A stretch of 64,000 nt of DNA from NCBI GenBank assembly GCA_013791955.1, contig VMSW01000007.1:1426001-1490000 (forward strand), written 5' to 3'. The notes under the pieces were generated by a model, which saw only the letters and a program-made list of their open reading frames with translations, was not told the origin of the DNA and ran no database searches. The position numbers were made by a program, and so were the translations under genes. Position 1 is the first letter of the stretch, and each line of letters begins with the position of its first letter. The DNA is from Propionicimonas sp. (GTDB taxonomy: Bacteria > Actinomycetota > Actinomycetes > Propionibacteriales > Propionibacteriaceae). Of the stretch, positions 1-64,000 are shown in pieces.

Positions 1-322
1 GTCCTTCCAGAAGCCCGGGCGTTGCCGGTTTCGTTGCACGCAGAACGGCCCGCGTCAAGGCACGGGTCGTCGATGGCATTGGGCAAAGCGTTAGCCTACC
101 GGAAGGCCCCGAATTTCTGCAAATGACCCTGGGCACGCCGATCGCCCTCGCCCGAGAGTCGATCCAGGCGAGCTCGCAGGATCGACAGTGATCCGCGCCC
201 AACTGCCACCCGGGCCAGCTGTGTGCCCCATGATAGCCACGCCCAATGGTCCTTTTTCTACTTCAAGGTGAACGCCGACTCACCGCGACGGGCGCGTGGC
301 TCAGCTGAGAGGTCCGGACACA
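1..322. other. Left-edge region without a supported gene
   Basis: No confident gene is seen here. One plus-strand frame (frame 3) is open from the window edge to a TGA at 189-191 and could be the last ~62 codons of a gene starting outside the window, but its third-position GC is lower than in the neighbouring genes and I recognise no motif. The rest, up to the hairpin at 323, has no coding signal on either strand. Confidence 0.3.
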
Positions 323-384
323 CCTAGGGCCGGTGCCTGTAGGCAGCGGGAGGGGTTGCCGCACCTTACAGTCACCGGCCCAGG
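323..384. other. Long imperfect hairpin in intergenic DNA
   Basis: Arms GGGCCGGTG (327-335) and CACCGGCCC (373-381) pair perfectly. They are extended outward by CCT/AGG with one bulged base and inward, after one mismatch, by CTGTA (337-341) with TACAG (367-371). Inside, GGCA (342-345) can pair with TGCC (357-360). No T-run follows on either strand, so it is not a standard intrinsic terminator. It could be a structured RNA, a terminator remnant or a protein site. It lies downstream of the XRE/TPR regulator gene. Confidence 0.45.
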
Positions 385-435
385 CGGTGTACTCATCCGA
401 CGCGCTAGGGGGGCGCCGACTGGTATAAGTCCACC

Positions 436-461
436 AGACTTGACCAGTTGGTGTCAAGTCT
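436..461. repeat. Inverted repeat across the stop codon of the regulator gene
   Basis: AGACTTGAC (436-444) and GTCAAGTCT (453-461) are perfect 9-bp arms with an 8-bp spacer, and the right arm contains the regulator's stop codon (454-456). The core TTGAC/GTCAA is the same half-site that recurs in the promoter region at the other end of this gene, and another copy (TTGTCAA) follows at 463-469. It may be a weak terminator hairpin, or a second binding site for the regulator. Confidence 0.5.
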
Positions 462-1710
462 TTGTCAACGTTTCTTCCTCGGAATCTCCGAAACTCTGTC
501 GCCAGGCCTTTACCGCGGCCCGCATCCGGCCCTCATGCTCAAGCGACTCAGCCGCGCCTCGGAACTGGGCGCGGGCCTCTGGCTCGCGTCCAAGGGCCAG
601 CAGAGCTTCAGCCCGCAACAACTCGGTGTTGCTACGAGACAGTGCCGTCGCGCCCATTACCGGATCGACCAGCACCTCAGAGGTGATCCGCAGCGCCTCC
701 ACCGGATCCCCGGTACGCAATGCGAGCTGCGCCTCTACCTGCCGTAGTTCGACCAGGTCGTAGGTGTTGCCAAGGATCTCCAAGCCCAGGGCCGCGGTAC
801 GAACCAACTGCGGCACCCCGTCCACAATGCCCGCACTCAGCAGGCAACTGGCCGCCGACCGATGGAACCGTGACCAAAGGCGCAGGTCGCGGCGAGCATC
901 CAGCAACTCCTTGGCCTCCCGGTGATGGGCGATACCTGAAGCCGCGTCGCCAGCCGCGAACTCCGCGGTGCCGATGGCCCAAGCGATCATTCCGCGGGAG
1001 TGATCGGAGGTCAGTTGCGGGGCCAATTCGGCGAGTCGGCGAAGGTAGCGGCTACTCTCGTCAGGCGAGTGACCTGCCTCCGACATGGCGCTGACTAGGG
1101 ACATTAATGCCTCGGCCGCAATAATCGGTGGCGCACTCGAGGAGGCCTCTACTGCCCGCGCCCCGTAGGCAACGGCCCAACCGAGATGGTCAGCGGCACG
1201 GTGGGAGATGGACGCCAGAGACAACGCCTGGGAACGCGCTACCGCAAACCGACGGGCGGTTGGGTGTTCAGCCAACCGCTCGGCAAGGTCAGCGGCGTCG
1301 GCGAACTCGCCCGAGGCGAACAACGCCTGCGCCATCACATAGCGCGATTCCCACTCACGGCCCAGATCGCCAGCCGCAACTGCAGCCTCGGCCGCCTGCT
1401 TGGCATGCCGCAGCGCTGCGTCCCAGTCGTGGTCTGACCATGCTCGCTCAGCTACCAGGAGGTCTTCGATGGGGTCACGGATGGCTTGGATGCCATCGAC
1501 CTTGCCGGTGACACCCCACTCCAGCAGCGACACTCCCAGTCGACGAGACACAAAGTCGAGGACTTCAGGGGTCGCTACTCGGCGTCCGCTCTCCAGATGG
1601 GAGATGTAGCTGCCCGAATACTTGCCGTCACCAAGCTCCACCTGCGACAGGCCCTTCTTCCGGCGGGCTTCACGGAGCAATGCACCGAACTCAACCGCAC
1701 TCGTGTCCAC
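454..1710 (-). CDS. XRE-family helix-turn-helix regulator with C-terminal TPR-like helical domain
   Basis: A 418-residue predicted cytoplasmic transcription factor. Residues ~8-62 form a Cro/C1-type HTH (GLSQVELGDGKYSGSYISHL, then ESGRR). The remaining ~340 residues are Ala/Leu-rich amphipathic helices of the TPR type seen in RRNPP regulators such as PlcR, Rgg and NprR, where this domain binds a short peptide. I place the start at GTG 1710 because AGAGAGG lies 9 bases upstream. An in-frame TTG at 1731 would add seven residues, but its TTGACA looks like an operator half-site. It is divergent from a small secreted peptide gene, with 116 bp between the two starts, full of TGTCAA/TTGACA half-sites. 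Peptide sensing is inferred from architecture and context. Confidence 0.85.
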   Translation of the reverse strand: MDTSAVEFGALLREARRKKGLSQVELGDGKYSGSYISHLESGRRVATPEVLDFVSRRLGVSLLEWGVTGKVDGIQAIRDPIEDLLVAERAWSDHDWDAALRHAKQAAEAAVAAGDLGREWESRYVMAQALFASGEFADAADLAERLAEHPTARRFAVARSQALSLASISHRAADHLGWAVAYGARAVEASSSAPPIIAAEALMSLVSAMSEAGHSPDESSRYLRRLAELAPQLTSDHSRGMIAWAIGTAEFAAGDAASGIAHHREAKELLDARRDLRLWSRFHRSAASCLLSAGIVDGVPQLVRTAALGLEILGNTYDLVELRQVEAQLALRTGDPVEALRITSEVLVDPVMGATALSRSNTELLRAEALLALGREPEARAQFRGAAESLEHEGRMRAAVKAWRQSFGDSEEETLTKT

Positions 1711-1750
1711 GCTACGCGACCTCTCTGTCAATTTTCTGGTCCATCAAATC

Positions 1751-1788
1751 TGTCAAATCTTGACAAACTAGTCAAGCTTGACTAACTT
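1751..1788 (+). promoter_or_regulatory. Promoter of the small peptide gene with operator palindromes
   Basis: A consensus -35 TTGACA (1760-1765) and a -10 TAACTT (1783-1788) are separated by exactly 17 bp. A 16-bp perfect palindrome, TAGTCAAGCTTGACTA (1769-1784), fills the spacer and touches the -10. A second inverted repeat, TGTCAA-ATC-TTGACA (1751-1765), covers the -35. More half-sites lie at 1726-1731 (TGTCAA), 1790-1795 (TAGTCA) and 1803-1807 (GTCAA). A repressor bound here would block RNA polymerase. The divergent XRE/TPR protein is the obvious candidate. Confidence 0.8.
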
Positions 1789-1826
1789 CTAGTCATCGAG
1801 CCAGTCAAGAGAGAGGCTTTGGAGCC

Positions 1827-1988
1827 ATGAACTTCCGCAGGATCATCGCTACCGTAACTATCACCGGCGCCATCATGGCCCTTCCTATCACTTTGGTCGC
1901 TTCCAACGGCATGAGCGCCGGCGGAGTAGGCGGCACTTCCAAGATCATCACCATCCAGGGTGGACAGGGCAACTGGCCCCTGAAGTGA
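1827..1988 (+). CDS. Small secreted peptide precursor, possible signalling peptide
   Basis: A 53-codon ORF with ATG at 1827, GGAG just upstream (1821-1824) and TGA at 1986-1988. The product has a short basic start (MNFRR), a hydrophobic stretch of ~20 residues (IIATVTITGAIMALPITLVA) and possible signal peptidase sites after Ala25 (LVA) or Ala31 (MSA). The tail is Gly-rich and ends SKIITIQGGQGNWPLK. It has its own strong promoter and a hairpin terminator ~55 bp downstream, so it is a dedicated single-gene unit. I do not recognise a family. Its place next to a TPR regulator suggests a pheromone-type pro-peptide; a bacteriocin-like or stress peptide is the alternative. Confidence 0.7.
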   Translation: MNFRRIIATVTITGAIMALPITLVASNGMSAGGVGGTSKIITIQGGQGNWPLK

Positions 1989-2043
1989 CCCAGGTCGCGT
2001 TGTACTCGCTCTCCCCTAGCTAACAACACACCACCTCCAGAAG

Positions 2044-2086
2044 AACAGGAATGGCGAGTGCCCCACCGGCACTCGCCACTCCTGTT
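2044..2086 (+). terminator. Hairpin terminator after the small peptide gene
   Basis: TGGCGAGTGCC (2052-2062) pairs with GGCACTCGCCA (2068-2078) around a 5-base loop. The stem is lengthened by AACAGGA (2044-2050) with TCCTGTT (2080-2086) beyond one A/C mismatch. No clear T-run follows. Confidence 0.7.
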
Positions 2087-2131
2087 CCCAGACCCGACCG
2101 AGGTCCGCCAACCTCAGCCCAGGTCATTCAA

Positions 2132-2173
2132 ACCACAAGCGGCGGCAACCAACTGGTTGCCGCCGCTTGTGGT
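2132..2173 (-). terminator. Terminator of the rplJ-rplL transcript
   Basis: A perfect 20-bp inverted repeat with a 2-bp centre (arms 2132-2151 and 2154-2173, starting ACCACAAGCGGCGG) lies 15 bp beyond the rplL stop. On the minus strand it is followed by TTTGAATG. Confidence 0.85.
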
Positions 2174-2188
2174 GTGTTCAGCAGTGAG

Positions 2189-2578
2189 TCACTTGACGCT
2201 GACCGCAGCGCCAGCGGCCTCGAGGGCCTCCTTGGCCTTGGCAGCAGCTTCGCGGGTGACCTTCTCCAGCACGGCCTTCGGCGCAGCCTCGACCAGGGCC
2301 TTGGCCTCGGCCAGACCCAAGTTGGTCAGCGAGCGGACCTCCTTGATGACCTGGATCTTCTTGTCGCCAACGGAATCGAGGATCACGTCGACCTCGTTCG
2401 ACTCTTCTTCGGCCTCAGCGGCCTCAGCGGCCGGAGCGGCAGCGGCGGCCACGGCCACCGGAGCAGCGGCGGTTACGCCGAAGGTCTCTTCGAACAGCTT
2501 CACGAACTCGGAGAGTTCGATCAGGGTCATCTCCTTGAAAGCCTCAAGGAGCTCGTCAGTGGTGAGCTTCTTCGCCAT
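2189..2578 (-). CDS. rplL: 50S ribosomal protein L7/L12
   Basis: A 129-residue protein of the ribosomal stalk, where it forms dimers on L10 and recruits and activates translation GTPases. Residues 1-~33 are the dimerisation domain ([19 protein letters not shown]). A flexible Ala/Val-rich hinge follows at ~38-55, then an acidic linker and the conserved C-terminal globular domain containing [12 protein letters not shown] and [11 protein letters not shown]. Length and order match the family. It is the last gene of the rplJ-rplL pair, 17 bp after rplJ, and a strong hairpin terminator follows. Confidence 0.98.
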
Positions 2579-2595
2579 AGTCGGCGTCCTTTCTG

Positions 2596-3183
2596 TTATT
2601 CGGATGCAGCGTCAGCCGCGGTTGAGGTGGCCTCAGCAGCAGGCGCTGCATCGGTCGCCGGGGTTTCCCCGGCAGGCTTCTGGGACTTCAGCGCGTCTAG
2701 GACGCGAGCGGCCTGCGAAAGCGGAGCGGCGAAAAGGCCGACTGCCTTGGCAAGGTTCCCGTTCATGGCGCCAGCCATCTTGGCCAGCAACACCTCTCGG
2801 GACTCAAGATCGGCAAGCTTCTTGACCGCATCGGCGTCGAGGACACGACCGTCCATGACACCGCCCTTGATCACCAGAAGCGGGTGTGCCTTGGCGAAGT
2901 CACGAAGACCCTTAGCCACGGTGGCAACGTCACCGCGAATGAAGGCGATCGCCGTCGGACCGGTGAGAGACTCATCCAGGCCGTCAATGCCCGCTTCGCG
3001 GGCGGCGATCGTGGTCAGCGTGTTCTTCGTCACGGCGTAGGTGGCGTCCGCACCAAGGGACCTGCGTAGTTCCTTCAGGTCCTTAACGGTGAGTCCGCGA
3101 TACTCGGTCAGCACAGCGGCAGCGGCGGTGTTGAACGCTTCGGTCAACTCCGCAACGGCGGCTGTCTTGTCCGGCCTCGCCAT
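2596..3183 (-). CDS. rplJ: 50S ribosomal protein L10
   Basis: A 195-residue protein that anchors L7/L12 dimers to 23S rRNA at the stalk base and, in the L10(L12) complex, represses its own mRNA. The start [10 protein letters not shown] at 3183 is chosen because AAGGAG precedes it by five bases; an in-frame ATG five codons upstream lacks this. The [19 protein letters not shown] segment is typical of the N-terminal RNA-binding domain. The C-terminal tail is Ala/Pro/Thr-rich and acidic, longer than in E. coli (165 residues), as is common in actinobacteria. Confidence 0.97.
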
Positions 3184-3300
3184 GGGTCTCCTTCCCACTT
3201 CTCTTCGTAGCGCCGAAGATCACTGGCAAGAAAAAACCCCGGTGCGCGCAGGCTGACCGGGGATAGTTCCGAGGAACTCATCGAGATCACCTACGCGGGG
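3184..3300 (-). ncRNA. rplJ leader (L10-type autoregulatory leader) with attenuator
   Basis: The ~115 bases before rplJ contain an intrinsic-terminator shape read on the minus strand: CCCCGGT (3262-3256) pairs with ACCGGGG (3243-3237), followed by six T's (A's at 3231-3236). This lies upstream of the coding region and so can act as an attenuator. rplJ-rplL leaders of many bacteria bind L10(L12) protein. The placement fits that class, but I have not matched the kink-turn consensus base by base. Confidence 0.65.
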
Positions 3301-3354
3301 TTTGCCGGCCCTGATAACTCAGGACCGCACCAGCGGTCTTCGGCTTCGTGCAGT

Positions 3355-3873
3355 CTACGCGCCTGGCTCCCCCGCCTCCAAATCGGCGAAACCGAGCCGC
3401 CGATAGAGCCGCTCGGCGTCAGCGGGGGCGCCATAGCCGGTCCGCAGCGCCAGCCTCTCAAAGCCGGCCATCTTGAGCCGCGAGGCGGAATTGGCCAACA
3501 AAGCGGTAGCGATGCCCTTCCCGCGGTGTTCTGGGTGGACGAACAACCCGATGACGCAGGGATGCTCCACCTGCAGATCCCAAATCGAGCGCTCGACCAC
3601 CTGAAGCGAACCGACAACCAGCCCATCCAGCAATGCCGTAGGTGAGGCGCCTGGCAACATCTGGCCGTGGTCGCCCTTCAGCCTCGCCTTTAGCTGTGCC
3701 TTGGCCTCCGCCAGCGTGAGGGTGGCGTGCCCGGGTGAGCAAGCTGCGAAGTAGCACTCAGCCAGTCCCACATAGTTCGCGGTGGCGAAGGCAGCCAATT
3801 TCAGGCCCGCCACCGTTCCACCGGCATCGGCCAACTCGGGCACCCCAGCGATCAGAATCCTGCTCACACCCAT
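3355..3873 (-). CDS. GNAT-family N-acetyltransferase
   Basis: About 172 residues with a GNAT fold. The acetyl-CoA binding motif A is visible as FVHPEHRGKGIATALLANSA (R/Q-x-x-G-x-G/A), followed by the β5-α4 segment AERLYRRLGF. The substrate is unknown. Three starts are possible. ATG 3900 has no good ribosome site. ATG 3873 is only three bases from AAAGG. GTG 3867 has AAAGG at seven bases and may be the true one. It sits between the rplA terminator and the rplJ leader on the same strand, a place often taken by unrelated genes in actinobacteria. Confidence 0.85.
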   Translation of the reverse strand: MGVSRILIAGVPELADAGGTVAGLKLAAFATANYVGLAECYFAACSPGHATLTLAEAKAQLKARLKGDHGQMLPGASPTALLDGLVVGSLQVVERSIWDLQVEHPCVIGLFVHPEHRGKGIATALLANSASRLKMAGFERLALRTGYGAPADAERLYRRLGFADLEAGEPGA

Positions 3874-3955
3874 CCACCTTTCTGCCGGTGGCATTCTCAC
3901 CCACTGCCGGCGGCCCCAGCGCAGCGGACCAGGGTCGTAACCAGCGGGTAATGCA

Positions 3956-3986
3956 AAGCCGGCCCGTGCAGAGCACGGGCCGGCTT
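3956..3986 (-). terminator. Terminator of the rplK-rplA transcript
   Basis: AAGCCGGCCCGTGC (3956-3969) and GCACGGGCCGGCTT (3973-3986) are perfect 14-bp arms with a 3-base loop, 18 bp after the rplA stop. The minus-strand read ends in TTT. Confidence 0.88.
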
Positions 3987-4004
3987 CAACAAATCAATAT
4001 CTGA

Positions 4005-4703
4005 TCACTCGGCAGGCTTGGTACGCGTGGGATCGACAGGCACGCCGGGGCCCATGGTCGAAGACACGGTCAGCTTCCTGAGGTAGCGACCCTTCGACGC
4101 ACTCGGCTTGAGCCGAAGCACCTCGTCAAGGGCGGCAAAGTAGTTCTCCGCGAGCTGCTGCTCGCTGAAAGACGCCTTACCGATGATGAAGTGCAGGTTG
4201 GCGTGGCGATCCACCCGGAACTCGATCTTGCCACCCTTGATTTCGGTGACGGCCTTGGTCACGTCCATGGTGACGGTGCCGGTCTTCGGGTTCGGCATCA
4301 GGCCGCGCGGACCGAGGACTCGGCCCAAGCGGCCGACCTTGCCCATCAGATCCGGGGTTGCCACGACAGCGTCGAAATCCAGGTAACCCTTGGCTACCTT
4401 GTCGATCAGCTCATCGTCGCCAACCTCGTCCGCCCCTGCAGCGAGCGCCTCGCTGGCCTTCTCACCGGTGGCGAAGACCAGGACCCGAGCGGTCTTGCCA
4501 GTGCCGTTGGGAAGGTTGACGGTGCCGCGCACCATCTGATCGGCCTTGCGGGGGTCGACGCCCAGGCGCATCGCAACCTCGACGGTCTCGTCGAACTTGG
4601 CCGAGGCGCCCGCCTTCATCAGGCCAAGTGCGGCCTCGGGGCTGTAGAGCTGGTCGGCGTCGATGGTCTCTGCGGCGGCGTTATATGCCTTGCTTCGCTT
4701 CAT
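4005..4703 (-). CDS. rplA: 50S ribosomal protein L1
   Basis: A 232-residue protein of the mobile L1 stalk, which binds 23S rRNA and helps release deacylated tRNA. The signature [20 protein letters not shown] is complete, followed by [10 protein letters not shown] and the [14 protein letters not shown] strand. Length is standard (about 230). It follows rplK by 87 bp in the same direction and is followed by a strong hairpin terminator. In other bacteria L1 also represses its own operon; no target site was identified here. Confidence 0.98.
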
Positions 4704-4790
4704 GCTGGTCTCCTTCGTCTGCGGCCCTCATATGGGCCGGGTGCCAGGTGTGGTGCGGGCGGATGCCCTCCCACGGTGTCTTGGTTTTGG

Positions 4791-5222
4791 TCAGCCCTCG
4801 ACCGTCACGCCCATAGAACGAGCGGTGCCAGCCACGATCTTCATGGCCGCATCGACGTCATTGGCATTCAGGTCAGGCATCTTGGTCGTGGCGATCTCGC
4901 GCACCTGCGCGGAAGTGATCGAGCCCACGAAGTCCTTGTGCGGACGGGCCGAGCCACTCTTCAGGCCAGCAGCCTTCTTGATCATCTCCGCAGCCGGCGG
5001 GGTCTTGGTGATGAAGCTGAACGTGCGGTCTTCGTAGATGGTGATCTCGACCGGGATCACGTTGCCACGCATGGGCTCGGTCTCGGCGTTGTACCGCTTG
5101 CAGAACTCCATGATGTTCACGCCATGCGGACCGAGAGCGGTACCGACCGGCGGAGCAGGAGTTGCCGCACCCGCGTTCAAGGCCACCTTGACGATCGCGG
5201 CTACCTTCTTCTTGGGAGGCAT
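4791..5222 (-). CDS. rplK: 50S ribosomal protein L11
   Basis: A 143-residue protein of the GTPase-associated centre and the thiostrepton site. The start [12 protein letters not shown] at 5222 gives the usual length; an upstream in-frame start at 5279 would add 19 atypical residues. The Pro-rich N-terminal loop ([19 protein letters not shown]) and the C-terminal RNA-binding domain ([17 protein letters not shown]) are present. nusG lies 65 bp upstream, the usual order. Confidence 0.97.
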
Positions 5223-5287
5223 TCTGATTGGGTCCTTCTGGTTGGATGGTTCTGCCGTCCGGCCGGCGGCCGGCGGCACTGCGAGGC

Positions 5288-6118
5288 TTAGACCCGCTGG
5301 ATCTGGCCGAGAGTCAGATCGACCGGGGTCTCCCGGCCGAGGATCTCGACCAGCGCCTTGAGGCGTTGGCTGTTCGCATTGATTTCGGTGATGGTCGCAT
5401 GCACTCCAGCGAACGGGCCCTGGACCACCATCACCGAATCCCCGACGTTGAAGTCGGCGATTTCGATCTTCTTTGCGCGGCTCTTGCCGCCACCTGTGGA
5501 AGCTGCCGCAGCCCGGGCCAGAGCGGCCGGGGCAAGCATCTTCTCAACTTCATCCAGGCTCAGCGGCACTGGGGAACTGGCGTGCGCCACGAACCCGGTG
5601 ACCGATGGCGTGTGCCGCACTGCTGCCCAGGAGGCGTCGGTGAGCTCCATGCGCACCAGCACGTAGCCGGGCAGGACGGTACGAGTGACCGACTTGCGGG
5701 CACCGTTGCGAGTCTCGATGACCTCTTCGGTCGGCACGACCGCCTCGTAGATGTAGTCCTCCATGCCGAGGGTCTTGACCCGGTTGTCCAGGTTCTGCTT
5801 AACCCTGTTCTCCATGCCGGAGTAAGTGTGGATGACATACCAGTCGCCAACCTGGCTGCGGAGTTGCTGGTGCAGCTCGGCCAGCACGGCCTCGTCGTCG
5901 GCGTCCAGTTCTTCTGGCTCGGGTTCGGGCTCAGTGGCGTCTTCGGTGAGGTTTGCCAGCAGGTCAGCGTCAGTCTGAGCATCACCAGCGTCACCGAAAT
6001 CTAGGTTTAGGTCGAGATCGTCTGACTCGGCAGCCTCAGGCAAGCCAAGATCGATCTCGATGGCGTCGGCTTCGAGTTCTTCGAAGCCGCCGTCGGTCGG
6101 GGTGTTTTCGATCGTCAC
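5288..6118 (-). CDS. nusG: Transcription termination/antitermination protein NusG
   Basis: A 276-residue factor that binds RNA polymerase and couples it to Rho or the ribosome. Residues 1-~88 are a strongly acidic extension (Asp/Glu-rich) typical of actinobacterial NusG. The NGN domain starts near [19 protein letters not shown]. The KOW domain ([19 protein letters not shown]) is near the C terminus and ends with a hydrophobic strand ([11 protein letters not shown]). It lies 19 bp after secE and 65 bp before rplK. Confidence 0.97.
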
Positions 6119-6137
6119 AGGTATTCGCTTCCTTGCC

Positions 6138-6557
6138 TCAGCCGAACAGCTTCAAAATTGCGGCACCGAAACCCAGGTCGAGCAGAGAAACGATGCCGAT
6201 CATGATCAGTACGAAGACCAACACCACTAGGAAATACTGCTGGAGTTGATCCCAAGTCGGCCAAACAACCTTCTTCAACTCACCGATGGACTCACGGGTG
6301 AACTGAACCGGCGTGGTCCGCTTGTGCTCCGGCTCGCCATCACCGGAGCGCTTCGGGGTGGCGTGGCCCTTACCGGTGCCAGCATCATCGGCATTCTTGC
6401 GGGTTGGGCGGGCACTGGCGGCGGCTTTGGCCACCTTCTCCGATTCAGTCAGGGACGCCTCATCGAGGTCTTCCAGCCCCATCTCTTCGAGCTCGGCATC
6501 GCCGAGGTGTGCGTCGTCAGGGACGTCGGCCGCGGCCCGGTCCTTTTTCTGCACCAC
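6138..6557 (-). CDS. secE: Preprotein translocase subunit SecE
   Basis: About 139 residues. It holds SecY in the SecYEG channel. The C-terminal ~60 residues carry the family: an amphipathic helix with KKVVWPTWDQLQQY followed by one membrane span (FLVVLVFVLIMIGIVSLL). The N-terminal ~75 residues are charged and low-complexity, as in other actinobacteria. The start is set at GTG 6557 because AGAGGA lies eight bases upstream and the longer reading frame would run into the tRNA-Trp gene. A second GTG at 6554 is possible. Confidence 0.93.
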   Translation of the reverse strand: MVQKKDRAAADVPDDAHLGDAELEEMGLEDLDEASLTESEKVAKAAASARPTRKNADDAGTGKGHATPKRSGDGEPEHKRTTPVQFTRESIGELKKVVWPTWDQLQQYFLVVLVFVLIMIGIVSLLDLGFGAAILKLFG

Positions 6558-6623
6558 TTCGGCAGTCCTCTTCTTTCGCTCGTCCGATGTTGCTGGCTGG
6601 TCGTCTTTCGACTCCCAACCCAG

Positions 6624-6696
<73 letters not shown>

Positions 6697-6813
6697 CAGC
6701 CAGTGACCCCTCACCTGCAGACCATGCGCTCGGGCATAGACCAGCAGAGAACGCGGCCACCAAGTACAGGATTGTACGGGTATTACGAAGGTGAGTCGAA
6801 CCGGCGCACCCGC

Positions 6814-8874
6814 TCAGCGCACCCGCATCCCCGGGGTGGCGCCGGAGTCGGCCTCCAGCAAGAAGATCCCCGGGTGCTGCGACTCATCGGCATGTGCTGC
6901 CGCCAACACCATGGCCTCGCTGACCCCGAAGCGCATTGTCCGGGGCGCCAAATTGGCCACCACAACGGTCAACCGTCCGACCAGGTCGGTTGGCTGGTAA
7001 ACACCGGCGATCCCGGACAGGACATTCCGGGTAGCAGCCTCCCCCACATCCAGGGTCAACTGAAGCAATTTGTTGCTGCCCTCGACCACTGCCGCGGCCA
7101 CGATCCGAGCCACCCTAAGGTCGACCGCGCTGAACTGGTCGATGCTGATCTGATCGGCCAATTCCTGGCCGCCAGGCGCTGGCGCCACCTCGGCATCCAG
7201 GCCCGGCTCGGGCGTGGGCGCTTCGAAAAGCTGATCAACCAGAGCCGCGTCCACTCGCTGCATCAGGTGCTGGTAGCGGCCGATGGTGTGCTCGCCAAGA
7301 AGCGTGGCGGTGTCGTCCCAGCTGAACTGGTCAACTTTGAGGAAGTCGGCGACCGCGGTGGCAACTCCCGGCAGTACCGGCGCCAACATCACCGTCAGCA
7401 GCCGGAAGGCCTCGATTCCAGTCGTGCAGGCCTGGTGCAACTCGATCTCAGAGCCTTCGACCTTGGCCAACTCCCAGGGCTTGTGGGCTTCGATGTAGGT
7501 GTTCACCTTGTCGGCCAGCGCCATGATCTCGCGCAGCGCCTTACCGAACTCCCTGGATTCATAGAGCTCGGCCACCACCGGTGCCTGCGCCTGCAACTGG
7601 GCCAGCAGTTCGCCGCCGTCAGCACCCACCTCAGCACTGAGTCGGCCATCGAATCGCTTGGACAAGAAGCCGGCGACCCGGCTGGCGATGTTGACGTATT
7701 TGCCGACCAGGTCGGAGTTCACCCTGGTGACAAAATCGTCCGGGGTGAAATCGACATCCTCGACGTGCGAGTTCAGCTTGGCGGTGATGTAGTAGCGCAG
7801 CCAGTCTGGGTTCAGGCCCAACTCCAGGTAGCGCAGCGGGCTGATGCCAGTGCCCCGGCTCTTGCTCATCTTCTCTTCGCTGACGGTGATGAAACCGTGG
7901 ACGTAGACGTTGTTGGGCACCTTGCGTCCGGAGAAGTGCAGCATCGCCGGCCAGAACAGGGTGTGGAAATAGACGATGTCCTTGCCGATGAAATGGATCT
8001 GCTCGGTGGCCGGATCGGCGAGGAACGCCGCGACGTCCTCACCCCGCTTGTTGAACAGGTTCACCAGCGAAGCAAGGTAGCCGATCGGGGCGTCCAGCCA
8101 GACGTAGAAGTACTTTCCGGGCGCACCAGGAATCGGGATGCCGAAATAGGGGGCGTCCCGCGAGATGTCCCAATCGGAGAGTCCACCGGCCCCGGTTTCG
8201 TCGGTGACGAACCACTCCCGGACCTTGTTGGCAACCTCGGGCTGAAGCTTGCCGTCCTGGGTCCACTGGGTCAGGTAATCCACACAGCGGGGGTCGGAGA
8301 GCCGGAAGAAGAAATGCTCGCTGCTGCGCAACACCGGGGTGGCCCCGGACAAAGCCGAGTATGGATTCAACAAGTCAGTGGGGGCGTACACGGCTCCACA
8401 GACCTCACAGGAGTCGCCGTACTGGTCAGCGGTGCCACACTTGGGGCAGGTGCCTTTGATGTACCGGTCGGGCAGAAACATCGACTTGACCGGATCGTAG
8501 AACTGCTCCACGTCACGCACGTCGATCAACCCGGCATCTTTGAGCCCCAGATAGATCGACTGGGCCAGCTCGGTGTTCTCCGGGCTGTCGGTGGAATGCC
8601 AGTTGTCGAAGGAGATGCTGAAGCCGTCCAAGTAGGCCTTGCGGCCCGAGGCAATCCGCGCCACGAACTCCTGCGGGGTCAGGCCAGCCTTCTCCGCCGC
8701 GATCATGATCGGTGCCCCATGGGCATCATCAGCCCCAACGAAGTACACCTTCGAGCCCAGCATCCGCTGATACCGCACCCAAACATCAGCCTGGATGTAC
8801 TCCATCATGTGACCGATATGGAACGGCGCATTGGCATAGGGCAGCGCAGTGGTGACGAACAACGTCCGGGTCAT
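6814..8874 (-). CDS. metG: Methionyl-tRNA synthetase
   Basis: 686 residues. It charges tRNA-Met in the cytoplasm. The start at 8874 ([17 protein letters not shown]) has AGAGGA nine bases upstream and puts HIGH at residues 19-22 (PFHIGHMM). A zinc knuckle of four cysteines ([18 protein letters not shown]) is present, and the second ATP motif is KMSKSRGTG. The C-terminal ~115 residues form an OB-fold tRNA-binding domain ([15 protein letters not shown]) that makes it a dimeric MetG. The upstream gene's stop (8916) is 41 bp away. Confidence 0.97.
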
Positions 8875-8915
8875 TGCCGAGTTCCTCTCGTTGGCCGCTT
8901 GGGCCGATGCGACCG

Positions 8916-10112
8916 TCACAGGACAGCTGCGATCGCGCCAGCGACCTTCTCCACGTTCTTGTTGTTGAGCGCAGCGACGCAGATTCGACCAGCGTCAGTG
9001 CCGTAGACGCCATGCTCGGCGCGCAACCGCTCCATCTGATCGACCCGCAGCCCTGAGTAGCTGAACATGCCCACTTGGTCAGTGATGAAACTGAAGTCTC
9101 GGCTCACCCCGGCGGCAACAAGCCCCGTAACCAACTGGCGACGCATCTCTTTGATTCGTACCCGCATGCCCGCGAGCTCCTGCTCCCATAGGGCGCGCAA
9201 CTCGGGGTCACCGAGCACCTTCGCCACCACGGCAGCACCATGAGTCGGCGGGTTGGAGTAGACGGTGCGGATCGTCGCCTTCAGCTGGGAAAGCGCCCGA
9301 GCGGCTTCATCAGCGTCGGCGGCGACCACGCTAAGGGCACCCACCCGCTCGCCATAGAGGCTGAAACTCTTGGAGAACGAGGACGCCACCAACACAGGAA
9401 TGCCAAGACCAGCGAACAGCTCAACAGCGGCGCGATCGCCGTCCAGACCGGCGGCGAAGCCTTGGTAGGCCAAGTCGAGGAACGGCACCAGACCATGGGC
9501 CACCACCACTTCAGCCACCTGCACCCACTGCTGCGGGCTCAGGTCGTAGCCGGTGGGGTTGTGACAGCAGGCGTGCAGGACAACCACCGTGCCGGGCTCG
9601 GCCACCGACAGATCGGCCAGCATGCCTTCGATGTCTACCGCGTGGGCGGCCGCGTCGTAGTACCGGTAACCGGAAACCTCAAAGCCGGCTCTAGCGAACA
9701 GCGCCTGGTGGTTCTCCCAGGACGGGGTAGAAAGGAGCACCTTGCGCTGGGCCGATGTCGACTTGAGAAATTCCGCACCGATTCGCAGGCCGCCGGTACC
9801 ACCCAAGCCCTGGACGGTAACTACCCGACCAGCAGCAACCGCAGCACTATCGGGGCCAAAAACCAGATCCTTCACCGCGGTGTTGTACGCGGGCATCCCG
9901 TCGATCGGCAGGTAGCCGCGCGCTGTCGGAGTCTGCGCCAGCCCGAACTCGGCTTGACGGACACAGTCCAGCAGCGGCACCTTGCCGTCTTCGCCCAAGT
10001 AGACCCCGACGCCGAGATTCACCTTGTCAGCGCGGGTGTCGGCAACGAAGGCCTCGGTCAGGCCGAGGATCGGGTCGCGCGGCGCCATCGGGACGCTGGT
10101 CAGAATGCTCAT
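8916..10112 (-). CDS. Aromatic/aspartate aminotransferase, class I
   Basis: 398 residues, PLP-dependent fold type I. The Schiff-base lysine lies in [17 protein letters not shown], the Asn that contacts the cofactor in [10 protein letters not shown], and the N-terminal part reads [20 protein letters not shown], typical of the AspC/TyrB subfamily. It should exchange amino groups between aspartate or an aromatic amino acid and 2-oxoglutarate. The substrate cannot be decided from sequence. Both neighbours are on the same strand (metG 41 bp downstream, murB 86 bp upstream). Confidence 0.93.
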
Positions 10113-10198
10113 CGCAGGTTTTCCTTCGTTGGTCAGGGATCGCAGCTAAGTGTAAAGCGTAGACAGCACGGCACTCGGCGAGCACCGTTGCGCTGGCC

Positions 10199-11230
10199 CT
10201 AGTCGTCGAGGCTGAGTCCGACGAGAACCGGTTCAGCAACCAGCCGGATCCCGTAGGCCTTCTCGACCCCGGCCCGCACTTCTCGGGCCAGGGTGACCAC
10301 ATCGGCCGCTTTGGCGCTACCCCGATTAGTCAGAGCGAGGGTGTGCTTTGCCGAAAGTCGAGCCAGCCCGTGACCGTAGCCTCGATTGAAACCAGCATGC
10401 TCGATCAGCCAGGCCGCACTGGTCTTCACTCGTCCGTCTGGCTGGGGGTAGGCCGGGGCACCGTCGGGGATCAGGTCCAGTTCAGCTACCACCGGGTTGG
10501 TGAAAAAGCTGCCAGCACTCCAGGTGTCGTGGTCGTCGGGGTCGTAGACCATGCCTTTGCTGCGGCGCAGCTTTAACACGGCGTTACGCACCTCAGTGAT
10601 CGCGGCCCGCTCGCCCACCTCGATGCCCAAGGCTCGCGCCAACTCGACGTAGCGAATGGGGGCGGCGAGGTCCCCCAGCCGGAACTGGAAGCTCACCGAA
10701 AGCACCACCCACCGGCCTGGCTCTCGTTTGAACAGCGAATCGCGGTAGCCAAAACCACACTCGATGGCCGCGAAGGTGCGAATCGCGCGATCGCGGCGAT
10801 CGTAGGTGCGCACCCGGGCAATGACCTGGGATACCTCCTGGCCGTAGGCGCCGACGTTCTGGACCGGCGTTGCCCCGACCAAACCTGGAATCCCGGCCAA
10901 TGCTTCGACGCCAACTTGACCTTGAGCAACGGTGGCCGCCACGAAGGCGTCCCACGGCTCCCCTGCAGCGACGGTGAGGAAGGCGCCGGAGCACGCGGCT
11001 ACGTCATCAACCTGCACCCCGCGAAAGCGTCCGGTGTGGACCACCTTGCCCTCGAAACCAGCATCGGCGATCAGCACATTCGAACCGCCACCCAGGATCA
11101 GCACCGGCTGCCCGGCGGCATCTGAGGCCGACACCTCGGCAACCAGTTCGTCCTCGCTGGTCGGTTCCACCCATACGGCGGCTGGTCCACCGACCCCAAA
11201 GGTGGTGTGCCGGGCCAACAACTCAGTCAA
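10199..11230 (-). CDS. murB: UDP-N-acetylenolpyruvoylglucosamine reductase
   Basis: 343 residues. It reduces UDP-GlcNAc-enolpyruvate to UDP-MurNAc with FAD and NADPH, an early step of peptidoglycan synthesis. FAD-binding motifs VLILGGGSNVLI and the GIPGLVGATPVQNVGAYGQE segment are clear. The catalytic serine lies in SAGSFFTNPV and the C-terminal acid in AEPVLVG. Length fits the long type I MurB. Its start overlaps the end of the HadB-like gene by eight bases, so the two are likely translated together. Confidence 0.96.
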   Translation of the reverse strand: MTELLARHTTFGVGGPAAVWVEPTSEDELVAEVSASDAAGQPVLILGGGSNVLIADAGFEGKVVHTGRFRGVQVDDVAACSGAFLTVAAGEPWDAFVAATVAQGQVGVEALAGIPGLVGATPVQNVGAYGQEVSQVIARVRTYDRRDRAIRTFAAIECGFGYRDSLFKREPGRWVVLSVSFQFRLGDLAAPIRYVELARALGIEVGERAAITEVRNAVLKLRRSKGMVYDPDDHDTWSAGSFFTNPVVAELDLIPDGAPAYPQPDGRVKTSAAWLIEHAGFNRGYGHGLARLSAKHTLALTNRGSAKAADVVTLAREVRAGVEKAYGIRLVAEPVLVGLSLDD

Positions 11231-11630
11231 GACGCACCTCAGCCGTAGCCGAGCCGAGAACCTTCACCTCAGCGCTGGTGGCCTCGATCGAGATCGTGGC
11301 CACCTGGTCGCTGATGGCGGTGACGGTGGCGGAGAAACGCACCTCAACTCCGCCGGAGGCCGGCACCACCACTGGTTTGGTGAACCGGACGTAGTAGCTG
11401 AGCACCCGGGCTGGGTCGCCAGCCCAATCGGTGACTACCCGCAGCGCGGTCCCCATGGTGAGCATGCCGTGGGCAATGACCCCCGGTAGCCCCAACGCGG
11501 TGGCAGCGGCATCGTTGTAGTGGATCGGGTTGAAGTCGCCCGAAGCGCCGGCATAGCGAGCCAGTGACTCGCGGGTGAAAGTCGCGGTGAAGCCGCCCAG
11601 CGACTGACCGACCTCGGCTTGGATGCTCAT
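11223..11630 (-). CDS. MaoC-like hydratase/dehydratase (HadB-like)
   Basis: 135 residues, hotdog fold. The hydratase-2 motif is seen as ASGDFNPIHYNDAAAT (Asp and His catalytic). In mycobacteria HadB is the catalytic subunit of (3R)-hydroxyacyl-ACP dehydratase and pairs with HadA or HadC. The start ATG 11630 overlaps the upstream HadA-like stop as ATGA, which favours a two-subunit enzyme. The chain length of the substrate cannot be told. Confidence 0.9.
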   Translation of the reverse strand: MSIQAEVGQSLGGFTATFTRESLARYAGASGDFNPIHYNDAAATALGLPGVIAHGMLTMGTALRVVTDWAGDPARVLSYYVRFTKPVVVPASGGVEVRFSATVTAISDQVATISIEATSAEVKVLGSATAEVRLD

Positions 11631-12055
11631 GCCGCCTCCACATTGGTGTGCATCAGGGTGGAAGTTGCGGTGCACAACGCCTCGCCATCGGTGGTCGAAA
11701 GCAGCACCGAAATGGTGATGATGGCCGTCGCCCCGCGGGCGCGGACCTTCTCGATCTTCAGTTGCGCCTGCACGGCGTCCCCGGCACGAAGGGGACGGTT
11801 CCAGGTGAACCGCTGATCGGCGTGCACCGTCCGGCTGAGGCTCAACTCAAGCTCGGGATCGGCAAACATGGCGTCCCAGGCAGCTGAGGCCAACACCACG
11901 GCGAAAGTTGGCGGCGCTACCGGCTCAAGCCCGGCATAGGCCGGATTGTCTGGATCTGAGAGGGCGCGAGCAAACTCGGCGATCTTGGCCCGACTGACTT
12001 CGTAGGGCGCGGTGGCCGGGTAGCTGCGCCCGACATGTTCTTCGCTGATCGGCAT
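11627..12055 (-). CDS. FAS1-like dehydratase domain protein (HadA-like)
   Basis: 142 residues. It is a MaoC N-terminal-like hotdog protein without the D-x-N-P-x-H motif, so it is probably the non-catalytic, substrate-holding partner of the HadB-like protein encoded next (ATGA overlap). Family features seen are PYEVSRAKIAEFARAL at the start and the VHADQRFTWNRPLRAGD turn. No HadC homologue is in the window, unlike mycobacteria. Confidence 0.9.
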   Translation of the reverse strand: MPISEEHVGRSYPATAPYEVSRAKIAEFARALSDPDNPAYAGLEPVAPPTFAVVLASAAWDAMFADPELELSLSRTVHADQRFTWNRPLRAGDAVQAQLKIEKVRARGATAIITISVLLSTTDGEALCTATSTLMHTNVEAA

Positions 12056-12081
12056 GTGCTCAGGCTAGCGGGCACCGAGCC

Positions 12082-12528
12082 TCAGGCGGAGTCGGGCAGC
12101 CGACAGCCGTGCTGACCCAATAGCTCCCGTAGTTGTGGGAGCAGGGACGTCGGCACTTGGACGGCTACTTGGTCGCGGGCCAGCTTGAAATAGAGCTTGT
12201 CCGAGGAGTTCCAGCGGGTTTGGTCAGCAGTGGTCAGCACCAGCTGGTCGGTACCCAGAAAGCGGCGGAGCTGAACGGCCTCAGCTTCGTTCCAGCCGAG
12301 ATGCCAGGTGCGCGTTCCAATCGACTTGGTGATACCGGTGTCATCGATCCGTACCCGTACCTGCCGCGCCATCGCCAACCGCCAGGCCTGATAGACCAGC
12401 ATCAACACCGCAGCCATCAGGATCCACGAATTGCGCTCGGCCAGCAGCGGTGCCAGGGCGACCGCGGCCAGGAGCAGCGTCGCATAAAAGTTCACCCGGG
12501 TAACCCGGTCGGTGATCGCCCAGGTCAA
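12082..12528 (-). CDS. Small membrane protein with PH-like domain, hypothetical
   Basis: 148 residues. Two hydrophobic segments lie near the N terminus (FYATLLLAAVALAPLLA and ILMAAVLMLVYQAWRLAMA). A soluble β-rich part follows (VRVRIDDTGITKSIG, WHLGWNEAEAVQLR), resembling the bacterial PH-like domain of many small actinobacterial membrane proteins. Function is unknown. It lies between rpmG and the HadA-like gene on the same strand, 26 bp before the latter. Confidence 0.7.
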   Translation of the reverse strand: MTWAITDRVTRVNFYATLLLAAVALAPLLAERNSWILMAAVLMLVYQAWRLAMARQVRVRIDDTGITKSIGTRTWHLGWNEAEAVQLRRFLGTDQLVLTTADQTRWNSSDKLYFKLARDQVAVQVPTSLLPQLRELLGQHGCRLPDSA

Positions 12529-12550
12529 CGGGGGCCTCCGAACGCAGCAA

Positions 12551-12574
12551 AGCCGCCCGCTAGCGCGGGCGGCT
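12551..12574 (-). terminator. Terminator of the rpmG transcript
   Basis: AGCCGCCCGC (12551-12560) and GCGGGCGGCT (12565-12574) form a perfect 10-bp stem with a 4-base loop, 15 bp after rpmG. TTT follows on the minus strand. Confidence 0.8.
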
Positions 12575-12589
12575 CCCTGACAGACTCGC

Positions 12590-12760
12590 TCAGCGGGTCT
12601 CGCGGTGCGCAGTGTGCGTGTGGCACTTGGGGCAGAACTTCTTCAGTTCCATCCGGTCGGGATCGTTGCGCCGATTCTTCTTGGTGATGTAGTTGCGCTC
12701 TTTGCACTCGGTGCACGCCAACGTGATCTTGGGCCGGACATCGGATGTCTTCTTGGCCAT
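12590..12760 (-). CDS. rpmG: 50S ribosomal protein L33
   Basis: 56 residues, starting [20 protein letters not shown]. Two CxxC pairs (CTEC and CPKC) show that this is the zinc-binding form. The [19 protein letters not shown] signature is typical. An in-frame ATG six codons upstream gives atypical residues. It follows tRNA-Thr and tRNA-Met, the standard actinobacterial order. Confidence 0.97.
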
Positions 12761-12791
12761 CAGCTTCCTCTTTCCCAACGGGTGCTACTTG

Positions 12792-12864
12792 TAGCGGGAG
12801 CGGGACTTGAACCCGCGACACAGCGATTATGAGCCGCTTGCTCTACCGCCTGAGCTATCCCGCC
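12792..12864 (-). tRNA. tRNA-Met (CAT), probably the elongator
   Basis: Acceptor GGCGGGA (from 12864) pairs with TCCCGCT ending at 12793 (one G-T pair), with discriminator A. The anticodon loop CTCATAA gives CAT. The T loop is TTCAAGT. Its position next to tRNA-Thr and rpmG matches the elongator metT of other actinobacteria. A CAT tRNA could also be tRNA-Ile2, which the sequence alone does not exclude. Confidence 0.9.
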
Positions 12865-12912
12865 CCTGTTCGGACTGAACGACGGGCGGTAACTCCGCCA
12901 ATCCGAACACAG

Positions 12913-12985
12913 AGCCCCCATGCGGAATCGAACCGCAGACCTTCTCCTTACCATGGAGACGCTCTGCCGACTGAGCTATAGGGGC
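12913..12985 (-). tRNA. tRNA-Thr (GGT)
   Basis: Acceptor GCCCCTA (from 12985) pairs with TGGGGGC (one T-G pair), with discriminator T at 12913. The anticodon arm TCTCC-ATGGTAA-GGAGA gives GGT. It is 48 bp upstream of tRNA-Met on the same strand. Confidence 0.95.
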
Positions 12986-13050
12986 CGGACAGCGGTTGAC
13001 TGTACCCCAATCCAAGCGCCCCGCTCAAATCGCCGGTTGGCACGGGCCGC

Positions 13051-13344
13051 TCACTCCAACTCAGCGCGGTGCCGGGCCAGGTCAACTCGCCCGGCGACCA
13101 CCTTTATGCCCTCTTGCGCCAGCCGCTTCGAAGCCTCATCGACTAGGTGTTGGGCGATGCTGCCATCAGCCCGGACGACCCGCCACCAACAGGTTGACCC
13201 GTCCGAAGTGGCCAGCACGCGGGCCACCAGCCTTGGCCCACAACCAACGACCTTGCCCAAATCACCGTAGGTCGCCAGTCGGCCAACCGGGATCGAGTCG
13301 ACAGCCAGCAAAATGCTGTCGGTGAGCTCCACCACTTTGGCCAT
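13051..13344 (-). CDS. Alkyltransferase-like protein (MGMT-family DNA-binding domain)
   Basis: 97 residues covering only the DNA-binding domain of O6-methylguanine-DNA methyltransferase. Motifs [20 protein letters not shown] and the helix carrying the Arg finger are present. The acceptor site PCHR of true methyltransferases reads [10 protein letters not shown]: Trp replaces the alkyl-accepting Cys. Such ATL proteins bind O6-alkylguanine and hand the lesion to nucleotide excision repair. It is a lone gene between tRNA-Thr and fumC. Confidence 0.9.
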
Positions 13345-13407
13345 ACCCGGAATCTACGCGCCCACGCCAGTGCTGCCTATGGTGTAACTAGCGAAAGGAG
13401 AGCGGCC

Positions 13408-14793
13408 ATGACCGGGTTCCGGATCGAACACGACACCATGGGGCAGGTCCAGGTGCCTGCAAGAGCCCTTTACGGGGCTCAGACCCAGCGCGCAGTGGAG
13501 AACTTCCCCATCTCGGGACGCGGGCTGTCCAGCCATCACATCGCTGCCCTGGCCCAGATCAAAGCGGCCGCAGCGCTGGCCAATGCCGAACTTGGCGTGC
13601 TCCCCGCCCCCGTTGCCGAGGCCATCGTCGCCGCGGCTGATGAGGTGATCTCCGGCAGCCACAACGACCACTTCCCGATCGACGTCTTCCAGACCGGGTC
13701 GGGCACGTCCTCCAACATGAACACCAACGAGGTCATTGCGTCCCTGGCCTCGGCCCGGCTGGGCGAGCCCGTGCACCCCAACGACCAGGTGAACGCGTCC
13801 CAGTCATCCAACGACGTGTTCCCGTCCTCGATCCACATCGCCGCGACCCAAGCCATCGGCGAAGTGCTGATTCCCGGCCTGGAAACCCTTGCTGCGTCTC
13901 TGGAGGCCAAGTCCAGCGAGTTCGCTGAGGTGGTGAAAGCGGGGCGAACCCACCTGATGGACGCCACTCCAATCACGCTCGGCCAGGAGTTCAGCGGCTA
14001 CGCCACCCAAGTGCGTTACGGAATCGCCCGGATCCAGGCCACGCTCCCCCGGCTCTGCGAACTGCCGCTGGGTGGCACTGCGGTCGGCACCGGTATCAAC
14101 ACCCCACCGGGGTTCTCTGCCCGGGTCATCGAACTGATCGCGGAGCGCACCGGCCTGCCGCTGGTTGAAGCACCCAACCACTTCGAAGCCCAAGCCGCCC
14201 AAGACTCACTGGTTGAGGCCTCAGGGGCCTTACGCACCGTGGCGGTGTCGCTGGTCAAGATCGCCAACGACCTGCGTTGGATGGGGTCAGGCCCGCGCAC
14301 CGGAATCGGCGAGATCACCCTTCCCGACCTGCAGCCGGGTTCCTCGATCATGCCCGGAAAGGTGAATCCGGTGCTGCCGGAAGCCACCGTCATGGTGGCG
14401 GCTCAAGTGATCGGCAACGACGCCGCCATTGCTTTCGCTGGCGCCCAGGGGAATTTCGACCTGCTGGTGATGCTGCCGGTGATGGCGCGCAACCTGCTGG
14501 AATCGATCACCCTGGTCGGGAATGTCTCGCAACTGCTGGCCACCCGCTGCGTGGACGGCATCGAAGCCAACGTGGACCGCTGCCTGGAGTTGGCGCAGTC
14601 TTCGCCGGCCATCGTCACTCCGCTGAATCGGATCGTCGGCTACGAGGCGGCGGCCAAGATCGCCAAACACGCAGTGAAGGCAAATCTGAGGATTGCCGAA
14701 GCGGTCCGCGATCTGGGCTACGTGACTCGCGGCGAGATCAGCGAAGAGCAGCTCGGAGCAGTCTTGGACGTCCGGACGATGACCGGCGACTGA
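13408..14793 (+). CDS. fumC: Fumarate hydratase, class II
   Basis: 461 residues. It interconverts fumarate and malate in the TCA cycle and is oxygen-stable. The fumarase/aspartase signature [15 protein letters not shown] is intact. The N-terminal region carries [15 protein letters not shown] and the middle carries [11 protein letters not shown] with its catalytic His. The start ATG has GAAAGGAG seven bases upstream. The gene stands alone and ends in a strong hairpin. Confidence 0.97.
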
Positions 14794-14805
14794 GGGCAAG
14801 CAAAA

Positions 14806-14840
14806 GGCCCCTGACTAGGGGTAATTCCCAGTCAGGGGCC
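14806..14840. terminator. Terminator after fumC
   Basis: GGCCCCTGACT (14806-14816) and AGTCAGGGGCC (14830-14840) are perfect 11-bp arms, 12 bp beyond the fumC stop. On the minus strand the hairpin is followed by TTTTG, so it may also serve the minus-strand tRNA-Tyr. Confidence 0.85.
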
Positions 14841-14844
14841 GTGC

Positions 14845-14929
14845 TGGTGGCAGGTGTAGGGTTCGAACCTACGTAGGCTGAGCCGACGGTTTTACAGACC
14901 GCTCCCTTTGGCCACTCGGGCAACCTGCC
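14845..14929 (-). tRNA. tRNA-Tyr (GTA)
   Basis: A type II tRNA with a long variable arm. Acceptor GGCAGGT (from 14929) pairs with ACCTGCC. The anticodon loop CTGTAAA gives GTA. The T loop is TTCGAAC. Discriminator A and an encoded CCA (14847-14845) end the gene. Confidence 0.95.
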
Positions 14930-14998
14930 GTGCCGGGACACTCTAGCAAAGCGCCGGGACAGGTTTCGAATCGGCCCCGATCGGGCACAATGGCGCCC

Positions 14999-15490
14999 AT
15001 GGCAGGTGAGAGTTCTTTCGACATCGTGAGCAAGGTTGATCGCCAAGAGGTGGACAACGCCCTAAACATGGCAGCCAAGGAAGTGCGCAACCGCTTCGAC
15101 TTCAAAAACACCGATGCGTCCATCCGCTGGTCGGGTGAGGCCATCGAGATGGAGGCCAACGGCGAGGAGCGCGTCAAGGCCGTCCTCGATGTGTTCCAGA
15201 CCATGTTGGTGCGCCGCAAGATCGACCTGAAGTCTCTGGACGCTGGCGACGCGCGGCTGTCGGGGAAGGTTTGGAAGATCACGGCCACCACCAAAGAGGG
15301 CATCAGCCGCGAGAACGCAGCCAAGATCACCAAACTGATCCGCGACTCCGGGTTGAAGGGTGTGCGCACCCAGGTGCAGGGCGAGGAACTACGGGTCTAC
15401 GGCAAAAAGCGCGACGACTTGCAGGCCGTCCAGAAGCTGGTGCGCGACGCCGAGTACGACTTCGCGGTGCAGTACGACAACTACCGCTGA
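14999..15490 (+). CDS. yajQ: YajQ-family nucleotide-binding protein
   Basis: 163 residues, the standard length when started at ATG 14999 ([12 protein letters not shown]). An ATG at 14990 would add three residues. Family marks are [29 protein letters not shown], and the C-terminal [18 protein letters not shown]. YajQ proteins bind nucleotides or RNA, and some bind cyclic di-GMP as a transcription co-regulator; the role here is open. Six bases separate it from the next gene. Confidence 0.95.
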
Positions 15491-15496
15491 GCCTCA

Positions 15497-16528
15497 GTGG
15501 GCACGACACCGCACCTTCGCCTCGACACCGAGGTAATGGCGGCCAATATCGCCGCCATGGCCGCCCACGCGGCCAACTCGGGAATGTCCCTGCGCCCCCA
15601 CGCCAAGACCCACAAGTGCCCACAAATCGCTGCCCGCCAGCTTGCGGCCGGCGCGTCCGGGCTAACGGTGGCCACCATCGGCGAAGCTGAAGTGTTCGCA
15701 GCCAGTGGTGCTGACGACCTCTTCATCGCCTACCCGCTTTGGGCCGACGCCACCGACGCCGCCAGGCTGCGCGCCCTGACCGAGACCGGGGTACGACTGA
15801 GCCTGGGCTGCGACTCGATCGAGGCTGGCCGCCAACTGGTCGGGTTGCGCGCTGAAGTGCTGATCGAGGTCGACTCTGGCCATCACCGCTCGGGGGTGGC
15901 CCCGGCCCAGGCCGGGATCCTAGCCACCGAGTTGACCGAGGCCGGGCTGCCGATCGCCGGGGTTTTCACTTTTCCCGGCCACAGTTACTCCCCCGCCACC
16001 AGGAAACAGGCCGCCGTCGACGAGGCGGATGCGCTAGGCGCGGCGGCGACAGCGCTGCGCGCCGCCGGCATCGAGCCACGCCTGGTTAGCGGCGGCTCCA
16101 CCCCCTCGGCCCAGTTCAGCGGAGCCGGGGTGATCAACGAGCTCCGTCCAGGGGTGTACGTGTTCGGCGATGCCCAACAAGTCGAGCTGGGCACCATCGG
16201 CTTCGACCAGGTCGCGCTCACGGTGATCTCCCGGGTCGTCTCCCACGCTGGCGGCCGGGTGATCTGCGATGCCGGCAGCAAGGCGCTCGGCGCAGATCGA
16301 GCCCCTTGGGCCACCGGCTATGGCCGGGTGCTGGACCACCCAGAGGCCCGCCTAGTGGCTCTCAGCGAACATCACGTCACCATCGTGTGGCCTGGCGCTC
16401 TCCCCGAGTTGGGCAGCACCGTGGCGATCGTGCCCAATCACGCCTGCAACGCAGTGAACCTTGCCGATGACTACCTGCTGAGTACCGGCGGCACCTGGCC
16501 AGTCGCGGCCAGAGGGCGCAACAACTGA
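15497..16528 (+). CDS. DSD1-family PLP enzyme (D-serine dehydratase / D-threonine aldolase type)
   Basis: 343 residues with an alanine-racemase-type barrel. The PLP lysine lies in RPHAKTHKCPQIA. Near the C terminus NHACNAVNL gives the His-x-Cys pair that binds zinc in D-serine dehydratase and D-threonine aldolase. It should act on a β-hydroxy D-amino acid; the substrate is not decided by sequence. The GTG start lies six bases after yajQ, and its stop overlaps the start of the exonuclease gene (TGATG). Confidence 0.88.
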   Translation: MGTTPHLRLDTEVMAANIAAMAAHAANSGMSLRPHAKTHKCPQIAARQLAAGASGLTVATIGEAEVFAASGADDLFIAYPLWADATDAARLRALTETGVRLSLGCDSIEAGRQLVGLRAEVLIEVDSGHHRSGVAPAQAGILATELTEAGLPIAGVFTFPGHSYSPATRKQAAVDEADALGAAATALRAAGIEPRLVSGGSTPSAQFSGAGVINELRPGVYVFGDAQQVELGTIGFDQVALTVISRVVSHAGGRVICDAGSKALGADRAPWATGYGRVLDHPEARLVALSEHHVTIVWPGALPELGSTVAIVPNHACNAVNLADDYLLSTGGTWPVAARGRNN

Positions 16529-17352
16529 TGCGAATCGCCACCGTCAACGTCAATGGCATCCGGGCCTCAGTGCGCCGCGGCTTCACCGACTGGCTGGCCG
16601 AACGATCCCCCGACCTGATTGCCTTGCAAGAGGTGCGAGCCCCAGCCGAATTGGTCCCCATCGAAGCCTCAACCGGCTACCACTTCGCCTATCACCCCGG
16701 AAATCGGGCCGGACGCAATGGGGTGGCCCTCCTGTGCCGCACGCCGCCGATCGCAGTCCGCGAAGGGTTCGGCAGCGGCAAGTTCGATCCTGAGGGACGC
16801 TATCTGGAGGCCGACTACGACCTCAACGGCTGGAAACTCAGCGTCGGCTCGCTCTACCTGCCCAAAGGCGGACGGGCCGATGACACCCCTGAGGAGCTGG
16901 CGCGCTACCGCCATAAGTTGGCCTTCATGAAGTCCTTTCGTCCCTACTTGACGAAGGCGCGCCTAGCCGCACGCGCGCGGGGACGTGAGTTCCTGGTGAT
17001 GGGCGACTTCAACATCGCCCACACTCGCCTTGATCTGCGCAACTGGCGCGGCAATGCCAAGTCGGTGGGCTTCCTGCCTGAAGAGCGGGAGTGGTTGGGC
17101 TCGGTCCAGAGCCCCCGGACTTTGGTGGACGTGGTCCGTCGGCTGCACCCAGACGCCGACGGCCCCTACTCCTGGTGGAGCTGGATGGGCAATGCGTTCA
17201 ACAATGACACCGGCTGGCGGATCGACTACCACTTCGCCAGCCCCGAGTTGGCGGCTGCGGCCCAGATCGGCGGCACAGATCGAGCCGAGAGCTACCCGGC
17301 CCGGATCAGCGATCACGCCCCGGTGGTTGTCGACTACGCCAATCGGAACTGA
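16528..17352 (+). CDS. xth: Exodeoxyribonuclease III / AP endonuclease
   Basis: 274 residues of the EEP nuclease superfamily, which cuts at abasic sites in base excision repair. Metal and catalytic motifs are present: NVNGIRAS, LIALQEVRAP (Glu), MGDFNIAH (Asp, Asn) and RISDHAPVVVDY (Asp-His). The ATG overlaps the previous stop by one base (TGATG), so translation is coupled. Confidence 0.96.
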   Translation: MRIATVNVNGIRASVRRGFTDWLAERSPDLIALQEVRAPAELVPIEASTGYHFAYHPGNRAGRNGVALLCRTPPIAVREGFGSGKFDPEGRYLEADYDLNGWKLSVGSLYLPKGGRADDTPEELARYRHKLAFMKSFRPYLTKARLAARARGREFLVMGDFNIAHTRLDLRNWRGNAKSVGFLPEEREWLGSVQSPRTLVDVVRRLHPDADGPYSWWSWMGNAFNNDTGWRIDYHFASPELAAAAQIGGTDRAESYPARISDHAPVVVDYANRN

Positions 17353-17371
17353 GCCTCACCCCAGGGAGCAA

Positions 17372-17428
17372 CCCTTCGACAAGTTCAGGGAACTGAACAC
17401 GCGACCCCTCGACAAGCTCAGGGAACTG
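17372..17428. repeat. Two tandem copies of a CCC-TCGACAAG-TCAGGGAACTG repeat
   Basis: Copy 1 (17372-17395) and copy 2 (17405-17428) are 24 bases each, spaced 33 bp apart, and differ at two positions (T/C). The core CCCTTCGACAAGCTCAGGG is an imperfect palindrome-like unit that I know as a dispersed short repeat in many high-GC genomes. It fills the gap between two convergent genes. Confidence 0.75.
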
Positions 17429-17430
17429 GG

Positions 17431-18369
17431 TCAGGCCAACGGTTCGAAGTAGCTGAGCACCTCAGCGCGACTCACCTCGGCCAGGCTGGCATGCGACCAC
17501 TTGGGGTTGCGATCCCGATCTATCAGCTGGGCCCGGACGCCCTCGATGAACTCCGCGCCCCTAGCCATCCGTACGGCCAGGGTCAGCTCCTGCTCATACT
17601 GGTCGACCAGCCGCGGGAACTGGGCCGCCCGCCGCAGTGCTTCCAATGACACCGCTACCGACAGTGGCGAGCGACGCTCCAACTCGGCGGCGGCCGCCTG
17701 AGCAAACGGATCGTCATGCTCGGCCAGTCTGGCCACAATCTCCTCGGCATTGTTGCCGCCATAGCATTCTGCGATCCACGCACCGGCCAGCGCTTCAGAC
17801 GGCTCCGGTAGTGGCCCCTCGCACCGATCGGCCAGCCCGAGCCGGATCGCATCGGCGGCGTTCACGCTGGCTCCAGTCAGGGCCAGGTGCGTGCCGATCT
17901 CACCAGGCATCCGAGCCAGCAGGTGGGTGACGAAGACATCGGGGTAGATCGCAATCTGAGTCTCCGGCATCGCCAAGGTGCTGGTGGCATCCACTACCCG
18001 GTCGGTTCCATGGACGCTCAGGCCCATGCCGCCGCCCATGGTGATGCCGGTCATGATCGCCCGGTACGGCTTGGGATAGTCAGCGATCATCAGGTTCAGC
18101 GCGTACTCGGTGGTGAAAAACTCAGCTACATCGCCGCCTGTCAGCGCTCGTTCCCGCAGCTCGCGGACGTCTGCTCCGGCGCACAGCCCGCGATCACCGG
18201 CACCGGTGAGCTCAACCAGCTCCACCGAATCGTCGGCGGCGAACTCGGCCAGCGCAGCCGAGATCTGGCGCATCATCGACAGGTTGATCGCGTTGATTGC
18301 GCGCGGCCGGTTCAGCCGGATGCGACCCACGCCACCGCTGGCCTCGGCCAGCACTTCCGGTTCGGTCAC
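17431..18369 (-). CDS. Enoyl-CoA hydratase/isomerase family, 3-hydroxyisobutyryl-CoA hydrolase-like
   Basis: 312 residues of the crotonase fold. The oxyanion-hole regions are GLCAGADVREL and GITMGGGMGLSVHGTDRVV. The C-terminal RDRNPKWSHASLAEV matches the extra domain of 3-hydroxyisobutyryl-CoA hydrolases (valine breakdown), which ordinary enoyl-CoA hydratases lack. At 312 residues it is a little shorter than the usual ~345. Its ATG overlaps the end of the glycosyltransferase gene (ATGA), although the functions look unrelated. Confidence 0.85.
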   Translation of the reverse strand: MTEPEVLAEASGGVGRIRLNRPRAINAINLSMMRQISAALAEFAADDSVELVELTGAGDRGLCAGADVRELRERALTGGDVAEFFTTEYALNLMIADYPKPYRAIMTGITMGGGMGLSVHGTDRVVDATSTLAMPETQIAIYPDVFVTHLLARMPGEIGTHLALTGASVNAADAIRLGLADRCEGPLPEPSEALAGAWIAECYGGNNAEEIVARLAEHDDPFAQAAAAELERRSPLSVAVSLEALRRAAQFPRLVDQYEQELTLAVRMARGAEFIEGVRAQLIDRDRNPKWSHASLAEVSRAEVLSYFEPLA

Positions 18370-19883
18370 TTCGCCTCCTGGGTTGCTTTGGCCGCCTTAG
18401 CTAGGCGAACCCGATGCTCCTGACGATGCCGGTAGAGCAGCACCAACATCAAGGCCATGGCCGCAAAAGCGAGCGCAACCGCATCATTGCGCCAGGCCAA
18501 GTTGCCAGCACCATAGGCCAGCAGGACGGTAGTCACCGTGACCGCAGTGCCGATGATCCGCGGGGACGGCTTGGTGAGCGGCAACAGCAGGCCGCCCCAG
18601 GTGAGGTACCAGCTGTTCAGCGCGATGCCACCGAAGGCGAAGATTAGGTAAGACCAGCTCAGGAAGGTGACCGGCTTCTTGCGTCCGACCCCAATGCCTA
18701 GCCAGCCGATCATCACCACCGTGAGCAACAGGCCCAGATAGCGCACCGCTTCCATCACAAATTGGCCCACCAGCGGTAGGCCGATCAGGTCGAACAGGTA
18801 TTTCAGGCCGGCCCCAACCAAAGTGAAGGGCGCCAGCGTCACCACTTTGCCCGGGACATCTGCGGCCCAGATCCAGCCAAAACCAAGCCCGCTGGCCAAA
18901 CTGATCAGCACGAAGACGCTCAAAGCGATCAGCAGCGTGCCAGCAAGCCGACGCAGCGCCCGCCAGGAGTTCTGCCAGCCCAGGCTGAGCCAGGGATGGC
19001 CGATCAGGGCTACTGGGTAGAACGCGAGTATCGCTGGCTGCTTAATGCAGGCAGCGACGCCGACGATGATGGCTGCCGGCCAAAACTTGTCGTTGAACGC
19101 CAGCCAGATGGCCAGCACCACCAGCCCCATCATCAAAGCGTCATTGTGGGCACCGCCGACCAGGTCGATGATCACCAGAGGGTTGACCGTGGAAAACCAA
19201 GCCGTCATCTGCACATCAGCACCCATGCGCCGAGCGATCCTGGGCAGGAAGTAGGCGATCATCGCCACCCCGAGCAGCGCCGGAATGCGCATCGCCAGAG
19301 CGGAGTAGTAGGGGTTATTGCCGGCCAGGACCACTAGGCCGTGAAACATCTCCAGGCTGAGTGGCGGGTACATCGCCGTGGTGTAGCGCCACAACCAAGC
19401 GGCCTGGTCGGCGAACGGACCGGGCAATACCGAGATCGGGTTGTCATAGGGATTCAGCCCGTTACGCAGCAGCCAGCCTTCGGCGGCATAGGCGTAGGCA
19501 TCGTGGCTGAAGATCGGTGGGGCCAGCAGTAGCGGCAAGCTCCACAGCAGCGTGATCGGCCAGTGTTTTACCTCGTGGTAGAGGCTGGGACGTAGGTTGA
19601 ACCAGGCCTCGACCAACAGGGCTACCCCGGCCACCACCAATGCCGTGCCAACCACCCTGGCCGGCCAGGTGTCCAGGCCGAGATCGCGGATCGGATCCCA
19701 CCAGGGGCTGTTCTGCGGCAGGTAGGCCGGCGTCAACGATCCGAGAAACAGCAGCGCCGAGCCGTAAAGGCCGCGACGCACAGCTCGGTGCGCCCAGGCC
19801 CGCGCAACATCGGAGCGCGCAGCGAGCAGCCGGGCGCGCAGCAGCTCTGACCGAGGCGCGATCGGCTCGCTTTTGTTGGTCAC
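18366..19883 (-). CDS. Multi-pass mannosyltransferase, MptA/MptB-like (GT-C fold)
   Basis: About 505 residues with a dozen or so membrane spans. The first long loop carries HDAYAYAAEGWLLRNGLNPY, the acidic-residue motif of polyprenyl-phosphate-dependent GT-C enzymes. GAHNDALMMGLVVLAIWLAF and CIKQPAILAFYPVALIGHPW match MptA/MptB α-1,6-mannosyltransferases, which build the mannan core of lipomannan in mycobacteria and corynebacteria. The glycan made here is unknown. I chose GTG 19883 because a TAGGCT -10 lies ~35 bases upstream. GTG 19886 and TTG 19964 remain possible. Confidence 0.82.
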   Translation of the reverse strand: MTNKSEPIAPRSELLRARLLAARSDVARAWAHRAVRRGLYGSALLFLGSLTPAYLPQNSPWWDPIRDLGLDTWPARVVGTALVVAGVALLVEAWFNLRPSLYHEVKHWPITLLWSLPLLLAPPIFSHDAYAYAAEGWLLRNGLNPYDNPISVLPGPFADQAAWLWRYTTAMYPPLSLEMFHGLVVLAGNNPYYSALAMRIPALLGVAMIAYFLPRIARRMGADVQMTAWFSTVNPLVIIDLVGGAHNDALMMGLVVLAIWLAFNDKFWPAAIIVGVAACIKQPAILAFYPVALIGHPWLSLGWQNSWRALRRLAGTLLIALSVFVLISLASGLGFGWIWAADVPGKVVTLAPFTLVGAGLKYLFDLIGLPLVGQFVMEAVRYLGLLLTVVMIGWLGIGVGRKKPVTFLSWSYLIFAFGGIALNSWYLTWGGLLLPLTKPSPRIIGTAVTVTTVLLAYGAGNLAWRNDAVALAFAAMALMLVLLYRHRQEHRVRLAKAAKATQEAK

Positions 19884-19889
19884 CACCGG

Positions 19890-20211
19890 CGGAAGGGTTC
19901 TGGCACGGGCACGGCGACAGCCTAGCCCGCGGTGGTATGTACGCTCATTACTACTGCCTGACAAGGGTAATTAGCGCGGGATTCCTCCCGGTTCTTGTTC
20001 CAATCACCCGGTCTGCGCGCTATCCTCGCTAGCGCTTGCCGCCACAGGTGATGCCCACCGGCACTGACCTGCTGACGCTAGAGATTCGGTCCCGATCGGG
20101 GGTAATACCGATGCAGGTTCCCGGCACAAATCCACTGTCGGAAGCCAGGTTTCTGTCCAAGACTACGGATGCGAGCGCACCAGCGCCGCTCCCGGGAGGG
20201 CCGCACCAAAT
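19890..20211. other. Intergenic region between two divergent genes
   Basis: Divergent control region of the mannosyltransferase and korA. On the minus strand TAGGCT (at ~19918-19923) is a plausible -10 for the mannosyltransferase. On the plus strand no consensus -35/-10 pair stands out; TATCCT near 20021 is a weak candidate. A short CCCGATCGGG palindrome lies near 20091-20100. No ORF or stable long hairpin is seen. Confidence 0.4.
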
Positions 20212-22065
20212 ATGACCCAAGTGAACACCATCGACCACGTTGTCATTCGCTTCTCCGGCGACTCTGGAGACGGCATGCAGTTGACTGGAGACCGCTTCAC
20301 CCAGGACAACGCAGTGGCTGGCAACGATTTCGTCACCCTGCCTGACTACCCCGCAGAGATCCGGGCACCAGCAGGGACCGTGGCCGGTGTGTCCAGTTTC
20401 CAGCTGCACTTCGCCGACTACGACATCCACACCCCCGGGGACCACCCAGATGTCCTGGTCGCGATGAACCCGGCGGCGCTCAAGGCCAACTTGGCCGACC
20501 TCCCGGTCGGTGGGATCGTGATCGTCGACACCGCTGACTTCACCCCACGGGCCCTCTCCAAGGTCGGCTATGCCGAAAACCCGCTGGAAGAAGACCGGCT
20601 GGCGCAGTACCAGGTGCACGCCTTCGACCTCACCGCCGCGGCCACCGCGGCTGTCGAGCCGTACGGGCTCAGCCGCAAGGACGCCTCCCGTACCAAGAAC
20701 ATGTACGCCCTTGGCCTGGTTGACTGGCTCTACAGCCGCTCAATCGACCAAACGGTGACCTTCCTAACCACCAAGTTCGCCAAGAAGCCGGCCATCCGCG
20801 ACGCCAACATCGCCGCGCTAAAGGCCGGGTACAACTTCGGGGAGACCTCGGAGGCCTTCGCCGTCCGCTACGAAATCGCTGCCGCTCCAGCCAAGGCTGG
20901 CACCTACCGCCAGATCACTGGCAACCGGGCTGCCGCCTACGGCCTGGTCGCAGGCGCGGCTCGGGCCGGGCTGCCGCTCTACCTGGGCGCCTACCCGATC
21001 ACTCCGGCTTCTGAGGTGCTGCACTACCTTTCCGACGCCAAGCGGGCTGGGGTGATGACCTACCAGGCCGAAGACGAGATCGCGGCTGTTGGTGCCGCTG
21101 TGGGGGCCTCCTTCGCCGGCTGTCTGGGTGCGACCAGCACCTCAGGCCCTGGTCTGGCTCTGAAAGCCGAGATGCTCGGCCTGGCCGTGATCGCTGAGCT
21201 ACCGCTGGTAGTGATTGACGTTCAGCGGGGCGGCCCGTCCACCGGGTTGCCGACCAAGACCGAACAGTCCGATTTGAACATCGCCCTGTTCGGACGTCAC
21301 GGTGAGGCTCCGATGCCAGTCATCGCCGCCCAATCACCTGCCGACTGTTTCGCGGCCACCTTCGAAGCCTGCAAGATCGCCGTTGAATACCGCACGCCGG
21401 TGCTGGTGCTCACCGACGGCTATCTGGGTAACGGCGCCGAGCCGTGGCGCGTTCCGGAGCTGGACGAGTTGGCCGAGATTGAGCCCAACATCATCACCGA
21501 GCCCAACCAGCCCGATGGCGTCTACTGGCCCTACGCCCGCGATGAGAAGGGGGCCCGTGCCTGGGCCATCCCGGGTACGCCCGGCCTGACTCACCGCATT
21601 GGTGGTCTGGAGAAGGCGGCCAACACTGGCGCCGTCTCCTACGACAACGACAACCACGAAGTTATGGTGCGGGCCCGCGCAGCGAAGATCGACGGCATCG
21701 TGCGCGAGGTTCCCGATGTCGTGGTGGACGACCCCAGTGGCGCCGCCAAGGTGCTCGTGGTCGGCTGGGGGTCCACCTTCGGACCCATCCAGTCGGCCGT
21801 CAGGTTGGTGCGCCAGAGCGACCGCGATCTCGCAACCATCCACCTGCGCTATCTCAACCCGCTGCCAGCCAACCTCGGTGAGGTACTGGCCAGCTACGAC
21901 CGGGTAGTCGTTCCGGAGATGAACCTCGGCCAGCTGGCCATGTGGCTCCGGGCGAAGTACCTGATCAACGTAGAGAGTTACTCAAGGGTTCGAGGGCTGC
22001 CGCTGCGGCAGTCCGAACTCGCTGACGACCTGAACGCGATCATCGATGAGGAGGCTGCGAAGTGA
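20212..22065 (+). CDS. korA: 2-oxoacid:ferredoxin oxidoreductase, alpha subunit (KorA)
   Basis: 617 residues. With KorB it converts 2-oxoglutarate and CoA to succinyl-CoA, CO2 and reduced ferredoxin. Residues ~1-190 form the fused gamma domain (VVIRFSGDSGDGMQLTGDRF). The alpha part follows, with YPITPASEVLHYL, ATSTSGPGLALKAEMLGLAV and QRGGPSTGLPTKTEQSDL. GGGAGG lies 12 bases before ATG. The stop overlaps the korB start (GTGA). The split of alpha-gamma fusion plus beta matches actinobacterial KorAB. Confidence 0.95.
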   Translation: MTQVNTIDHVVIRFSGDSGDGMQLTGDRFTQDNAVAGNDFVTLPDYPAEIRAPAGTVAGVSSFQLHFADYDIHTPGDHPDVLVAMNPAALKANLADLPVGGIVIVDTADFTPRALSKVGYAENPLEEDRLAQYQVHAFDLTAAATAAVEPYGLSRKDASRTKNMYALGLVDWLYSRSIDQTVTFLTTKFAKKPAIRDANIAALKAGYNFGETSEAFAVRYEIAAAPAKAGTYRQITGNRAAAYGLVAGAARAGLPLYLGAYPITPASEVLHYLSDAKRAGVMTYQAEDEIAAVGAAVGASFAGCLGATSTSGPGLALKAEMLGLAVIAELPLVVIDVQRGGPSTGLPTKTEQSDLNIALFGRHGEAPMPVIAAQSPADCFAATFEACKIAVEYRTPVLVLTDGYLGNGAEPWRVPELDELAEIEPNIITEPNQPDGVYWPYARDEKGARAWAIPGTPGLTHRIGGLEKAANTGAVSYDNDNHEVMVRARAAKIDGIVREVPDVVVDDPSGAAKVLVVGWGSTFGPIQSAVRLVRQSDRDLATIHLRYLNPLPANLGEVLASYDRVVVPEMNLGQLAMWLRAKYLINVESYSRVRGLPLRQSELADDLNAIIDEEAAK

Positions 22066-23114
22066 CTGCCACCATTCCCACCGCCAAGAGCGGCTTGGCC
22101 GGCGTCCCGCTCGCACTGAGCCCGCTGACCCGCAAGGACTTCACCTCCCCGGCTGAAGTTCGCTGGTGCCCCGGATGTGGCGACTACCCGGTTCTCGCTG
22201 CCTTCCAAGGCATCCTGCCCGATCTGGGCATCCGCAACGAGAACCTTGTGGTGGTCTCCGGAATCGGTTGCTCATCACGATTCCCGTACTACGTGGAGTC
22301 CTATGGCATGCACACCCTCCATGGACGGGCGCCCGCCATTGCCAGTGGTGTGGCGATGTCTCGCCCCGACCTTGCGGTATTCGTGGTTACCGGTGACGGC
22401 GATGCGCTGAGCATCGGCGGCAACCATCTGATCCACGCGCTGCGCCGCAATATCAACATGACGATCCTGTTGTTCAACAACCGGATCTACGGTCTGACCA
22501 AGGGCCAGTATTCGCCGACCTCGGAGCAGGGCAAGGTGACTAAGTCCTCTCCGCAGGGTTCAGTCGACCACCCGTTCAACCCGGTCTCGCTGGCCCTGGG
22601 TGCCGAGGGAACCTTCGTAGCTCGCACGATTGACTCCAACCGGGCCCACCTCACCGAGGTGTTGAAGGCTGCGGCCAATCACCGTGGTACCTCGTTGGTG
22701 GAGATCTACCAGAACTGTGTGATCTTCAATGACGGTGCCTTCGATCCGCTGAAGGCGAGCGACGGCATGATCAAGCTCGTCCACGGCGAGCCGATCATCT
22801 TCGGCGCTGACGGCTCCATGGGTGTGACGCGCCTGGCCGACGGCACCCTGAAGGTGGCCCCGGTCGCCGAGATTGGCGCGGAGAATGTGATCGTTCACGA
22901 TGCTCACGGTGACGACCCACAGCTCGCCTTCGCGCTGGCTCAGCTGACCGACAGCAACAACCTCGGCATGGCCCCGATCGGCATCTTCCGCGACGTCGAC
23001 CGTCCGGTCTATGACGACATGGCTCGCGCACAGATCACCACCTTCGCTGACGAGTCCGCGAAGCTCAAGGCGGTATCTGACCTGCTGAAGGGCCGAGACA
23101 CCTGGGAGCTCTGA
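22062..23114 (+). CDS. korB: 2-oxoacid:ferredoxin oxidoreductase, beta subunit (KorB)
   Basis: 350 residues, the thiamine-diphosphate subunit. WCPGCGDYPVLAAF holds the CxxC of the Fe-S site, and the ThDP motif GDG...N is FVVTGDGDALSIGGNHLIHA. IGCSSRFPYYVESYGMHTLH is highly typical. It starts with GTG overlapping korA by four bases. A GC-rich terminator follows. No ferredoxin gene is nearby. Confidence 0.96.
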   Translation: MTATIPTAKSGLAGVPLALSPLTRKDFTSPAEVRWCPGCGDYPVLAAFQGILPDLGIRNENLVVVSGIGCSSRFPYYVESYGMHTLHGRAPAIASGVAMSRPDLAVFVVTGDGDALSIGGNHLIHALRRNINMTILLFNNRIYGLTKGQYSPTSEQGKVTKSSPQGSVDHPFNPVSLALGAEGTFVARTIDSNRAHLTEVLKAAANHRGTSLVEIYQNCVIFNDGAFDPLKASDGMIKLVHGEPIIFGADGSMGVTRLADGTLKVAPVAEIGAENVIVHDAHGDDPQLAFALAQLTDSNNLGMAPIGIFRDVDRPVYDDMARAQITTFADESAKLKAVSDLLKGRDTWEL

Positions 23115-23130
23115 TCCACAGGTGAACCCG

Positions 23131-23185
23131 GCACCGGCCCGGGGCGATGATCGCGAGGTCGTTGCCCCGGGCCGGTGCAGCTTTT
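23131..23185 (+). terminator. Terminator of the korAB operon
   Basis: GCACCGGCCCGGGGC (23131-23145) and GCCCCGGGCCGGTGC (23164-23178) are perfect 15-bp arms, followed by AGCTTTT. Confidence 0.9.
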
Positions 23186-23224
23186 CCCACCAAGGGCGGA
23201 GCCTCGGGTACAACTTTGAACCGA

Positions 23225-23230
23225 TAACCT
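23225..23230 (+). promoter_or_regulatory. -10 element of the M13 peptidase gene (leaderless)
   Basis: TAACCT ends seven bases before the GTG start at 23238 and there is no ribosome-binding site, so the transcript probably starts at or next to the start codon. Confidence 0.6.
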
Positions 23231-23237
23231 TGGGCAG

Positions 23238-25157
23238 GTGACTTCATTCGACCTTGACCCAGGCATTCGCCCCGGCGCTGACCTTTTCCGCCACGTGAAC
23301 GGACGCTGGCTGGACCAGGCGCAAATCGCCGAGGACAAACAGGCTGCCGGAGCCTTCATCGAACTGCGGGACGCCTCCGAGGCGGCCATCCGCGATATCG
23401 TCACCGGCCTTACCGATAGCCAATCGGGCACCGAGGCGTACCTGGTTGAGCACCTCTTCGGCTCCTTCATGGACACCGAAAAGGTTGAGGCGGCCGGGCT
23501 TGATCCGCTGGCTCCGCTGCTCGCCGAGATCGACGCGATCAGCAGCATCGAGGATCTGCTCGACTACTTCGGCCGCAGCCTACGTCGTGGCACTGGCTCA
23601 CCAATCGGCCTGGACGTCGATGCCGACCCAGGCGACCCGAGCCGCTACGCCCTCTTCGTCGGCCAAGCTGGCCTCGGCCTGCCCGACGAGGAGTACTACC
23701 GCCTTGAGCAGCACGCGGCGGTCCTGAGCAGCTATCGCGAGCTCGTGGACCGCACGCTAACCATTGCCGGCCTGACGGCCAGTGGGGGCGCCACCGTGGT
23801 CGAACTGGAATCCGAGGTGGCGGCCAGGCATTGGGACAAGGTGCGCACCCGCGACCTTCGCCAGATGTACAACCCGCACACCCCGGCGGCCTTCGACGCG
23901 TTGGGCCTGCCGTGGTCGCGGGTGTTGACCGCCGCAGGCGTGCCAGCGGTCGATGAAGTGATCGTCGCCCAGCCGTCCTATTTCGCCGAGATTGCCGCCT
24001 TGATCACCGAATCCCGACTGGATGATTGGAAGCAATGGTGCCGCTGGAGCCTGGTCTCAGCGCTGTCGCCCTACCTTCCAGATGTCTTGGTTCAGACCCG
24101 GTTCGACTTCTATGGCAGGGTGCTGCAGGGCATCCCGCAGCTGAAAGAGCGCTGGAAGCGCGGTGTCGATCTGGTCGAACGCACTTTGGGAGAAGCGGTC
24201 GGCAAGCTCTACGTCCAACGGCACTTCCCGCCAGCGGCTAAGCAGCGGATGGACGTGTTGGTGGCCAACCTACTCAAGGCCTACGCCAACTCGATCCAGG
24301 CACTGGACTGGATGGGCCCCGAAACCCGCGCTGAGGCGCTGACCAAATTGGACAACTTCACCCCGAAGATCGGCTTCCCCGAGATTTGGAAAGACTACTC
24401 GCCACTGATGATTCGTCCCGGCGATCTGGTCGGCAATGTGCTGCGCGCAGCTGAGTTCGCTGCCGCCGACGAGCTCAGCAAGCTGGGTGGCCCAATGCGG
24501 CGCTGGGAATGGCTAATGACCCCGCAGACTGTGAACGCCTACTACCACCCCCTACGAAACGAAATCGTCTTCCCGGCTGCCATCCTGCAGCCGCCGTTCT
24601 TCGATCCCGACGCTGATGACGCCGTGAACTACGGCGCGATCGGGGCGGTAATCGGTCACGAGATCGGGCATGGTTTCGATGACCAGGGCTCCAACTGCGA
24701 TGGCGAAGGCCGGCTGCGGGATTGGTGGACCCAAGCCGACCGAGATGCGTTCACCGAGCGAACTGGGGCCCTGATTGCGCAGTACTCCGCGTTGCACCCC
24801 ACCCAGTTGCCTGAGCTGCAGGTCAACGGCGAGTTGACCATCGGGGAGAACATCGGCGACCTCGGCGGGCTGGCGATCGCCTATGACGCCTGGCGACTGG
24901 CGATCGGTGAGACCGAACCTGAACCGGTCGATGGGATAGCGGCCAAGCAGCGCTTCTTCCTTTCCTGGGCCCGGGCATGGCAAACCAAGCGCCGCGACGA
25001 GGCTCTTCGCCAGCAGATCGCGACCGATCCACATTCACCAGAGGAGTTCCGTTGCAACCAGGTTGTCCGGAACCTGGCTCCGTTCTACGAGGCTTTCGAA
25101 GTGACCGAAGCTGATGCCGCCTGGCTGGCACCGTCTGAGCGGGTGAAGATTTGGTGA
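23238..25157 (+). CDS. M13-family zinc metallopeptidase (PepO/neprilysin type)
   Basis: 639 residues. The zinc-binding helix is VIGHEIGHGFDDQGSNCDG (HExxH), with the third ligand in GENIGDLGGLAIAYDAW (ExxxD). NAYYHPLRNEIVFPAAILQP is the substrate-binding stretch. There is no signal peptide or membrane anchor, so it should be a cytoplasmic endopeptidase acting on small peptides. The GTG start has a TAACCT -10 seven bases upstream. Its stop overlaps the nhaA start (GTGA). Confidence 0.96.
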   Translation: MTSFDLDPGIRPGADLFRHVNGRWLDQAQIAEDKQAAGAFIELRDASEAAIRDIVTGLTDSQSGTEAYLVEHLFGSFMDTEKVEAAGLDPLAPLLAEIDAISSIEDLLDYFGRSLRRGTGSPIGLDVDADPGDPSRYALFVGQAGLGLPDEEYYRLEQHAAVLSSYRELVDRTLTIAGLTASGGATVVELESEVAARHWDKVRTRDLRQMYNPHTPAAFDALGLPWSRVLTAAGVPAVDEVIVAQPSYFAEIAALITESRLDDWKQWCRWSLVSALSPYLPDVLVQTRFDFYGRVLQGIPQLKERWKRGVDLVERTLGEAVGKLYVQRHFPPAAKQRMDVLVANLLKAYANSIQALDWMGPETRAEALTKLDNFTPKIGFPEIWKDYSPLMIRPGDLVGNVLRAAEFAAADELSKLGGPMRRWEWLMTPQTVNAYYHPLRNEIVFPAAILQPPFFDPDADDAVNYGAIGAVIGHEIGHGFDDQGSNCDGEGRLRDWWTQADRDAFTERTGALIAQYSALHPTQLPELQVNGELTIGENIGDLGGLAIAYDAWRLAIGETEPEPVDGIAAKQRFFLSWARAWQTKRRDEALRQQIATDPHSPEEFRCNQVVRNLAPFYEAFEVTEADAAWLAPSERVKIW

Positions 25158-26470
25158 CCAACCGCCCACCGGCGCCGGTAACGCTGGCTCGCGGCGCGTA
25201 TCGGGAGTTCCGTCGAGCTCAGGAGGTGCTGCGAAGCGAATCCGTCGGCGGCATCCTGCTACTGGTCGCCGCGGCGGCGGCGATGCTCGCGGCAAATCTG
25301 GCGCCGGAGTTCTACTTTGGTCTCCGCGACGCCCACTTTGGCACCACGGTAGCCGGTATCGATCTTGACCTCTCCCTTGGGCACTGGGCCGCGGACGGAC
25401 TGCTGGCAGTGTTCTTCTTCCTGGTGGGCCTGGAACTGAAACACGAGTTCGTGGTCGGTGATCTTCGCGACCCCCAAACTGCACTAGTGCCAGTAGTCGC
25501 CGCTGTGGGCGGAGTCGCTGTACCGGCGTTGATCTATCTGGCCCTCACCTTCAACGATGCCCAGGCCAGATCCGGTTGGGCGATTCCCGCTGCCACCGAT
25601 ATTGCCTTCGCCTTGGCCGTGCTGGCCGTGATCGGCTCGCACCTACCAGCTGCCCTGCGGACTTTTCTGCTCACCCTGGCGGTGGCCGACGACCTGATCG
25701 CCATCACGATCATTGCTTTCTTTTACACCCACGATTTGCGCCCGCTCTATCTGCTCGGAGTCGTTGCAGTGCTAGCACTGTTCGCGCTAATCGCCTACCG
25801 CGGACAACGATTCCTGCTCGAGCATGCCTGGGCGCCGTGGGTGTTCCTGGCCCCACTCGGTGTCATTGCCTGGGCCTTGACCCTCGCCTCTGGCATCCAT
25901 GCGACGGTTGCGGGCGTGCTGTTGGCATTCTGCATCCCAGTGCGACCTCCGCGCAGTTCGGGATTGGAGAGCGGTCTGAGCGACGTGCTGGAGCACCGTG
26001 TCCATCCATTCTCGGCCAGCTTCGCTGTCCCAGTGTTCGCCTTCTTCTCCGCCGGGGTCATCGTTGGCGGCTTGGACGGTTTCGTGGCCGCAGTCACCAG
26101 CCCCGTCGGGCTCGGCGTCATCCTCGGTTTGGTGGTCGGCAAGACGATTGGCATCAGCGGTGCCACCTGGCTGGTCACCCGGCTGCGACACGCCAGCCTC
26201 GATCCGGACTTGGCCTGGATCGACGTGGTCGGCTTGTCGATCCTCGGCGGGATCGGCTTCACCGTCTCTCTGCTGGTCTCTGAGTTGAGCTTCGGCCTGG
26301 GCAGCCCGGACGACAACGTCGGCAAGGTGGCCATCCTGACCGCCTCGGTGCTGGCGGCGCTGATTGCCATGGCCGTGCTCGGGTCACGAAATCGGCGTTA
26401 CCGCGAGATCGAAGAGGCCGAAAATCTCGATAGCGATGTCGACGGCGTCCCGGACAAGTTCTCAAGATAG
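25154..26470 (+). CDS. nhaA: Na+/H+ antiporter NhaA
   Basis: 438 residues, about 12 membrane spans. The ion-binding pair Asp-Asp lies in LAVADDLIAITIIAFFYT. FFFLVGLELKHEFVVGDLRD and SGIHATVAGVLLAFCIPV are family signatures. It exports Na+ in exchange for protons and helps pH and salt balance. The charged C-terminal tail of ~35 residues is longer than in E. coli NhaA. The start GTG 25154 overlaps the peptidase stop, so translation is coupled. It meets the amidase gene tail to tail with one base between. Confidence 0.95.
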   Translation: MTNRPPAPVTLARGAYREFRRAQEVLRSESVGGILLLVAAAAAMLAANLAPEFYFGLRDAHFGTTVAGIDLDLSLGHWAADGLLAVFFFLVGLELKHEFVVGDLRDPQTALVPVVAAVGGVAVPALIYLALTFNDAQARSGWAIPAATDIAFALAVLAVIGSHLPAALRTFLLTLAVADDLIAITIIAFFYTHDLRPLYLLGVVAVLALFALIAYRGQRFLLEHAWAPWVFLAPLGVIAWALTLASGIHATVAGVLLAFCIPVRPPRSSGLESGLSDVLEHRVHPFSASFAVPVFAFFSAGVIVGGLDGFVAAVTSPVGLGVILGLVVGKTIGISGATWLVTRLRHASLDPDLAWIDVVGLSILGGIGFTVSLLVSELSFGLGSPDDNVGKVAILTASVLAALIAMAVLGSRNRRYREIEEAENLDSDVDGVPDKFSR

Positions 26471-26471
26471 C

Positions 26472-27923
26472 TCACGGGTTCGAGCGGGTTGGCAACCCGA
26501 CGGGTTCTGCGGCTAGGAACGGGTGTTGCCAGCCGACCGCGTCCTCTAGCTGGGCGGCCAGACTCAGCAGGAGTGCTTCGGCACCAAACCGTCCGGTGAA
26601 CATCACACCGATCGGCAACCAGGCGCCGTCGATCAGCGCGGTGTGCAGCGGCAGCGAGATCGCCGGACGCCCCGAGAGGTTCGCCACACTCGTCCACGGG
26701 GTGAAGCGGGTTTGCGCAGCGAAGTCGGCCGCCGGATCGGCGTCGTTGCGGAGCGCTCCAATTGGTAGTGGTGGCTGCGCCAGCGTTGGGGTGAGGACGG
26801 CATCGAATCCGTCCCACGCTCCGGCTACCTCCAAGCCCAGCCGCTGCAAGGCCGACAACGCGTTGGCGTAGCTAACCCCGCTCACTCGACGACCTCGCTC
26901 GCGCAGCCACCGGGTCAGCGGCCGCAGGGAGCCTTCGGCGCCTGGTGGCAGCGGAATCGTGGCCGCACCCACCGCCCAGATGTCCTCGAACGCCGTCCAC
27001 CGGTCCACGGTGAAGGGCACTGGCGCCTCGACCACGTCGTGGCCGAGGGTTGCGAGGTGTTCGACGGTGCGAGCCACGGCATCGAGGCAGGCCTGGTGTA
27101 CTTCGGCTTCGGCGATCACCGGCGTGGTCAGGACGCCGATTCGCAGATGCCGCGGCGGCGTCCGAGCTGACTCAAGAAAGCCGGGCTGCTGCGGTGGCGC
27201 GTGATAGGTGAGCCCCTGACCTCGCCCGGCCAACACGTCCAGAGACACCGCCGTATCGGCCACCGTCCGGCTCAGCACGCCATCGGTCGTCAGCCCGGGG
27301 CCAGGCTGCCGCAGCCGCCCCGGCCCGATCCGGCCGCGGCTGGCTTTGAGCCCTACCAAGCCGCAACACGACGCCGGAATCCGGATGGAACCGCCACCGT
27401 CAGAGGCGTGCGCGATCGGGGCCATGCCAGTCGCCACCGCCACTGCCGCTCCCCCGCTCGACCCGCCCGCCATCTTGGCGCAGTCCCAGGGCGTCACCGC
27501 CGGCGGCGCTCCTGCTGGCTCGGTGTAGCAGGGCAGGCCAAACTCCGGCGTTGCGGTCTTTCCGGTCGAGATCGTGCCTGCCTCGGCGAGCCAGCCGACA
27601 ATGTCGTCGTCGACATCGGCAACGCTGCCTTTCAGGGCCGCACTGCCAGCCTCGATGCCTACCCCGGCCACCGGCGTCAGATCCTTGATCGGGCAAGGCA
27701 CGCCGCCCAACACCCCCGGGGCCGATCCTGAGGCAACCGCATCATCGATGAACTCGGCCCTTCGGAGGGCCTCAGTGCCGGTAACCCGGGCGAACGCGCC
27801 CAGATCAGCATTGAGCCGCGCGGTTCGGTCGAGGTGGGCCGAGACGACCTCGCCGGCGCTGAACTCGCCAGCAACGATTCCGCCCGCAATATCGGCAGCG
27901 CTTAGCGTCGTCAGCTCAGCCAT
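26472..27923 (-). CDS. Amidase signature family hydrolase
   Basis: 483 residues. The Ser-cisSer-Lys triad is visible: Lys in VPCPIKDLTPVAG, and the serines in KMAGGSSGGAAVAVATGM followed by SDGGGSIRIPASCCGLVGLK. There is no GatB neighbour and the length is typical of stand-alone amidases, so GatA is unlikely. The substrate is unknown. No signal peptide is seen. Confidence 0.92.
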   Translation of the reverse strand: MAELTTLSAADIAGGIVAGEFSAGEVVSAHLDRTARLNADLGAFARVTGTEALRRAEFIDDAVASGSAPGVLGGVPCPIKDLTPVAGVGIEAGSAALKGSVADVDDDIVGWLAEAGTISTGKTATPEFGLPCYTEPAGAPPAVTPWDCAKMAGGSSGGAAVAVATGMAPIAHASDGGGSIRIPASCCGLVGLKASRGRIGPGRLRQPGPGLTTDGVLSRTVADTAVSLDVLAGRGQGLTYHAPPQQPGFLESARTPPRHLRIGVLTTPVIAEAEVHQACLDAVARTVEHLATLGHDVVEAPVPFTVDRWTAFEDIWAVGAATIPLPPGAEGSLRPLTRWLRERGRRVSGVSYANALSALQRLGLEVAGAWDGFDAVLTPTLAQPPLPIGALRNDADPAADFAAQTRFTPWTSVANLSGRPAISLPLHTALIDGAWLPIGVMFTGRFGAEALLLSLAAQLEDAVGWQHPFLAAEPVGLPTRSNP

Positions 27924-27966
27924 GGCCCAAGGGTATCGAGCGGGGCATCGCCAAAGGCAGGCGGGA

Positions 27967-28974
27967 TCAGGCCGAGCGGGTGATTACCGCGTCACAAAGA
28001 GTGGCCAGGGCGTCTTTGGCTGCGCCATCCGGCAGGGGCGCCAAATGAGCGCGGGCAATCTCGGCTCGTTGGCGAATGACCTCGCGCGCCTCGTCCAGCA
28101 CCGGGTGGGCGCGCAGCAAGCCCAGCACCTCGGCCAAATCGGCGTCATCGCTCAGGTCGGCATCCAGCAGCGCGAGCAGCCGAGCATCGGCTGGCGCAGT
28201 CGAAGCCCGCACCAACAGCGTCGGCAGGGTCGGCACGCCGGCCCGCAGGTCGGTACCCGGGGTCTTGCCGGAAGTCTCGGAGGCGATATCGATGATGTCG
28301 TCGCTGAGTTGGAAGACCACCCCGATCTCCTCGCCGTAGGCGGCCAGTGCGGCCAACTCGGCTTCGCCAAGCCCGGCCACCATGCCGCCGAAGGCCGTGG
28401 ACGCCGCGATCAGGGAGCCGGTCTTGTCGGCCACCACCTGCAGGTAGTGAGCCAGCTGGTCCTGACCGGCCTCCGCACCGCAGGTTTCGGCGATTTGGCC
28501 TTGCACTAGGCGAGCGAAAGTGCGTGCTTGGAGGTCGACGTACTCGGTGCCGAGGGTGGCCACGATGGTGGACGCGCGGGCGAATAGAAAGTCGCCCACC
28601 AGGATCGCGACCGTGTTGTCCCAGCGTTGATTGGCGCTCGGCGCACCTCGGCGCACCAGGGCCTCGTCCATTACGTCGTCGTGGTAAAGGCTGGCCACAT
28701 GAGTCAGCTCCATCACGAGGGCAGCCCGCACGATGTCGTCATCACCGGCTTCACCCAACAATGCCGCCAACACCACCAGCAGCGGACGGAAACGCTTCCC
28801 GCCAGCGTTGATGATGTGCTGAGCTGCCTCGGTCACGAAGGCGGTGTCAGCGACAGCAGCCTGCGCCAGCCTTACTTCCACCTGCTCAAGCAGTGCGGTG
28901 ACCCGCTCAGCGAGCGCCTGATCCACCTCGCCAACCAGGTCAGAGGTTCGGTTCGCGCTCACGTCGGTCAGCAT
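27967..28974 (-). CDS. Polyprenyl diphosphate synthase (trans-prenyl chain, menaquinone side chain)
   Basis: 335 residues. Both Asp-rich motifs are present: SLYHDDVMDEALVRRG and FQLSDDIIDIASETSGKTPG. GGKRFRPLLVVLAA binds the allylic substrate. It extends isoprenoid diphosphates to a long trans chain, most likely the tail of menaquinone, because it follows nuoN by four bases and the men genes lie nearby. Chain length (heptaprenyl to nonaprenyl) cannot be read from sequence. Confidence 0.93.
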   Translation of the reverse strand: MLTDVSANRTSDLVGEVDQALAERVTALLEQVEVRLAQAAVADTAFVTEAAQHIINAGGKRFRPLLVVLAALLGEAGDDDIVRAALVMELTHVASLYHDDVMDEALVRRGAPSANQRWDNTVAILVGDFLFARASTIVATLGTEYVDLQARTFARLVQGQIAETCGAEAGQDQLAHYLQVVADKTGSLIAASTAFGGMVAGLGEAELAALAAYGEEIGVVFQLSDDIIDIASETSGKTPGTDLRAGVPTLPTLLVRASTAPADARLLALLDADLSDDADLAEVLGLLRAHPVLDEAREVIRQRAEIARAHLAPLPDGAAKDALATLCDAVITRSA

Positions 28975-28978
28975 ATCC

Positions 28979-30535
28979 TCAGCGGAGGAAGATGCTGGCC
29001 GCGGTCACCACGTCCATCACCGGACCGGGGAAGATGCCCAGGTAGATCGAAGCGATAGCCCCAACACCGACCGGCACCAGCGTTACCAGCCCGGCCTTGC
29101 CGACGCTCACGCCCTCGGCCGGTGCGGCAAAGAACATCGAGACGATCACCTTCAGGTAGACGTAGGCAGCGATCAGGCTGGCAATCACGCCGGCCACGAC
29201 CAGCCAGGAATAGCCGCCCTGCCAGGCCGCGGTGAACACCTCCCACTTACCAATGAAGCCACCGGTCAACGGAATACCAGCAAAGCTCAACATCACAATG
29301 GCGAAGGCAGCGGCGATCACCGGGTTCTTCTGGCCCAATCCGGCCCAGCTGGTGATGTCGTTTGCCTCCCCGGCGGCGTCACGCACCATCGTCACCACGG
29401 CGAAAGCTGCCACCGTGGCGAAGCCGTAGGCCAACAGGTAGAAGATGATCGACGCCACGCTTGAGGTGTAGTTCGAGGTGGTGGCCACGGTCGCACCGAC
29501 CACTGCCACCAGGATGAAGCCGGCGTGTGAGACCGAGCTGTAGGCGAGCAGGCGCTTGATGTCGGTCTGGGTCAAGGCGAGCACGACACCAACAATCATG
29601 GTGACCAAAGCCACCGCCGCCAGCAATGGCTGCCAACTCCATCGATCAGCCCCGAGCGCCACGAAGAAGAACCGGGCGGTCGCGCCAACCGCGGCCAGCT
29701 TGGTAGTGATCGCCATGAAGCCGGTAACCGGGGTAGGTGCCCCGACATAGACATCGGGCACCCAGTTGTGGAATGGCACCGCGCCGATCTTGAACAGCAG
29801 GCCAACCGCCATCAACGCTGCTCCGGTCAGCAGTAGGCCATGGCCGTAGGTGGGCGTGAACACGGCAGCGTCAATGGCCTTGTAGTCAAATGAGCCGGCA
29901 TAGCCGTAGATCAGCGCCATGCCGAACAGGAAGAACGCCGAAGACATGGAGCCGAGCAGGAAGTACTTCAACGCGGCTTCCTGACTGAGCAAGCGCCGCC
30001 GCCTAGCCATCCCGCTGAGCAGGTAGAGCGGCAGCGACATGACTTCGAGAGCCACAAAGGCGGTGATCAGGTCGGTGGCCGAGGCGAAGACCATCATGCC
30101 CGACAGCGAGAACAACGCCAGCGGGAAGACTTCGGTGTGCTCATGACGAGCCGCCGAGGAGTCGGTCTCGGAAACGCTGCCTGGGATCGAGGCGGCCGAG
30201 GCGGCGAAAGCGCTCACCCCGTTGTCGAGCTTGCGCTCGGCGAACAGCAGGATCGAGAGTAGGCCGAACACCAGCAGCGCGCCCCAGATCAGGTAGGTCG
30301 GCCGGTCGAGTGCGACCGCCCCCTCCGCCAGGATGCCTACGCTCTCGTTGGCGTAGTTCACCGCTAGGAGGCCGAGGGCGGCCAGCAGACCGAGCACAAC
30401 CAGGCTGACCTGGAGGACGAAGCGGTAGGCCCGAGGCGCGACTGCTTCGACGACGACGCCAAAACAGGCAACCAGTAGGACAGTCAGCACCGGGGCCAGT
30501 TGCAGCCACTCGAAGGTGGGAGTAGCGATGTTCAC
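28979..30535 (-). CDS. nuoN: NADH-quinone oxidoreductase subunit N
   Basis: 518 residues from GTG 30535 (VNIATPTFEWLQ), overlapping the nuoM stop as GTGA; longer upstream starts add out-of-family residues. It is an antiporter-like membrane subunit of complex I that helps pump protons. Seen are FVALEVMSLPLYLLSGMARR, KYFLLGSMSSAFFLFGMALI and the key lysine region LLFKIGAVPFHNWVPDVY. It has about 14 membrane spans and is the last nuo gene. Confidence 0.96.
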   Translation of the reverse strand: MNIATPTFEWLQLAPVLTVLLVACFGVVVEAVAPRAYRFVLQVSLVVLGLLAALGLLAVNYANESVGILAEGAVALDRPTYLIWGALLVFGLLSILLFAERKLDNGVSAFAASAASIPGSVSETDSSAARHEHTEVFPLALFSLSGMMVFASATDLITAFVALEVMSLPLYLLSGMARRRRLLSQEAALKYFLLGSMSSAFFLFGMALIYGYAGSFDYKAIDAAVFTPTYGHGLLLTGAALMAVGLLFKIGAVPFHNWVPDVYVGAPTPVTGFMAITTKLAAVGATARFFFVALGADRWSWQPLLAAVALVTMIVGVVLALTQTDIKRLLAYSSVSHAGFILVAVVGATVATTSNYTSSVASIIFYLLAYGFATVAAFAVVTMVRDAAGEANDITSWAGLGQKNPVIAAAFAIVMLSFAGIPLTGGFIGKWEVFTAAWQGGYSWLVVAGVIASLIAAYVYLKVIVSMFFAAPAEGVSVGKAGLVTLVPVGVGAIASIYLGIFPGPVMDVVTAASIFLR

Positions 30536-32043
30536 TTGCCTTCCTCTCCAAGCGGAGCCACCGGGTCGGTCACGCCGACATGGCTCATCGTCTGCTGCGT
30601 CGTCGGCTCGATCACCTTCAGGGCCAGCCCCGGGACAAACCCGAGGATCAGGATCACTACGATCAGCGGGGCTGCGACCCACTTCTCACGAGGCCCGGCA
30701 TCAGCGGTGAAGTACTTCGCCGTAGCCTCGGTGACCGGTCCGGTCATGGTGCGCTGGTACATCAGCAGGATGTAGACCGCAGCCAATACCGTGCCCAGCG
30801 CGGCAACCGCACCAACCCACGGCTGCCGCGACCAGGCGCCAGCCATCACCATGAACTCCGACACGAAGCTGGACAAGCCGGGCAAGGCCAGCCCAGACAG
30901 ACCAGCAAACAGCAGGAAGCCGGCCAGTACCGGGGCAACCTTCTCGACCCCGCCAAAGTCGGCGACCTTGGACGAACCACGCCTGGCGATCAGCATGCCG
31001 ACTACCAGGAACAAGGCGGCAGTAGAGAAGCCGTGGTTGACCATGTAGAAGATCGACCCGGAGATGCCTGCGCTGGTGAAGGTGTAGATGCCGAGCACCA
31101 TGAAGCCGAAGTGGCTCACTGAGGTGTAGGCAACCAGCCGCAGCATGTCGGAACTGCCGATGGCCGCGATCGCGCCGTAGATGATGCTGATCAGCGCCAG
31201 CACCACCATGGCTGGTGCCACCCACTGGCTGGCCTCGGGGAACAGCCCAAGGCAAAATTTGATCATCCCGAAGGTGCCGATCTTGTCCAGGATGCCCACT
31301 AGGAGCACCGAGGTGCCCGGAGTCGCCTGCTCGGTCGCAGTCGGCAGCCAGGTGTGTACCGGCACCATCGGCGCCTTCACAATGAAGGCGACCAGGAAGC
31401 CCAGCATCAACCAGCGGCCAACGTCGGTTGGCAATGCCATCCCAGCCAGATCACCGAGCAGATAGCTCGGCGTGCCCAGCACCCGGATGGAGTAAACGTA
31501 AAGGCCGATCACACTGATCAGCATCACTAGCCCGCCAGCCAGGCTGAACAGCAGGAACTTCACTGCGGCCTGAGCCCGCTGCGCCCCACCGAAGCCACCG
31601 ATCAGGAAGTACATCGGGATCAGCGTCGCCTCAAAGAAGAGGTAGAACAGCAGCACATCGGCGGCCAGGAAGGTGTAGAGCGAGAGGCTCTCCAGCAGCA
31701 GCACCAGCGCGACGAACGCCTGCGGCGTCCAGCGTCCGACACTGTCGAGCTTCCATTCAGCCAACAGCACCACCGGGGTGAGCGCGACGGTAAGCAGCAC
31801 CATCACCAAACCCATGCCGTCGACATTCAGCGCCCACCAGGTGCCAAAGTTCGGCATCCAGGCGACCTTTTCGGCCAGCGAAGCGCCACCGGTATACAAC
31901 ACAGCGACACCGATGCCTGCCGCTGCGGTGAGCAGCGCGAAGAACATACCCAAATAGCGGGCCAGCTCCTTGATCGGCAGCAGGAGTGCACCTGCGCCAA
32001 CCAAGGGAACCAGACCGAGGAGGGTGAGCCAAGGGACTGTCAT
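30532..32043 (-). CDS. nuoM: NADH-quinone oxidoreductase subunit M
   Basis: 503 residues, an antiporter-like proton-pumping subunit. The conserved glutamate is in YLFFEATLIPMYFLIGGFGG. The TM7-8 lysine region is FIVKAPMVPVHTWLPTA. KFLLFSLAGGLVMLISVIGL is typical. It lies 14 bp after nuoL and overlaps nuoN. About 14 membrane helices are expected for the family. Confidence 0.97.
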   Translation of the reverse strand: MTVPWLTLLGLVPLVGAGALLLPIKELARYLGMFFALLTAAAGIGVAVLYTGGASLAEKVAWMPNFGTWWALNVDGMGLVMVLLTVALTPVVLLAEWKLDSVGRWTPQAFVALVLLLESLSLYTFLAADVLLFYLFFEATLIPMYFLIGGFGGAQRAQAAVKFLLFSLAGGLVMLISVIGLYVYSIRVLGTPSYLLGDLAGMALPTDVGRWLMLGFLVAFIVKAPMVPVHTWLPTATEQATPGTSVLLVGILDKIGTFGMIKFCLGLFPEASQWVAPAMVVLALISIIYGAIAAIGSSDMLRLVAYTSVSHFGFMVLGIYTFTSAGISGSIFYMVNHGFSTAALFLVVGMLIARRGSSKVADFGGVEKVAPVLAGFLLFAGLSGLALPGLSSFVSEFMVMAGAWSRQPWVGAVAALGTVLAAVYILLMYQRTMTGPVTEATAKYFTADAGPREKWVAAPLIVVILILGFVPGLALKVIEPTTQQTMSHVGVTDPVAPLGEEGK

Positions 32044-32057
32044 CTAGAACTCCTCCC

Positions 32058-33956
32058 TCAGCCCAGCTGACTGAGAATCATGACTACACCAACCGCGACC
32101 ACGCCGATGGCCATCGTCAAAGCGTAGGTTCGAACCTGACCGTTTTGGAGCTTGCGCACCTGGGTGGAGATACCCGCGAACGCGGTGGCCAGGCCACCAA
32201 AGCCACCGTCAAGGACCTTGTGGTCGGCGACCACTACACCGCGAGCAGCCAGCATGGTGGGTTGAACCACCAGGACGTCGTTCACAGTGTCCCCGAACAG
32301 GTCGTTTCGACCCATCACGGTGAAGAAATTGCCTGAAGCCGGAGCCGCATCCGGCACTGGCTTGGCCCCGAACACGAACCAAGAGATCGCCACGCCAGCC
32401 GCGACCACAGCCATGGTTAGCCATCCGACCAAAGTCGGCACCAGGGTCAGTTCGTGCGGATGCCCACCGGTCGCCGGTTCGAGCCACTCCTGGATCCAGA
32501 AGTTCATCAACGCGCCACCAATGATGCTGAAGAATCCGAGGATGATCAGCGGGATCGTCATCGTCTTCGGTGATTCGTGTGGATGGACGCCTTCGCGCCA
32601 GCGCTTCTCGCCGAAGAAGGTCATCAGCATCAACCGCGTCATGTAGAAGGCGGTAATGCCAGCGCCCAACAGCGCTGCCACCCCGGCCCAGGCGCTGTGC
32701 CCGAAGGCGGCCTCAATGATGTGATCCTTGGAGAAGTAGCCAGCGAAGAACGGGAAGCCGATGATCGCCAGGTAGCCCATCGCGAAGGTCAGGAAGGTCA
32801 CTCGCATCACCTTGGCCAAGGCGCCGTAATGGCGCATGTCGACGTCGTCGTTCATGGCATGCATCACCGAACCGGCGCCAAGGAACATGTTGGCCTTGAA
32901 GAAGCCGTGGGTGAGCAGGTGGAAGATCGCGAAGGCGTAACCGGCCGGCCCAATGCCAGCGGCCAACATCATGTAGCCGATCTGGCTCATCGTGGATCCA
33001 GCAAGCACCTTCTTGATGTCGTCCTTGCTGGTGCCGATCCAGGCACCGAACAGCAGCGTCACCGCACCGACAATCACTACTGCGGTGGAGGCCACTTCCG
33101 ACATCTGGAAGATCTCGTGGCTGCGCACGACCAGGTAGACACCAGCGGTCACCATGGTGGCGGCGTGGATGAGGGCCGAAACCGGGGTCGGGCCCTCCAT
33201 CGCGTCCAACAGCCAACCTTGTAGCGGAACCTGCGCCGACTTGCCGACGGCACCCAGCAACAGGAACAACCCGATCGCGGTGGCCCAGCCGGGGCTGAGC
33301 TTGGACGCGGCGGCGTTCACGGCTTCGAAGGAGGAACTGCCGATCAGGGCCAGCATGCTCATCACGGCCATGGACAGGCCAAGGTCACCGACGCGGTTCA
33401 TCACGAAGGCCTTCTTGGCCGCAGCCGCGGCCGACGGTTTGTGCTGCCAGAACCCGATCAGCAGGTAGGAGGCCAAACCAACCCCCTCCCAGCCCACGAA
33501 CAGCACCAGGTAATCATTGGCCAGGACCAGCAGCAGCATGGCGGCCACGAAGAGGTTCAGGTAGGCGAAGAAGCGGCGACGACGGTCGTCGTGGGCCATG
33601 TAGCCGACCGAGTAGAGGTGGATCAAGCTGCCCACTCCGGTGATCAGCATCGCGAACAGGATCGAGAGCTGATCGATCTGCAGGCCGGCCGACACCGTCC
33701 AGGAGCCCGTTTGGATCCAGTCGAACAGCGGCAGCGACACCGCTCGGTGTTCCGGATCGGCGCCCAGCATCTCGATGAACATCCAGAAGGCGAGCACGAA
33801 GCTGGCCGAGGATGCCGCGACTGCCAGCCAATGGCCGCCCCGGTCGAAGAACTTGCCGCTGACCAGCAGCAACCCGGCCACCAGTGCGGGCAGGGCGATC
33901 ATCAGCCACGCGACCTGGAAGACCCCGGTCGCGGCGATGGTTTCGAGAGTGATCAT
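32058..33956 (-). CDS. nuoL: NADH-quinone oxidoreductase subunit L
   Basis: 632 residues, the most distal proton-pumping subunit, with the long lateral C-terminal helix of the family. Signatures are FVGWEGVGLASYLLIGFW, LLLGAVGKSAQVPLQGWL (lysine) and AMEGPTPVSALIHAATMVTA. HLLTHGFFKANMFLGAGSVM covers TM10-11. It follows nuoK by 13 bp. Confidence 0.97.
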   Translation of the reverse strand: MITLETIAATGVFQVAWLMIALPALVAGLLLVSGKFFDRGGHWLAVAASSASFVLAFWMFIEMLGADPEHRAVSLPLFDWIQTGSWTVSAGLQIDQLSILFAMLITGVGSLIHLYSVGYMAHDDRRRRFFAYLNLFVAAMLLLVLANDYLVLFVGWEGVGLASYLLIGFWQHKPSAAAAAKKAFVMNRVGDLGLSMAVMSMLALIGSSSFEAVNAAASKLSPGWATAIGLFLLLGAVGKSAQVPLQGWLLDAMEGPTPVSALIHAATMVTAGVYLVVRSHEIFQMSEVASTAVVIVGAVTLLFGAWIGTSKDDIKKVLAGSTMSQIGYMMLAAGIGPAGYAFAIFHLLTHGFFKANMFLGAGSVMHAMNDDVDMRHYGALAKVMRVTFLTFAMGYLAIIGFPFFAGYFSKDHIIEAAFGHSAWAGVAALLGAGITAFYMTRLMLMTFFGEKRWREGVHPHESPKTMTIPLIILGFFSIIGGALMNFWIQEWLEPATGGHPHELTLVPTLVGWLTMAVVAAGVAISWFVFGAKPVPDAAPASGNFFTVMGRNDLFGDTVNDVLVVQPTMLAARGVVVADHKVLDGGFGGLATAFAGISTQVRKLQNGQVRTYALTMAIGVVAVGVVMILSQLG

Positions 33957-33969
33957 TCGCTCTTACCCC

Positions 33970-34269
33970 TCACAGCTTCAGCAGGCTAGCCGCGTCCATC
34001 GACGTGGAGCGCCGGGTGCGGTAGATGACGATGATGATGCTCAGGCCGATTACGACCTCGGCCGCAGCCACCACCATCACGAAGAAGGTGGCCACTTGCC
34101 CGTCCAGGCCGCCGCGGGCCAAGGAGAAGGCGACCATCGCGAGGTTAGCCGCATTGAGCATCAACTCGATGGACATGAAGGCGACCAGCGCGTTGCGACG
34201 CACCATGACGCCGACCGTGCCAAGCGTGAACAGGATCGCAGCCAGGATCAGGTAATAGTCGGGACTCAT
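33970..34269 (-). CDS. nuoK: NADH-quinone oxidoreductase subunit K
   Basis: 99 residues with three membrane helices. The conserved membrane glutamates are in [19 protein letters not shown] and [19 protein letters not shown], which take part in proton transfer. Length is standard (about 100). Its start overlaps the nuoJ stop by four bases (ATGA). Confidence 0.97.
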
Positions 34270-35069
34270 TCGTCCTCCTCGCCAATGGTGGAATCGACTG
34301 ATTCGAAGACTTGCGCCGTTGCCCGACTCAGCGCCGGCGCATCGACGATCACCCCGCGGGCCGCCAACGTCTCCGACACTGAATGCTCGCTCACCGTGCC
34401 GTCAGGCAATAGGCCCGGGGTGGCAATCGAGTTGTGTCTTGCCAGCACGCCGGAGTTGGGCAATGAACCCGGATGGGCGCCCTCTTCGGCGTAAGCCCGC
34501 AGCCGCTCCTGCGACAGTTCCTTCTGGGTGGGGCGAGAATGAACCCGCGACCGCTGCCCGAGCACCATGGCGCCGACCGCTGCGGTGATCAGCAGCGCCG
34601 AGGTCAGCTCGAAGGCGAACACGTAGCGGTTGAAGATCAGCGCCGAGAGGCCCTCAATGTTGCCGCCATACTGCGCATTCGCCTGCTCCAGACCGACGGG
34701 CGCCACCCCGGTCAGGGCGCCCCCGATACCGAAGATGATCAGGCCGAGGATGCCGATCCCAGCCAGCGTTGCGGCCACCCGCTGCCCGCGCAGGGTTTCC
34801 ACCAGCGAATCGGGGGTGTCGACGCCGACCAGCATCAGCACGAACAGGAACAGCATCATGATCGCGCCGGTGTAGACGATGATCTGGACGAAGGTGAGGA
34901 ACATCGCATCCAGCGATGCGTACAGCACGGCGATGTTGATCATGGTCAGGGCCATGCTCAAGGCGGCGTAGACGGCCTTGCGGAAGGCGATCAGCCCGAT
35001 GCCACCCAGGACGGCCAGCGGACCAGCGATCCAGAAGGTGATCTCAGCGCCGGTGATCAGCGGAATCAT
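34266..35069 (-). CDS. nuoJ: NADH-quinone oxidoreductase subunit J
   Basis: 267 residues. The first ~165 form five membrane helices with the family motif [20 protein letters not shown]. The remaining ~100 residues are a hydrophilic tail rich in Ser, Glu and Ala, longer than the E. coli subunit (184 residues) but typical of actinobacteria. It overlaps nuoI and nuoK by four bases each. Confidence 0.95.
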
Positions 35070-35629
35070 CGCTTGCCTCCAGCCTCGTTGCCCGTTACCG
35101 GGGTGCGGTTGTCCGGCTTGCCCGTGGCGGGCAGACCGAGGAAGTAGGTCGTCTCATCTGGCCCGAGTCGCCGCGGATGCGGTGGCTCCTCCATACCCGG
35201 AAGCAGCGGCGCAAGCAACCGATCCTTGGTGTAGATCATGTCCTCGCGGGTGAAATCGGCCAGCTTGAAATCATTGGTCATCGTCAACGCCCGCGTTGGG
35301 CAGGCTTCGATGCACAAGCCACACAGAATGCAGCGCAGATAGTTGATCTGGTAGACCCGGCCGTACCGCTCACCGGGCGAGAAACGCTCATCCTCGGTGT
35401 TGTCGGCACCCTCGACATAGATCGCATCCGCCGGGCAGGCCCAGGCGCAAAGTTCGCAGCCGACGCACTTCTCCAAGCCATCAGGCCAGCGGTTCAGCTG
35501 GTGGCGGCCATGAAAGCGGGGCGCGGTGATTTTCTCCTTGCCCTTCTCTGGGTAACCCTGGGTGAAGGTCTTGCGGAACATCGTCCGGAAGGTGACTCCG
35601 AACCCGGCCCACGGGTCGAAGATGCCCAT
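35066..35629 (-). CDS. nuoI: NADH-quinone oxidoreductase subunit I
   Basis: 187 residues carrying two [4Fe-4S] clusters (N6a and N6b): [18 protein letters not shown] and [18 protein letters not shown]. It passes electrons to NuoB. The ATG directly abuts the nuoH stop. A basic C-terminal tail ends the protein. Confidence 0.97.
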
Positions 35630-36925
35630 CTACTCACTCCTCTCGGACGTCGGTTCAGCAACCTCAGCGGTAGAGGTGACCACCCCACTCAGCTCGGGCA
35701 GCACCTGCCCAGGCAGCGGCGGGACGGGGTAGCCGCCAGCAAAGGCGTCATAGACACCGGTGGGTGCTGGGGGTGGTTCTGGCACGGGTTTGTCGCCAAT
35801 AATCACCACGCCGAAGACCACCAGCGCCATCACCCCGATGGCGATGTACATGCCCGGACCGGTCAGCAGGTCCGTGCGCCGCAACGCCTGGAAGGTGGCG
35901 AACACGACGATCCAGGCCAGGGCCACCGGAATGAGCACCTTCCAGCCCAGTTTCATGAACTGGTCGTAACGGAACCTCGGCAGCGTGCCGCGGAGCCAGA
36001 CGAAGAAGGCGATGAGCAACTGCACCTTGATCACGAACCAGATCGGCCCGAGCCAGGGGTTGTTCAGCGGTTCGATCAGGTTGAACGGATAGATCGGCAG
36101 ATAGCCACCAAGGAACAAGGTGGTCGCGATCGCCGACACCGTGGCCATGTTGATGTATTCGGCCAGGAAGTAGATCGCGTACTTAAAGCCGGAGTATTCG
36201 GTGATGTAACCGCTGACCAGCTCAGATTCGGCCTCAGGCAGGTCGAAAGGTGCCCGGTTGGTCTCGCCGACCATCGAGATCATGTAGATCACGAAAGCGG
36301 GCAGCATCACCAGCCAGTTCCAGTTCTGCAACCCGATGTTGAAACCAAACGGGGTCAGCGCTGCCCGCTGCGCCTCGACGATCTGGTGGGTCGACATCGA
36401 GCCGGTGAAGAGGAAGACCGACACCAGCGACAGGCCCATCGCGACCTCATAGGAGATCATCTGCGCACTCGAGCGCAGGGCGCCCAGCAGTGCGTAGGGC
36501 GAGTTGGAGGACCAGCCTGCGAGCACGAAGCCGTAGATCGCGACCGAGGTGACCGCCAGCATCACCAGGACGCCAACCGGCAGGTCGGTGGCCTGCAGCA
36601 GAGTCTTGACGCCGAAGATCTCCACCTCGCCGCCCAGCGGGATCACTGCCCAGGCGGTGAACGCGGCCGTGCCAGCGATCAAGGGGGCAGCAACGAACAG
36701 CACCCGGTCGACCATGGAGGGAATGAAATCCTCCTTGAACAGGCACTTCATCCCGTCGGCCAGCGCTTGGCCCAGGCCGAAGGGGCCGTTCATGATCGGA
36801 CCAAGCCGGTGCTGCATCTTGCCGACCAGGCGACGCTCGAACCAGACGTTGAAGATCGTCCAGGTCAACAGCAGCACCACCAAGACGATGGTCTTGAGAA
36901 GAATCAGCCACCACGGGTCATTCAT
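35630..36925 (-). CDS. nuoH: NADH-quinone oxidoreductase subunit H
   Basis: 431 residues, the membrane subunit that forms the quinone chamber with NuoB and NuoD. Seen are RRLVGKMQHRLGPIMNGPFG, FDLPEAESELVSGYITEYSG and VWLRGTLPRFRYDQFMKLGW. About eight helices, then a Pro/Glu-rich C-terminal extension of ~60 residues not found in E. coli. ATGA overlap with nuoG. Confidence 0.97.
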   Translation of the reverse strand: MNDPWWLILLKTIVLVVLLLTWTIFNVWFERRLVGKMQHRLGPIMNGPFGLGQALADGMKCLFKEDFIPSMVDRVLFVAAPLIAGTAAFTAWAVIPLGGEVEIFGVKTLLQATDLPVGVLVMLAVTSVAIYGFVLAGWSSNSPYALLGALRSSAQMISYEVAMGLSLVSVFLFTGSMSTHQIVEAQRAALTPFGFNIGLQNWNWLVMLPAFVIYMISMVGETNRAPFDLPEAESELVSGYITEYSGFKYAIYFLAEYINMATVSAIATTLFLGGYLPIYPFNLIEPLNNPWLGPIWFVIKVQLLIAFFVWLRGTLPRFRYDQFMKLGWKVLIPVALAWIVVFATFQALRRTDLLTGPGMYIAIGVMALVVFGVVIIGDKPVPEPPPAPTGVYDAFAGGYPVPPLPGQVLPELSGVVTSTAEVAEPTSERSE

Positions 36926-39345
36926 TCCGCACCTCCAAGGCTCAGCGCCACGTCATCGCCATGGACGACGCCGAGTTCGCCGATCGGCGTCCCCGGAGAG
37001 TTCATCGGCACCCAGACGGTGCCCTCAGTCATACCTTCGGTGATAGAAACCGCCAGGCTGTACCAACCGGCATCGCTGGTGATGGTGATCACCTCGCCAT
37101 CACCGACCCCGAGAGTCGAGGCCAGCGTCGGGCTGATTCGCGCGACGCTTGGCTTGGCTGTGGCTGCCAGCGCCACTTCACCATCTTGGCCGCGTCCGCC
37201 GTCCAGCAGCATTCGCCAAGTGGCGAGCTTGACCAGTTCGCCGTCGGCGGACTTGGACTTCTTGGCAGCCCGGCCGCGGGTGCGGCTGGCCGCTTCGGCC
37301 TTGATCGGCTGATCCCAGGTGCCCAACTCAGCGAGCTCGGCGCGAGCCTGACCGCTGGTCCGAACACCCAATGGGGTGCCCATCGCGTCGGCGAGTGCGG
37401 CCAGCACGCGCAGATCGGTCATCGGGGCGTTCACCTGTTTGACCACTGTGTTCACCCGACCGACGCGGTGCTCCCAGTTGAGGAAGGTGCCAGCCCGCTC
37501 CTCGATCAGGGCCACCGGGAAGACCACATCGGCCAACTCGGTGACTTCGGAGAACCGGGTCTCCAGCGACACCACGAACTCGGCCGCCGCCACTGCCTCG
37601 CGGGCAGCGTTGGCATCAGCGAAGTCGCTCAACTCAACCCCGGCGATCACCAACGCCTCCAGCTCACCGGCGGTGACCGCGGCAAACATCGACGGCGCGT
37701 CCAGACCCTCCAGCGGAGGTAAGGTCTCCGACCCCCAATGGCTGGCCACATCGACCCGGGCGGCCACATCAGCCACCGGACGAGCGCCAGGCAGCAAGGT
37801 GGGCAAGCAGCCGGCTTCGATAGCACCCCGCTCGCCAGCGCGACGCGGCACCCAAGCGAATCGGGCGCCAGCCTTGGCTGCCGCCTCGACCACTGCGCTC
37901 AATGCTCCCGGGGCGAGCGCGGCACGCTCCCCGACCAGAATCACGTCGCCAGCTGCGAGCTTCAGATCCGCAACGGCATCGGCTTCGGCACCAGGCACGG
38001 TGGCTACCAGCTTCGCCTTCAGCTTGGCATTGCCATTGCTGAGGAAGGCCGCCAGCGCGGTCACCGAAAGGCCCTTCTTGCGCACTGCTTTCCGCAGCCG
38101 CAGGAAAATTATCGGCGACTCCTCTTCCGGCTCGAAGCCCACCAGCACTACCTGCCCGGCGTTCTCCAGGTCGGTGTAGGTGACGGCTTGAGCCAGGGTG
38201 CGTCCAGCGACCTCTTGGGCCAGGAATGCGGCTTCGCCAACGCCAATCGGACGGGCGCGGAAGTCGATGTTGTTGGTGCCGAGGATCGCGCGGGCGAACT
38301 TGGCGTAGCCGTAGGCGTCCTCCATGGTCAACCGGCCACCGGTCAGTACCCCGGAGCTGTTGCCAGCAGCGGTCAGCCCGGCCACGGCCGCGTCGATCGC
38401 CTCCGGCCAGGACGCCGGTCGCAACTCGCCATCCTCGCGGACCAGCGGGGTGCTCAATCGGTCATCGCCACGTCCGGAGACGAAAGCGAACCGACCCTTG
38501 TCGCAGTTCCACTCCTCATTGACCTGTGGAGCTTCGCCGGCCAAGCGCCGTCGAACCACACCGTGACGGTGGTCGGCGCGCAATTGGCAGCCCGAGGCGC
38601 AGTGCTCGCAGGTGACGCTGGTGCTCACCAGGTCGAACGGACGGCTGGTGAACCGGTAGGCAGCCGAGGTGAGCGCACCCACCGGGCAGATCTGCACCAC
38701 ATTGCCGGAGAAGTAGGAGTCGTAAGGCTGATCGGCATAGCGGCCAATCTGCTGCAACGCACCGCGCTCAACCAAGGCGATGAACGGATCGCCAGCGATC
38801 TGCTCGGAGAACCGGGTGCAGCGGGCACAGAGCACGCAGCGCTCACGATCAAGCAGGATCTGGGCCGACAGCGAAACCGGCTTGGGGAAGGTGCGCTTCA
38901 CGCCGTCGTAGCGCGAGGTGCCGCCGCCATTGCTCATCGCCTGGTTCTGCAACGGGCATTCGCCGCCCTTGTCACAGATCGGGCAATCCAGCGGGTGATT
39001 GATCAGCAGCAGTTCCAGCATGCCCCGCTGTGCCTTCTCGGCCACCTCGGAAGTGCGCTGGGTCTTGATCTGCATGCCCGGTGCCACCTCGATGGTGCAG
39101 GACGCCTGGGGCTTGGGGAAGCCGCGTCCGTTACCCATGTCGGGGATCTCGACCATGCACTGGCGGCAGGCGCCCTGCGGGTCAAGCAGCGGATGATCAC
39201 AGAACCGCGGGATAGCGATACCGACGGTCTCGGCCGCGCGAATCGCCAAGGTGCCCTTGGGGACCGTGACCTCGATGCCATCGATGGTCAGGGTTACCGT
39301 CTCGACTACCACCGCGCCTTGTTCCGGCTTGGTCACCACACTCAT
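36922..39345 (-). CDS. nuoG: NADH-quinone oxidoreductase subunit G
   Basis: 807 residues. The N-terminal [2Fe-2S] domain contains FCDHPLLDPQGACRQCMVEI. It is followed by the cysteines CPICDKGGECPLQNQAM and RERCVLCARCTRFSEQI, and CEHCASGCQL as in the molybdopterin-family [4Fe-4S] region. The rest is the large molybdopterin-oxidoreductase-like domain, which has no cofactor role in complex I. A Lys-rich insertion (RGRAAKKSKSADG) lies near residue 700. Overlaps nuoF and nuoH by four bases each. Confidence 0.96.
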   Translation of the reverse strand: MSVVTKPEQGAVVVETVTLTIDGIEVTVPKGTLAIRAAETVGIAIPRFCDHPLLDPQGACRQCMVEIPDMGNGRGFPKPQASCTIEVAPGMQIKTQRTSEVAEKAQRGMLELLLINHPLDCPICDKGGECPLQNQAMSNGGGTSRYDGVKRTFPKPVSLSAQILLDRERCVLCARCTRFSEQIAGDPFIALVERGALQQIGRYADQPYDSYFSGNVVQICPVGALTSAAYRFTSRPFDLVSTSVTCEHCASGCQLRADHRHGVVRRRLAGEAPQVNEEWNCDKGRFAFVSGRGDDRLSTPLVREDGELRPASWPEAIDAAVAGLTAAGNSSGVLTGGRLTMEDAYGYAKFARAILGTNNIDFRARPIGVGEAAFLAQEVAGRTLAQAVTYTDLENAGQVVLVGFEPEEESPIIFLRLRKAVRKKGLSVTALAAFLSNGNAKLKAKLVATVPGAEADAVADLKLAAGDVILVGERAALAPGALSAVVEAAAKAGARFAWVPRRAGERGAIEAGCLPTLLPGARPVADVAARVDVASHWGSETLPPLEGLDAPSMFAAVTAGELEALVIAGVELSDFADANAAREAVAAAEFVVSLETRFSEVTELADVVFPVALIEERAGTFLNWEHRVGRVNTVVKQVNAPMTDLRVLAALADAMGTPLGVRTSGQARAELAELGTWDQPIKAEAASRTRGRAAKKSKSADGELVKLATWRMLLDGGRGQDGEVALAATAKPSVARISPTLASTLGVGDGEVITITSDAGWYSLAVSITEGMTEGTVWVPMNSPGTPIGELGVVHGDDVALSLGGAE

Positions 39346-40664
39346 GCGTGCGCTCCTTGCGTTTCGGGCACCTCGAACAGCGCGCTACGACCGTAGGGGA
39401 ACAACTCCCAGGCTGGCGTGCTGTAGCCGTCCTCGAACTCGCTGCGGAAGTGGCGAATGGCGCTGGTGACACAGGCCACCGCACCGTCGGCCAAGGCGCA
39501 GAACGACTTGCCCCCGATATTGCTGGCCACGTCCAGTAGCTTGTCGACGTCGCCGACCGCGGCCTGGCCGGCCTCGAACTTGCGCAGCATCTGCACCATC
39601 CACCAGTTACCTTCACGGCAGGGAGTGCATTTGCCACACGATTCGTGCTTGTAGAACTCCGTCCAGCGAAGTGTGGTGCGAACCACCGAGGTGGTTTCGT
39701 CAAAGATTTGCAGCGCCTTAGTGCCCAGCATCGTGCCGGCACCGGCCATCCCCTCATAGTCGAGCGGGACGTCGAGGTGCTCGGCGGTCAGGATCGGAGT
39801 CGAGGAACCGCCCGGCGTCCAGAACTTCAGTTCGTGTCCTTCGCGGACGCCGCCGGCAAGATCGAGCAGCTCGCGCAGGGTGATCCCCAACGGCGCCTCA
39901 AACTGCCCGGGACGTGCCACATGCCCCGAAAGGGAGTAAAGGGTGTAGCCCTTGGACTTCTCGGTGCCCATTGAGCCGAACCACTCCGCGCCGTTGTTGA
40001 GGATCGAAGGCACGCTGGCGATCGACTCAACGTTGTTGATCACCGTCGGGGAGGCATACAGACCAGCTACCGCCGGGAATGGCGGGCGCAACCTCGGCTG
40101 GCCACGACGGCCCTCCAAAGAATCCAGTAGTGCAGTTTCCTCACCACAGATGTAGGCACCAGCACCGGCGTGCACGACGATGTCGAGGTCGTAGCCCGAG
40201 CCGAGGATGTTCTTGCCCAGGTAGCCGGCCGCATACGCCTCAGCCACGGCCTGTTGCATGCGGCGATGAACGTGGAGCACCTCGCCGCGGATGTAGACGA
40301 AAGCGGTGTGGCAGTTGATCGCATAGGAGGCGATGATCATGCCCTCCACCAGCGTGTGCGGGCTGGCCAGCAGCAGCGGCATGTCCTTGCAGGTGCCCGG
40401 CTCGGACTCGTCGGCGTTCACCACCAGGTACTTCGGATTCGGATTGTCCTTTGGCACGAAGCTCCACTTCATACCGGTCGGGAAGCCCGCACCGCCGCGA
40501 CCACGCAGGCCGGAGTCCTTGACCACGTCGGTAACCGCGGCCGGAGTCATCTTCAGCGCCTTGGCAACCGCCTGGTAACCGCCAGCGGCCTGGTGGGTGG
40601 CCAGCTTCCAGGAGTTGTCGGTGCCCCAGTTGGCGCTGAGCACCGGCGTCAGCTTGTCAACCAT
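39342..40664 (-). CDS. nuoF: NADH-quinone oxidoreductase subunit F
   Basis: 440 residues, the NADH- and FMN-binding subunit. GRGGAGFPTGMKWSF is the FMN site. VVNADESEPGTCKDMPLL and CGEETALLDSLEGRRGQPRL are invariant. The [4Fe-4S] N3 ligands are in ESCGKCTPCREGNWW plus a later Cys (GKSFCALADGA). It shares one base with the nuoE stop (TGATG). Confidence 0.98.
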   Translation of the reverse strand: MVDKLTPVLSANWGTDNSWKLATHQAAGGYQAVAKALKMTPAAVTDVVKDSGLRGRGGAGFPTGMKWSFVPKDNPNPKYLVVNADESEPGTCKDMPLLLASPHTLVEGMIIASYAINCHTAFVYIRGEVLHVHRRMQQAVAEAYAAGYLGKNILGSGYDLDIVVHAGAGAYICGEETALLDSLEGRRGQPRLRPPFPAVAGLYASPTVINNVESIASVPSILNNGAEWFGSMGTEKSKGYTLYSLSGHVARPGQFEAPLGITLRELLDLAGGVREGHELKFWTPGGSSTPILTAEHLDVPLDYEGMAGAGTMLGTKALQIFDETTSVVRTTLRWTEFYKHESCGKCTPCREGNWWMVQMLRKFEAGQAAVGDVDKLLDVASNIGGKSFCALADGAVACVTSAIRHFRSEFEDGYSTPAWELFPYGRSALFEVPETQGAHA

Positions 40665-41380
40665 CAGGACTTCCCACCCTTCGGAGCGGCCCAGCCCTTT
40701 TCGTCGGCGATCGACTTGCCGAGCAGCGAAGCCTCGCCAGCACTTGGACCTTCATCGGCGCGTCCGTCTGGGAAGCCGGCCAACACTCGCTCGGCCTCAC
40801 GCCAACTCGTGATGGTCGCCCCCCGAGTGGACTTGACCTCAGCATCAGCGGCCAGATCATCGATCAACTTCTGCGCCTTGTCCGGGGTCATGTTGTCCAT
40901 GAACTCCCAGTTGACCATCATCACCGGGGCGAAGTCGCAAGCGGCGTTGCACTCCAGCCGCTCCAGGCTGAACTTGCCATCAGGGGTGGTCTCATCGGGC
41001 TGAATGCCCAGCTTCTCACTTACCTGCTCCAGCAGCGCGTCGCCACCCATCACCGCGCAAAGCGCAGTGGTGCAGACCCCGATGTGATGCTTACCACCGG
41101 GACGGCGGCGATACATCGTGTAGAAGGTCGCCACCCCAGAGACCTGGGCTGCGGTGATGCCGAGCACTTCGGCACAAGCCTCGATGCCTGCCGGGGAGAT
41201 CCGGCCGTCCACGCTCTGGACCAGATGCAGCATGGGCAGCAGGGCTGAGCGTGCTTCGGGGTATCGAGACGCCAGCTGCCGCAACTCGGCAAAGGTGGTG
41301 TCATCGATGTTGGTAGTGGTGTCAGTCATGTCCACCGTCCCCGATTCGGGGAAGAAGGACTGGAACTCGTGACCGCTCAT
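40664..41380 (-). CDS. nuoE: NADH-quinone oxidoreductase subunit E
   Basis: 238 residues from ATG 41380, which overlaps the nuoD stop (ATGA). The thioredoxin-like fold carries the [2Fe-2S] N1a ligands in [12 protein letters not shown] and [15 protein letters not shown]. The C-terminal ~55 residues (through [10 protein letters not shown]) extend beyond the E. coli protein, as in other actinobacteria. Confidence 0.96.
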
Positions 41381-42717
41381 CGGTCCACGCCTCCCATCAC
41401 TGGGTCGATGGAACCGACCGCAACCACGATGTCGGCCAGCATGCCGCCCTCGCACTGGATCGGTACGGACTGTAGGTGGTTGAAGCTTGGATCGCGCATG
41501 TGGACCCGGAACGGCTTGGTGCCGCCATCAGACACCACATGGCAGGCCATTTCACCCTTGGGGCTCTCGATCGGCACGTAAGCCTGACCGGCGGGCACCC
41601 GGAAACCTTCGGTGACCAGCTTGAAGTGATGGATCAAAGCCTCCATCGACTCCCCCATGATCGCCTTGATGTGCTCATGGGAGTTGCCCTGACCATCTGG
41701 CCCGACTGCCAACTGGGCTGGCCAGCCGATCTTCGGGTCGTCCACCATTACTGGCTGCCCAGTAGAGGCCTCCAACCGGTCGGCGCACTGCTTGAGGATT
41801 TTGACGCTTTCGGTCATCTCGGCGAGGCGCACCCGGAAGCGGCCGTAGGCATCTGGCGCGTCCCAGGTGATGACGTCGAAGTCGTAGTTCTCATAGCCGC
41901 AGTAGGGCATCTCTTTGCGCAGGTCCCAGGAGTAGCCGGTCGCGCGCAGCATCGGTCCGGTGACGCCGAGGGCGAAGCAGGCGCTCAGGTCCTGGTAGGC
42001 GACATTGCACATCCGGCCCTTGAAGATCGGGTTCTCGTTGCAGAAGTCCGCGTATTCGCCCAGGTGCTTCTCCAGCCAGGAGATCACATCATGCAACTGC
42101 GCGATGCCGGTCTCCGGCAGATCGTTTGCTACCCCACCGGGACGGATGTAGGCGTGATTCATCCGCAGCCCGGTGATCGCCTCAAGCAGGTCGAGAATCA
42201 CTTCGCGCTCGCGGAAGCCGATGGTCATCACGGTCAACGCACCGATTTCCATGCCGCCGGTGCCGATACACACCAGGTGGGAGGAGATCCGGTTCAACTC
42301 CATCATCAGGATGCGAATGTCGTTGGCCCGCTCGGGGATCTGGTCTTCGATGCCGAGCAACCGCTCCACTGCCAGGCAGTAGGCCACCTCGTTGAACAGC
42401 GGGGTGAGGTAGTCCATGCGGGTCACGAAGGTGGTGCCCTGAACCCAGGACCGGTACTCCATGTTCTTCTCGATGCCGGTGTGCAGGAACCCGATTCCGG
42501 GACGGATCTTGGTCACGGTTTCGCCGTCACACTCAACCATCAGGCGCAGTACGCCGTGAGTGGAGGGGTGCTGCGGCCCCATGTTGATGACCAGGGTCTC
42601 GTCTTCGGAGGCAGCCTGCTCCTTGGCGATCTCAGCCCAGTCACCGCCCATCGAGGTGTAAACGGTGCCCTCGCCAGCTTCGCCGGAACCGGCGTAGAAG
42701 TCGGTCTTTTCCTTCAT
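41377..42717 (-). CDS. nuoD: NADH-quinone oxidoreductase subunit D
   Basis: 446 residues. It forms the quinone headgroup site with Nuo[21 protein letters not shown] holds the quinone-binding His. [20 protein letters not shown] and VESPKGEM-type C-terminal residues ([16 protein letters not shown]) are conserved. It is not fused to NuoC. ATGA overlap with nuoC. Confidence 0.97.
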
Positions 42718-43406
42718 CGGTAGACCCTCCGCGCATCAACCGGCGGCACCACGGTGCCCTTGTACTCAATCGGAATGCCACCCAGCGGGTAGTCCTTCCG
42801 CTGGGGATGGCCGACCCAGTCATCCGGCATCAGGATCCGAGTGAGGTGCGGGTGGCCGTCGAAAATGACCCCGAACATGTCCCAGGTCTCACGTTCATGC
42901 CAGTCGGCGGCCGGGTAGGTGGCCACCACGCTGGGCACGTGCGGGTCGGAATCGGGGCAGGTGGTCTCCACCCGGAGCCGCCGCCGATGGGTCATCGACT
43001 GCAAGTGATAGACGACGTGGAACTCAGCGCCGGTGTCTTCTGGGTAGTGAACACCGGATACCGAAGGGCAGAACTCGAACCGCAGGAAGGCGTCATCACG
43101 CAGGGTCTGGATCACTTCAGCCAGCTTCTCGCGGGCCACGTAGAAGGTGAGTTCGCCACGATCGACGACCACCTGCACCAGGGCGTCGGGAATCAAAGCG
43201 ACCAGCCGGTCGTGGAGTTCGTCGAAGTAGGACCCGAAGGGCTGCTGGGCAGCGGTCGGGGTAGGCAGCGTCCGCACGATCCCGCTGTAGCCGGAGGTGT
43301 CACCAGTGCCCTGGCTCCACATGCCCTTGCGCACGGCGACCGGCTTGGCTTGACGCCCTTGGTCAGCGTTGGCAGCGATTTCGGCGCCGGGAGTCTGCTC
43401 ACTCAT
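42714..43406 (-). CDS. nuoC: NADH-quinone oxidoreductase subunit C
   Basis: 230 residues. It is a peripheral-arm structural subunit. The signature [20 protein letters not shown], then [20 protein letters not shown], marks the 30-kDa family. An N-terminal stretch of ~45 polar residues precedes the domain. ATGA overlaps with nuoB and nuoD. Confidence 0.96.
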
Positions 43407-43960
43407 CGCATCAGCCCCTTCATCTCGTGAGTGGCCGGCGCGGTCAGCGCGGCCTGCTCAGCGGCTTCTTCCAAGGCCTCGGCGTGCGCCCCGATCGGGC
43501 GCTTGGCTACCTTCTGCTCGCGCAGCTTGAACATCGCGTCGATCAACATGTCTGGACGCGGCGGGCAGCCCGGCACATAGATGTCCACCGGAACCAGGTG
43601 ATCGCCACCCTGCACGATGGCGTAGTTGTTGAACATGCCGCCCGTAGAGGCGCACACGCCCATCGCCAGTACCCACTTGGGTTCGGGCATCTGGTCATAG
43701 ACCTGGCGCAACACTGGGGCCATCTTCTGGCTGATCCGACCGGCGATGATCATCAGGTCGGCCTGGCGCGGTGAGGCCCGGAAGACCTCCTGGCCCCAAC
43801 GACCGGAGTCGAATCTCGGCGTGCCGAAACTCATCATCTCGATGGAACAGCAGGCCAGGCCGAAAGTCGCTGGCCACAGCGATGCAGATCGCATCCAGCC
43901 GAAGACACCTTCAACGGTGGTCAGCAGTACGCCCTCAGGGAGCTTGTCCTCAATACCCAT
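43403..43960 (-). CDS. nuoB: NADH-quinone oxidoreductase subunit B
   Basis: 185 residues from ATG 43960. It carries the terminal [4Fe-4S] cluster N2, ligated in [31 protein letters not shown] and [10 protein letters not shown]. The start gives [20 protein letters not shown], the family's usual beginning. It lies 16 bp after nuoA. Confidence 0.97.
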
Positions 43961-43976
43961 GTTTGAGCCTTTCTCC

Positions 43977-44336
43977 TCAGTCCCACTCCAGGCCACCGCG
44001 TCGCCACACGTAGGCATACGCGATGAACACCGTGGCCATGAACAGGAGCATCTCGATCAGGGCGAACATGCCCAGCTTGTTGAAGCTGACCGCCCACGGG
44101 TAAAGGAAAATTGTTTCGATGTCGAAAATGATGAACAGCATCGCGACCAGGTAGTACTTCACCGGGAACCGACCGCCGCCGACTGGCTGGGGCGTCGGAT
44201 CGATGCCGCACTCGTAGGACTCGTACTTGCGCCGGTTCCAGCGTCTCGGCCCGATAAAGGCGCTCATGACGACCATCGCGGCCATCAGGAGTCCGCCAAT
44301 GGCCATGATCCCAATGATCGGTAGGTAAGGGCTCAT
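43977..44336 (-). CDS. nuoA: NADH-quinone oxidoreductase subunit A
   Basis: 119 residues with three membrane spans. [20 protein letters not shown] is the conserved loop with the invariant Cys, and [20 protein letters not shown] is the second helix with its acidic residues. ATG 44336 follows GTGAGG; the TTG one codon earlier is less likely. The menaquinone reductase homologue ends 43 bp upstream on the same strand, so the two may share a transcript. Confidence 0.97.
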
Positions 44337-44379
44337 CAAGCCTCACTTCCCTTCGTGAACGCCAACGTCGGCAAGTTCC

Positions 44380-45705
44380 TCATGCTGAGGGTGCCATCTT
44401 CGTGAGGGTGGTTAGCACCATGTCCATCCAATCACCTCGTCGAGTGTCATACAGATGTGACAACAGCTTCATGGTGAACCGCATCAGAGTAGGACGAGGT
44501 AGACCGTACTTCGTGCAGACATGCATCACTTGCGGATGCTCGATCAGCGACACGAAAACTTGGCCCAATCTGAAGTAGCCGCCCCACTCGTCTTTGAGGC
44601 GGACCGGGTAGCCCTGCAGGGCCATTTCGGCGCTTGGGGTGCCGAAACCACGGAACTGCGCGTCGCTGATCGCCTCAGCCGCCATCGCCGCCGACTCCAT
44701 CGCATACGGGATGCCTTCGCCGTTGAACGGGGAGACCATGCCACCGGCATCACCCACCAGCAACAGCCCACGGGTGTAGGCGGGTTGCCGATTGAAACTC
44801 ATCGGCAGCGCCGCGCCCAGGATCGGACCGACTTGGTTTTCCGGACGGTAGCCCCACTCCGCAGGAGTGCTGGCCAGCCACCGGGTCAACAACTCTTTGT
44901 AGTTCACCGCGGCCGCACCCGGTCGCGAACTCACCGTACCCAACCCCACATTCACTAGGCCATTTCCAAGTCCGAAGACCCAGCCGTAGCCCGGCAGCAG
45001 ATTGGATTTGCCCGGGGTGCCGTCCCACAGCTCCAGCCAGGACTCCATGTAGTCGTCGCTGGCACGCGGGGACCGGTAGTAGGCCCGCACCGCGACCCCC
45101 ATCGGTCGGTCGTCGCGTTTCGTCAGGCCCATCCCGAGCGCCAGCCGGGAAGAGTTGCCATCTGCGGCGACCACCACCGGCGCGGTGAAGCTGCGCCCAT
45201 CTTTGGTGGTTACCCCGGTGATGCGGTCGGTTCGCGGGTTGATAATCGGCGCGACCACATTGGTGTTCTCGAACAACCGCGCGCCTTTGGCGACCGCGTT
45301 GTCGACCAGGAGCTTGTCGAAATCGGCCCGGGCCCGGACCAGGCCGTAGGGCGGATACTCGGCGATGTCGGGCCAGTCCAGAATGAACGGCTCGGTTCGT
45401 CCGCCGTAGATGCGCAGTCCCTTGTTGCGCACCCAGCCAGCCTCTTCGCTGACGTCAATGCCAAGGGCGATCAGTTGCTTCACTGCCCGCGGCGTCAGCC
45501 CGTCACCGCAGACCTTCTCCCGCGGGAAACTGCTCTTGTCGACCAGAACCACATCCAGACCGCGCGCAGCAAGATGAGCCGCTGCCGTGGAACCACCAGG
45601 GCCAGCACCGACGACGATCACATCCGCGCGCTCCTGTGAGCCACGAGAAGAGGCGTTAGCCGCTGATCGATCAGACAAAGAAAACCCCCGTTGCTCTCCC
45701 GGCAC
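44380..45705 (-). CDS. menJ: Geranylgeranyl reductase family FAD protein, probable menaquinone reductase
   Basis: Up to 441 residues. The FAD-binding motif VIVVGAGPGGSTAAAHLAAR lies ~28 residues in, followed by VDKSSFPREKVCGDGLTPRA and LLVGDAGGMVSPFNGEGIPY. These match the family that includes mycobacterial MenJ (Rv0561c), which saturates one prenyl unit of menaquinone. The setting beside nuo and men genes supports this role. GTG 45705 is the longest start; TTG 45678, with ACGGGGG eight bases upstream, is a plausible alternative. Confidence 0.88.
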   Translation of the reverse strand: MPGEQRGFSLSDRSAANASSRGSQERADVIVVGAGPGGSTAAAHLAARGLDVVLVDKSSFPREKVCGDGLTPRAVKQLIALGIDVSEEAGWVRNKGLRIYGGRTEPFILDWPDIAEYPPYGLVRARADFDKLLVDNAVAKGARLFENTNVVAPIINPRTDRITGVTTKDGRSFTAPVVVAADGNSSRLALGMGLTKRDDRPMGVAVRAYYRSPRASDDYMESWLELWDGTPGKSNLLPGYGWVFGLGNGLVNVGLGTVSSRPGAAAVNYKELLTRWLASTPAEWGYRPENQVGPILGAALPMSFNRQPAYTRGLLLVGDAGGMVSPFNGEGIPYAMESAAMAAEAISDAQFRGFGTPSAEMALQGYPVRLKDEWGGYFRLGQVFVSLIEHPQVMHVCTKYGLPRPTLMRFTMKLLSHLYDTRRGDWMDMVLTTLTKMAPSA

Positions 45706-45787
45706 CGGGTCAGTCTAGGCAAGTCCCTGGCTGGTGGCCATCTGAGGCGCCAGAAGACCGACTGGCCGCCTGCCAACACCCAGGGGT

Positions 45788-45817
45788 GCTACGCGTAGCC
45801 CCGGGTGGGGCTAACCT
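45788..45817 (+). promoter_or_regulatory. Promoter of isochorismate synthase with palindrome
   Basis: A 12-bp perfect palindrome, GCTACGCGTAGC (45788-45799), covers the -35 position. TAACCT (45812-45817) is the -10. It ends seven bases before GTG 45825, so the mRNA is probably leaderless. The palindrome could be an operator. Confidence 0.55.
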
Positions 45818-45824
45818 TGCGGGC

Positions 45825-47099
45825 GTGAATCAGCAGAACGTGGGTCCGCAGCTGCGTGCCCGCACTATCGAGCTGACTGAAGAACCCGACCTGCTCGCCC
45901 TCTTTCCGGCTGATGGCACTGCCTGGATTCGCAAGGGTGAAGGGATGGTCGGAATCGGCGAGGCGGCCCGGATCGAAGGAGCCGATTTCGCTGCCGCCGA
46001 GGCCTGGTGGGCCGAGTTGGGCAGCCGAATTCACCACGAATCTGACCTCGACGAGCACCCTGGCAGCGGGCCGATCGCGCTGGGTTCGTTCGTTTTTGAC
46101 CCGGCCCACACCGCCAATCGCTCCGTGCTGGTGGTACCTCGAATCGTGGTGGGACGCCGCCGCGGTCATAGCTGGGTCACCATGATCACCGGCATCGATG
46201 AGCCCTGGCCCGAGCTACCCCAGGCCGAACCTGCGCCGGTGGCCCCGATCGGCGCCAAAGTGGTTGCCGACAGCTTGAACCGGCAGGCCTGGCTTGGCAT
46301 TGTCGCCGAGGCGATCGCTCGGATCGCCGGTGGCGGTCTGGAGAAGGTTGTGCTGGCCCGAGGCGAGACCCTGCAGGCCGAAAACGAACTCGATCCTCGC
46401 TGGCTGGTCAACAAACTTGCCGCCAGCTATCCGACCTGCTGGACCTTTCACGTCGACGGGCTGGTGGGCGCGTCCCCGGAGATGCTGCTCCGCCGCGAAG
46501 GCGGCTTGGCCACCTCACGAGTGCTGGCTGGCACAATCCGGCGTAGCCCCTCAGCGGGCTCAGGCGATACCGCCGCCGAGGAACTGGACCTGAAACTGGC
46601 CCACGCCCTGGCCCGCTCCAGCAAAAACCTGATCGAACACGAACTTGCCGTGGCCTCGGTGGCCAGCGCGCTGGAGCCGTTCTGCTCCGGCATGAACGTG
46701 CCCGACGCGCCGTACGTGCTCGAACTGCCCAATGTGCTGCACCTGGCCTCTGATGTGACTGCGGTGGCCCTTCCAGAAGTCTCGGCGCTCCGCCTGGCCG
46801 GTGAGCTGCATCCCTCCGCTGCGGTTTGTGGCACCCCAACTGGTCGGGCCAGGGCGGTAATCGCGGAACTGGAGAGCTTGGACCGCGGTCGATACTCCGG
46901 CCCGGTGGGCTGGCTGGACGCTCACGGCGATGGCGAGTTCGCCATCGCCTTGCGCTCAGGCTGTCTGGATCGCGCCGACCGACATCGGATCACGGTCTTT
47001 GCCGGCTGCGGGATCGTGGCCGAATCCGACCCGATCGAGGAGTACGCCGAGACCGAGGCGAAGCTATTGCCGATGCACGAAGTGCTCGGACTGCTCTGA
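45825..47099 (+). CDS. menF: Isochorismate synthase
   Basis: 424 residues from GTG 45825. It converts chorismate to isochorismate, the first committed step of menaquinone synthesis. The chorismate-binding domain is recognised by GGGLEKVVLARGETL, LRREGGLATSRVLAGTIRRS and HPSAAVCGTPTGRARAVIAE, ending with GPVGWLDAHGDGEFAIALRS and the acidic FAGCGIVAESDP. An EntC-type enzyme for a siderophore cannot be excluded, but menD, menC and menE nearby favour MenF. Confidence 0.92.
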   Translation: MNQQNVGPQLRARTIELTEEPDLLALFPADGTAWIRKGEGMVGIGEAARIEGADFAAAEAWWAELGSRIHHESDLDEHPGSGPIALGSFVFDPAHTANRSVLVVPRIVVGRRRGHSWVTMITGIDEPWPELPQAEPAPVAPIGAKVVADSLNRQAWLGIVAEAIARIAGGGLEKVVLARGETLQAENELDPRWLVNKLAASYPTCWTFHVDGLVGASPEMLLRREGGLATSRVLAGTIRRSPSAGSGDTAAEELDLKLAHALARSSKNLIEHELAVASVASALEPFCSGMNVPDAPYVLELPNVLHLASDVTAVALPEVSALRLAGELHPSAAVCGTPTGRARAVIAELESLDRGRYSGPVGWLDAHGDGEFAIALRSGCLDRADRHRITVFAGCGIVAESDPIEEYAETEAKLLPMHEVLGLL

Positions 47100-47125
47100 G
47101 CCAACCCGGTTCGACCGGTCTGAGC

Positions 47126-47500
47126 TCAGCTCGGGTCCTGGACCAGGCAGAACGGATGGCCCGCCGGATCGAGAAAGACCTGGTAGGTCTGGCCTGGCTG
47201 GAAGCTGGCTTTGGTGGCGCCCAGCGCCAGCACTCTTGCCTCAGCGTCAAGCAGATCGTCCACCACAAAATCGAGATGGGCCTGCTGAGGTACCACCTGA
47301 CCGGGCCATTGCGGCGGACGGTAACCAGTCACCTGCTGGAATCCGATGGTCGAGGTGTGGCCGCTGTCGAGTTGCACCCACTCAGCGTCGGTCTGTTGGA
47401 CCAACGGCCAGCCAGTGACTGCCGAGTAGAACTCGGCCAGGACTCGAGCGTCCGGGCAATCGATCACGATGATCGGCCAACGGCCTATGGCGGTAGACAT
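47126..47500 (-). CDS. VOC-family (glyoxalase/bleomycin-resistance-like) protein
   Basis: 124 residues with two βαβββ modules. The family pattern is seen in DARVLAEFYSAVTGWPLVQQ and in DPAGHPFCLVQDPS at the C-terminal end, with HLDFVVDDLLDAEARVLALG between. The substrate or ligand is unknown. It overlaps no neighbour and is convergent with menF. Confidence 0.88.
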   Translation of the reverse strand: MSTAIGRWPIIVIDCPDARVLAEFYSAVTGWPLVQQTDAEWVQLDSGHTSTIGFQQVTGYRPPQWPGQVVPQQAHLDFVVDDLLDAEARVLALGATKASFQPGQTYQVFLDPAGHPFCLVQDPS

Positions 47501-47565
47501 GAGGCCAGCCTAGGGCCAACCGGGCCTGGCTGAACATCATTCACTCGCGGCCGGACCAGCGGCGG

Positions 47566-48597
47566 TCAAGCGGCCGACTCGCCCAACTGCGGGGCGGACT
47601 CAGCCAACGACCCTTCCGATTCGGCCGCTATTGGCTGATCGCCTGGACTCACCGGTCGGGTGAACAGCCAAAACAGCGCCGCCACCAGCGCAATCGCGGC
47701 GATCCCCACTGCACCCAAAGGTGCGGCGATTAAGGGGTTGGTCTCAACGAGGATGAGACCGAAGATGCCAGCGAAGCCGTTGATCGCGCCATGTAACACC
47801 GCCGCCGCCAACACCGAGCCGGTCACCTCCCGCGCACGCCACAGCAGGAACGAGGCGGCAACTGCCCAGGCCACCATGGCCACCACTCCCGGCAGGCGGT
47901 AGCTGGCGTAGTTGTACCCCAGCAGAATCAGCGGAGCATGCCAAAGGCCCCACATCACCCCGATGATCGCATTGGCCCGAATCGCGCCCAGGGGCGCCAG
48001 CTCATCGGCCAGCCAACCGCGCCAGCCGTACTCCTCACCGAAGGCGAATAACCCGTTGATGGTGAACCCAACCAGCACCGCGGTGCCGAAACTGATTAGC
48101 AGCAGCCACCAAAGACCCGGCACCTGGGAGTTGAGAGTCGCCACCTGGTCGGCGTTCATGGAAGTGCCCGAACTGGCGATGATATTGGCCACCAGGTCCG
48201 CCGGGCTGATCAACAGCCGGCCAGCACCGCTCACGCCCAACAGGTTCCCAGCCACCCAGCTGAGTCCGACCATGGTGGCCATGAGGGCCGCCACCACCGC
48301 GGCGGTGACCGCCAGCATGCGAAGGAGTTGCCTGCCTAGGGCTCGAGTGAAGATGCGGCGCAGCCCGAAGCCGCGGCCATCGACCTTTTCCACGACCAGG
48401 GCGGCCACTAGCGGCGCTGGCATGTAGCCCAGAGCCAGCAATATGACCACCCAGGAAGCCGTCCCAGCTCCAGTGAGGTCGCGCTGGCCTAGCAGGTACA
48501 ACACCGCCCCAACGAGCACCGCCCAACCCGCCGCGATGCCGTAGAACAGCCCGATACGCCCCCAACGAATGCCTGATTTGGCCGATATCTGTGTCAC
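47566..48597 (-). CDS. CPBP-family intramembrane glutamic protease
   Basis: 343 residues from GTG 48597 (VTQISAKSGIRWGR). It has about eight membrane helices. The three catalytic motifs are intact: FGEEYGWRGWL (EExxxR), MWGLWHAPLI (His) and AVLHGAINGFAG (HxxxN). Family members cleave prenylated or membrane proteins or give immunity to bacteriocins. A TACGGT -10 lies six bases before the start, so the mRNA is probably leaderless. The Glu/Ser/Ala-rich C-terminal tail is cytoplasmic. Confidence 0.92.
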   Translation of the reverse strand: MTQISAKSGIRWGRIGLFYGIAAGWAVLVGAVLYLLGQRDLTGAGTASWVVILLALGYMPAPLVAALVVEKVDGRGFGLRRIFTRALGRQLLRMLAVTAAVVAALMATMVGLSWVAGNLLGVSGAGRLLISPADLVANIIASSGTSMNADQVATLNSQVPGLWWLLLISFGTAVLVGFTINGLFAFGEEYGWRGWLADELAPLGAIRANAIIGVMWGLWHAPLILLGYNYASYRLPGVVAMVAWAVAASFLLWRAREVTGSVLAAAVLHGAINGFAGIFGLILVETNPLIAAPLGAVGIAAIALVAALFWLFTRPVSPGDQPIAAESEGSLAESAPQLGESAA

Positions 48598-48603
48598 GGG
48601 TCC

Positions 48604-48609
48604 ACCGTA
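48604..48609 (-). promoter_or_regulatory. -10 element of the CPBP protease gene (leaderless)
   Basis: TACGGT on the minus strand is separated by GGACCC from GTG 48597 and no ribosome-binding site is present. Confidence 0.5.
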
Positions 48610-48659
48610 GTCGCCCGACTTGCACCCTGCTGGACGGCACAGCGGCACCGAAACAACGC

Positions 48660-50372
48660 TCAGCGTTTTGGCGGCGGAATCCTGGTCTTTTCAGCGCGCG
48701 CAGCCTTGGACGCGGCCATCTCCCGCTGGGCCGCTTCCTGCTCGGCCTTCATCTCCTCCATGTTGAAGGTGCCGCGCAGCCCGATGAACACCACCGCAGC
48801 CAGCGCAGCCGACCAGATCGGATCGGCGCCAAGGATCACCGGCGCCGTGATGAGGGCGACCATGTCGATGCCGCGGAACAGGTTGAAGATCAGCGTTGGC
48901 GGCAGCGCACCGGAGGCGGTAGCCATCATTGGTGCCGAGTAGTCGGCCTTGCCGGCCGTCACCCACCGCACCGCCCCGAACAGCCCAGCCACGGCCGTGA
49001 TCACCGCGACGCTGACCCCGTCCAGGACGCTGCGGTCAGCACCAGAACTGGCGATACCGACGAAGGCCGGCGCCGCCGCTGCGCCCCAAAACGCCGCCAG
49101 CACCGCTGGCACTGCCATCGACGCGGTGCGGATCTCGGTGGTCTTGAAGGGCATTGATCGGGCCAGGCCGCCGGTGCGGGTCAGCACGCGAAGACTGCCC
49201 AAAAACGGCACCAGCGCGGCAGTCAGAGCCAACCCGCTGATCAGCGGGTTGAGCTGGCTGAGCCGTAGCGCGTCGACCGCGTAGGGCACCAGGAGGCTGA
49301 CCCCCAGGCCGATGAAAGCCGCCGGTGCTCGCCGCAATCGCTCCGCGTCGCGCCAGATCAGCGCGGTGATTCCCAATCCGCGGCCTTTGGTCGGACGGAC
49401 GTGGCCCTTCGCCATCGCTCGTCGCTCCACCAGGATGTCGCGGATCAGGCCGAAATCGAGGGCGAACATGGCCCCCTGCATACCGGAGACCAGCGAACCG
49501 CCCGAGACCAACCGGGCCCGCTGGATCAGTTCCAGCCGACGCAAGGTGGCCACGATCAATCCGATCATCGCCAGCAGCGAGACTGCCCCCAGCACCACCA
49601 CCGCTGGCCGCAATGCGGAATCTTCGGCGACTGTTTGCGTCGGTAGCCAGTTGCCGGCCATCGCGACCACCATCAGGCCGATGGCCAGCGCGCCCACCGT
49701 CGCCAGCGTTTGCAGGATCTTGAGCAGCAGCGTCCGTTCCCGGGTCTGCTCGCTGGCCGCCAGGGCCACCAGGGCTGAGCTGCCGAAGCCGGCCGCTGAA
49801 GACCAGGCGGCCACCGACCACCAGTCCATCCCGCCCATCGCTCCCACCAAGAGTGTCAGCGGCAGCGGGACGACGAAGGCCGCGACCAGCGGCAGCACCA
49901 ATCGCCCGCGCAACAATCGGCGTCGGCTGATCGGGGCCGCCATCAGCCAGGAGCCTTCCGCAGCCGAGGCCAGAATCGGCCCGAACAGCCGCGACAGGCC
50001 AAGGGCCAACGCGAAGCTCCCAAATGCCATTGCCGTGGGCAAAAGCAGCCGACTGGCATTGCAGGCCTCGGTCTCGCAGCCGGTCATGCCGTGCTGAGCG
50101 TTGATCACCGTCGAGGTGACCATTGCCCCCACCAGCAGCACACTGAAAAGCGTCACGTAGCTGTCGGAGAGCACCTGGCCGATGGTTCGGGTGGCGCGAC
50201 CATGCCGCCACAGCTTCATCAGCTCGTGCAGGTCGGCCTCGTCTACCGAAACCGGTTCGGACTCAGGCAGAAAGTAAAAGGATCGCGGTGGCCGGGCTGG
50301 CACCACTACCGGTTCGGCGGCGGCTGGCGCAGGCACCCCCGATCGGATCAGCTTTCGGGATTTCTTACTCAC
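48660..50372 (-). CDS. ABC-type exporter permease-like membrane protein (DUF6297-like)
   Basis: 570 residues from GTG 50372, which overlaps the ATPase stop by eight bases. It has about 12 hydrophobic segments, starting after ~85 residues (YVTLFSVLLVGAMVTSTVIN). SWLMAAPISRRRLLRGRLVL resembles the junction in actinobacterial membrane proteins of the DUF6297 type encoded beside ABC ATPases. A long charged Ala/Glu/Lys helix ends the protein. The substrate is unknown. The assignment as the membrane partner rests mainly on gene order. Confidence 0.75.
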   Translation of the reverse strand: MSKKSRKLIRSGVPAPAAAEPVVVPARPPRSFYFLPESEPVSVDEADLHELMKLWRHGRATRTIGQVLSDSYVTLFSVLLVGAMVTSTVINAQHGMTGCETEACNASRLLLPTAMAFGSFALALGLSRLFGPILASAAEGSWLMAAPISRRRLLRGRLVLPLVAAFVVPLPLTLLVGAMGGMDWWSVAAWSSAAGFGSSALVALAASEQTRERTLLLKILQTLATVGALAIGLMVVAMAGNWLPTQTVAEDSALRPAVVVLGAVSLLAMIGLIVATLRRLELIQRARLVSGGSLVSGMQGAMFALDFGLIRDILVERRAMAKGHVRPTKGRGLGITALIWRDAERLRRAPAAFIGLGVSLLVPYAVDALRLSQLNPLISGLALTAALVPFLGSLRVLTRTGGLARSMPFKTTEIRTASMAVPAVLAAFWGAAAAPAFVGIASSGADRSVLDGVSVAVITAVAGLFGAVRWVTAGKADYSAPMMATASGALPPTLIFNLFRGIDMVALITAPVILGADPIWSAALAAVVFIGLRGTFNMEEMKAEQEAAQREMAASKAARAEKTRIPPPKR

Positions 50373-51030
50373 CGCTGCCCTCAATAACCCGGCCGCGATC
50401 GCCCAACCGAACCACCCTGGTAGCAACTTTCTCCACCAGCAGGGGCTCATGGGTGGCCATCACGATGGCCAGACCGCGCTCACGTTCGGCCACCAGCCGG
50501 TCGGCCAACCAGGCCAGGCCTTCGGTGTCCAGGCGCTGCTCAGGCTCATCCAGCACCAGCAGCTTGCGCGGACGGACGAAGGCGGTCGCCAGCGCCAGCC
50601 GCCGCCGCTGACCCGAGGAAAGCGTTCCGGGGAGCTGGCCCGATTGGGGGACCAACTGCACCTCGGCCAGCACCTCGTCCACCGCAGCGTCCGGGTCGGG
50701 GATGCCGTGGGCTCGCGCCAGCAGGTCCAGATGCTCGACCACGCTCAAATCGGGGAAAAAATCGAGGTCATCGATGACCGTGGCGACATCGCGGCGGATC
50801 TGCGGATTGGTTTCGCTGGCCCGGATGCCGTTCACTTCCACGGTGCCCTCATCGGCCCGATCCACCCCGATCAGACACCGCAACACCGTCGACTTGCCCG
50901 CGCCGTTGCGGCCGGTTAGGGCCACCGCTTCGCCAGCGGCAACTTCGAGGTTGAAGCCGTCCACAATCACTACTGGCCCGAAGGCCTTCCTTAGGCCGGC
51001 GATCTTGAGCACCGGAGTCTTTCGCGCCAT
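50365..51030 (-). CDS. ABC transporter ATP-binding protein
   Basis: 221 residues. Walker A is GRNGAGKST, the signature is LSSGQRRRLALA, Walker B is KLLVLDEPEQ and the switch His is in MATHEP. The start MARKTPVLKIAGL at 51030 has no Shine-Dalgarno sequence. It should power export together with the membrane protein encoded next in an eight-base overlap. The substrate is unknown. Confidence 0.93.
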   Translation of the reverse strand: MARKTPVLKIAGLRKAFGPVVIVDGFNLEVAAGEAVALTGRNGAGKSTVLRCLIGVDRADEGTVEVNGIRASETNPQIRRDVATVIDDLDFFPDLSVVEHLDLLARAHGIPDPDAAVDEVLAEVQLVPQSGQLPGTLSSGQRRRLALATAFVRPRKLLVLDEPEQRLDTEGLAWLADRLVAERERGLAIVMATHEPLLVEKVATRVVRLGDRGRVIEGSGE

Positions 51031-51131
51031 GGAGGTGATTGTCCCCCATCCATACACCATCGAGAGAATTGGCTTGCCGCACCGACGCGGAGCGACTGGT
51101 TCAAGCGGTCAGCCGCGCATCGTGGCAGGCT

Positions 51132-51839
51132 ATGCGCGTGCAACCAGCCAACCGACGAGCCAGCCTTTCGAAACGGCGTGCCGCGGTATCGGAGATGTTC
51201 GATCAAGTAGCCCCCCGCTACGACCTGACCAACGACCTGTTGTCTTTGGGGATTGACCGGCGGTGGAGGTCAGAGACTGTCGCGGCCGTTGACCCGAAGC
51301 CGGGTCAGGTCATTCTCGATCTAGCCGCCGGTACCGGCACCTCTACCCATCCCTTCGCCGCCAGCGGTGCGACAGTGATCCCAGCCGATATCAGCGAGGG
51401 GATGCTCGCGGTGGGCAAGAAGCGCCAGCCCGATCTCTCCTTCGTGAATGCCGATGCCCTGGCCCTACCGTTCGCCGATGCGACCTTCGATACGGTCACC
51501 ATCAGTTTTGGCCTGCGCAATGTCGAGAACGTCCCTGCGGCCCTGGCCGAGATGTATCGGGTCACCAAACCCGGCGGCCGAATCGTGATTTGCGAGTTCT
51601 CCACCCCTACCTGGAAGCCGCTGCGGTACCTCTACCGCAGATACCTGACCCGCGGCTTCCCCTTGGTGGCAGTTTTCACCTCAACCAACCCCGTCGCCTA
51701 CGACTACCTGGTCGAATCGATCCAGGCCTGGCCCGACCAACGCAATCTCGCCGCCGAGTTGGCCAAGGCCGGCTGGCAGCGGGCAGGTTGGAAGAACCTC
51801 AGCGGCGGCATCGTCGCGCTCCATCGTGCGCATCGGTGA
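51132..51839 (+). CDS. ubiE: Demethylmenaquinone methyltransferase
   Basis: 235 residues. It methylates demethylmenaquinone with S-adenosylmethionine, the last step of menaquinone synthesis (MenG/UbiE). [33 protein letters not shown] (SAM motif I), [13 protein letters not shown] and [14 protein letters not shown] are family signatures. ATG 51132 or GTG 51138 could be the start; no Shine-Dalgarno is seen. The stop overlaps the ATG of the nuclease gene. Confidence 0.95.
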
Positions 51840-53482
51840 TGTTCACCCTCGATCCCTACGCTGCGCGCAGCTGCCCGCTGAAGACGCTGCACGCCTTTGG
51901 CCCTGCTGAGCGACCGGTCGGGGCTGCCACCGGCTCAGGCATGCCGGGCGCGACCGCCTTCACCGCCGAGGTGCTGGCCCAGATCCTGAGCGGACGGGCG
52001 AGCGTTGTCGACCTGCGTGATCGGGCCGAGGCCACCCACGAGGAACAGGAAGCCGCCTGTCTGGCGGCGATGGCCGCTGGCACCGAGGTGATCATTGGGG
52101 GGCTACTGCCTCGAGATTTCGACGAGCACCGCCGCGGCCGAGCCGAACTCCTAATCAGCGATGGCAGCGGCGGCTACGTCCCGGGCATCGTGAAGTTCCA
52201 GCGAGCCCTCGATGCCCGCCGCGACGACCGCGAGTTCACCTACTCCCCGGTCAGCGACCTGCCAGCCCGGTCGGTCTCGACGGGCTGGCGCTACCGCTGG
52301 CATTGGCGCTGGCCCAATGCCATCCAATTAGCCCACCTTTGGCAGCTACTTGCCCCCACCGGCTTTCAATCGAAGGCGGCCAATGCCGTCGTCATTGGCG
52401 TCGAGCGCCTCGACCCGGACGGTCTGGTGGCCACCTGGCTGGACCTGAATGAACCCAATCTGGCACCGGCCTCGACGGCTGCGGACGCCTCAGTGCAGGT
52501 GAGCGCCCTTGAGCGCTACCACCAAGAGTTCGCCGCGCGAGTCGAGATCGCTGAGATCGCCCAGCGAAATGACGGCTCCGAGGCGTCCCTCCTGCCGCCG
52601 ATCGTCACCACTGAGTGCGGCTACTGCGATTGGTGGCCGATCTGCCGGCCGTTGCTTGATGACGACGATCTGAGCCTGCGGATCAACAAGGCGCCACTGG
52701 ATCGTCAGGAAATCGTCGGGCTGCGTTCGGCCGGCGTAGTCACCGTCGGCCACCTGGCCTCAGCTGACCTCGACCTCCTGCTCACCGACTATCTGCCCCT
52801 GGTGGCCCACCGCCAAGGCGCCGAAGAACGGCTGCGGCTGGCCCAGCGGCGAGCCCGGCTGTTAGCTGAGGGGCAACAGCTGGATCGGCTGACCACTGGC
52901 GGAATCGACCTGCCCGCCTCTGCGATCGAGATCGACATCGATGTGGAAACCTCCCGCGCTGATCGGGTGTATCTGTGGGGTTTCTGGATCACCGATGCCA
53001 CCGGCAGCCGCTATCAGCACTTCAGCTCCTTCACCGATCTGGACGATGCGGCTGAGTTGGCCCTGGCAGTCGAGGCGATGAGCTGGCTGCGCGACTTCGT
53101 GGCCGACACCGGCGCCCTGGTATTCCACTATTCCGACTACGAGGTCACCCGCCTGGTCAGGCTGGCCGCAAGCGGGGCTCCCGAACTCACTTGGGCGGTC
53201 AAGTACGCCGCCGACCACTTCGTTGATCTGTTCTCCGTGATACGGCGCCACTTCTTCGGCGCCAACGGCCTGGGGCTGAAGGCGGTCGCCAGCGCTGGGG
53301 CCGGCTTCCATTGGCGCGATGAGGACCCCGGTGGGTTGAATAGCATGATCTGGTTCGATGAGGCCGTCCAGGCTGCGGACGTTGCGGCACGCGAACTGGC
53401 CCGCGAGCGGGTGCTGTGCTACAACGAGGACGACGTCCGTGCCACAGCTTCGTTGCGCTCCTGGCTACGTCTGCAATCCTGA
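51839..53482 (+). CDS. TM0106-family RecB-like putative nuclease
   Basis: 547 residues. The N-terminal half looks like a RecB/Cas4 nuclease, with an early Cys (ARSCPLK) and a later cluster TECGYCDWWPIC that could hold an Fe-S cluster. The C-terminal part is an RNase H-like domain: EIDIDVETSRADRVYLWGFW, VFHYSDYEVTRL and CYNEDDVRATASLRSWL supply acidic residues. The family's role is not established; DNA processing is inferred. The ATG overlaps the ubiE stop (TGATG). GTG 51836 is an alternative start. Confidence 0.85.
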   Translation: MFTLDPYAARSCPLKTLHAFGPAERPVGAATGSGMPGATAFTAEVLAQILSGRASVVDLRDRAEATHEEQEAACLAAMAAGTEVIIGGLLPRDFDEHRRGRAELLISDGSGGYVPGIVKFQRALDARRDDREFTYSPVSDLPARSVSTGWRYRWHWRWPNAIQLAHLWQLLAPTGFQSKAANAVVIGVERLDPDGLVATWLDLNEPNLAPASTAADASVQVSALERYHQEFAARVEIAEIAQRNDGSEASLLPPIVTTECGYCDWWPICRPLLDDDDLSLRINKAPLDRQEIVGLRSAGVVTVGHLASADLDLLLTDYLPLVAHRQGAEERLRLAQRRARLLAEGQQLDRLTTGGIDLPASAIEIDIDVETSRADRVYLWGFWITDATGSRYQHFSSFTDLDDAAELALAVEAMSWLRDFVADTGALVFHYSDYEVTRLVRLAASGAPELTWAVKYAADHFVDLFSVIRRHFFGANGLGLKAVASAGAGFHWRDEDPGGLNSMIWFDEAVQAADVAARELARERVLCYNEDDVRATASLRSWLRLQS

Positions 53483-53515
53483 ACACCGGGTTACGACCGA
53501 ACCAACACCGCGGGG

Positions 53516-53545
53516 TTTGTCAACGGTTTAGACCAAACTGACAAA
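53516..53545 (+). promoter_or_regulatory. Operator-like inverted repeats upstream of the GntR gene
   Basis: TTTGTCA (53516-53522) and TGACAAA (53539-53545) flank GGTTTAGACC (53525-53534), itself a near-palindrome. The inner part resembles the GGTCTAGACC core bound by HutC-type GntR regulators such as DasR. An autoregulatory site for the downstream gene is likely. Confidence 0.55.
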
Positions 53546-53583
53546 TCTCGGGCCCAAGGGCGGAAAACGGGTCAGCCATGCGA

Positions 53584-53589
53584 TATCTT
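53584..53589 (+). promoter_or_regulatory. -10 element of the GntR gene (leaderless)
   Basis: TATCTT lies seven bases before ATG 53597, with no ribosome-binding site between. Confidence 0.5.
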
Positions 53590-53596
53590 GCCCGGT

Positions 53597-54337
53597 ATGG
53601 CGCAGCAGCTCCCGGTCCAGATAGACCGCAACAGCCCGGTACCGCTGTACCACCAGGTGGCTGAACAATTAGCCGAGGCTATCGACACCGGGGTTCTCAA
53701 ACCCGGTGACGCGTTCGAGAACGAACTCTCGATGGCCGAACGGCTCAACTTGTCGCGGCCAACGGTACGCCGGGCGATCATCGAATTGGTGTCCCGCGGC
53801 CTGTTGGTGCGACGCCGAGGAATCGGCACCACGGTGGCGAACGAGGTGGTGCATCGCCGGTACGGCCTGCCCAGCCTCTACGACGACCTGAAGCGTGAGG
53901 GCCAGAACCCCCACACCGAGGTGTTGCAGTTCAGCACCAGCTATTTCGATGACCAGATCGCCGATCAGCTTGGCCTACCGCCCGGCACTCCCCTGGTCTA
54001 CGTCGAACGGCTGCGCACAGTGGACGAGGGTCCGGTGGCGGTACTCCGCAACTGGCTGAGCCCCGATTGGGCCGACCTTGAGATCGAGGAATTGGCCACT
54101 TACGGGCTTTACACCCTGATCCGGGCGCGCAACATCGTGCCAGCGGTTGGCTACCAGCACATCTCTGCTCGGCATCCAACCGAGGCCGAGCAGAAGCTGC
54201 TGAAGATGGATCCGACCGATCCGGTGCTTGCCATGTCTCGGCGGGCCTACGATCCGTCCGGTCATCCGGTGGAGTATGGCGACCACTGCTACCGCTGGGA
54301 TCGCTACTCGATCGACATCACGGCCTACTCAAGCTGA
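53597..54337 (+). CDS. GntR/HutC-family transcriptional regulator (UTRA domain)
   Basis: 246 residues. The winged HTH occupies ~10-75 (VPLYHQVAEQLAEAIDTGVL, MAERLNLSRPTVRRAIIELV, RRRGIGT). The UTRA ligand-binding domain follows, with GLPPGTPLVYVERLRTVDEG and the closing YGDHCYRWDRYSIDI. Such proteins sense sugar phosphates or amino-acid derivatives; the ligand here is unknown. No transporter or catabolic gene adjoins it, so its targets are probably elsewhere, besides its own promoter. Confidence 0.92.
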   Translation: MAQQLPVQIDRNSPVPLYHQVAEQLAEAIDTGVLKPGDAFENELSMAERLNLSRPTVRRAIIELVSRGLLVRRRGIGTTVANEVVHRRYGLPSLYDDLKREGQNPHTEVLQFSTSYFDDQIADQLGLPPGTPLVYVERLRTVDEGPVAVLRNWLSPDWADLEIEELATYGLYTLIRARNIVPAVGYQHISARHPTEAEQKLLKMDPTDPVLAMSRRAYDPSGHPVEYGDHCYRWDRYSIDITAYSS

Positions 54338-54353
54338 TTGCCCTCGCGTTGGC

Positions 54354-55979
54354 TCAGGGCTGGTTCAGCTGCTGGGCCAACGCGGCGCGACCAGTGCGGT
54401 CGACCGGCACCACCAGCACCTCAAGGCCGGCAACCGGCTGAGCCAACGCGGCGGCAACTTCTGCCGCGCTCACCAATCGGCGCGCCGGCACGCCATAACC
54501 GGCCGCCAGCGCCACCAGGTCCAGCCCGATTGGCGTGGCGAATACCCGCTCGAACGCGGCCGCGAACTCGCCCTTTCCGTATTCAAGGGTGGCGAAGATG
54601 CTGCCGCCGTCATCATCAGCGATCACGATCCGCAACGCCGGTCGCGGCTCAGTGGGTCCGATGGCCAGCGCTGAGGCGTCATGGACGAAGGAGAGGTCGC
54701 CGCACAGCAGCGTGGTCGGAGCTCCCGTGGCCAAAGCGATCCCGATGGCGGAGGCCACAGTGCCGTCGATGCCTGAGAGGCCCCGATTGGCAAAGACCAG
54801 CGGTGGCTCTGATCGCGGCGGTACCAAATCGGCGTCACGGATCGCGTTGGAGTTACCCAGACACAGCACCTGGTCGGGCAACACCGCTGCTACCACCGCT
54901 GCTGCCAGCCCTGGTCCGGTGAGTCGATCGTCCTCGCTGAGCGCCGCGGCCACTTTCGCGCTGCGCTCAATGTCGGCCCGTCGCCAGGCCTGAAGCCACT
55001 GCGCTGGACCGGGCTCTGCGGAGACGGCCTTGACCACCAACCCGGCTCGCCAACCGGGATCAACGAAGTCGGCGCGCTGGGTTACCACCACCACCTCTAC
55101 TCCGGCTCGGGCCAGCAACGCGCTCACCGGACGAGAGAGCGTCGGCCGACCAAAGACCACCACCCGCTCGACCTGCGCACCCAACTCACCGGCAAGCAAC
55201 AGCCTCCCGGTGGCTAGGGACGCGACCGCAAACCTGGCATTGCTCGACGGCTCAGCCACCAGCGGCAGACCGGCCGCCTCGGCGAGGCGCACTGCGGCCC
55301 GGCCGGTCTCGTAGTCGGCATCCCCGCACAACACCAGCGTGCGCGGGGTCCCCGGCAGGTGAACCGGCACCGCCTGATCGGGCGGGCCGGTCAGTACCGG
55401 GACGCCGGGCAGGGCCACCCAGTCGGGGACGCCCTCGACCAGCGGTTCGGGCAACTCGACGTTCAATTGGGCCGGACCGCGCCGTCCACCGGTGGCGCCC
55501 TCGGCCAAGAGCACAGCCCGGGCAGCCTGGGCGGCCCAGGCCTGGGCCGGGGCGCCCGCCTGCACCCTGGCGGTGTAGGTGAGGAAGCCGGTGAAGAGGC
55601 CACCTTGTTCAGTGGTCTGATTGGCACCGAACCCGACCACCCAGGAGGGCCGGTCAGCCGAGATCACCAGCAGCGGGACGGCCGAATGATGGGCCTCCAT
55701 CACCGCCGGGGTCAGGTTGCCAACTGCGGTGCCAGAGGTGGTCACCACCGCCACACTCCGGCCACTCCCCTTGGCCAGGCCAAGGGCCAAGAAACCAGCG
55801 GCGCGCTCGTCCACCCGGACGTGCAGGCGTAACAGCCCGGCCCGCGCTGAGGCCTCCAGACATAGTGCGAACGGCGCACTGCGTGAGCCCGGGGCCAGCA
55901 CGAAGTCAGTGACCCCTTGGGCGAGCAGTTGCCCAACCAGGGTGCGCGCGCATTGGGCCGATTCACTTCGCTGAATCAC
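54354..55979 (-). CDS. menD: SEPHCHC synthase (2-succinyl-5-enolpyruvyl-6-hydroxy-3-cyclohexene-1-carboxylate synthase)
   Basis: 541 residues. It is a ThDP enzyme that joins isochorismate and 2-oxoglutarate. ARTLVGQLLAQGVTDFVLAP and GSRSAPFALCLEA open the protein. VVTTSGTAVGNLTPAVMEAH and the ThDP motif LLCGDLSFVHDASAL with IVIADDDGGSIFA are present. It starts with GTG overlapping the menC stop (GTGA). Downstream it meets the GntR gene tail to tail. Confidence 0.95.
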   Translation of the reverse strand: MIQRSESAQCARTLVGQLLAQGVTDFVLAPGSRSAPFALCLEASARAGLLRLHVRVDERAAGFLALGLAKGSGRSVAVVTTSGTAVGNLTPAVMEAHHSAVPLLVISADRPSWVVGFGANQTTEQGGLFTGFLTYTARVQAGAPAQAWAAQAARAVLLAEGATGGRRGPAQLNVELPEPLVEGVPDWVALPGVPVLTGPPDQAVPVHLPGTPRTLVLCGDADYETGRAAVRLAEAAGLPLVAEPSSNARFAVASLATGRLLLAGELGAQVERVVVFGRPTLSRPVSALLARAGVEVVVVTQRADFVDPGWRAGLVVKAVSAEPGPAQWLQAWRRADIERSAKVAAALSEDDRLTGPGLAAAVVAAVLPDQVLCLGNSNAIRDADLVPPRSEPPLVFANRGLSGIDGTVASAIGIALATGAPTTLLCGDLSFVHDASALAIGPTEPRPALRIVIADDDGGSIFATLEYGKGEFAAAFERVFATPIGLDLVALAAGYGVPARRLVSAAEVAAALAQPVAGLEVLVVPVDRTGRAALAQQLNQP

Positions 55980-56932
55980 TGGCCACCCCTCCTCAGTTCA
56001 CCGGGCAGTTCGTCCAGCCGGCGAAGCCACCACTCGGTGGTGGCCTGTTCAGCCTGCCAGTCCACACCGATCGGCGCCACGGACCGCACCCGGATCGCGC
56101 CATCGACGGCAACCAGGGGGTCATCAGTAACGTCGGTGGTGAACATGGCGGCAGTGTTCAGACCACACGCATATGGCAGCTCTGGCAGGGCAGCCGCCAG
56201 GGCCACCCCGGCGGCCAGCCCGACCGAGCTCTCCAAGGCTGAGGACACCACCACCGGCAGGCCCAGGCGCTCGGCCAACTCCAGGCAGCGACGGACGCCA
56301 CCAAGTGGCTGCACCTTCAGCACTGCCACGTCGGCCGCCTCCAACTCGACCACTCGCTCGGGGTCGCCGGAGCGCCGGATGCTCTCATCGGCAGCGATCA
56401 ACACCTCTACCCCAGCTCGGGCCAACAGGCGACGAAGCTGGGCGAGTTCTTCAACATCGGCGCAGGGCTGCTCGGCGTATTCCAGCTCGAACCGGGCCAG
56501 TTCGGTTAGCCGACGCTGCGCCTGGTCAACGCTCCAGGCGCCATTGGCGTCCACTCGAATCCGTCCCTGAGAGCCAAGCGCATCGCGCACCGCCTCGACC
56601 CTGGCCAAATCCTCGGCCGCGCTCTGGCCGGGTTCGGCTACCTTCACCTTGGCGGTACGGCAGCCCGAAGCCACGGTCAACTGATGAGCCAACTCCGGGC
56701 CGACAGCGGGAATGGTCACATTCACTGGCACCGACTCGCGCAGCGGCGCCGGGAAGCCGAGATGGGCCGCCTCCCAGGTCGCCCGCCACCAGTTGCCGAT
56801 CTCTGGGTAGCCGTACTCGGCAAAGGGGCTCCATTCGGCCCATCCCGCAGCTCCAGGCACCAGAAGTCCCTGCCGCACGGTGATCCCGCGGAAGCGGTTC
56901 CGTAGCGGAAGTGAGAAGGCGACTGGGTTCAT
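55976..56932 (-). CDS. menC: o-Succinylbenzoate synthase
   Basis: 318 residues of the enolase superfamily, dehydrating SHCHC to o-succinylbenzoate. The catalytic lysines are in TAKVKVAEPG and VAVLKVQPLGG. Metal ligands are IRVDANGAWS (Asp), YAEQPCA (Glu) and IAADESI (Asp). The start MNPVAFSLPLRNRF at 56932 is five bases after menA; a longer frame from 56980 would overlap menA by 43 bases. Confidence 0.94.
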   Translation of the reverse strand: MNPVAFSLPLRNRFRGITVRQGLLVPGAAGWAEWSPFAEYGYPEIGNWWRATWEAAHLGFPAPLRESVPVNVTIPAVGPELAHQLTVASGCRTAKVKVAEPGQSAAEDLARVEAVRDALGSQGRIRVDANGAWSVDQAQRRLTELARFELEYAEQPCADVEELAQLRRLLARAGVEVLIAADESIRRSGDPERVVELEAADVAVLKVQPLGGVRRCLELAERLGLPVVVSSALESSVGLAAGVALAAALPELPYACGLNTAAMFTTDVTDDPLVAVDGAIRVRSVAPIGVDWQAEQATTEWWLRRLDELPGELRRGGQ

Positions 56933-56937
56933 CGCAC

Positions 56938-57816
56938 TCAGTGCGCGATCCACAGGCCGAGGAAGATCCCAACAGCACACAGCAGCTCAGCCAGGCCGGT
57001 CTGCTTCAGCACCGGGATCAGCTTCAGCCCCGTTACTCCCCTAGCCACCTCGCGCACCGGTCCGATCAACGCCACGCCCATCATCAGGCCCAACAACGCC
57101 CACCAGGAGCTGTTGGCCGCCACCCCGACCACCCCGAGGCCAGCCACTGCCAGCAGGCCGACAAAGAAGATGCGGGTGTTGCGATCGCCGAGCCGGGTGG
57201 CCATCGTGCGCTTGCCGACTTCCCGGTCACCGTCCAGATCCCGAAGGTTATTGGCGACCAGAATTGCGCAGGCCAAGGCGCCGATCGCGATCGCCGTCCA
57301 CCAGGTCGCCACCGAAACCGCGCCGACCTGGATGTAGACCGTGCCGGTGACAGCAACCAGGCCAAAGAAGACGAAGACGAACAACTCACCCAGACCCAGA
57401 TAGCCGTAGGGAAAGCGACCCCCGGTGTAGAACCAGGCGGACGCGATCGCCGCCGCTCCGACGAAGAGCAGCCACCAGTGACCGGTGATCGCCACCACGA
57501 CCAGGCCGGTGACCGCAGCCAACGCAAAGAAGCCCAGTGCTGCGGCGAGCACCTGATTGGGGCGAGCTGCGCCAGAACCGACCAGCCGCATTGGGCCGAC
57601 CCGCTCGGAATCGGTGCCTCGAATACCGTCGGAGTAGTCGTTGGCGTAGTTCACCCCGATTTGCAGGGCGAGGGTGATTGCCAGCGCGAGAGCGGCCAAC
57701 AGCGGCACGAACCCGTCGTCGAACCAGGCCACCGCCGATCCAGCCAACACCGGCGCCAAGGCCGCCGGGAGGGTTCTGGGGCGGGCACCTTCGACCCACT
57801 CAGCCAACGTCGCCAT
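56938..57816 (-). CDS. menA: 1,4-Dihydroxy-2-naphthoate polyprenyltransferase
   Basis: 292 residues, a UbiA-type membrane prenyltransferase with about eight to nine helices. It attaches the prenyl chain to dihydroxynaphthoate. The first Asp-rich motif is NYANDYSDGIRGTD and the second lies in NNLRDLDGDREVGKRTM. The start ATG overlaps the menE end by 17 bases. Confidence 0.96.
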   Translation of the reverse strand: MATLAEWVEGARPRTLPAALAPVLAGSAVAWFDDGFVPLLAALALAITLALQIGVNYANDYSDGIRGTDSERVGPMRLVGSGAARPNQVLAAALGFFALAAVTGLVVVAITGHWWLLFVGAAAIASAWFYTGGRFPYGYLGLGELFVFVFFGLVAVTGTVYIQVGAVSVATWWTAIAIGALACAILVANNLRDLDGDREVGKRTMATRLGDRNTRIFFVGLLAVAGLGVVGVAANSSWWALLGLMMGVALIGPVREVARGVTGLKLIPVLKQTGLAELLCAVGIFLGLWIAH

Positions 57817-58903
57817 GCTCGCCCTTCTGCTCCCAGGCTCGTCTCAGCGCGCCGCGGTCAATCTTGCCTAGGGATGTGTACGCCATCTCGGGTATTTGTC
57901 GCAATTCCTTGGGCGTGGCCGCCCGGCCAAGCCGTCCCGCGAGCCGGGTCTGCACCTCAGCCAGGTCAAGCGCCCCAACGCTGATTGCCACGATGCGAAC
58001 CCCCCATCGTTCATCGGGCAGGGCCAGCAACACTGGCGCGCCAGCCTCGGCCGATCCGAACTCGGCATCACAGATCAGCTGGGCGGCGGCGAGGTCCACC
58101 TTCTCCCCGCCCGAGATGACCACATCATCGAAGCGCCCCAGTACCTCCAGCCGGTCGGCGACCAGTCGGCCCCGGTCGTTAGTCACCACCAGGTCACCAC
58201 GCAGCACCTCGGCGGTCAGCTCGGGACGCAACCGGTAGCCACTGAACGCCATCGGCCCACCCAGGCAGATGCGCTCATCGTCGAATTCGACGCGAACCCC
58301 GCTCAGCGGATCGCCGTCATAGACACAGCCCCCACAGGTCTCGCTGGCCCCGTAAGTGGTCACCACCTTGAGCCCAGCTGCGGCCGCTCGGGCCAACAGT
58401 GGCTTCGGAATCGCACTACCGCCGAGCAGCACTGCCGCATAGCTGGCCAGGCGCTCGGCCAGCGCCTGTTGGGCCAGCGCCCGATCAAGTTGGGCCGCTA
58501 CCAGCGACACATAGGTGCGGGTGTGTGCCGCTGGCAGATCGGCCAGATCGGCGCGGACTTGGCGCACGGCGCTACCACCGACTACCGCCCTGGCGATGGT
58601 CATCAGCCCGGCTACATGCTGGGTGGGCAGGGCACAAACCCAATCCCCGACTCCGCCCAGCCGTTCGTGAGTGGCATTCGCGGCGAACCTGATCGCCGTT
58701 GCCGAGAGCACCACAGCCTTGGGCGCGCCGGTGGTTCCTGAGGTAGGGACGATGAGCGCAGCGTCCGCCTCGACTACCGGCTGATCAAGCCCCAGCGCAG
58801 CTTGCAGGCGCGGTTCGCATTGGGGCGCCACCGCAGCTCCACCGTCGAGCGCGGCGGCGATGCCGGCGATCAGTTCCTCACCCGCGAGCTGCTTAAGGTG
58901 CAT
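57800..58903 (-). CDS. menE: o-Succinylbenzoate-CoA ligase
   Basis: 367 residues. It adenylates o-succinylbenzoate and joins it to CoA. The ATP loop is IVPTSGTTGAPKAVVLS. VTTYGASETCGG and the hinge region with GRFDDVVISGGEKVDL are conserved, and the catalytic Lys is in YTSLGKIDRGALRR. Shorter than E. coli MenE, similar to the mycobacterial one. It is the first gene of the menE-menA-menC-menD unit. Confidence 0.94.
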   Translation of the reverse strand: MHLKQLAGEELIAGIAAALDGGAAVAPQCEPRLQAALGLDQPVVEADAALIVPTSGTTGAPKAVVLSATAIRFAANATHERLGGVGDWVCALPTQHVAGLMTIARAVVGGSAVRQVRADLADLPAAHTRTYVSLVAAQLDRALAQQALAERLASYAAVLLGGSAIPKPLLARAAAAGLKVVTTYGASETCGGCVYDGDPLSGVRVEFDDERICLGGPMAFSGYRLRPELTAEVLRGDLVVTNDRGRLVADRLEVLGRFDDVVISGGEKVDLAAAQLICDAEFGSAEAGAPVLLALPDERWGVRIVAISVGALDLAEVQTRLAGRLGRAATPKELRQIPEMAYTSLGKIDRGALRRAWEQKGEHGDVG

Positions 58904-59034
58904 CCAGCCACCCTAATGCGCGCCGAGCTGCAACTTGGGTTCGAGCGTGAACCGACAAAAAGTGTCCACGCCTAGGGATAACCGCTCACCTGAGGAAAAC
59001 CTGAGAAAAGGTGTGGAACACTTCAGGCGTGGGG
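58904..59034. other. Divergent intergenic region, menE / secreted protein
   Basis: 131 bp. A short direct repeat, ACCTGAGGAAA (58988-58998) and ACCTGAGAAAA (58999-59009), precedes the lytic protein gene. No clear -35/-10 pair, riboswitch or terminator is recognised. Confidence 0.35.
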
Positions 59035-59571
59035 ATGACGAGGTGGCTCAAGCTAGGGGCGGTGGCCGCGATGGCCATCGTTTCGCTCGTGCCCTCAACC
59101 CCGGCTACGGCCAATGCGTTTGACCAAACCGACCCAGACGTCGCCGAGTTGGCCGCCTATCGCGCCGACCTGCTGAACGAACAGAATCAGGCGATTTCCT
59201 TGGGTGCAGCCGGCATGGTGGCCCGCCATCAACAGCGCATCAAAGCTCTGGGTTACGAGCCCGGCACCACTGACCCGCGAGAGATCGCCCGGCAGATGAT
59301 GGCCAACAAGTACGACTGGGGCCAAGCCCAGTTCGCCTGCTACGACAAGATCATCATGCGAGAAAGCCGCTGGATCGTCACCGCCGACAACCCCACCTCA
59401 ACTGCCTACGGCATCCCCCAAGCGCTGCCGGGCAAGAAGATGGCGTTATTCGGCTCGGACTGGCGTACCAGCGCGGCCACTCAGATCACCTGGGGCCTTT
59501 GGTACGTCAAGGACCGGTACGGCACCCCGTGTTCAGCCTGGTCGTTCAAGAAGTCCCACGGCTGGTACTGA
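59035..59571 (+). CDS. Secreted transglycosylase-like protein
   Basis: 178 residues. A signal peptide is clear: MTRWLK, then a hydrophobic core (LGAVAAMAIVSLVPS) and TPATANA at the cleavage site. After an α-helical stretch, FACYDKIIMRESRWIVTADN and TAYGIPQALPGKKM resemble the small lysozyme-like/SLT domain of actinobacterial wall hydrolases, with Glu in MRESRW as the probable catalytic acid. Two Cys (FACYDK and TPCSAW) may form a disulfide. It likely cuts or remodels peptidoglycan. GTG 59029 is an alternative start. Confidence 0.85.
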   Translation: MTRWLKLGAVAAMAIVSLVPSTPATANAFDQTDPDVAELAAYRADLLNEQNQAISLGAAGMVARHQQRIKALGYEPGTTDPREIARQMMANKYDWGQAQFACYDKIIMRESRWIVTADNPTSTAYGIPQALPGKKMALFGSDWRTSAATQITWGLWYVKDRYGTPCSAWSFKKSHGWY

Positions 59572-59608
59572 GTCCACCCAGAAGTTCCCACAAAGTAGTT
59601 CCCACAAA

Positions 59609-59641
59609 ACACCCGGGTCGATCCAATCGACCCGGGTGTTC
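59609..59641. terminator. Bidirectional terminator between convergent genes
   Basis: AACACCCGGGTCGAT (59609-59623) and ATCGACCCGGGTGTT (59627-59641) are perfect 15-bp arms with a 3-base loop. Just before it GTTCCCACAAA occurs twice (59585-59595 and 59599-59609). Confidence 0.88.
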
Positions 59642-59651
59642 CCTGTGTTGA

Positions 59652-60299
59652 CTACTGGTGCGGCTCCACCGGCGGCACAATGCCGTCCTCGATGGCCCTG
59701 CGGAAGAGATCCAGCTTGCTGGCCGCCGGACGGTTCACGTTGGTGTACTTCACCCGGATGCGCTTGAGGTATTCCTTGACGCTGTTCTCGGTGATGGTTA
59801 GCCGCTCAGCAACCTCCGGCACCTCGAACCCACCAGCATAGAGAGCCAGCACTTCGCGCTCGCGCGGCCCGAGGTTCGCCGCGACGTAGGAAGCGTCGCC
59901 CTCGATGGCGGCCAGGATCTCCTGGCTGATCACCACCTGCCCCTCAGCAACCGCCTCAATCGAGGAGATGGTCACCGAAAGCGGCTCCGCTTTGCGACAC
60001 ACGCCAGCGGCACCGCCAGCCAGCGCCCGCCGCAGCAGCCGCACGTTGTCAGCGATGGAGTAAACCAGCACCTTGTAGCCGGCCTCGATCAGTCGCTCGG
60101 CGTTCACCAGCGGGTCAGAGCTGTCATCCAACTGCAGGTCAAGCAACACCACATCGGCGTCGGGCATGCGCCCGAGGAACTCATCCACCGTCGCAGCACC
60201 ATCGACGAGGGTCACCTGGTGCCCAGGGTGCGCTCTCAGGGCGGCGGACATGCCAATCCGAATTGCCTCGTGGTCATCGATTACCGCGGTGTTGATCAT
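59652..60299 (-). CDS. NarL/LuxR-type response regulator
   Basis: 215 residues. The receiver domain has the acidic pair in VIDDHEA, phosphoacceptor Asp54 in VVLLDLQL and a late Lys in VCRKAEP. The LuxR-type HTH at ~140-205 contains LGPREREVLALYAGGFEVPE and ITENSVKEYLKRIRVKY. It pairs with the kinase encoded upstream. A TAGGCT -10 (60307-60312) sits seven bases before its ATG, inside the kinase stop codon region, so it can be made alone from a leaderless mRNA. Confidence 0.93.
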   Translation of the reverse strand: MINTAVIDDHEAIRIGMSAALRAHPGHQVTLVDGAATVDEFLGRMPDADVVLLDLQLDDSSDPLVNAERLIEAGYKVLVYSIADNVRLLRRALAGGAAGVCRKAEPLSVTISSIEAVAEGQVVISQEILAAIEGDASYVAANLGPREREVLALYAGGFEVPEVAERLTITENSVKEYLKRIRVKYTNVNRPAASKLDLFRRAIEDGIVPPVEPHQ

Positions 60300-60306
60300 G
60301 GGCGAA

Positions 60307-60312
60307 AGCCTA
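60307..60312 (-). promoter_or_regulatory. -10 element of the response regulator gene (leaderless)
   Basis: TAGGCT on the minus strand, its first three bases being the kinase stop codon TAG, is followed by seven bases and then ATG 60299. Confidence 0.55.
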
Positions 60313-62520
60313 ACGTGTGTTCACCTGGCCACGGGCGTCCAGACCAACCAATTCGCTGGTGCCGTCTTCACGAACGGCAAGGACTGTGACCACGTCTTCG
60401 TATCCTTCGGGGGCGGCTCTGGCCACCACCCGCTTGGTATTGGAGTCGGTCAGCAACCGGCCCAAGTGCTGGGTGAGAGCCACCCGGACGTCCTCGGGTA
60501 GCCGGGTGCCCCGACTGTCGACCAGCCGGACGTCAACGCCACGGCCACGGGCCACCTCAATGGCATCAGAGGTGAGCTCAGTGACCAGGTTGCCAGCCCG
60601 CATGGCATCGCGCAGTCGGCTCTCTTGCGAGAGGCACGCGTCGCGCTCGGCCTCGGTGAGGTCGTAGTTGGTGTCGGCGATTCGATTGAGCAGCGGACCC
60701 ACCTGCGCGCGCAGCTGGGTCAGCCAAACATCACGCAGCACCATCTTGGAGAAGCTCTGGGCAATCGCTTTGTTGGCCGCAGCTGAGGATCGCCGCGACG
60801 CTCCCATTCGATCCGCCATCTCGATCATCCAAGTCTGGAGCAGTTGGGCGACCAACATCCAGGAGAACGGCCCGAAGCCCACTCGCAGCACATCGCCGGC
60901 CCCCAGGCCCTGGGTGATGGCCCAGACGGCCGACACCATGGCGTAGAGCCCGACGCCGATCCAGGCGATTCGCTCTTGTCCGCGCACCAGCACCGCAACC
61001 AACAGCACCATCACCACCGTGCTGTGCCAGGTTGCATACCCGGGCCAGTCGCCGCGCGGCAGCACCGACTGCACCAGCAGTGTCAGGCCCATCAGCAGCC
61101 CGATCACCATGATCGCCGAGCTGGCTTTCATCGGGTTCTGCTCTGAGCGCCTCAGCGTGAGCAGGGTGGCCAACACGGCGAGCACCTGCGCGAGGAACAC
61201 CGGCCAGGCAGTGGTAACTCGATCCAGACTGGTCCAGCCCAGCAGGAACTGCAGCAACACCACGATCCACACCAGCCGCACCAGGGACGGACGGGTCAGT
61301 TCGGGAATCTCCGGCATCCGCCGGGGACGATGCTCCTTGACTTCGGGCTCATAGCTCACTTTGGGCAGTTCGCCAGTCGAACCCCAGCTGAGGTTGACCG
61401 TGGTACCTCTACCCGGCTTGGACAGGATTTCGGCGTGCCCGCCGATGGCCCACATCCGATAGACCACCGAAACCTGTAGCCCCAGGCGGCGTTTGGGCAC
61501 CTGCTCGGGATCGAAGCCAACACCGTCGTCAGCAAAGGAGATCAACACCTCGCCCGGGGTGGGGCTGGTCAGTCGAACCTCCACATTGGTGGCGTTGGAG
61601 TGCTTGGCCACATTGAGGGCCACCTCACGGACCACCATGCCCAAAGTGCTGGCGACCTGCTGAGGCACGGCCAACTCGTCCAGGCTGGAGGTGACCTTGG
61701 CCTGCGGCACCAGCGCGCTGACCACATCAGTCACCAACCAGGTCAGCTGGTCGCCGGTGACCGGTAGTCGGGCCTCTGCGGGCGCCTCGGCTTCGGCCAA
61801 TCGGTCAACCGCGCGTTGAGCTTGGGTGGCCACGAGGGCGTCATTGGGATTCTGCGCTGCGGCCACCAAGGTGGTCATCACCTCGTCGTGAACGATGCCG
61901 TCGAGGCGGTGGCGCTCTTCCAGCAACGCCTCATCGATTGCCGCAGCGGTCGCTTCCCGCTGGGAGGCGTACTCGATTTCGTCCAGACTCTTGAAGGCGT
62001 TACCCACCACTCCGAGCGCGACGATCACCACTGAGGAGTTCATCACCAGCACGATCATGTCCTGGACCGCGCCCAGCAAGGGGGCGCCCTGACCCGATGG
62101 AGTCATCCGCACCACCGCGAACAGCAGCCCCGCAGCGATCGCGTACCCGAAACCCCAGGCGGTGCCGCTGGTCACTGCCAGACAGACTGCGGCCACGCCC
62201 AAACAGACCCAAAGCCAGGGGCTGGACGTCGCTGGAGCGCTGGACTGCCAGGCAATCGGCCAGGTGATCAGGCCGATGGAGACCAGCGCCACGTAAACCA
62301 GCGCCCAGGCGCGCAGTCGGCGACCAAGGAAACTGAAGATCATCATGCCGATCGAGGTGACGACGATGCCGCCGCCAATAGTGATCGTCCACCACGGCGC
62401 CAGGAAGGGGATCTGCGCGGCAGCCCCAAAAGCGGCCGGGATCAAGGTACCCAGACAGAACAGCGCGACGCCGCGTTCGACCCACGCGGTGAGCTGACCA
62501 GTCTGCAGATTCGGTTTCAT
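60310..62520 (-). CDS. Sensor histidine kinase with two membrane domains
   Basis: 736 residues. About five to six membrane spans fill residues ~12-175. The phosphoacceptor is probably His211 (HRLDGIVHDEVMTT). The HATPase domain has its N box at ~300 (VVREVALNVAKHSNATNVEV), FADDGVGFDPEQ at ~329 and GRGTTVNLSW at ~371. A second block of about five spans follows at ~412-565, then a soluble domain (~580-736) with no family I recognise, beginning with helices that loosely recall a dimerisation domain. The start is ATG 62520; longer frames overlap the deaminase gene. Ten bases separate it from the response regulator. Confidence 0.85.
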   Translation of the reverse strand: MKPNLQTGQLTAWVERGVALFCLGTLIPAAFGAAAQIPFLAPWWTITIGGGIVVTSIGMMIFSFLGRRLRAWALVYVALVSIGLITWPIAWQSSAPATSSPWLWVCLGVAAVCLAVTSGTAWGFGYAIAAGLLFAVVRMTPSGQGAPLLGAVQDMIVLVMNSSVVIVALGVVGNAFKSLDEIEYASQREATAAAIDEALLEERHRLDGIVHDEVMTTLVAAAQNPNDALVATQAQRAVDRLAEAEAPAEARLPVTGDQLTWLVTDVVSALVPQAKVTSSLDELAVPQQVASTLGMVVREVALNVAKHSNATNVEVRLTSPTPGEVLISFADDGVGFDPEQVPKRRLGLQVSVVYRMWAIGGHAEILSKPGRGTTVNLSWGSTGELPKVSYEPEVKEHRPRRMPEIPELTRPSLVRLVWIVVLLQFLLGWTSLDRVTTAWPVFLAQVLAVLATLLTLRRSEQNPMKASSAIMVIGLLMGLTLLVQSVLPRGDWPGYATWHSTVVMVLLVAVLVRGQERIAWIGVGLYAMVSAVWAITQGLGAGDVLRVGFGPFSWMLVAQLLQTWMIEMADRMGASRRSSAAANKAIAQSFSKMVLRDVWLTQLRAQVGPLLNRIADTNYDLTEAERDACLSQESRLRDAMRAGNLVTELTSDAIEVARGRGVDVRLVDSRGTRLPEDVRVALTQHLGRLLTDSNTKRVVARAAPEGYEDVVTVLAVREDGTSELVGLDARGQVNTR

Positions 62521-62527
62521 TTGTGCC

Positions 62528-62971
62528 CTATCGGCTCCAGTCCACCAACTGGTCGGCGTCGTGCTCGCCAGTTGACCAGACCGCCCGCACGATACCGGCT
62601 GCAGCGAGCGCCTTGCGGCACCCCGGGCACGGCGGGTCGGTGATAAATGCCGTCGCACCCTTGGTATCGCGGGTGGCGAACAGCAACGCATTAACTTCAG
62701 CATGAATGGCGATGCAGAACCCGTCCGTGCCGGGACGGTCATAGTCGCCGAGGCCAGGCACCTGGTCGTAGCCGAGCTGACCTCGGGGACAGGCCCCTTC
62801 AAGACAGTCCGGACGACCTGGCGCAGCCCCGTTGTAGCCGGTGGCGATGATGCGCCGATCCATCACGATGATCGCGCCGACCTTTCGGCGGGTGCACTTG
62901 GCGCGCGCAGAGACCGCCTGGGCGATATTGAGAAAATACTCATCCCAGCCCGGCACCTGGTGCTCGCTCAT
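62528..62971 (-). CDS. dCMP/cytidine deaminase family protein (ComEB-like)
   Basis: 147 residues. Zinc ligands are IHAEVNAL (His-Ala-Glu) and TDPPCPGCRKAL (two Cys). A second Cys/His set (RPDCLEGACPRG plus FCIAIHAE) matches the dCMP deaminase group, which makes dUMP for thymidylate synthesis. GAGGAGGG precedes ATG 62971. It lies eight bases before the kinase gene on the same strand, so co-transcription is possible. Confidence 0.9.
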   Translation of the reverse strand: MSEHQVPGWDEYFLNIAQAVSARAKCTRRKVGAIIVMDRRIIATGYNGAAPGRPDCLEGACPRGQLGYDQVPGLGDYDRPGTDGFCIAIHAEVNALLFATRDTKGATAFITDPPCPGCRKALAAAGIVRAVWSTGEHDADQLVDWSR

Positions 62972-62981
62972 CGCCCTCCTC

Positions 62982-63010
62982 GTTGCAGGCTGATCGGATC
63001 AGCCTGCAAC
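62982..63010. repeat. 29-bp near-perfect palindrome upstream of the deaminase gene
   Basis: GTTGCAGGCTGATC (62982-62995) and GATCAGCCTGCAAC (62997-63010) are perfect 14-bp arms around a single base. It lies 31 bp after the stop of the substrate-binding protein and 11 bp before the deaminase start. It may be the terminator of the importer transcript (no T-run seen) or an operator. Confidence 0.65.
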
Positions 63011-63041
63011 AGGTTATAGCCGCTGGCGAGTCAATAGGTGA

Positions 63042-64000
63042 TCAGTGGAACGCATTGCTCATTGCGAGATTCGGATCTTGACGACTGGTAGTGAGTTTCT
63101 GCTGCGCCATGAAGTCGGCCATCGCCACCCATTGCCCAGAATCCAGCGTCGGATCAACCAACCCGTCAGCCGTTGTCCACAGCGGCACAGTCGCAGCCAG
63201 GGTGGCCTCGGCGGCCTTGGCGCCAGCCGCCGTGGTTAGGTCGGGGACGTAATTGGCCGAGACCTTCATGGCATTGGCCTGGTCGGCCACCACCGAGCTG
63301 ATGCCAGCCATCGTCGCGGCCACGACGGCCTTGACCACCTCAGGGTTGGCCTTGGCGTAGCTGGTCGTCGTGACCAGGGTGGTCGGCACCAGCGGAACCG
63401 TCCCACTGGAAATCGGGAGTCCGCGAACAGCGGTGCCAGCCAGCGCGAACTGCACCGCATCGTTGTTACTGAATCCCACGATGGCGTCCACCTTCCCGGT
63501 GGTCAGGGCTGCCACCTGGGTGTAGCCGATCTCGGCGACGGTGACGTCGGCCTCCGTCAGTCCGGCCGAACCCAGCGCCACCAGCAGGGCGAACCAGCTC
63601 TCGCCGTATTTACCGGGGAGGCCGATGGTCTTGCCCTTCAAGTCGGCCAGCGACTTGATTGCCGAAGCCTCGGGCACGATCAACTCCACCGGGTAGGTGC
63701 GGTAGTAGGCCGCGACTGCGAGCAGATCCATCCCTTGGGAGCGCGCCTGAAGCACCTCATCGCCGCCAGCGACCACGAACTGCTCGTTGCCGGAGACCAG
63801 CGCGGTGAACAAGCCCTCCGAGGTGCCGTGATGGCGCAGGACGGGCTTCACCCCGGCTTTGGTGTAGGCCCCTTCAGTCTCAGCAACGTAGAAGGGGCTG
63901 AACTGCACATTGGGAATGTAGGTCAGCCCAATGGTGGGGGCCGGCATGCCGGTCGAGTTGGTCGGCGTGGTGGGTGAAGCGCAGCCGGTGAGGGCCACAG
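63042..64000 (-). CDS. ABC importer substrate-binding lipoprotein, NMT1/THI5-like (partial)
   Basis: About 318 residues are present; the start lies beyond the right window edge. A lipobox (LTGCAS) near the visible N terminus shows that it is a lipoprotein. The NMT1/THI5/SsuA fold is recognised by LTYIPNVQFSPFYVAETEGA, GTSEGLFTALVSGNEQFVVA and LADLKGKTIGLPGKYGESWF. Members bind thiamine precursors, sulfonates or nitrate; riboflavin/pyrimidine-type ligands are also known. The permease and ATPase are not in view. Confidence 0.88.
   Translation of the reverse strand, partial: VALTGCASPTTPTNSTGMPAPTIGLTYIPNVQFSPFYVAETEGAYTKAGVKPVLRHHGTSEGLFTALVSGNEQFVVAGGDEVLQARSQGMDLLAVAAYYRTYPVELIVPEASAIKSLADLKGKTIGLPGKYGESWFALLVALGSAGLTEADVTVAEIGYTQVAALTTGKVDAIVGFSNNDAVQFALAGTAVRGLPISSGTVPLVPTTLVTTTSYAKANPEVVKAVVAATMAGISSVVADQANAMKVSANYVPDLTTAAGAKAAEATLAATVPLWTTADGLVDPTLDSGQWVAMADFMAQQKLTTSRQDPNLAMSNAFH

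What the first reader, a model, noticed from the sequence alone, without database searches (positions are those of the whole stretch)
454..1988. Candidate peptide quorum-sensing module: XRE/TPR regulator divergent from a 53-residue secreted peptide
Seen: a 418-residue protein with an N-terminal XRE HTH and a long TPR-like helical domain, divergent from a 53-codon ORF whose product has a basic start, a ~20-residue hydrophobic core, signal-peptidase-like sites and a short tail ending IQGGQGNWPLK. The peptide has its own consensus promoter and terminator. Known: RRNPP systems (PlcR/PapR, Rgg/SHP, NprR/NprX) have this design, mainly in Firmicutes. Inferred: the tail, exported and trimmed, is re-imported and binds the TPR domain to switch its own promoter. 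I know of no described actinobacterial system with this peptide.
Basis: partly seen in the sequence, partly recalled or inferred. Interest (0 to 1): 0.75.

Follow-up and report, generated by a model that had tools for sequence, protein, structure and literature searches.

The report
Tryptophan-peptide signalling pair beside RNA-polymerase gene
Beside the RNA-polymerase gene rpoB, this actinobacterium carries a regulator gene paired with a tiny, apparently secreted peptide; the pair is conserved in many relatives and looks like a cell-to-cell signalling system of a kind described mainly in Bacillus-like bacteria, possibly tuning how much RNA polymerase the cells make.

Summary
The window (Propionicimonas-like, between rplL and rpoB) has an XRE-TPR regulator divergent from a 53-codon signal-peptide-like ORF. 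In the genus, the same 16 of 30 genomes hold both genes. Across the family 35 of 36 regulator loci have such an ORF with a GxW[P/Y/K]-type core, against 3 of 260 background tiles. Four receptors face precursors with 3 or 5 identical cores, as in multi-unit pheromone precursors. The core is under purifying selection (pN/pS 0.25), the linker is not (1.38). Distant actinomycete relatives mostly have peptides ending WCC, MCC or CC; the receptor tree separates the two kinds. An inverted repeat TTGACA-N5-GTCAA lies in the peptide promoter and again, in the same layout, at the regulator's 3' end facing rpoB: 15 of 16 regulator-bearing rpoB loci, 0 of 10 without. I infer an RRNPP-like receptor controlling its own peptide and an extra rpoBC promoter. 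Export, import, binding and the sign of control are untested.

The parts
454..1710 (-). XRE-TPR regulator (putative pheromone receptor), GTG start, 418 aa
   Evidence: ORF; Pfam HTH; AlphaFold pLDDT 90.8; TPR-superhelix hits; homologues in 35 of 198 family genomes at E <= 1e-10
1827..1988 (+). 53-codon signal-peptide-like precursor of the putative pheromone
   Evidence: conserved in the same 16 of 30 genus genomes as the regulator; alignment A5
1959..1985 (+). Conserved C-terminal core GGQGNWPLK (putative mature signal lies here; exact ends unknown)
   Evidence: Invariant G46, Q47, G48 and P51, W50 nearly invariant (Y in L009); pN/pS 0.25; repeated 3-5 times in related precursors
1751..1775 (+). 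Operator 1: TGTCAAATCTTGACA followed by AACTAGTCAA; inverted repeat TTGAC-N6-GTCAA at 1760-1775
   Evidence: Conserved between both genes in the genus; exact TTGACANNNNAGTCAAG occurs once in the 3.1 Mb genome
1760..1788 (+). Peptide promoter: -35 TTGACA (1760-1765), 17 nt, -10 TAACTT (1783-1788); right operator half lies in the spacer
   Evidence: Layout repeated in relatives; not found by the consensus scanner
440..457 (-). Operator 2: TTGACACCAACTGGTCAA overlapping the regulator stop codon, facing rpoB; its TTGACA could be a -35 with a -10-like hexamer 17-18 nt on
   Evidence: present in 15 of 16 regulator-bearing rpoB loci assessed, 0 of 10 rpoB loci without the regulator
292..423 (-). Conserved leader between the regulator and rpoB with a long hairpin (CCCCTCCC in its loop)
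   Evidence: alignment A6 of 15 loci; 9 of 20 predicted pairs with compensatory changes; no Rfam match at gathering score, only chance-level matches below it
2043..2087 (+). Hairpin after the peptide gene, probable terminator
   Evidence: -36.6 kcal/mol, z -8.6

Best explanation
A two-gene peptide-signalling module with RRNPP-like logic. The 53-residue precursor is exported by its signal sequence and trimmed; the fragment holding GGQGNWPLK is the signal. It re-enters the cell through an oligopeptide importer and binds the TPR superhelix of the XRE regulator. The regulator binds an inverted repeat, TTGAC-N6/7-GTCAA, that overlaps the -35 hexamer and the spacer of two promoters: that of the peptide gene (and its own, divergent) and an extra promoter at its own 3' end that faces rpoBC. 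I think the free regulator represses both and the peptide relieves this, giving positive feedback and a density-linked rise of RNA-polymerase synthesis. Shown here: gene pairing, conservation, core, operators and their layout, predicted fold. Inferred: export, trimming, import, binding, the sign of control, and the effect on rpoBC.
For: Pairing: same 16 of 30 genus genomes; 35 of 36 family loci against 3 of 260 background tiles. Core: pN/pS 0.25 against 1.38 in the linker. Multi-unit precursors: GGGIWPK x5, GGGIWYK x3, GEGIWY x3, DRGIWY x3 in the family; GNWPDPM x3 and x2, DISWP x3, DIGWP x2 further away. One genome (G125) has two receptor copies, each with its own three-unit precursor of different sequence. 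Receptor phylogeny separates GxW from CC peptides with 100/99 support. Operators. TPR superhelix. Five oligopeptide-type binding proteins in the genome, which is generic.
Against: No direct evidence of translation, secretion, import or binding. Full-length sequence similarity to known RRNPP receptors is lacking; only the HTH part matches PlcR and ComR. Foldseek ranks non-RRNPP TPR proteins higher. The strict operator was absent from both places in 3 of 18 loci with the regulator and from the rpoB side in 3 more. 14 of 30 genus genomes do without the module, so any control of rpoBC is dispensable. The motif used was chosen after seeing the peptides. Of two regulators met by an independent search of plasmid records, one had a peptide (Streptomyces goshikiensis) and one had none that I could find (Embleya).
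Confidence: 0.78

Rival explanations
1. The regulator and peptide are a cognate signal-receptor pair, but rpoB is not a target: the second inverted repeat serves the regulator's own end (roadblock, antisense promoter) or is a leftover of duplication.
For: Operator 2 overlaps the regulator's stop codon and could act on the regulator's transcript. Its -10 hexamers are weak. The strict element is missing on the rpoB side in 6 of 18 loci.
Against: Its direction and layout copy the peptide promoter in genus g1, Micropruina, L113 and L122; it is tied to presence of the regulator.
Confidence: 0.3
2. The small protein is a secreted effector (bacteriocin-like or cell-surface peptide) whose expression the regulator controls, and it is not sensed by it.
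For: Small secreted peptides next to XRE regulators are common; nothing here shows sensing.
Against: Only a short core is conserved; identical cores are repeated in several lineages; the kind of peptide follows the receptor's phylogeny; the receptor has a peptide-binding type of fold.
Confidence: 0.12
3. Secretion monitor rather than cell-cell signal: the unexported precursor, or a fragment kept in the cell, binds the regulator when export fails, reporting secretion or envelope stress.
For: A signal-peptide-bearing ligand of a cytoplasmic receptor would work this way without any importer.
Against: Multi-unit precursors make sense if processed outside; the core lies after the signal sequence and is separate from it.
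Confidence: 0.12
4. Chance: the ORF is not a gene.
For: GC-rich DNA holds many open frames.
Against: Conservation, selection and co-occurrence.
Confidence: 0.01

Closest known systems
PlcR-PapR (RRNPP family, Bacillus cereus group)
   Same: XRE-type HTH plus TPR domain; adjacent small gene for an exported precursor with the signal at or near its C-terminus (PapR details recalled); HTH profile matches PlcR at E 2.7e-8; Foldseek hit 3u3w.
   Different: Longer TPR domain here; no full-length sequence match; different peptide core; different phylum; second operator at rpoB.
Rgg-SHP and ComR-ComS (RRNPP family, streptococci)
   Same: XRE-TPR regulator next to its peptide gene with an operator by the -35 (recalled); HTH matches ComR.
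   Different: SHP and ComS are shorter than these precursors (recalled); here divergent genes, signal-peptide-like precursors, GxW core.
Rap-Phr with tandem pheromone copies (Phr105, Phr3T)
   Same: Several pheromone copies or near-copies in one precursor (PMC11343458, passages).
   Different: Rap lacks a DNA-binding HTH (recalled); Bacillota; other sequences.
NsdA-type TPR regulators of Streptomyces (NCBIfam NF053720)
   Same: 8 of 18 members of alignment A4 match this model, best E 2.3e-9.
   Different: The window's own protein is not among families listed for it at E <= 0.01; no peptide partner of NsdA is known to me.

Membership tests
RRNPP peptide receptors | N-terminal HTH and C-terminal TPR superhelix | tested here: met
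RRNPP peptide receptors | Adjacent gene for a small exported precursor | tested here: met
   export itself rests on a crude signal-peptide filter
RRNPP peptide receptors | Full-length sequence homology to known members | tested here: not met
   only the HTH part matches PlcR or ComR; no RRNPP model among those listed
RRNPP peptide receptors | Structural similarity to solved members | tested here: inconclusive
   PlcR-PapR7 TMq 0.27, Rap-CSF TMq 0.49; MalT domain III TMq 0.59 and LGN rank higher
RRNPP peptide receptors | Mature peptide re-imported by an oligopeptide permease | not testable with these tools
   Five SBP_bac_5 genes in the genome, which is generic
RRNPP peptide receptors | Peptide binds the TPR domain and changes DNA binding or output | not testable with these tools
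   Needs biochemistry
Pheromone precursors with tandem units | Identical cores repeated in one precursor | tested here: met
   Not in the window's own precursor, which has one core; met in relatives

The most novel reading that the evidence does not exclude
Actinomycetes at large use a so far undescribed class of ribosomal peptide pheromones, sensed inside the cell by XRE-TPR receptors: one branch with GxW-P/Y/K cores, often in several copies per precursor, the other with peptides ending in Cys-Cys. In the family of the window the system sits between rplL and rpoB and sets the level of core RNA polymerase by cell density through an extra, pheromone-controlled rpoBC promoter.
Probability: 0.5. 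Interest if true: 0.93.

Novelty: new variant of a known kind. Interest (0 to 1): 0.85.

Why it matters
Cytoplasmic-receptor peptide signalling is described as a trait of Bacillota, and the reviews seen here give small molecules (or cyclic and modified peptides) for actinobacteria. A widespread linear-peptide pheromone family in actinomycetes, including antibiotic producers, would open their communication to simple synthetic peptides. A pheromone that sets rpoBC transcription would tie population sensing to the cell's capacity to transcribe, which I know of nowhere else (recall, not a search).

Tried and rejected
Rejected: chance ORF. Rejected: phage or plasmid origin: no phage record matched; eight plasmid records matched weakly, none over 80% of the query. 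Defence-system models matched only the HTH part. Idea that L019 lacks a peptide: wrong, its five-unit precursor starts about 330 bp away and my first filter missed it. A first tree held L113 and L119 out of frame by one base; it was discarded and rebuilt. One search read L009 and L015 on the wrong strand; mended. In one search the display picked wrong repeats for L003, which has four (compare L030); its elements were read. No peptide was found for Kribbella-like receptors L127 and L129, for L131, L140, L144, L154, L156, L157 and for seven of the twenty loci.

Full report
What is there. The window lies in a 3.1 Mb genome whose nearest named relatives are propionibacterial MAGs, two of them named Propionicimonas (L040, L052). 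NCBI places Propionicimonas in Nocardioidaceae; the tool's family f1 also holds Micropruina-, Brooklawnia- and Desertihabitans-like genomes. Reading along the minus strand the order is rplK, rplA, a GNAT-like gene, rplJ, rplL, then the regulator, then rpoB and rpoC just outside the window (names of the ribosomal genes and GNAT are mine from the sequences). The peptide gene lies on the plus strand, divergent from the regulator, with 116 bp between the start codons.

The pair is conserved. A profile of 19 regulators found 35 of 198 family genomes at E <= 1e-10, in 9 of 29 genera; in the genus 16 of 30. A profile of 14 genus peptides hit the same 16 genomes at E <= 3.5e-17, each beside the regulator, and gave no convincing hit in the other 14 (two weak partial hits, E 0.009 and 0.04). 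The 14 profile members match by construction; the informative part is the absence elsewhere. Several of the 14 are incomplete assemblies, but G010, G012, G016 and G020 are 95-99% complete. In 36 regulator loci of the family I looked within 900 bp for an ORF of 40-115 codons with a signal-peptide-like start and a GxW-type motif: 35 of 36 had one, against 3 of 260 overlapping tiles of the window. The motif was set after seeing the peptides. The exception, L049 (a Micropruina MAG), shows a similar motif in the neighbouring frame.

The core. Genus peptides share G-Q-G-[N/S/G]-[W/Y]-P at the C-terminus. Over 14 sequences pN/pS is 0.25 in the core, 0.57 in the signal region and 1.38 in the linker (uncorrected). 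Elsewhere in the family: GGFGDWPVS and the like in Micropruina, SEGMWP, SLGPWP and HGVWP at the very end, GGGEGHW. Four receptors have multi-unit precursors: GGGIWPK five times (L019), GGGIWYK three times (L116), GEGIWY three times (L117) and DRGIWY three times (L118); L117 and L118 are two copies in one genome. Pheromone precursors with repeated units are known for Phr peptides (PMC11343458, passages seen).

Operators. In the genus the intergenic region holds TGTCAAAT-TTGACA and a further GTCAAG half. The repeat TTGAC-N4..9-GTCAA was counted in 18 regulator loci: 12 have it both at the peptide promoter and at the regulator's 3' end, 3 (L028, L051, L119) only at the former, 3 (L029, L048, L114) at neither; L030 has two further copies. 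It is absent from the other 59.5 kb of the window and from 31.6 kb of rpoB loci without the regulator, and occurs ten times in the whole genome, two of them here (the reversed control pattern occurs 47 times). Upstream of rpoB it was found in 15 of 16 regulator-bearing loci that could be assessed (the miss is L074) and in 0 of 10 without the regulator; four loci (L065, L078, L079, L080) could not be assessed. In both places TTGACA sits where a -35 would be, the GTCAA half lies in the spacer, and a -10-like hexamer follows 17-18 nt on (by eye; the -10 towards rpoB is weak). Since the regulator's end and the rpoB promoter overlap, presence of the element and of the regulator are not independent; its conservation across genera with changed spacers is the stronger point.

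Fold. AlphaFold gave mean pLDDT 90.8, pTM 0.77. Foldseek found TPR superhelices: LGN, MalT domain III (TMq 0.59), and among RRNPP members PlcR-PapR7 (TMq 0.27), Rap-CSF (TMq 0.49) and the pLS20 Rap (TMq 0.43). By sequence only the HTH matches PlcR and ComR. So it works like an RRNPP receptor by anatomy; membership by descent is not shown.

Wider spread. With an 18-receptor profile, 93 of 394 genomes of the class matched at E <= 1e-20, in 38 of 138 genera. Outside the family I examined 61 loci: 13 from the order, 28 from the class and 20 more. A small signal-peptide-like ORF with a recurrent ending (WCC, WPxMCC, xCC, GNWPDPM repeats, DISWP repeats, IEWP) was found in 9 of 13, 24 of 28 and 10 of 20, with three more doubtful. 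For endings in CC a like scan gave 0 of 19 and 1 of 49 background tiles and 15 of 28 class loci when only the flanks were scanned; the W endings had no background run of their own. The receptor tree of 72 rows puts all 23 GxW-type and all 33 CC-type receptors on opposite sides of a branch with 100/99 support; the 16 without a clear peptide are scattered. Two regulators met by an independent search of plasmid records gave one hit and one miss: in Streptomyces goshikiensis the gene after the regulator encodes a hypothetical protein ending KDIPLCC; in Embleya none was found.

Literature. Ten searches of open PMC papers found no description of an RRNPP-like peptide system in actinobacteria; preprints and most subscription journals were not covered. 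Passages of PMC10075063 say that actinobacterial signals are typically small molecules and peptide systems belong to Bacillota; PMC9765709 passages speak of Firmicutes; PMC13220807 passages likewise. [quoted passage not shown]

Judgement. That the two genes form a conserved functional pair is close to certain on this evidence. That the peptide is the receptor's signal is very likely. That rpoBC is a target is likely in the genus, Micropruina, L113 and L122, and open elsewhere. Direction of control cannot be read from sequence; overlap of the operator with the -35 favours repression by the free regulator.

Noticed in passing
window 292-423, minus strand: Conserved leader between the regulator and rpoB with a long hairpin; 9 of 20 predicted pairs show compensatory changes over 15 loci; no Rfam family at gathering score. 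Its signature was found in the regulator-bearing loci of the genus and not in the other 14 rpoB loci tested.
   Followed up: partly
window 2031-2051, plus strand: Conserved CCACC[C/T]CCAG-like motif just before the hairpin that ends the peptide gene, seen downstream of the peptide in many genus loci; one match in the window. Role unknown.
   Followed up: partly
L117 and L118 (genome G125): Two receptor copies in one genome, each next to its own three-unit precursor (GEGIWY; DRGIWY): a natural pair for testing specificity.
   Followed up: partly
L179-L181: Small-genome actinomycetes (f29) have peptides with GGxWCC, two of the three being GGIWCC (L179, L181), uniting the GxW core and the CC ending.
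   Followed up: no
L191 2983-4798 (Streptomyces goshikiensis plasmid NZ_CP115937.1): XRE-TPR regulator followed by a hypothetical protein ending KDIPLCC; a BTAD-domain putative regulator is annotated nearby.
   Followed up: partly
L164, L167 (genomes G367, G622): Precursors with GNWPDPM three and two times, divergent from the receptor.
   Followed up: partly
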